Source: a virus. From it: DNA of 21,373 nt. The notes under the pieces are model-generated. The model had not been told where the DNA came from, did no database searches, and worked only from the letters and a program-made list of their open reading frames with translations. Shown here piece by piece: positions 1-21,373 of the stretch (position 1 is the first letter of the stretch; each line of letters opens with the position of its first letter). The DNA lies in the IMG/VR virus record IMGVR_UViG_3300020404_001042, positions 1 through 21,373 of that record, one strand, 5' to 3'. The position numbers and the translations under genes are program-made.

Positions 1-508
1 TTTGTCTTACTTTTCTTATCTTTCTTGGATCAATATATCTCAGCTCTTGTATCCCTTGTTCTACGTCAGTTTCATCTACAACTGCATGGAAGTATAGTCT
101 TCCATCTACATACCACTTACGGAATAGTTCGTATCCTGATTGAGTTAAGAATAAAAGTTCACATGATTTTTTGAACTCTTCTTTAATACGTTTTTTAATT
201 GATACAGAAAGATCTAGATTATCTAGATTTATATCTACTACGGGTTGAGTAGGATCACTAATAATAGTTTCGTTAATTATATCATCAATAGCATGTTCAA
301 CTTCAGGTTGAAGAGCCATTTTTCTATAACGTGTAACAAGTTCTGCTTCGTTCTTAGCAGTTCCTTCAAGGTCCACATAGGTACCATACATCCCACCGGA
401 TGTAGTAACGTTGACTGCCCCGTCATCGTATTGTGGTGTTACAAAAGATTGAGCCTTAGACTCTTCTGAGTCTGCTCGTTTGATTTCAAAGCCGAATAAT
501 TGAGCCAT
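1..508 (-). CDS. 20: Portal protein gp20, N-terminal part (cut by window edge)
   Basis: About 169 N-terminal residues are visible; the frame stays open to base 1, so the C-terminal majority of a protein normally above 500 residues lies outside. I read the start as the ATG complementary to 506-508, preceded by GGAG about 7 bases upstream. The product begins MAQLFGFEIKR and contains YRKMALQPEVEHAIDDIINE and, near the edge, YIDPRKIRKVR, all typical of T4-family portals. The portal is the dodecameric ring at the unique head vertex: it nucleates prohead assembly, docks the gp17 motor during packaging and joins the gp13/gp14 neck. Its place directly after gp19 matches T4 order. It is separated from gp19 by a GC-rich hairpin. 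Confidence 0.94.
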   Translation of the reverse strand, partial: MAQLFGFEIKRADSEESKAQSFVTPQYDDGAVNVTTSGGMYGTYVDLEGTAKNEAELVTRYRKMALQPEVEHAIDDIINETIISDPTQPVVDINLDNLDLSVSIKKRIKEEFKKSCELLFLTQSGYELFRKWYVDGRLYFHAVVDETDVEQGIQELRYIDPRKIRKVRQ

Positions 509-534
509 TTAGAATCTCCATAATGAAAATAGCA

Positions 535-561
535 GAGAGGCGGACAGTAGTCCGCCCTCTT
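535..561 (-). terminator. GC-rich hairpin between gp19 and gp20
   Basis: The arms 539-545 and 550-556 pair perfectly over 7 bp (GGCGGAC with GTCCGCC) around a 4-base loop. After one bulged base the stem continues for 3-4 more pairs. On the transcribed strand it is followed by GCTATTTTCATT, a poor U-tract. It lies in the 61-base gp19-gp20 gap, just after the gp19 stop. It could be a weak intrinsic terminator that lowers portal expression relative to the abundant tube protein, or an mRNA-end stabiliser. The hairpin itself is seen directly; its function is inferred. Confidence 0.6.
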
Positions 562-569
562 TCAAATAT

Positions 570-1115
570 TTAGGTGCCCGCGCTACCAGTAATGCCACTG
601 ACTGTCCAGTAATCATATTGAAATGAAACATCAAATTGAGCTATTTCATCTACGATTTCCCAGGAAAGCGGTACGTCAGAGATATCTGTTGGGAATATAC
701 CAACAAACTTATACTCTCTTATAGGTACGCCTGTCTTAGAGAATTGAGTAACTGTAGCATCAGTTTTATATTCTGATGGGCTAGCTTCTCCAAACTCTCT
801 TAAGTTGCCTACGTGACTGTTAATTGCATGAGACCACTCTTCCATAGCATTTCTGATTAGAAAATCTTCGTCATTTATAACTGTAACAGGCCATGGAGCA
901 AATGTTCTGTTACCAGCGACTTTAAATTTTCTTCCAAAATATGGAACCTCTACAAGACCCAGAGTCGAAGCTGGAAGTTGTGAAGCCTTTACCATGAAAG
1001 GAGTTTTAAGATCCCCAGCACCATTAACAGGATTATTAATCCTTACTTGGAACAGGGAAGGACGTGCACCGCCTAATACTAGCTGCGATCTAATTTCATT
1101 TATATTAAATGCCAT
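570..1115 (-). CDS. 19: Tail tube protein gp19
   Basis: This 181-residue protein is close in length to T4 gp19 (163). It has the family's N-terminal pattern (MAFNINEIRS, then ASQLPASTLGLVEVPYFGRKFKVAGNRTF) and the W-x-V-T-V-x-N-D-E-D-F segment around residues 75-85. gp19 hexamers stack into the rigid inner tube of the contractile tail, through which DNA leaves the head. The start is supported by AAGGAG about 9 bases upstream. It follows gp18 after a 13-base gap, as in T4, so sheath and tube are probably translated from one late message. The C-terminus ends in a flexible Gly/Ser/Thr tail (GITGSAGT). Family assignment is confident. Confidence 0.95.
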   Translation of the reverse strand: MAFNINEIRSQLVLGGARPSLFQVRINNPVNGAGDLKTPFMVKASQLPASTLGLVEVPYFGRKFKVAGNRTFAPWPVTVINDEDFLIRNAMEEWSHAINSHVGNLREFGEASPSEYKTDATVTQFSKTGVPIREYKFVGIFPTDISDVPLSWEIVDEIAQFDVSFQYDYWTVSGITGSAGT

Positions 1116-1128
1116 CTCTCTTTACTCC

Positions 1129-3204
1129 TTAAAATTTACCAACTACTTCTGAGAACTCTACTCCTGACCTTACGGCTACGAAGTTAAGTTGTATAAAGTT
1201 AATTGATTTAGCAGGCTTGACATATATATCACCTACAAATTCGTTTCTATCTACGACTTCACCAGTATTGTTTGAATCGTCACAAACAACTCTAAAGTCG
1301 AATATACCTCTTCGTCCTTGTACATCTCTTAGGAAAGGCTCTATTAAGTTAACAAACTGAGCTCTTGTAAACTCATCATTAAATTCGAATAATGAGAATT
1401 GAGCTGCATTACTAATTGCCTTTTCTAGTACTATGAATAAACGTCTTACGTTAATTCTATCAAAAGCACTTGGCTTATTAAGTAATGTTTTGTCTCCAAA
1501 TAGGACTGTTCCTTGTCCAGGGAATGAAACAACTGGGTTAATACCATTCTTATAGAGTTGATCTCTAAAAGCTAGTCTTGGATTGAATGCTAATTTAACT
1601 ACATTCTTAATCTGACCTCTGCTGAATCCACCTGGTGAGAACCAAGCATCTCTTTCGCCATCTGCTCTAGCACATAGTCCAGCAATGTCACCGTTCAATG
1701 GAATGTATCTATATACATCACCGAACTTATCGTATTGATATTTGTAACCACTGTCTAATATACCGTAAGATGAAGATCGTACTGAGTTTCTAAATGCAAT
1801 AACGTTATCTGTTTGTGATGATAAGCTAGTTACGTCTACTACATCTGCTCTATCTGGAGAGCCGAATACGACGCAATCTTTTCTTACTTCACAGATGTTA
1901 TCGATAATATAGTTAAGTAATCCTTCTCCATTAGTTCCACCAACTGCTTTACCAGTTAATAGTAATGAAATATCTACATCAGCTGCATCTGAGAACATAT
2001 CGTAACCGACTGCTAGATCTCCTAAGCTTATTGCTGATTCAGCGTTACCATCATGACCACCTGAGAAGTCATATTTTCTAGGTAAAGCTGTATTTAAAGC
2101 AGCCATTGCTGAACCTAATCCTGATGTTAATGGATTGTTTACTACATATATCCATTTAGAAAATTCATCTAATTTATCTTTCCAGAATAAGGACTCGCCT
2201 GATTCGTTTTTAGCGTCTGTTGCTCTTGAAAGGTTAGACCATTTTTCTATAATAGTTCCTTTTACGCCTGTAATGTCTCCACTACCGTCTTTTACTACGA
2301 TGTGTACTTCATCACCTGCTCCACCTTTGCCTTCTACGTATGGTGAAGTACCTGGTGCTCCATCAAAGTTATCTACATAACCCCAATGTCTTTCTATCAC
2401 GGTTGGTGATATGTTTGTAGATAATGTATATCTACTTTCGAATGTTATTGTTCTAGTTACGTCATGAACTCCGCCACCTGTGTCGGAATGAACGTCTGAA
2501 CCACTTACTGCGATTGATTTAACTTGTAGTTTCTGCTCACCAATTGTTGAGTTTCCTACAGCTATTAAATCTCCTACTTGGATATCGTTTACAACTTCGT
2601 CCATATAAGCCGAAAGTTGAGTATTTGTTATACCAGAACCTGAAGCGATAACATTTAAATTAGCAGTTAAACTTCCTGTAACAAGATTTAATGTTCCAGA
2701 AGTAATATGCGCATTTGTTCCGCCTGTTGCAGCATCAATTGTTACATTGCTCTGCCATGCATTACTTGAATCACAGATTTCTACTTTTAACCCGTCGCCT
2801 TTTACGCCAGGATACTTAGCTATAACATGATGATCAGCATTAGCTGTATAGCTTCCTGCGTCAAATAATACTTTGTTCTTAATTAATACACCGGAAGTGT
2901 TTCCACCACTTCCTGATACGATACCAGTAGAGTTAAGTGCAGCACTTGAAACTGTTCTGACAACGAATAACTTGTTGCCATAGTTTAAAAAGTTTGATGC
3001 GGTAAAGAATGTTTCGAAGTTGGATGCTTTTGGTTCACCAAAACGTGAGACTAAAGTTACTTCGCTATCAACGAGAACTCTTTGCTCAACAGGACCCCAC
3101 TCAAATACACCAGCTATTGCACCTTCCGTACTGGAAACTGCAGGCACTACTGTAGTTAAGTCGACTTCGCTAACATTTACACCGGGACTGACTTGAAATG
3201 CCAT
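1129..3204 (-). CDS. 18: Contractile tail sheath protein gp18
   Basis: At 691 residues it is similar to T4 gp18 (659). The N-terminus (MAFQVSPGVNVSEVDLT, then GAIAGVFEWGPVEQRVLV and LFVVRTV) and the C-terminal core (GINPVVSFPGQGTVLFGDKT, NVRRLFIVLEKAI, FRDVQGRRGIFDFRVVCD-like, VGDIYVKPAKSINFI) are characteristic. The C-terminal third forms the conserved sheath core that wraps the gp19 tube. The middle, roughly residues 95-330, is Ser/Thr/Gly-rich and probably forms the surface-exposed protrusion domains, the variable part of the family. A strong Shine-Dalgarno (AGGAG, 7 bases from ATG) precedes the start. The 65-base leader also holds a late-promoter-like octamer and an AT hairpin, consistent with high late expression. 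Confidence 0.96.
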   Translation of the reverse strand: MAFQVSPGVNVSEVDLTTVVPAVSSTEGAIAGVFEWGPVEQRVLVDSEVTLVSRFGEPKASNFETFFTASNFLNYGNKLFVVRTVSSAALNSTGIVSGSGGNTSGVLIKNKVLFDAGSYTANADHHVIAKYPGVKGDGLKVEICDSSNAWQSNVTIDAATGGTNAHITSGTLNLVTGSLTANLNVIASGSGITNTQLSAYMDEVVNDIQVGDLIAVGNSTIGEQKLQVKSIAVSGSDVHSDTGGGVHDVTRTITFESRYTLSTNISPTVIERHWGYVDNFDGAPGTSPYVEGKGGAGDEVHIVVKDGSGDITGVKGTIIEKWSNLSRATDAKNESGESLFWKDKLDEFSKWIYVVNNPLTSGLGSAMAALNTALPRKYDFSGGHDGNAESAISLGDLAVGYDMFSDAADVDISLLLTGKAVGGTNGEGLLNYIIDNICEVRKDCVVFGSPDRADVVDVTSLSSQTDNVIAFRNSVRSSSYGILDSGYKYQYDKFGDVYRYIPLNGDIAGLCARADGERDAWFSPGGFSRGQIKNVVKLAFNPRLAFRDQLYKNGINPVVSFPGQGTVLFGDKTLLNKPSAFDRINVRRLFIVLEKAISNAAQFSLFEFNDEFTRAQFVNLIEPFLRDVQGRRGIFDFRVVCDDSNNTGEVVDRNEFVGDIYVKPAKSINFIQLNFVAVRSGVEFSEVVGKF

Positions 3205-3224
3205 CTTATGCTCCTATATTAAAA

Positions 3225-3241
3225 ATTCAAATAGTTTGAAT
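3225..3241 (-). terminator. AT-rich hairpin with following T-run in the gp17-gp18 gap
   Basis: A 7-bp inverted repeat (ATTCAAA and TTTGAAT around a TAG loop on the plus strand) is followed, on the transcribed strand, by TTTTTAAT. The shape is that of a rho-independent terminator, but there is only one G-C pair, so it would be weak. It could stop read-through from gp17. Transcripts from the adjacent late promoter would probably start inside it and so escape it. The structure is visible; the function is inferred. Confidence 0.4.
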
Positions 3242-3242
3242 A

Positions 3243-3250
3243 TATTTATT
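3243..3250 (-). promoter_or_regulatory. T4-type late promoter -10 element for gp18
   Basis: The transcribed strand reads AATAAATA. This fits the NATAAATA form reported for marine T4-like phages and differs by one base from the T4 late consensus TATAAATA. It lies in the non-coding gp17-gp18 gap, 38 bases before the gp18 ATG, leaving room for a short leader with a strong ribosome binding site. T4 late promoters need only this element, with gp55 sigma and the gp45 clamp, so no -35 is expected. Confidence 0.65.
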
Positions 3251-3269
3251 AAAACTTAGGGTTAGAAAA

Positions 3270-4877
3270 CTACCAGCTCCCTTCACGCATATAACCATCT
3301 GGTACTGGGTCGAAACCATCGTTTACAACTCCAAATGGCATTACATCTTCTTCGATCATCTTAGCGTGTTGATCTTGAGCGTGCTTTCTAACGTCTGTTT
3401 GTGTTAACTCTTTAAAATAATCTTGAATGCTCAACCAACCAAATAATACTAAACACATAACTAAGTCATCATGACAGCCGCCTTCGGCTTCATATGATTC
3501 ACCTTTTTGAGCAAAGTGTGTAAGCTCTTCTAATATTTTATAGTCAGATATAAATAGACTATCATTTTCTATTAATGTCTTAAGATTTAGGCATCCAGTT
3601 CTTTTGACTTGTTTAGTAGTCCTTACACCGAAATACTGACCGCCTGAACCGAATCCAGAGGATAAAACTTGTCCAGCTCTACCTCTTGCAGCTGACATTA
3701 ATACATTTTCTACTTCTAAATCATTATGTAATGATTCAGCTACTGACATTCCTATATCATTTGACTCAATTAACATATAAGCATTGTTATATTGTCTTGC
3801 TAATCCAGCTATGACAGTAGGAAAGTTCATTGGTGATATTTCATTATTTTGATATACCGCTACCACCTTGGCGGGTATCTTCGATACATCTAATACGACA
3901 ACAGCTGAGTAATCATTATTTACTCCTCTTGCTGTATCACATATAGCGACATACATATGACCTTCTTGAGCTTTTTCGTATACTCTAAAATTTTCATTCT
4001 CATGAATAGGTCTTTGATATACTAATCTTTTTAGCACTGAAGGAGAAATAAGAGTATTAGATGATCCTATAAACTCACATTCAAATTCAACTCTAAATTG
4101 ATCAGCTGAAGTATTTCTTATTGTTTGTTCTTTCCATTCTTTATCTCTGCCAGGTACATCTGACCAATGAACGTCAATACGTTTATATTCATTTATACCC
4201 TCCTCACTATCGTTCCATATTTTATAGAATAGATTTAAACCATTAGGTGTAGACGTAATAAGTACCTTAGAAGTTTTACCAGATGAAATCGTAGGATATA
4301 CAGAAGCGAAAAACTCTTCTTGAATATGCATAGGTACGAAAGCAAACTCATCTAAGTAAATTAAGTTAAAAGATCCACCCCTAATAGCAGATGCAGAAGT
4401 AGAAGCAGCTAAAATCTTAGAACCATTTTCTAATTCTACGTTACCTTTGTTCCACTCAACAACTCCTAATTGTAACCATCTAGGTAAATGCTCATAAGCT
4501 AAAGATATTCTAGCTAAAATTTCTCTTGATTGTTGAGATTTATGAGCTAATATAGCTATACTAAAAGATTCATTAAACATTAAATACCATAATAATGTTG
4601 CAGCAATAGTAGTAGTTTTACCAGACTGCCTAGGCATTTTACATATAACAAATCTTTCATCTTGAACTAACTTAACTATATCTTCTTGAAAATCATATAA
4701 ATCAAACGGTACTAAACCTTCGTCTATGTTTACAATTTGTATATAAGTTTGAATAAAATAGATAGGATCTTGAGAGCATTTTACAAACTCTTCTATTTGC
4801 TCCGGAGTAAACTCTTGTGGAACATTAGCTCGTTTTAGGTTAGGATTACCTAAGTAATTTTCTCTAGCTTGATTCAT
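3270..4877 (-). CDS. 17: Terminase large subunit gp17 (packaging ATPase/nuclease)
   Basis: This 535-residue protein is shorter than T4 gp17 (610). The N-terminal ATPase has a Walker A loop at about 82-89 (PRQSGKTT), Walker B with the catalytic carboxylate at 172-177 (LIYLDE), and the coupling motif ITSTP at 207-211. The C-terminal RNase H-like nuclease shows its acidic residues at D314 (ICDTARG), E371 (LIESND) and D470/D471 (GCHDDLVM), the order of the T4 D401-E458-D542 triad. It docks on the portal, drives DNA into the head and cuts concatemers. It overlaps gp16 by 14 bases and has only a weak Shine-Dalgarno, which suggests coupled translation. All expected catalytic residues are present. 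Confidence 0.98.
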   Translation of the reverse strand: MNQARENYLGNPNLKRANVPQEFTPEQIEEFVKCSQDPIYFIQTYIQIVNIDEGLVPFDLYDFQEDIVKLVQDERFVICKMPRQSGKTTTIAATLLWYLMFNESFSIAILAHKSQQSREILARISLAYEHLPRWLQLGVVEWNKGNVELENGSKILAASTSASAIRGGSFNLIYLDEFAFVPMHIQEEFFASVYPTISSGKTSKVLITSTPNGLNLFYKIWNDSEEGINEYKRIDVHWSDVPGRDKEWKEQTIRNTSADQFRVEFECEFIGSSNTLISPSVLKRLVYQRPIHENENFRVYEKAQEGHMYVAICDTARGVNNDYSAVVVLDVSKIPAKVVAVYQNNEISPMNFPTVIAGLARQYNNAYMLIESNDIGMSVAESLHNDLEVENVLMSAARGRAGQVLSSGFGSGGQYFGVRTTKQVKRTGCLNLKTLIENDSLFISDYKILEELTHFAQKGESYEAEGGCHDDLVMCLVLFGWLSIQDYFKELTQTDVRKHAQDQHAKMIEEDVMPFGVVNDGFDPVPDGYMREGSW

Positions 4878-5268
4878 TGATCTGTTTCTTTATAAGCTTT
4901 TGTAGATCACCTGTGCTTCCTACAAACAAAGTATTGTTTACAGTTGATGGATTTTTACCACCATTAGCAGTTGTTTCTATAGTTTGTTTCTTTTTAGATA
5001 GATCCATCAATGCTATATTAGCATCAGATAAAGTTCTAACTAATGTAGCAACAACTTCAAACGCTCTAGGATGTTGAGATTGTTGTGCTACTTCTAATAA
5101 TTCTGTTAATGCGTTTGAGCCATTTTCTATTACTTGATATAAATTACCTCTTGCATATTCAAAGTCATTGTCAAGCTTACTGTCATTAACAATTTCTTTT
5201 GCTTTAGTTATATCTTTTTTAAGAGGTTCAAGTTCTAAAAACTCACCAATAGTATCTTTGTTATCCAT
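4864..5268 (-). CDS. 16: Terminase small subunit gp16
   Basis: This is a small, helix-rich, charged protein of 134 residues (T4 gp16 is 164). The central part, about 40-95, has the pattern expected for the oligomerising helices of the family (ARGNLYQVIENGSNALTELL, then HPRAFEVVATLVRTLSDAN). The C-terminus ends in LQKLIKKQINESS. The small subunit recognises concatemeric DNA and regulates the gp17 ATPase and nuclease. Assignment rests on these motifs and on its position between gp15 and gp17. It overlaps gp15 by 8 bases and gp17 by 14. No Shine-Dalgarno precedes its ATG, so re-initiation after gp15 is likely. An exact TATAAATA lies about 55 bases upstream. Confidence 0.88.
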   Translation of the reverse strand: MDNKDTIGEFLELEPLKKDITKAKEIVNDSKLDNDFEYARGNLYQVIENGSNALTELLEVAQQSQHPRAFEVVATLVRTLSDANIALMDLSKKKQTIETTANGGKNPSTVNNTLFVGSTGDLQKLIKKQINESS

Positions 5269-6094
5269 TAAAATATTTATCTGTCACGAATCCATAGTTA
5301 TCATTAGCACTTACGCTATCAGTATTTATAGCAACTGTACTATTAGAAGTTGGGTTACCATTAGCATCTAATCCAGGAGTTATAGTTACTCTGCTGGCAG
5401 GAGTAGCAATACTATTAATATTGAATACACCTGGTGCACCTGGGTCAACATAAAATTGAGTATTTGCTTTCTTAATAAGACCTTTCTTATCTTCAACAGG
5501 ACCAAATACATATCCTTTTATATCAAATCTTAAAGTATGAATTAAAGCTCTTCTTGACTCAAAATTACCTTCATAAGTATCTGATGTATTTAAACTTTGA
5601 AATACGACAGGAACATCAAAACCAAAATCTAAACCGTCTACTAGTTTTAAAGTGGCTGTAAACTCAGGAGTAAAGTAAGGTAATATTTGCTCTAGTATTC
5701 TTACTCCATCTTCTGCGTTCTTAACCATAATAGCTAATTCAAAACCAATATTAAATGGTGTAGGTGTTCCTACGCTAGATAAATTAAATGATTGATCTCT
5801 TTTTGCTTGAACTAAATCTCTCATAGGATTCATTCTACGCTCAGGATCATATTGAAACGAGATCATTTCAAAAGACATTCTTGGTAATTGTATTTGAATT
5901 TGTCTATCTAAATTAGGATCTACATTTAGTCTTTCAATAAACTTTTGTCTCGGTCCATATGAAATAGGCACTCGCATAGTCTGGATAGTCTCACCAGCAT
6001 TATTCTCTCTATCTATTTCAATGTTATTAAATAAAGTACCAAAGTAAACTACGTACTTTCTTATAACACCGTTGTAATATTTTTTACCAAACAT
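5261..6094 (-). CDS. 15: Tail completion / sheath terminator protein gp15
   Basis: This 277-residue protein is near-identical in length to T4 gp15 (272). The N-terminus (MFGKKYYNGVIRKYVVYFGTLFNNI) followed by VPISYGPRQKFIERL and by FEMISFQYDPERRMNPM is diagnostic. gp15 forms a hexameric ring that caps the finished tail and provides the surface to which the head neck attaches. The C-terminal 60 or so residues are Asn/Ser/Thr-rich and probably flexible. The start forms a TAATG junction with the gp14 stop, so translation is likely coupled. The distal end of the gene contains two late-promoter-like octamers for gp16. Confidence 0.94.
   Translation of the reverse strand: MFGKKYYNGVIRKYVVYFGTLFNNIEIDRENNAGETIQTMRVPISYGPRQKFIERLNVDPNLDRQIQIQLPRMSFEMISFQYDPERRMNPMRDLVQAKRDQSFNLSSVGTPTPFNIGFELAIMVKNAEDGVRILEQILPYFTPEFTATLKLVDGLDFGFDVPVVFQSLNTSDTYEGNFESRRALIHTLRFDIKGYVFGPVEDKKGLIKKANTQFYVDPGAPGVFNINSIATPASRVTITPGLDANGNPTSNSTVAINTDSVSANDNYGFVTDKYFNG
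5274..5281 (-). promoter_or_regulatory. Second late-promoter-like octamer before gp16 (weak)
   Basis: The transcribed strand reads GATAAATA, fitting NATAAATA. However, it ends only 5 bases before the gp16 ATG, so a transcript from it would be leaderless for gp16 or would begin inside it. It could serve gp17, about 400 bases further on. It also lies in the gp15 coding end, so it may be a chance result of AT-rich codons. Confidence 0.2.
5323..5330 (-). promoter_or_regulatory. Exact T4 late promoter element TATAAATA upstream of gp16
   Basis: The transcribed strand carries a perfect TATAAATA inside the 3' end of gp15, 54 bases before the gp16 ATG. A start a few bases downstream would leave a leader of roughly 45-50 bases. 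This would let the terminase genes 16-17 be expressed independently of the long structural message. The match to the consensus is exact, but the region is AT-rich and coding, so chance cannot be ruled out. Confidence 0.5.
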
Positions 6095-6858
6095 TAAAAG
6101 TTATTCTCGCTAAATGGATTAAACTCACTAAAGTCAATAAACTCTAATCCTTCATCTTGTAAGAATGTAGAGTCATCATCTTTATCTTGAGTTCTCTTAT
6201 CATAGTTATCGTTTATTATTTCTTGACCTGACTCAGTAATTAAAGGTAAGCCAGTCTCTAAAGTTAGACCTCTTGCATCTAATAAGAAAGATTGAGATCT
6301 ATCTACTTCTATATTATCTATTTCAGGTATACCAGTACTAAATCTTTCATCAGAATATTCAAATGTCTCTAAAGATAAATCATAAGTCTGTAAATCACCT
6401 AATTGATAGAATAGTGCGTCATGTTTTACAAATTTAATTTCAAATAATTTACCTATTCTAGTTGGTGTTGCTCCTTTTACCCAAGGTAAAAATATTAAAT
6501 CACCTTCTCTAGGTCTTGTTATGTCAGGCTGAAACTCTTCTATCTCTTCAACAAATCTTCGTCTTGCTAAAGTTACATTCATTTGATCTTGAATAGAAAG
6601 ACCAAATCTTTCCATAAAGGCACCTTGACCCTCATAGCCTTCTACTGAACGAATATATAATTCTAAAGGATAAGCAGTTTCAAATTTAGATAGAACTGCT
6701 TCTGAATATAATTGATCTTGCTCTACTTGATTTCTTGGAAGGTAAAATGACTCTTGGCCATATATAGAAATAGCTTCTATAATAAGATCTTCTATAAGTT
6801 GTGATTCACCGCTAGCTTCGTAGTTTTGAAAGTAGGTTGATCTTCCTTGTGCTGCCAT
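6094..6858 (-). CDS. 14: Neck protein gp14 (head completion)
   Basis: This 254-residue protein matches T4 gp14 in length (256). Its N-terminus (STYFQNYEASGESQLIEDLI, then IYGQESFYLPR), the EFQPDITRPREGDLIFLP segment and the LFEIKFVKHDALFYQLGDLQ segment are typical. gp14 assembles with gp13 below the portal after packaging, forming the connector that seals the head and receives the tail. The C-terminal 40 residues are strongly acidic (DKDDDSTFLQDEGLEFIDF). A TAGGG sequence about 9 bases upstream supports the start, 6 bases after the gp13 stop. Confidence 0.93.
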   Translation of the reverse strand: MAAQGRSTYFQNYEASGESQLIEDLIIEAISIYGQESFYLPRNQVEQDQLYSEAVLSKFETAYPLELYIRSVEGYEGQGAFMERFGLSIQDQMNVTLARRRFVEEIEEFQPDITRPREGDLIFLPWVKGATPTRIGKLFEIKFVKHDALFYQLGDLQTYDLSLETFEYSDERFSTGIPEIDNIEVDRSQSFLLDARGLTLETGLPLITESGQEIINDNYDKRTQDKDDDSTFLQDEGLEFIDFSEFNPFSENNF

Positions 6859-6864
6859 AGTTCA

Positions 6865-7611
6865 TTACCCTACCATGTCGCTTACTGGTAAGCTGTATGA
6901 AGAAATCATTTCGGCTTCTAACTTATTAATCTCTGCCTCAGCTTCTCCCATAATCTGACTACCATTAAACGATACGCCTCCGGGTAACTGTAATCCGCCA
7001 AACTTAGATAAATTTGTACCCCATTGATATTTTATTTTTGCCGTTGCATAATTTAAGAGCCATCTATCTTTATAAACATCGTTAAAAGTTTCTGGGTCAA
7101 CTATTTTATATACTTCAGCTACTACAAACTCACCGGCTTGAAGTTTATCCCAGTCCATATCAACGTATAATCTATTTGTATGTCTATTAAATCTAATAGG
7201 TTGTCTTCCTACCAGAAGCTCTTCTATGAATTGTATATGTTGCATATTTGTATAATATGTAACGAGTGATTGATTAAAAGATGTAAGATCATATAAATCA
7301 TTTAATGCAATTTGATATCTAATATTAAATAAGTTATTGGTGGATAAGTTGTTTCCTATATCAAAAATTCTAACAGCTCCGATAATATTATCTGGTATTG
7401 TTAAATATTGATTATCTATATCTTCTTGAGTTATTGATTTTTTATAGAAGTCTCTTTCTACTCCATCAAAATGATAATCCCAATAGTAAGAAAAAGATTC
7501 ATCTATACGATCCTCTACCTGCATATCTTCAACGTTTATTTCAATAACAGGAAAGCCTAACTTACGTAAGCAATAATCTTTAAATTCTGTTCTACTTGTT
7601 GGTAATGCCAT
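6865..7611 (-). CDS. 13: Neck protein gp13 (head completion)
   Basis: At 248 residues it is shorter than T4 gp13 (309). It opens MALPTSRTEFKDYCLRKLGF and continues VIEINVEDMQVEDRIDESF with YYWDYHFDGVERDFYK, the conserved gp13 N-terminal signature. Later segments (RFNRHTNRLYVDMDW, LLNYATAKIKYQWGTNLSKF, then LPGGVSFNG) also fit. It binds the portal and, with gp14, completes the head and forms the neck. The start lies 1 base after the stop of the long fibre gene. In T4 the gene in this position before 13 is wac (fibritin), which bears on the identity of the neighbour. Confidence 0.93.
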   Translation of the reverse strand: MALPTSRTEFKDYCLRKLGFPVIEINVEDMQVEDRIDESFSYYWDYHFDGVERDFYKKSITQEDIDNQYLTIPDNIIGAVRIFDIGNNLSTNNLFNIRYQIALNDLYDLTSFNQSLVTYYTNMQHIQFIEELLVGRQPIRFNRHTNRLYVDMDWDKLQAGEFVVAEVYKIVDPETFNDVYKDRWLLNYATAKIKYQWGTNLSKFGGLQLPGGVSFNGSQIMGEAEAEINKLEAEMISSYSLPVSDMVG

Positions 7612-7612
7612 C

Positions 7613-10600
7613 TTATCCCCAGACTACTGAACCACCGCTATCATATACTTTTAATAATCTATTTGAACTATCATATAGATCTTCTATGACAGCATTAGCT
7701 GCTATTGTTACATCATTAAAGGATACACTTGCTCCTGTTGCTACGTCTTGACCAATATGTACCCCAGTTGAATTTGAAGTAACACCAGTACCACCTACTA
7801 CTGCAAAAGATCTAGAAGCAGCTATATTACCACCTCCAGTAAGACCATTTCCAGCAGTTAAAGTAACTGATGTATGATTAATATGTTCGTTTGCTACATA
7901 ACCTGAAAGACTATGTATATCTATTTCTGAATCGTTAGTAAATAAACCAGATGAGTTAGCTGTTAAACCAGTCTGCGCATTAATTGCAACTGCAGGTTCC
8001 CAGCCTTCACCAGCTGAACCTGATACAGTAATACCATTTCCACCAGTAACATTATCTACATAGTTTCCTGAAGTATCAGTTCCTAATGCAATTGCATTTT
8101 GTTTTGTATGGAATGCATATTCAGTTCCACCAGCTAGTTTATGTGTCCATCTATCAGCTGATTCATCCCAATAGAATAAAGCATTTGCTGAATCGCCTCT
8201 CTCTACTTCTAGTCCTGCATCTACTGATGGTGTACCTGATTGATCTTTAGCTATAGTTATTATAGCATCTGTAACTGCTAATGTAGCTGTAGATACTGTT
8301 GTTTGTGTTCCTGAAATTGCTAAGTTACCAGATACGTTTACATCGTTAAACGTTACATTATCTGTAGTTCCTACTGCTTGACCAATATGAACTCCAGACG
8401 AATTAACTGAGACTCCAGTACCCGGTTTTACAAAAGTACCAGTACCGTTGGCTGTTATACCATTATTAGCAAGCACTCTTACTGTTGTACTATTTACTGC
8501 TACACCGCTTCCAGCACCAACTGATACTGCTGTTGAGTTAGTAACAATACCATTACCTGCTCCTACGGTTAATGTTCTAGAGGAAGCAATAGTACCTCCA
8601 CCAGTTAATCCGTTTCCAGCAGATACTGAAACAGTACTATGATCTATATTTTCATTAGCAACATATCCAGATAGATTATGTATATCGATGTTGCCTTCAG
8701 CTATAAAGACCCCTGTTGAATTAGATACTACTTGATTATTACCTGCAGCTACTGCTAGAGTTCTAGAGGCTGCTATAGTACCTCCTCCAGATAAACCATT
8801 ACCTGCAGTTATTGAAACTCCAGAATGATCTATATTTTCATTAGCAACATAGCCTGAAAGATTATGAATATCTATATTTCCTTCTGCAATAAAGACTCCA
8901 GAAGAGTTAGATACCACTTGATTATTACCTGCAGCTACTGCTAGAGTTCTATTAGAAGCTATTGTACCACCACCAGATAATCCATTACCTGCTGATATAG
9001 ATACGCTTGAATGATCTATATTTTCGTTAGCTACGTAGCCTGATAGATTATGTATATCAAGATTTCCTTCAGCTACAAATATTCCTGAGGTATTAGATAC
9101 TACTTGAGAGTTACCTGCTACAACATGAACTCCGGTTGAGTTAGATGCGACACCTGAGCCAGCGGTTACTGCAACTGCAGTTGAATTTACTCCAATACCG
9201 TTACCAGCTCCTACAGCAAAAGTCCTTGAAGCAGCTATTGTACCACCTCCAGTTAAACCATTACCAGCTGTTAGAGTGACTCCACTATGATCAATGTGCT
9301 CATTAGCTACAAAACCAGATAATAGATCGTGACTAATTCCTGATGCATCAGCGTATACTCCTGTTGAGTTAGCTATTATACCAGAACCTGCTACTACATG
9401 AACACCGGTAGAATTAGAAGTTAATCCAAGACCAGATTCAACTGCTATAGCAGTATTATTAGCAGTAATACCGTCACCTTGTCCTGCTGTAATAGTAATA
9501 GTTCCTGTTGAACCACCACCAGTTAAACCTGTGCCAGCTACAACATCAGTAATACTAGAATTACCTACGTCGAATCCAGCATCATTGTTAAATGCAGAAA
9601 GAGGTATTTCTGAAATAAGCTTTCTTCTATCTGCTCCGTTATCTAATATAATTAATTCATCTTCTGAATTATTAACCGCTTGAGTCATATCAGTTAATTC
9701 AGATAAATCTACGGCTAACGTTACAGCTCCTGATGTACCACCACCGCTTAAACCAGTGCCAGCAACAACGGATTCAATGTCTCCCGCGTCGTTTGTAAAA
9801 GTAAATTGTCCAGTTCCACTATCGTAACTTAAGTCGCCTCCGGCACTAAATAAGCCTCTTACTGTAGATTCATTAATACTTAATTTTGTTGAGTTAGCAG
9901 TTAAACCTGTTCCTGCTTCTACGTGTACTCCAGATGCATTAGCTGACAAACCAATACCAGCATCTACTGCAAATGATCTAGAAGCGGCTATTGTACCACC
10001 TCCTGATAGACCGTTTCCGGCTGTTAGAGTTACACCACTATGATCTATATTCTCGTTGGCAACATACCCTGATAAGTTATGGATATCAATATTGCCTTCA
10101 ACTACATAAACTCCTGATGAGTTAGATAATACTTTATTATGACCTGGCTCTACATGAACTCCAGTTGAGTTAGAAGTTAAACCATTTCCTCCAGTAACAG
10201 CTACAGATGTATTATTAACTGTAACACCATTACCTGCACCGACGTTTAATGTTCTGGTTGAAGTTAAATCACCTCCACCAGTTAAACCAGTACCTGGAGA
10301 TATCTCAACTGAACTATGATCTATATTTTCGTTAGCAACATATCCTGAAAGATTGTGAATATCTAAATTACTTTCATCTACAAATACACCAGATGAATTT
10401 GATACTACTTGTGAGTTACCAGCTGCTACTGCTATTGTAGGTGTTCCACCTTCTGCAGCTGAAGAGCCTGAAATACCATTTCCTGCTGTAATTGTTGCTA
10501 CATAGTTACCTGAAGTATCTGTTCCTAGAGCTATATCAGTTTCTTTAGTATGAAAAGCGTACTCTGTTCCGCCTGCTGTTTTATGAGTCCATCTATCTGC

Positions 10601-11560
10601 TGATTCATCCCAGAAGAATAATGCATTAGCAGAGTCACCTCTTTCTACTTCTATACCTGCGTCTTGAGAAGGAGTACCAGTTTGACCTGAAGCAATAGTT
10701 ATTATTGCATCATTAACTACTAAGTTATTAGTATCAACAGATGTTTCAGTTCCTTGAACTGTTAAGTTGCCTGATATTATTACATCACTAAATGTAACAT
10801 CAGCACTAGTACTTACATCTTGACCAATATGAATACCTGTAGAATTAACTGTAACACCAGTACCTCCTACAGCAGTTAATGTTCTACTAGCTGCAATAGT
10901 ACCACCGCCAGTTAATCCATTACCAGCAGTTACGCTAACTCCTGAGTGATCTATATTTTCGTTTGCGACATATCCGGATAGGTTATGAATGTCTATATTT
11001 GATTCTGCTATAAAAATACCAGATGAGTTTGATACTACTTGATTGTTTCCAGCAACTACTGCGAATGATCTAGAAGCAGCTATTGTACCACCTCCAGTTA
11101 ATCCATTACCTGCAGTTAAAGTTACACCCGAATGGTCTATATTTTCATTAGCAACATATCCATTTAGATTATGGATGTCAATGCTTGATTCTGTTACGCT
11201 TAGAAATCCTGTTGAGTTAACACTTACTAGGTCACCTACTTTTATTAGACCAGATACTGTTGAATTTGCTGATGGGATAGTCTGAGCATAAGTTGAACCG
11301 TCGCCCGTACTTAATACAAATGTAGAATTACTTGCAGTATAATCAAAGTCTGATACACCACTTACACTTGCACTTTGAATGTTTGTTACTAGACCTTTTG
11401 CATTAACTGTTACGACTGGAATGGTCGTAGTGTTACCTACTGTACTTGCACTAGCACCTGAAGCTGGTAAAGCTGATGAATTAACGACACCTGAACTGCT
11501 CGCTATTTCTACGCCGCCTACTTCTAAGCCGTTTTTTACTCTAAAATTTTGATTTGCCAT
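7613..11560 (-). CDS. Large repetitive fibre-like virion protein (1315 residues)
   Basis: It begins MANQNFRVKNGLEVGG, an opening common in marine T4-like fibre proteins. Nearly all the rest is beta-type repeat rich in Gly, Ser, Thr and Asn. Nine copies of a HNLSGYVANENIDHS-like motif start near residues 130, 192, 402, 494, 744, 837, 899, 961 and 1216. They alternate with LTAGNGLTGGGTIAASR and SNSTGVHV-type strands. Two copies of a FFWDESADRWTHK module lie near 254-355 and 1069-1168. The C-terminus ends SNRLLKVYDSGGSVVWG. I infer an elongated, probably trimeric, fibre or whisker. Its place immediately before gp13 equals that of T4 wac, but no sequence similarity to fibritin is evident. No enzyme motif, signal peptide or membrane segment is seen. 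Translation has a GGGGA-type ribosome site and an upstream late-promoter octamer. Confidence 0.85.
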   Translation of the reverse strand: MANQNFRVKNGLEVGGVEIASSSGVVNSSALPASGASASTVGNTTTIPVVTVNAKGLVTNIQSASVSGVSDFDYTASNSTFVLSTGDGSTYAQTIPSANSTVSGLIKVGDLVSVNSTGFLSVTESSIDIHNLNGYVANENIDHSGVTLTAGNGLTGGGTIAASRSFAVVAGNNQVVSNSSGIFIAESNIDIHNLSGYVANENIDHSGVSVTAGNGLTGGGTIAASRTLTAVGGTGVTVNSTGIHIGQDVSTSADVTFSDVIISGNLTVQGTETSVDTNNLVVNDAIITIASGQTGTPSQDAGIEVERGDSANALFFWDESADRWTHKTAGGTEYAFHTKETDIALGTDTSGNYVATITAGNGISGSSAAEGGTPTIAVAAGNSQVVSNSSGVFVDESNLDIHNLSGYVANENIDHSSVEISPGTGLTGGGDLTSTRTLNVGAGNGVTVNNTSVAVTGGNGLTSNSTGVHVEPGHNKVLSNSSGVYVVEGNIDIHNLSGYVANENIDHSGVTLTAGNGLSGGGTIAASRSFAVDAGIGLSANASGVHVEAGTGLTANSTKLSINESTVRGLFSAGGDLSYDSGTGQFTFTNDAGDIESVVAGTGLSGGGTSGAVTLAVDLSELTDMTQAVNNSEDELIILDNGADRRKLISEIPLSAFNNDAGFDVGNSSITDVVAGTGLTGGGSTGTITITAGQGDGITANNTAIAVESGLGLTSNSTGVHVVAGSGIIANSTGVYADASGISHDLLSGFVANEHIDHSGVTLTAGNGLTGGGTIAASRTFAVGAGNGIGVNSTAVAVTAGSGVASNSTGVHVVAGNSQVVSNTSGIFVAEGNLDIHNLSGYVANENIDHSSVSISAGNGLSGGGTIASNRTLAVAAGNNQVVSNSSGVFIAEGNIDIHNLSGYVANENIDHSGVSITAGNGLSGGGTIAASRTLAVAAGNNQVVSNSTGVFIAEGNIDIHNLSGYVANENIDHSTVSVSAGNGLTGGGTIASSRTLTVGAGNGIVTNSTAVSVGAGSGVAVNSTTVRVLANNGITANGTGTFVKPGTGVSVNSSGVHIGQAVGTTDNVTFNDVNVSGNLAISGTQTTVSTATLAVTDAIITIAKDQSGTPSVDAGLEVERGDSANALFYWDESADRWTHKLAGGTEYAFHTKQNAIALGTDTSGNYVDNVTGGNGITVSGSAGEGWEPAVAINAQTGLTANSSGLFTNDSEIDIHSLSGYVANEHINHTSVTLTAGNGLTGGGNIAASRSFAVVGGTGVTSNSTGVHIGQDVATGASVSFNDVTIAANAVIEDLYDSSNRLLKVYDSGGSVVWG
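8056..8356 (-). repeat. Second copy of the ~100-residue 'DESADRWTH' module
   Basis: It encodes SGNLAISGT, DAIITIAKDQSGTPSVDAG, EVERGDSANALFYWDES, ADRWTHK and GTDTSGNYV. This is collinear with the copy at 10497-10800, with scattered substitutions. Both copies are followed by a GNGI segment and then repeat strands, so each seems to be inserted at an equivalent point. Confidence 0.85.
8560..9110 (-). repeat. Tandem 186-bp (62-residue) repeats inside the fibre gene
   Basis: Three successive units have their first His codons at 9050-9052, 8864-8866 and 8678-8680, exactly 186 bp apart. Each encodes HNLSGYVANENIDHS, then a GNGLSGGGTIA segment, then AGNNQVVSNS and a GVFIAEGNIDI segment. The third unit diverges after about 40 residues. 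Units differ mostly at third codon positions, with short blocks of perfect identity. Confidence 0.9.
10497..10800 (-). repeat. First copy of the ~100-residue 'DESADRWTH' module
   Basis: This segment encodes SGNLTVQGT, then DAIITIASGQTGTPSQDAG, EVERGDSANALFFWDES, ADRWTHK and GTDTSGNYV. A second copy with the same blocks in the same order lies at about 8056-8356 in the same gene. The module looks like a folded spacer or knob inserted between repeat arrays. Confidence 0.85.
10860..11200 (-). repeat. Second pair of 186-bp repeats in the fibre gene
   Basis: Two copies of the 62-residue unit have His codons at 11171-11173 and 10985-10987, again 186 bp apart. Single copies occur with His codons at 10355-10357, 10079-10081, 9329-9331 (degenerate, one residue longer) and 7913-7915. 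Confidence 0.85.
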
Positions 11561-11590
11561 TCGGTTCCCTATCCCCTATATAACTATATC

Positions 11591-11598
11591 TATTTATG
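11591..11598 (-). promoter_or_regulatory. Late-promoter-like octamer upstream of the large fibre gene
   Basis: The transcribed strand reads CATAAATA (fits NATAAATA) and overlaps the TAA stop of the upstream 137-residue gene. It ends 30 bases before the ATG of the 1315-residue gene. The remaining leader is AT-rich and contains GGGGATAGGG as a ribosome site. Position and sequence both fit a late promoter for the large fibre gene and perhaps gp13-15. Confidence 0.5.
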
Positions 11599-12007
11599 CT
11601 TCTACATATTCTACGGAGTACTTAAATGTTGTAGACGCATTGCCAGCTGTAGTTCTTATTCTTACATTACTTCCGCTTACATCTGATGTAACGGTAAATA
11701 AACTACTTCCTGATCTTACTGTGGCAAATTCAGTGTCATAAGAGGTTGTACCATCATGGATAACAACAAACGTTGTAGTATGGTAATTGGAACCTTGGGT
11801 TGCTTGTATTTTTAATATAGCTGATCTATATGTTGCTTTAGCAAAAGTTAAAAGATTTTCTGCATTAGTAGAACTAGCTGAATGTGATCGGCTTCTCTCC
11901 TGACCAGATGTAGTTAAACTTTTACTAGTTTCAACTTTATCGGTTGATGGATTATAAGACATATGCCTTATAAGTTCTGCTATTCCGAATGCTTTAGTTT
12001 TTGGCAT
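11594..12007 (-). CDS. Small virion-associated protein, paralogue of the next gene's C-terminus
   Basis: It is 137 residues long. The N-terminus (AFGIAELIRHMSYNPSTDKV) resembles short proteins in marine T4-like structural clusters. Residues 45-137 align end to end with residues 240-333 of the adjacent upstream protein: both have a short helix-like stretch, an IHDGTT(S/A)Y motif, a TE(F/Y)xTV strand, and a closing TTFK strand. This suggests a small beta-sandwich domain present alone here and as the tip of a longer protein there. It starts 2 bases after the stop of that gene, so the two are probably co-translated. Function is unknown; I infer a fibre tip or decoration protein. No catalytic motif is seen. 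Confidence 0.8.
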   Translation of the reverse strand: MPKTKAFGIAELIRHMSYNPSTDKVETSKSLTTSGQERSRSHSASSTNAENLLTFAKATYRSAILKIQATQGSNYHTTTFVVIHDGTTSYDTEFATVRSGSSLFTVTSDVSGSNVRIRTTAGNASTTFKYSVEYVEA

Positions 12008-12008
12008 G

Positions 12009-13010
12009 TTAAACCTTTATTCCAATACGTTTTACTTTAAACGTTGTTCCTGATCTTTCTGGTGTAACTCTTAATCTAATATTATTACCATTAATGTCAC
12101 CTGATACAGTATATAATTCATTATTAGAATGAACAGTACCGTATTCAGTTACATATGCAGTTGTACCATCATGTATCAGCAATGCCTCACTAGCTGCAAA
12201 AGAATCTGAAGTGTTCGCTTGTATTATATATTTAGCAGTTCTAAATGCATTTTTATCAATATTCATTATTGTTATTGCATCTGTATTAGATGAAGCAACA
12301 CCTACTGCTTCTGCTAAATCGCCACCAGTTGTAGAAGCGGCTGTTGTTCTTAAAATTTCAACTGTGTCACCACTTACTGCATTAGCAGTTAAAGTAATAG
12401 TTGAGTTGTTTGTTTGTGCGTAGTCGTCACCTACTAGAAGTCTTACACCATTTAAATATACATCTTCGTCGCCTGATGTATAAGAGAGTGTATTATTATT
12501 TATATCTGCGCCGTTAAATACAGTTGCATTAGAAGATGGCTTATATATAAAACTAAAATTATTTACAGTTAAAGCACCAGCTGCAACATCTTGAAAAGTT
12601 ATTGCTCCGCTTCCGTCTGTAGTTAAAACTTGATCTGCATTACCGTCTGTAACAGGTAAGGTATAAGCACCGTTCATGTTTAAACCACCAACAGTTATAG
12701 TTGCTGGAGTAGTAGCACCTGTTTGAACTACGGAATTAAGAGTTGGAGTAGCACCAGCATCTACAAATGTTAATTGACCACTACCATTTGTTTGTATTAA
12801 TTGACCTGATGAGCCGTCTTCTGAAGGGAAAGAATACCCGTTTACAGATAGAGAAGTTACATTAGCACCAATTTCAAATATTACCGTTCCATTGGAACCA
12901 TACATGATTCCATCAGGCAAGTTAACGGCTAACTCACCAGTCGATAATTGTGATGTATTAGGCGCTTGACCAGAAACGGACGAACGCTTAACTAAAAACT
13001 TTGCTGCCAT
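12009..13010 (-). CDS. Modular tail-fibre-like protein (333 residues)
   Basis: Three parts can be seen. Residues 1-60 (FLVKRSSVSGQAP, LSTGELAVN, IMYGSNGTVIFEIG) match the shared N-terminal attachment-type domain also seen in the 495- and 1129-residue proteins. Residues 60-145 contain two GQLIQTNGSGQLTF / DQVLTTDGSGAITF repeats. Residues 184-220 hold a VYLNGVRLLVGDDYAQ strand set frequent in marine phage fibres. Residues 240-333 form a domain also found as the separate 137-residue protein. I infer a fibre or baseplate-decoration subunit with a replaceable tip. The ribosome site (GAGG, about 11 bases upstream) lies in the 3' arm of a perfect palindrome, so translation may be structure-controlled. 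Confidence 0.82.
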   Translation of the reverse strand: MAAKFLVKRSSVSGQAPNTSQLSTGELAVNLPDGIMYGSNGTVIFEIGANVTSLSVNGYSFPSEDGSSGQLIQTNGSGQLTFVDAGATPTLNSVVQTGATTPATITVGGLNMNGAYTLPVTDGNADQVLTTDGSGAITFQDVAAGALTVNNFSFIYKPSSNATVFNGADINNNTLSYTSGDEDVYLNGVRLLVGDDYAQTNNSTITLTANAVSGDTVEILRTTAASTTGGDLAEAVGVASSNTDAITIMNIDKNAFRTAKYIIQANTSDSFAASEALLIHDGTTAYVTEYGTVHSNNELYTVSGDINGNNIRLRVTPERSGTTFKVKRIGIKV

Positions 13011-13021
13011 ATGGGCTATAT

Positions 13022-13037
13022 CCTCTTATATAAGAGG
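13022..13037 (-). promoter_or_regulatory. Perfect 16-base palindrome covering a ribosome binding site
   Basis: CCTCTTATATAAGAGG is a perfect inverted repeat in the 53-base gap between the 67- and 333-residue genes. On the message, the 3' arm AAGAGG is the only good Shine-Dalgarno for the 333-residue gene. A larger AGGTGA/TCACCT pairing flanks it upstream (about 13033-13063). There is no U-tract, so it is not a terminator. It could hold the ribosome site closed or be a dyad protein-binding site. Confidence 0.55.
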
Positions 13038-13063
13038 TGAGGGTTTCACTGTCCTCCGATCAC

Positions 13064-13267
13064 CTACTTCTTCTTTTCTGTATTTACAGATTCTTCTTTT
13101 TCTACTTTTATTTTATTTTCAAGTTTTTTAAGCTCGATAATTTGCTCATTTGCTAATTGTAGCTGAGCTTTAAGACTTACATTTTCTAAAGTCTTTTGTT
13201 GCAATTCAGTATTTATGTTTGCAATATATAATCTAACGTACCCGTCTTGTGGGTTTTCAATACTCAT
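13064..13267 (-). CDS. Small coiled-coil protein (67 residues)
   Basis: Highly charged and helical, with no cysteine. Residues about 20-57 show a heptad pattern, with L32, A39, L46 and I53 on one position and L36 and I43 on the other, so a parallel coiled coil is likely. The tail is Lys/Glu-rich (KVEKEESVNTEKKK). A good ribosome site (AGAGG) precedes the ATG, 17 bases after the preceding stop. It lies between two fibre genes in the same way as the 83-residue gene at 14789-15040. I do not recognise a family. It may be a virion linker, an assembly chaperone or an oligomerisation peg; this is inference from structure and position only. Confidence 0.75.
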   Translation of the reverse strand: MSIENPQDGYVRLYIANINTELQQKTLENVSLKAQLQLANEQIIELKKLENKIKVEKEESVNTEKKK

Positions 13268-13284
13268 AATAAACCTCTAATTAT

Positions 13285-14772
13285 TTAATAAGTTCCACCG
13301 TCAATGATAGCTTCAATGTAAGCAAGATTACTTGCTGTGTAAGAAACTTCGTTTCCTGGTTCACCTGTTATGCCTTCTATAAATACGAAAGCTTTATTTG
13401 AATTACTTTTATCTCTAAACATTCCTGAGAACTTCTGAGTATCAGAGTCATCAAATGTCATATAAAGACCAGTATCAACTAAGTCAGCATCAGTAGCTGT
13501 TTGGTTAGCAGCTAACTTAATTAAGTTATCATTTATTTCAACTGTAGTAGAAGAAACAGTTGTAGTTGTTCCTGAAACTATTAAGTTACCAGAAACTGTT
13601 AAAACACCGCCAACAGTAGCTGCGCCAACAATTGCAGCAGAAGCAGCATTAACTTCACCAGTAATGTCTACATCAGCTCCAGCTGTTAAAGTACTTCCAA
13701 TAGAAGCAGCACCTACGATTGCTGCAGAAGCAGCATTTACTTCGCCAGTAATATCTACATCAGCACCAGCTGTAATAGTACTAGTTACTCCTAAAGTACT
13801 ACCTACAGTAGCTGCGCCAACTATTGCAGCAGAAGCTGCATTAACTTCACCAGTAATATCAACGTCACCACTTGCTATAACATGAGAAGCTGATACGTTA
13901 CCTGAGAAAGTACCAACGCCAGTTACGTTTAATGGTTGAGTTGCTACGACATGAGTTGCGTTACTATATAAGTTATCTGGTTGTACATATACATCAGAAC
14001 CCATACCACTATGAATTTCACAGAAGTAATAAAGATGATTTGGTGCATCTTGTTCTAATTGTACTCTTGTATAAGCACCTGCATTACCTGGTGAGCCTAC
14101 TTGCTCATAGATTTTAAATCCACTTGCTGTGCCTTGTGATACTTCTGAACCGTTTGCAGCAGTACCAAATGCTAGTGGATGGCCATTGTTTGTTCCGTCT
14201 GATTGGTCAAACCAATATATAACTCCTGGTACTAGTCTTAGTTTTTGCTGTGTTGTTCCATCGATAGCGTATTTATTTCCGCCATCAGAAACTACAGTAA
14301 CTACATGTTGTGAACCTTTGTTCTCAACTAATAAAGCAGTTGTTGATGTATTAGTTACTACAAGACCGTTATTACCTGTTATAGTAATAGTATCAGCATC
14401 TGCGTCTCCACCTAATACTAAAGTACCAGTTGAGGATGTACCACCTGCTGAAATATCATAGTCTGTTTCTGTTTGTTGAATGTCAATTACAGTTGAATTA
14501 CCTGAAACAGTAATACCACCTGAACCAACAAATTGAATTTGATCATTACTTAATGATGTATTATCAACGTTTAAGTTAACAATACCATGTGTTGCATTAC
14601 TTGTAGAGGTTAGATTATACTGATCCCCTGATAAAGTAAATGAGTTTCCTGTTGCGTTGGCACTATACAGCTTCTTTGCTGAAATATCAATCGCTAATTC
14701 GCCTTCTGTTAAAGTACCATCAGCAGGAGCTCCTGAACCTCTTCTTAATTTAATTAATGCTTGTCTAGCCAT
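13285..14772 (-). CDS. Modular tail-fibre-like protein with cupredoxin-like domain (495 residues)
   Basis: Residues 1-45 (ALIKLRRGSGAPADG, LTEGELAIDI, KKLYSA) are the shared N-terminal domain. Residues 60-150 are beta repeats. Residues 155-265 form a cupredoxin-like domain: H198 in NNGHPLAF, then YYFCEIHSGMGS with C251, H254 and M257. This is the H + C-x2-H-x2-M pattern of type 1 copper sites such as amicyanin. Residues 302-388 contain three copies of DVDITGEVNAASAAIVGAA. Residues 393-495 resemble the SGNL-V-SGT module of the large fibre protein and end in IDGGTY. No signal peptide is seen, so the protein is presumably made in the cytoplasm and built into the tail. The copper ligands are visible; metal binding is inferred. 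The ribosome site AAGAGG supports the start. Confidence 0.85.
   Translation of the reverse strand: MARQALIKLRRGSGAPADGTLTEGELAIDISAKKLYSANATGNSFTLSGDQYNLTSTSNATHGIVNLNVDNTSLSNDQIQFVGSGGITVSGNSTVIDIQQTETDYDISAGGTSSTGTLVLGGDADADTITITGNNGLVVTNTSTTALLVENKGSQHVVTVVSDGGNKYAIDGTTQQKLRLVPGVIYWFDQSDGTNNGHPLAFGTAANGSEVSQGTASGFKIYEQVGSPGNAGAYTRVQLEQDAPNHLYYFCEIHSGMGSDVYVQPDNLYSNATHVVATQPLNVTGVGTFSGNVSASHVIASGDVDITGEVNAASAAIVGAATVGSTLGVTSTITAGADVDITGEVNAASAAIVGAASIGSTLTAGADVDITGEVNAASAAIVGAATVGGVLTVSGNLIVSGTTTTVSSTTVEINDNLIKLAANQTATDADLVDTGLYMTFDDSDTQKFSGMFRDKSNSNKAFVFIEGITGEPGNEVSYTASNLAYIEAIIDGGTY
13609..13869 (-). repeat. Three short in-frame repeats in the 495-residue fibre protein
   Basis: Residues 302-325, 337-361 and 366-388 each encode (G/A)DVDITGEVNAASAAIVG followed by AA(T/S)(V/I)G. 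Spacers between copies differ (TLGVTSTITAGA against TLTAGA), so unit length varies. The pattern fits stacked turns of a beta-helical or triple-beta fibre shaft. Confidence 0.85.
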
Positions 14773-14788
14773 TTTTACCTCTTAATCT

Positions 14789-15040
14789 TTATCTGAAAGG
14801 AGATGTTTTTCTTTTTACGTCTTTCAATTTTAAAGCTTTATTTACATTTATGTTATTTATATTATTCAGGTCGTCTACTATATCTCTTAAAACTTGTACC
14901 TCTGCGGTTAGTTTTTGATTCTCTTCTGATAAATCATCTATAATAGTTTTCTGATTTAATACAAATCTACTTAATACTTTAAGTTGGACCTCTCCTAGTT
15001 CATCTGAAAGTATTTTATTTTCCCAAAATTTCCATTTCAT
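14789..15040 (-). CDS. Small leucine-zipper-like protein (83 residues)
   Basis: Residues about 28-60 form a strong coiled coil with leucines exactly seven apart at L37, L44, L51 and L58, and I33/I34, V48 and V55 near the other core position. The N-terminus is aromatic and basic (MKWKFWENK) and the C-terminus basic (KLKDVKRKTSPFR). Its ATG overlaps the stop of the upstream 249-residue gene (TAATG), so translation is probably coupled. Like the 67-residue gene, it sits between fibre genes. No family recognised. A virion adaptor or trimerisation peg seems more likely than a DNA-binding zipper, but the basic tails leave the second possibility open. Confidence 0.75.
   Translation of the reverse strand: MKWKFWENKILSDELGEVQLKVLSRFVLNQKTIIDDLSEENQKLTAEVQVLRDIVDDLNNINNINVNKALKLKDVKRKTSPFR
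14854..14861 (-). promoter_or_regulatory. Exact TATAAATA upstream of the 495-residue fibre gene
   Basis: The transcribed strand has a perfect T4 late consensus within the 83-residue gene, 81 bases before the ATG of the 495-residue gene. It lies in a run of Asn/Ile codons (NNINNINVN), which tends to create such octamers, so confidence is moderate to low. Confidence 0.35.
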
Positions 15041-15789
15041 TAATAAGTTCCACCATCTAAATCACCAAAGTCAACGTCGTTATCTGTGACTATCATTACC
15101 TGACCGTTAGACCCGGTTTTAAAATCCATTGTGCTTGAGTTAGCTGAAGCTAAGACTGCATTAGCAGTAAAGCTAGTAACTCCGGTACCACCATCTTTCA
15201 CTTCCAGAGGTGCTGATAAACTAGTTATAGTTGCATTAACTAAATTAGCATTGCTTAAGCTTGCTCCGCTAAAACCAGTATTACCATTATATTTAGCTCC
15301 TGAAATAAAGATACCTTTACCAGCAGTTACACCTGAAGGTAAATTAGTTCCTATAAAATGAAGTACGCCTGATTGATAATCAAAATACCATTCATCGCTA
15401 TTTCCTGAGCCAGTTTCAAATAGTTGTGTTCCGTTAGAAGCAGGATTACCTGATCCTGCTGTATCAACATATACTTTTAATTGATATGTTGCTCCAAAAG
15501 AAGAAGGTACCCAATTTGTTATATTTGACTTCCATGTACGTCTAGCAGTAGACGTAACATCTTCTGTTGTTGCTTGTTCTGTATATATTATTAATGGACC
15601 TGTATTTGCTCCAGGTTGAGTGCTTGGAATACTTCCTGCGTCAGTCCATATAGTAGAAGGTTTTATTATAAATTCAGATACAATAGATTCGTTAGGAGCT
15701 TTCTTATTTGCATTAGTGTCGGTTTTAACTTTACTAAATCCTATCTTCTTCCAGAGTAAATCAACTTTTTGTGTATCTGATATTGCCAT
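15040..15789 (-). CDS. Virion structural protein of the marine T4-like cluster (249 residues)
   Basis: The N-terminus MAISDTQKVDLLWKKIGF followed by SKVKTDTNANKKAPNES is a segment I recognise as conserved in marine T4-like structural clusters. Residues 40-165 look like a single beta-sandwich (TRRTWKSNITNW-type strand, EWYFDYQSGVLHFIGTNLP, GKGIFISG). Residues 195-215 have the KDGGTGVTSFTANAVL motif frequent in fibre shafts, and the end is QVMIVTDNDVDFGDLDGGTY. The C-terminal DGGTY is shared with the 495-residue protein. It probably links the baseplate to distal fibre parts. TAATG junctions at both ends suggest coupling with the 1129-residue gene before it and the coiled-coil gene after it. Exact location in the virion is unknown. 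Confidence 0.85.
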   Translation of the reverse strand: MAISDTQKVDLLWKKIGFSKVKTDTNANKKAPNESIVSEFIIKPSTIWTDAGSIPSTQPGANTGPLIIYTEQATTEDVTSTARRTWKSNITNWVPSSFGATYQLKVYVDTAGSGNPASNGTQLFETGSGNSDEWYFDYQSGVLHFIGTNLPSGVTAGKGIFISGAKYNGNTGFSGASLSNANLVNATITSLSAPLEVKDGGTGVTSFTANAVLASANSSTMDFKTGSNGQVMIVTDNDVDFGDLDGGTY

Positions 15790-18700
15790 TATGATATCTC
15801 TAATTTAGTTAAACTTTGACCGCTACTTAATCCTACAGAAACTAATATTTGATTATTAGTAGAAGTAGATGCGTTCTGATCACCTAGTGTTAAAGTGAAT
15901 GAATCATTACTATAACTTGTGCCTGATAGTATTCTATCACCTGAGGTAAATGCACATCCATCTGATCCATTACCACCATTACCTGTATCGGACCCTGGTG
16001 TACCTGCTCCACCATAAGTTACTCCAGCATTAACCCAACCGTTTAACCCAGAGGCGTTATCTATACTTGTGCCTGGTGCTGCTATATGAAATGAGGCTAC
16101 AGTACCAGTTAAAGTAACATTAAAGTTTGCTACGTTTGTTCTTTTAAATGCAAATCTAAAGTATTGAACTCCAGATCTACCAGTATTTAGGTCTGGCCCA
16201 ACCGGTAAATATCCTGAAGAATAATCTACTACATTATGAGCTAATGTTCCGTACCTTTGAATAGCTTCGTCAGTTCCAGCGACAGTAACTGCGCCAGTCC
16301 AAGCATTGTTAACATAATAGTCCACGTTATTAGCAAAGGTAGGAGTAGCATTAGTTGAACTAAAGTTAGATAATCTTTTGCCGTCCGTATCATATGTTGC
16401 TCCTAAGCTGTCTGATACTGGTATTGCATCTTCTCTTACTCCAGATGAATTACCATTATATACAGCTACTTTAGTATTTGCGTATTGTAGAGAAGTTCCT
16501 GTACCATTAACATTTTCCATATTCATGGCAAAGCCTTCTACTCTTCTTCCTCCACCATTAACTGCAATTTGGAATGTTTCTATACTAACATTAGCACCTA
16601 CTCCAGTATTAGCTTTAGGATAACCAGATGCTAGAGTTGATGAAGGTAAAATTGAATAACCTTTAGTTTGATTTGCAAATGCATTACCACTATCTCCTTC
16701 TATATTAGTACCGTTAGAAATATTAAATGGAGTAGAATCATTTTTATAAAATTGCCCTGCTACATTGCTTACTAAAGCACCTACTACATTAAGAGATGCA
16801 TCATTAGTATAATAAGGTACGCCTGAAACATATGCTAAAGTACCTGCAGAGTTCTGTGTCAAGGTAGTTCCATTAAAGTTCATTACTGGAGTACCTGTTA
16901 AATTATCTTTAGCAAATTCTAATACGGAAGTATTACCAGTAGCCGAATGGCTTAATTTATAAGTATGAGAACCTGTTGCTAAAGAAGACTTGTTTATTCT
17001 AGCTCTAAAGCCAGAATATAATCCAGGAGCATAAATTCTATTTCCTGATGAGACGCTTGAACCGTCATTACCAAAATTATAGAAGTCTAGCTCATCTACT
17101 ATAGTTAGAGCGTTATTTGATCCTGTATCGTCTCCAGATGTAAATGAGATAGAGCCGTCAACTGAACCATCAACTATAGCAGATAAAGAACCTGCTCCTG
17201 CATTATAAACCACTTGTGAATTAGCTTCACCTGATGTTTGAATGCTACCTGTTGTAGTGTATCTAGTTACTGAATCTCCTGCAGCGAATGAGCCTTCAGA
17301 TGTATTATTAATAAACCCTGAAGCTAATCTAGGAGAAGAACCTACTGAACTAGAAGTTAGTGTTAATGTTTTACTTGAGAGCCCCTCTGGAGCTGCTATA
17401 CCAGTATTGAATACCTTAATTGTCTTTGTCGCTATATCAGGTATTGCTGCTGGGTTAGCTGTTGAATGTGAATTAATTGAAAATGTTATTGTGTTTGTTG
17501 ATGAACCTGTTCCGGTAGTATACGTATGGGATAATCTTCCTCCCTGAGTACCACCTGCAACAGAAGTATTAGCAATGGCTGAAGTATCTCCATCACCCCA
17601 GTTAACAAAGAAAGTAGCTACTACATCATTAGCATTAGTAGTTTCATTATCTAAATATATTACTTGATTAATATTAGCTTCTGTAATCTCTGATCCGCCT
17701 GACGAAGCATCAAATATATCAAAGTCAGCATTAGGATCACCTGTAAATAAAGTAATTAAATCCGTAGCTGTTGTTGTTGCATTATTTCCTTCACCTAATG
17801 CATTAGTATTTCTAGCAGTGACTACAACATCAAATGGTGAACTAGCATTATTAGTATAGGTATGAGTAGGGGTAGCGTCTGTAGTATTATTTGTATAGTT
17901 CCCATCACCCCAAGCAATATCATATCTATCAGCATTACCTACTACACCAATAGTTAATGTACTTGTTAAAGGTGCTCCACCAGTATTACCTGAATTACAA
18001 GTTACAGTTACGTCTCTTACATAAGTATTTTGATATACATTAAACATTACTTCATTTAATGAGTCAACGGCATCTGCAACTGATGTAGTGTTTGCTATAG
18101 ATGTTACTGCACCTTCTATATTCCCAGAACCTGAGCCATTTGCAAAGACTCCATCTGTTGGTGCTCCTATTTGTGTTGTATTACCAGTAGTACTTACACC
18201 AGCAATTTGAGTATCAACATAATTTTTATTTGCCACTTGGGAAGCAGCTGCTGGATCAGATGCAACAGTTATCTGATTAGCATAAACATGTTTATAATTA
18301 TTAGTTGTTGAACCTAGATCATATGTTACATTATCAGAAGGAATAATACTTGTATTAACAGTTGCTCCTAATGATATTACATCACCACCATCACCAAGTT
18401 GTATACTTGAACCTCTTAAAATAAAGTCGCCGTTAACTGTTAAGTTATTAGAAATGGATAAATCATTAGCATGCAATGTACCAGTTAAGGTCATTACTGT
18501 TGAATTGGCAGCTATAATTTGAGGTTCATGAACTCTAACAGTTGAGCCCATACCAGAATGATTACCACAATAGTAAAATAATCTAGTCGGAGCATCTGCT
18601 TCTAAAGATACTATTGAATAAGAACCTGCTTGTCCAGGTGTTCCTACTGAAGTAATTCCTGTAGTAAATTCTGAACCACCACCATGAGTTCCATCTGAAG

Positions 18701-19178
18701 TCTCACTAAATTTAAGAGGATGATTAGCATTAGAATTATCTGAAGTATCAAAGTAATATTTTATACCAGGTAATAATCTGAATACTTGCTGAGCAGTTCC
18801 ATCTATAGCATATTTGTTTCCACCTGAACTTACAACAGTAACTGTATGCTTAAAGCCTTGAAAAGCAGCTTCGGTAATTGATAGGTTAGGTAAAGTAGCA
18901 TTAGTACTTATTACTATATTATTAACCGTTGCAGTACCGTCAACTGTGAGAGCAACTGTTTTAAGATCGTCTACGAAAGATGAAGCATTAACTACTATTG
19001 CTTGATTAGCTGTTAATGTCCCAGGTGTCCTTTGACCTGCGATAGGTACTCCTACGTTAGCAACTGAACTACCTACGTATAGAATATTACCATTAGTAGT
19101 AAATGCTAATTCACCAAATGAAATATTTGCAAACGCGTTTACGGATTGCGAACGTTTTATCTGAATTAAATCGGACAT
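15789..19178 (-). CDS. Large modular tail protein with cupredoxin-like and PKD-like domains (1129 residues)
   Basis: Residues 1-50 (LIQIKRSQSVNAF, FGELAFTTNG, ILYVGSS) are the shared N-terminal domain. Residues 110-218 form a cupredoxin-like domain with H153 (NANHPLKF) and C204, H207, M210 (YYCGNHSGMGS). Residues 300-325 (SDPAAASQVANKNYVDTQI) match a common phage fibre motif. Two PKD-like beta-sandwiches follow: about 385-455 (WGDG at 423-426, HTY at 439-441) and 482-570 (WGDG at 527-530, HTY at 551-553). Residues about 600-1129 are unrecognised beta-rich sequence ending in ILVSVGLSSGQSLTKLEIS, with a Gly-rich NGGNGSDGC segment near 1067-1075. PKD-like folds often extend or bind surface glycans, so a receptor-contacting fibre is plausible. 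GAGG 8 bases upstream supports the start, which overlaps the previous stop as TAATG. Confidence 0.85.
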   Translation of the reverse strand: MSDLIQIKRSQSVNAFANISFGELAFTTNGNILYVGSSVANVGVPIAGQRTPGTLTANQAIVVNASSFVDDLKTVALTVDGTATVNNIVISTNATLPNLSITEAAFQGFKHTVTVVSSGGNKYAIDGTAQQVFRLLPGIKYYFDTSDNSNANHPLKFSETSDGTHGGGSEFTTGITSVGTPGQAGSYSIVSLEADAPTRLFYYCGNHSGMGSTVRVHEPQIIAANSTVMTLTGTLHANDLSISNNLTVNGDFILRGSSIQLGDGGDVISLGATVNTSIIPSDNVTYDLGSTTNNYKHVYANQITVASDPAAASQVANKNYVDTQIAGVSTTGNTTQIGAPTDGVFANGSGSGNIEGAVTSIANTTSVADAVDSLNEVMFNVYQNTYVRDVTVTCNSGNTGGAPLTSTLTIGVVGNADRYDIAWGDGNYTNNTTDATPTHTYTNNASSPFDVVVTARNTNALGEGNNATTTATDLITLFTGDPNADFDIFDASSGGSEITEANINQVIYLDNETTNANDVVATFFVNWGDGDTSAIANTSVAGGTQGGRLSHTYTTGTGSSTNTITFSINSHSTANPAAIPDIATKTIKVFNTGIAAPEGLSSKTLTLTSSSVGSSPRLASGFINNTSEGSFAAGDSVTRYTTTGSIQTSGEANSQVVYNAGAGSLSAIVDGSVDGSISFTSGDDTGSNNALTIVDELDFYNFGNDGSSVSSGNRIYAPGLYSGFRARINKSSLATGSHTYKLSHSATGNTSVLEFAKDNLTGTPVMNFNGTTLTQNSAGTLAYVSGVPYYTNDASLNVVGALVSNVAGQFYKNDSTPFNISNGTNIEGDSGNAFANQTKGYSILPSSTLASGYPKANTGVGANVSIETFQIAVNGGGRRVEGFAMNMENVNGTGTSLQYANTKVAVYNGNSSGVREDAIPVSDSLGATYDTDGKRLSNFSSTNATPTFANNVDYYVNNAWTGAVTVAGTDEAIQRYGTLAHNVVDYSSGYLPVGPDLNTGRSGVQYFRFAFKRTNVANFNVTLTGTVASFHIAAPGTSIDNASGLNGWVNAGVTYGGAGTPGSDTGNGGNGSDGCAFTSGDRILSGTSYSNDSFTLTLGDQNASTSTNNQILVSVGLSSGQSLTKLEIS

Positions 19179-19396
19179 TAGGTTACCTCACCACCATCTA
19201 TACCACCTCTTGCTGAGGCTACAGAAACAGGTACAAATGTATTAGATGAAGAGTTATAAGCAAGTACTTCACCGTTTGCTACAGTTTGATAATTAATATT
19301 TAAACCAGTTATATCTGTTGTCGCTGTTTGGTTTTTTATTATCTTTGTAACAATAGGAGTTGATGAAGATTGAATTGTTGCAACTGTATTAGCCAT
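19178..19396 (-). CDS. Small structural protein with fibre-type C-terminus (72 residues)
   Basis: Residues 40-60 (NGEVLAYNSSSNTFVPV) carry the 'G-x-V-L-x-Y ... F-x-P' strand pair seen in many phage fibre and baseplate proteins. The C-terminus GGIDGGEVT resembles the DGGTY tails of two neighbouring fibre proteins. The N-terminal half is Thr/Ser/Ile-rich and has no recognised domain. It sits in a chain of TAATG junctions with the genes on both sides, so it is probably translated in step with them and incorporated in the same sub-assembly. Real-gene status is supported by length-independent motif similarity and packing. Precise role unknown. Confidence 0.75.
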   Translation of the reverse strand: MANTVATIQSSSTPIVTKIIKNQTATTDITGLNINYQTVANGEVLAYNSSSNTFVPVSVASARGGIDGGEVT

Positions 19397-19731
19397 TAGT
19401 ATGTTATCTCCGGAGAAACAGTTACTTGACCTTGTAATACTCTATTAACTGTAGAGCCACCTCCTAAAGAAACTTCAACATCATACATGTAACGTCCAGG
19501 AGGAATTGCTCCAGTAGTGGAGTTATTAGCTGAAAGAGTTAAAATTCCGTTTATTGGATCAGTAGCAGAAGCACTGATAGTGTAAGAAGTATTTGAAGAC
19601 CAGTGTTTACGAATTGAACAATTCGCATCGTAACCAGTTAAATTAAATACTGCTCCATTAGCTTGTGTGACTGTAACAGCCAAAGAAAAGTCAGAACCTT
19701 TATCTATTATAATATTTGCGCGCGTAGCCAT
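19396..19731 (-). CDS. Ig-like beta-sandwich baseplate/fibre protein, BppU-N-like (111 residues)
   Basis: The whole protein reads as one Ig-like sandwich. It opens ANIIIDKGSDFSLAVTV and continues with NLTGYDANCSIRKHWSS, DPINGILTLSANNSTTGAIP, PGRYMYDVEVSLGGG and VLQGQVTVSPEITY. The order 'G-x-D-F ... L-T-G-Y-x-A ... I-R-K ... G-x-x-x-Y-D-V ... G-x-V-x-V-x-P' resembles the N-terminal domain of phage upper-baseplate BppU-type proteins. Such domains often anchor fibres to baseplates. It is the first gene of the structural chain and has AGAGG ahead of its ATG. The 47-base gap upstream is the only non-coding gap near this end of the cluster. Domain call is by pattern only. Confidence 0.75.
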   Translation of the reverse strand: MATRANIIIDKGSDFSLAVTVTQANGAVFNLTGYDANCSIRKHWSSNTSYTISASATDPINGILTLSANNSTTGAIPPGRYMYDVEVSLGGGSTVNRVLQGQVTVSPEITY

Positions 19732-19778
19732 TTACACCTCTATTTTAAGTATATTTAGGCTATTTTAAAACGAGGGTA

Positions 19779-20621
19779 CTACGCTTCTTCTATTTCTTCA
19801 CATAGATCTTCCCAGATCATTCTATCTGGAATAACAGTTGATAAAGTAAACCTATTACTTTCTGCATAAGCACTATGCCAGCAGGCAGTTTCACTATCAG
19901 CTAAAATAGGAGTAGTATATGTTTGCTCACTCCTACCATACTTTCCTTTTAACTTATCTTCCCACTTATTAGGATCTGAAATAGTATCATAAAATATACC
20001 AGCTCTAGCCACCCAACCAGGCTTATCTTTATATTCTATTATCTCTCCTTCATCATAAGTATAGAACGATCCCTTACCAACTTTATTATAATGTAATAAG
20101 ATATTATGACCAGGTGCATTACCATTATGATGCCAAGGAATATGGGCTCCAGGAATATAAAAAGCACATAATGCCATTGCTGAACCACCCAACCATTTAG
20201 CTGAGATATCATATACCATATCTCTAAGCCATGCAAAGTCTTCTTCATGATCTGTCCATAATTTTTTACCAGTTAAAAAAGGTTCTAAGTTAGGAAAGCC
20301 TTTTGTTTCATGATGTAAAGGTCCTAGTTCTCTCATAAGTTTCATTTGATATTCTAAATATTCTCTACCAACAGGACTCATTTGTCCCTCTTTAAGAGTA
20401 TCATTCATACTCCATGGTAGTATATCCCAATGTGGGCTAGCTACATAAGGGTCATCTTTAGACTGTTCTTTTCTTATTGCAGGACATTTAAAGTCCCACT
20501 CTTCTTTTAACTTTCTATCTAGTAAAGTTTTATTTTCAAATATCTCATCTACTTTAATTGCTAAAGCATCTAATTTTTCTATAAGTTCTGGATTTTTTAA
20601 TTCCAAAGTTTGCATTTTCAT
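19779..20621 (-). CDS. Putative 2-oxoglutarate/Fe(II) oxygenase-like protein (280 residues)
   Basis: The C-terminal half looks like a double-stranded beta-helix. YIPGAHIPWHHNGNAPGHN (residues 155-173, with H164/H165) is followed by a LLHYNKVGKGSFYTYDEG strand pair and by CWHSAYAESNRFTLSTVI with H249 and R257. These could be the proximal His, distal His and 2-oxoglutarate-binding Arg. The usual acidic ligand of HxD appears to be Asn166, or absent as in aspartyl/asparaginyl beta-hydroxylases. That could mean altered or lost chemistry. The N-terminal half is helical and unrecognised. It overlaps the upstream glycosyltransferase by ATGA and has a strong GGAGG site, so the two are coupled. The substrate may be a sugar or a virion protein; this is unknown. 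Confidence 0.55.
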   Translation of the reverse strand: MKMQTLELKNPELIEKLDALAIKVDEIFENKTLLDRKLKEEWDFKCPAIRKEQSKDDPYVASPHWDILPWSMNDTLKEGQMSPVGREYLEYQMKLMRELGPLHHETKGFPNLEPFLTGKKLWTDHEEDFAWLRDMVYDISAKWLGGSAMALCAFYIPGAHIPWHHNGNAPGHNILLHYNKVGKGSFYTYDEGEIIEYKDKPGWVARAGIFYDTISDPNKWEDKLKGKYGRSEQTYTTPILADSETACWHSAYAESNRFTLSTVIPDRMIWEDLCEEIEEA

Positions 20622-21373
20622 ACAGGATTCCCTCCAGGCCCCATACCAGGTTGAAACTCATCTTCTTTATGTAATCCAGGAGTTTTATCCATTAAGGGTC
20701 TATTTACAGGATGGTGTTTAATTATAGGAGTTAAGCCGCCATGAGAGCGTTCATCCATATAATGGTTCCAATTCCATCTTAACATTTTATGTTTATTATT
20801 ATTTTCTACTTCTTGTATTTTAAGATCGGGTATTAATTTCTGATGTATCCACCACCAAGTAAATTGATCCCATGCTCTATTCTTAAAAAATATTTCAGGA
20901 TGGTCATTCCAAAATTTATCATTGCAGTTTATATTTAAATACTCTGTCCACCAAAGCTTCATAGCTTCTATTGAATTAGGATGCTTATCATTATTCCACC
21001 ATAAGAAAAAACCACCATGATATCTTAAATGTCTTTCCTTATCATTATCACGTACTTCATTTTCACCATCTTCTGTATAGATTGCTGTAGTAGAACCTGT
21101 ATGAGGGTCTATTACAGTAAAAGAACAATCATGATCATCATCTAATAAATCAAAGACTCTATTTATTTCTTCATCTACTATTTCCATATCAGCATCTAGA
21201 TAGCATGTTTTCTCAAACGGTGTATGTTGCAATGCCCATAATTTAGATCTTACGCTTATAGGGAAACCATCACTAACTACTTTTACTACTGAATCTAATC
21301 TTTCAAATTCTTCTACCCATTCAGGATGGCAAGCAACCATAACTTTAGGGTCGTCATAATAATCTTCTAAGCT
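20618..21373 (-). CDS. GT-A-type glycosyltransferase, 5' end outside the window
   Basis: The reading frame remains open to the last base: 11 more codons (SLEDYYDDPKV) precede the first internal ATG at 21338-21340. That ATG has no ribosome site, so the gene starts beyond the window. A central strand ends in the DxD metal/nucleotide-sugar motif (CYLDADMEI). Later motifs RYHGGFFLWWNN and RAWDQFTWWW (an acceptor-side 'DQ' motif) fit GT8-like or related GT-A transferases. The C-terminus is Gly/Pro-rich (FQPGMGPGGNPV). It would move a sugar from a nucleotide donor to an unknown acceptor. Its partner is the oxygenase-like gene it overlaps. The missing N-terminus should hold the first nucleotide-binding strand. 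Confidence 0.75.
   Translation of the reverse strand, partial: SLEDYYDDPKVMVACHPEWVEEFERLDSVVKVVSDGFPISVRSKLWALQHTPFEKTCYLDADMEIVDEEINRVFDLLDDDHDCSFTVIDPHTGSTTAIYTEDGENEVRDNDKERHLRYHGGFFLWWNNDKHPNSIEAMKLWWTEYLNINCNDKFWNDHPEIFFKNRAWDQFTWWWIHQKLIPDLKIQEVENNNKHKMLRWNWNHYMDERSHGGLTPIIKHHPVNRPLMDKTPGLHKEDEFQPGMGPGGNPV

Follow-up and report, generated by a model that had tools for sequence, protein, structure and literature searches.

Does a phage tail fibre carry a genuine cupredoxin domain with a type 1 copper ligand set and, if so, what would such a domain do on a virion? The locus that raises this question lies in a 21,373-base virus record, analysed here over its whole length (the window), which is T4-like by its terminase and has marine cyanophages as its closest isolates (up to 59%).

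Two adjoining fibre genes carry homologous modules

P0001 (positions 13285–14772, minus strand) encodes a 495-aa tail fibre protein, residues 50–349 of which match phrog_30742, 'tail fiber protein' (E = 6e-11). Its genomic place, with the fibres just before the neck genes, is that of the cupredoxin-bearing tail fibre of Methylophilales phage Melnitz-3. The initial annotation had proposed one cupredoxin-like domain in this one fibre. The domain is real, and the ORF contains H198, C251, H254 and M257 exactly where they had been numbered. We placed the module at residues 154–264 (13981–14313, minus strand), within a codon of the limits first given. The putative copper ligands, all encoded on the minus strand, are H198 (codon 14179–14181) in the HP motif of NNGHPLAF, followed by C251 (14020–14022), H254 (14011–14013) and the putative axial ligand M257 (14002–14004), the last three lying in YYFCEIHSGMGS. 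C251 is the sole cysteine of P0001 and M257 is one of its four methionines.

A second copy, in the adjoining fibre ORF, had been overlooked. Searching the record against itself located module 2 at residues 109–217 (18528–18854, minus strand) of P0002, near the N terminus of this 1129-aa fibre/tail protein (15789–19178, minus strand). The two modules are homologous, with 61% identity over the aligned module, and the putative ligands of module 2 are H153, C204, H207 and M210. Residues 596–1128 of P0002 match phrog_8578, a family of unknown function (E = 6.4e-62); its position and the N terminus that it shares with fibres point to a fibre role. At approximately 31%, the C-terminal half of P0002 (15792–17393, minus strand) resembles proteins annotated as hypothetical in giant phages of Caulobacter and Brevundimonas.

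Predicted fold of the modules

We modelled module 1 with AlphaFold2 using 32 viral sequences (pLDDT 92.3, pTM 0.86) and module 2 using 31 sequences (pLDDT 93.2, pTM 0.85). In the models, both modules form the Greek-key β-sandwich of seven to nine strands that characterizes the cupredoxin superfamily, and comparison with the PDB bears out, for both copies, the cupredoxin sandwich proposed initially. In Foldseek searches of the PDB, rusticyanin ranked first for module 1 (E = 1.6e-4), followed by the cupredoxin domains of nitrite reductases, multicopper oxidases (laccases) and plastocyanin; nitrite reductase and rusticyanin led the list for module 2. The best VIA rows of module 1 had Z values of 8.5–8.7 over 93–99 residues at 2.4–2.7 Å, and module 2 reached Z 9.4 to rusticyanin 2cal over 98 residues at 2.6 Å. 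The VIA superpositions spanned the whole model for both modules, and the VIA lists consisted of cupredoxins exclusively. The TM-scores by query of the top-ranked PDB chains were moderate for both modules (0.49–0.60), and the structural scores in general lie close to the level that a merely common arrangement might produce. An immunoglobulin-domain identity was not supported, antibody chains appearing only low in the Foldseek list of module 2.

The ligands occupy the places expected of a cupredoxin: the first His stands just before a strand, the Cys ends the last-but-one strand, and the second His and the Met lie in the loop preceding the last strand. Together with the full-length superposition on cupredoxins, these strand-order places suggest that the four side chains would cluster in the folded module. 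Among viral fold predictions in BFVD, the fold of the module also matched A0A481Z6J5, A0A481Z7Q7 and A0A481YWX9 (E values from 5.5e-6 to 2.7e-5), which are 'Beta-sandwich proteins' of giant viruses known from metagenomes and similar to Pithovirus and Marseillevirus.

Conservation of the four putative ligands

The H, C, H and M positions were all invariant in 32 viral relatives (alignment A1). We also recruited relatives by a loop alone, with the pattern [DN]G[TS]H[GNA][GS]G[ST][EA], which lies after the first His and before the Cys and leaves the ligands out. Among the 80 unique domains found in this way, the first His was kept in 79/80, the Cys in 79/79, the second His in 78/78 and the Met in 77/78 (one Leu); as these domains are fairly alike and their other columns score high through selection by the pattern and by confirmation, the set tests the ligand columns only. 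In domains from cell-genome contigs, each of the four ligands was present in 85/85 and ranked among the most conserved columns. Cell-genome domains recruited by C..H..M alone retained the first His (57/57), and those recruited by the HP motif alone retained C, H and M (20/20).

In a Melnitz-like set, C-x2-H-x2-M was intact in 62 of 64 unique domains, the exceptions being one domain cut by a contig end and L341, which has an insertion in the loop. The ligands are likewise kept in the isolates Melnitz-3, Mosig, P-SSM2 and P-HM1. In P-HM1 and in L131 the loop reads C-x2-H-x3-M, so that its length has changed with the ligands in place. The module family thus has the conserved His...Cys-xn-His-xn-Met arrangement of a type 1 site at its canonical places. 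The initial annotation had named free variation of His, Cys and Met among homologues as grounds against its proposal; instead, these residues are near-invariant, even in relatives recruited without ligand motifs. By chance, C..H..M appeared in 0.0115% of 200,000 shuffles of P0001 and H-x40..65-C-x2-H-x2-M in 0.0035%; conservation in relatives is the stronger evidence, and because of it we ruled out a chance motif as the origin of the four ligands.

Downstream of its first His (14062–14172, minus strand), module 1 lacks the loop DGTHGGGS and has the insertion SGFKIYEQ instead, as do its close relatives. This loop is nearly invariant in all other relatives, and its absence from module 1 and its kin indicates that the family can dispense with the conserved His of the loop.

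Sequence relationship to copper proteins

Whole-protein searches of Pfam, NCBIfam and PDB sequences revealed no cupredoxin in the fibres, and neither Pfam nor NCBIfam has a model that names the window module. Module 1 alone matched no Pfam family at E ≤ 10, and the A1 profile retrieved only two antibody matches (E 0.7 and 1.4) from the PDB sequences. PF00127 (Copper-bind; plastocyanin/azurin) matched 10 of the 32 viral modules weakly (best E = 0.0079), more than any other Pfam family by a wide margin; the window module gave no match, staying below the gathering cut-off of 21.2 bits, and is hence not a PF00127 member by this measure.

The link to accepted copper proteins runs through a Prochlorococcus cupredoxin (HPF plus CSPHASFGMGG) found by a PF00127 search at 34–35 bits. 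Profile comparison aligned the module family with this cupredoxin at 97% (E = 6e-11), with all four ligands in register. Plastocyanin-type proteins on their own gave weak profile matches (20–68%), so the bridging Prochlorococcus family is needed. One cellular member, from a Woeseiaceae genome, scores 25.6 bits in PF00127 and passes when its domain is the query; searched as a whole protein it falls just below the cut-off, at 20.4 bits. Given the profile link to Copper-bind proteins, superfamily membership follows from sequence as well as from fold, and the module almost certainly belongs to the cupredoxin superfamily, within which it is a family of its own. The cupredoxin-like domain with a type 1 ligand set described initially was thus upheld by fold, ligand conservation and homology, with the qualification that the window domain itself has no Pfam match. 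The bridging Prochlorococcus cupredoxin, which is not plastocyanin, occupies a 148-aa open frame in two genomes (L181:1492–1752 and L184:1501–1776); with HPF and C-x2-H-x4-M, it provides the nearest link between the phage module and cellular proteins.

Comparison with individual cupredoxins places the module apart from each of them. Amicyanin of Paracoccus denitrificans binds copper through His53, Cys92, His95 and Met98 (PMC12723479), and its C-x2-H-x2-M spacing is the same as that of the window module, as had been noted from the sequence. The two share the fold, the four ligand types and this loop, but amicyanin is a free electron carrier whereas the module sits in a virion fibre, and the first His is followed by Asn in amicyanin and by Pro in the module; owing to this substitution, we did not file the module as an amicyanin. 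Rusticyanin, the best Foldseek match of module 1 and the best VIA match of module 2, is only about 8–18% identical to the module and differs in its longer ligand loop, its extra N-terminal part, Ser86 in place of Pro after the first His and its role as a respiratory protein.

Distribution and exchange of the module

A tblastn search with the module matched 65 of 50,697 phage records. The named ones are all of marine kinds (cyanophages, Methylophilales and Pelagibacter phages, and marine virus records), and hundreds of environmental viral contigs contain the module as well. Cyanophage Syn1 is another isolate that has it. The PHROGs that bear it comprise tail fibre, baseplate wedge-fibre connector, baseplate wedge subunit and virion structural proteins, and tandem pairs occur in 15 of 161 viral ORFs. 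The presence of such a domain in a fibre, called unexpected at the outset, stands as an observation but is not a peculiarity of this protein, since tail proteins of marine phages carry the module widely.

Among the cellular relatives are SAR86 proteins that open with a leader and a Cys-Gly-rich stretch, as is typical of lipoproteins, and that probably are lipoproteins; others are RTX proteins and, in gammaproteobacteria, cadherin/Ig-domain proteins. When the cell-genome relatives were checked for phage origin, L090 and L113 proved to lie among metabolic genes of the chromosome. A phage T7 tail-fibre domain is present in L137, which L151 resembles; some of the contigs assigned to cells, such as these two, are probably viral. 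In two SAR86 genomes (L090:4866–8400 and L153:4821–8308), a short cupredoxin that is probably a lipoprotein precedes an exported protein of 997–1033 aa in the same gene order; the exported protein had no Pfam match when the L090 copy was searched.

We compared orthologues of P0001 recruited by its N-terminal 153 residues only. The module is present in L163, L164, L165, L166 and L167 and absent from L168, L169, L170/L171, L172, L173/L174 and L175. In L173, residues 1–103 and 294–495 of P0001 are matched at 68% and 75%, respectively, and the stretch between them is missing; L173 and L174 are records of equal length and probably represent one virus. Orthologues of P0002 have the module in L163, L172 and L173/L174 and lack it in L167 and L175. 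The comparison hence yields viruses with both copies (the window, L163), the first only (L167), the second only (L172, L173) and neither (L175). Judging from these alignments, the module is exchangeable among tail proteins and accessory to the fibres.

Proposed role of the module and alternatives

The reading we favour, with somewhat more confidence than doubt, is an accessory fibre module that holds one copper and helps attachment. Its parts differ in strength. The module quite probably binds a metal, and copper is the likely, if marginally less assured, identity of that metal. An attachment role, suggested by position and domain company, is more tentative, at slightly under an even chance. 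Attachment is favoured by the cell-surface display of the cellular relatives and by the place of the module on host-facing parts of the virion; the frequent loss of the module favours an accessory role over an essential redox trigger. In the proposed mechanism, one copper ion would be acquired during lysis or from seawater and would tie the strand of the first His to the C-terminal loop. The copper-bound sandwich would be rigid and form a stiff knob on the fibre, an accessory adhesion unit adding contacts by which the virion attaches to the host surface or to particles. Adhesion of this kind is modelled on Ig-like accessory domains, which are thought to act so in other phages. Such domains of phage structural proteins are dispensable and shuffled among tail proteins; the module is also a dispensable, shuffled β-sandwich, but it belongs to another fold family and has a conserved metal-ligand set.

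Two points count against this reading. The cytoplasm in which phage proteins fold is reducing and has little free copper, and Pro follows the first His in both window copies and in nearly all relatives. His-Pro is also found at the type 1 site of multicopper oxidases, which means that the Pro does not exclude a working site. The same residue, set against the site-tuning Asn54 of amicyanin and Ser86 of rusticyanin, would suit a structural staple or sequestering site that takes another metal, such as zinc, or Cu(I) only, rather than a type 1 redox centre; cupredoxin folds do host varied copper centres. We consider this unlikely, since Cys-His-His-Met is the classical copper set and profile comparison places Copper-bind proteins closest to the module. 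A borrowed β-sandwich that has lost its metal and serves only as a protein-binding knob would be in keeping with the existence of metal-free cupredoxin folds and with orthologous fibres that manage without the module. This reading, raised initially as a structural relic that kept its ligands, is disfavoured by ligand conservation and has little probability: each ligand is kept in 85/85 domains of the cell-genome set and is near-invariant in the loop-recruited viral samples, and a change of loop length to C-x2-H-x3-M is tolerated with the ligands retained.

A redox or electron-transfer module reacting with a host-surface partner, for instance as a trigger for tail contraction, could draw on the complete type 1 ligand set and on the small residues around the second His (HSGMG), which may correspond to an exposed electron-transfer face. 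There is, however, no partner, we know of no precedent for electron transfer in a virion, and copies in many unrelated tail proteins, frequently lost, are ill-suited to a trigger; we regard this as the least probable of the readings. The site might instead mimic a copper-loaded ligand, so that the fibre docks on a copper or metal receptor in the host outer membrane. Here there is an iron precedent on marine phage fibres: T4 gp37 contains seven iron ions, the tails of marine phages include HxH motifs, and under the Trojan Horse idea the iron in these fibre motifs would serve docking on host receptors (PMC11705849). The marine kinds of all named phage records with the module would agree with such piracy. 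The analogy is one of a metal, putative in the module, on a host-contacting fibre; it differs in that the iron sits in HxH pairs and the module is a folded copper-type domain, and no HxH motif occurs among the His positions of either window fibre. Receptor mimicry appears improbable: no receptor is known, orthologous fibres can do without the module, and its cellular relatives are surface proteins rather than receptor ligands.

Significance and further features of the window

A literature search, made mostly without subscription journals, returned no relevant paper on cupredoxins in phage fibres, cyanophages or virions, and the paper describing Melnitz does not mention them (PMC9004378). The module nevertheless occurs in isolated cyanophages, pelagiphages and methylophages despite the lack of a family model that names it. 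If it holds copper, phage particles would be copper ligands in seawater, adsorption may be influenced by copper, and the iron-only Trojan Horse idea would extend to a second trace metal. The broadest version would have a sizeable fraction of marine tailed phages bearing copper-loaded type 1 sites on their fibres and baseplates, sites that they share with bacterial surface cupredoxins, and copper acting in host recognition; it is a speculation we think rather unlikely. The system offers a simple handle, namely one 110-aa domain with four residues in cultured phages.

Elsewhere in the window, a 1315-aa fibre (7613–11560, minus strand) with PHROG tail protein matches contains repeated 'NIDIHNLSGYVANENIDHS ... 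AGNGLTGGGTIA' units. Beside the module-bearing fibres, two ORFs (19779–21340, minus strand) resemble, by eye only, a 2-oxoglutarate/iron oxygenase and a glycosyltransferase.
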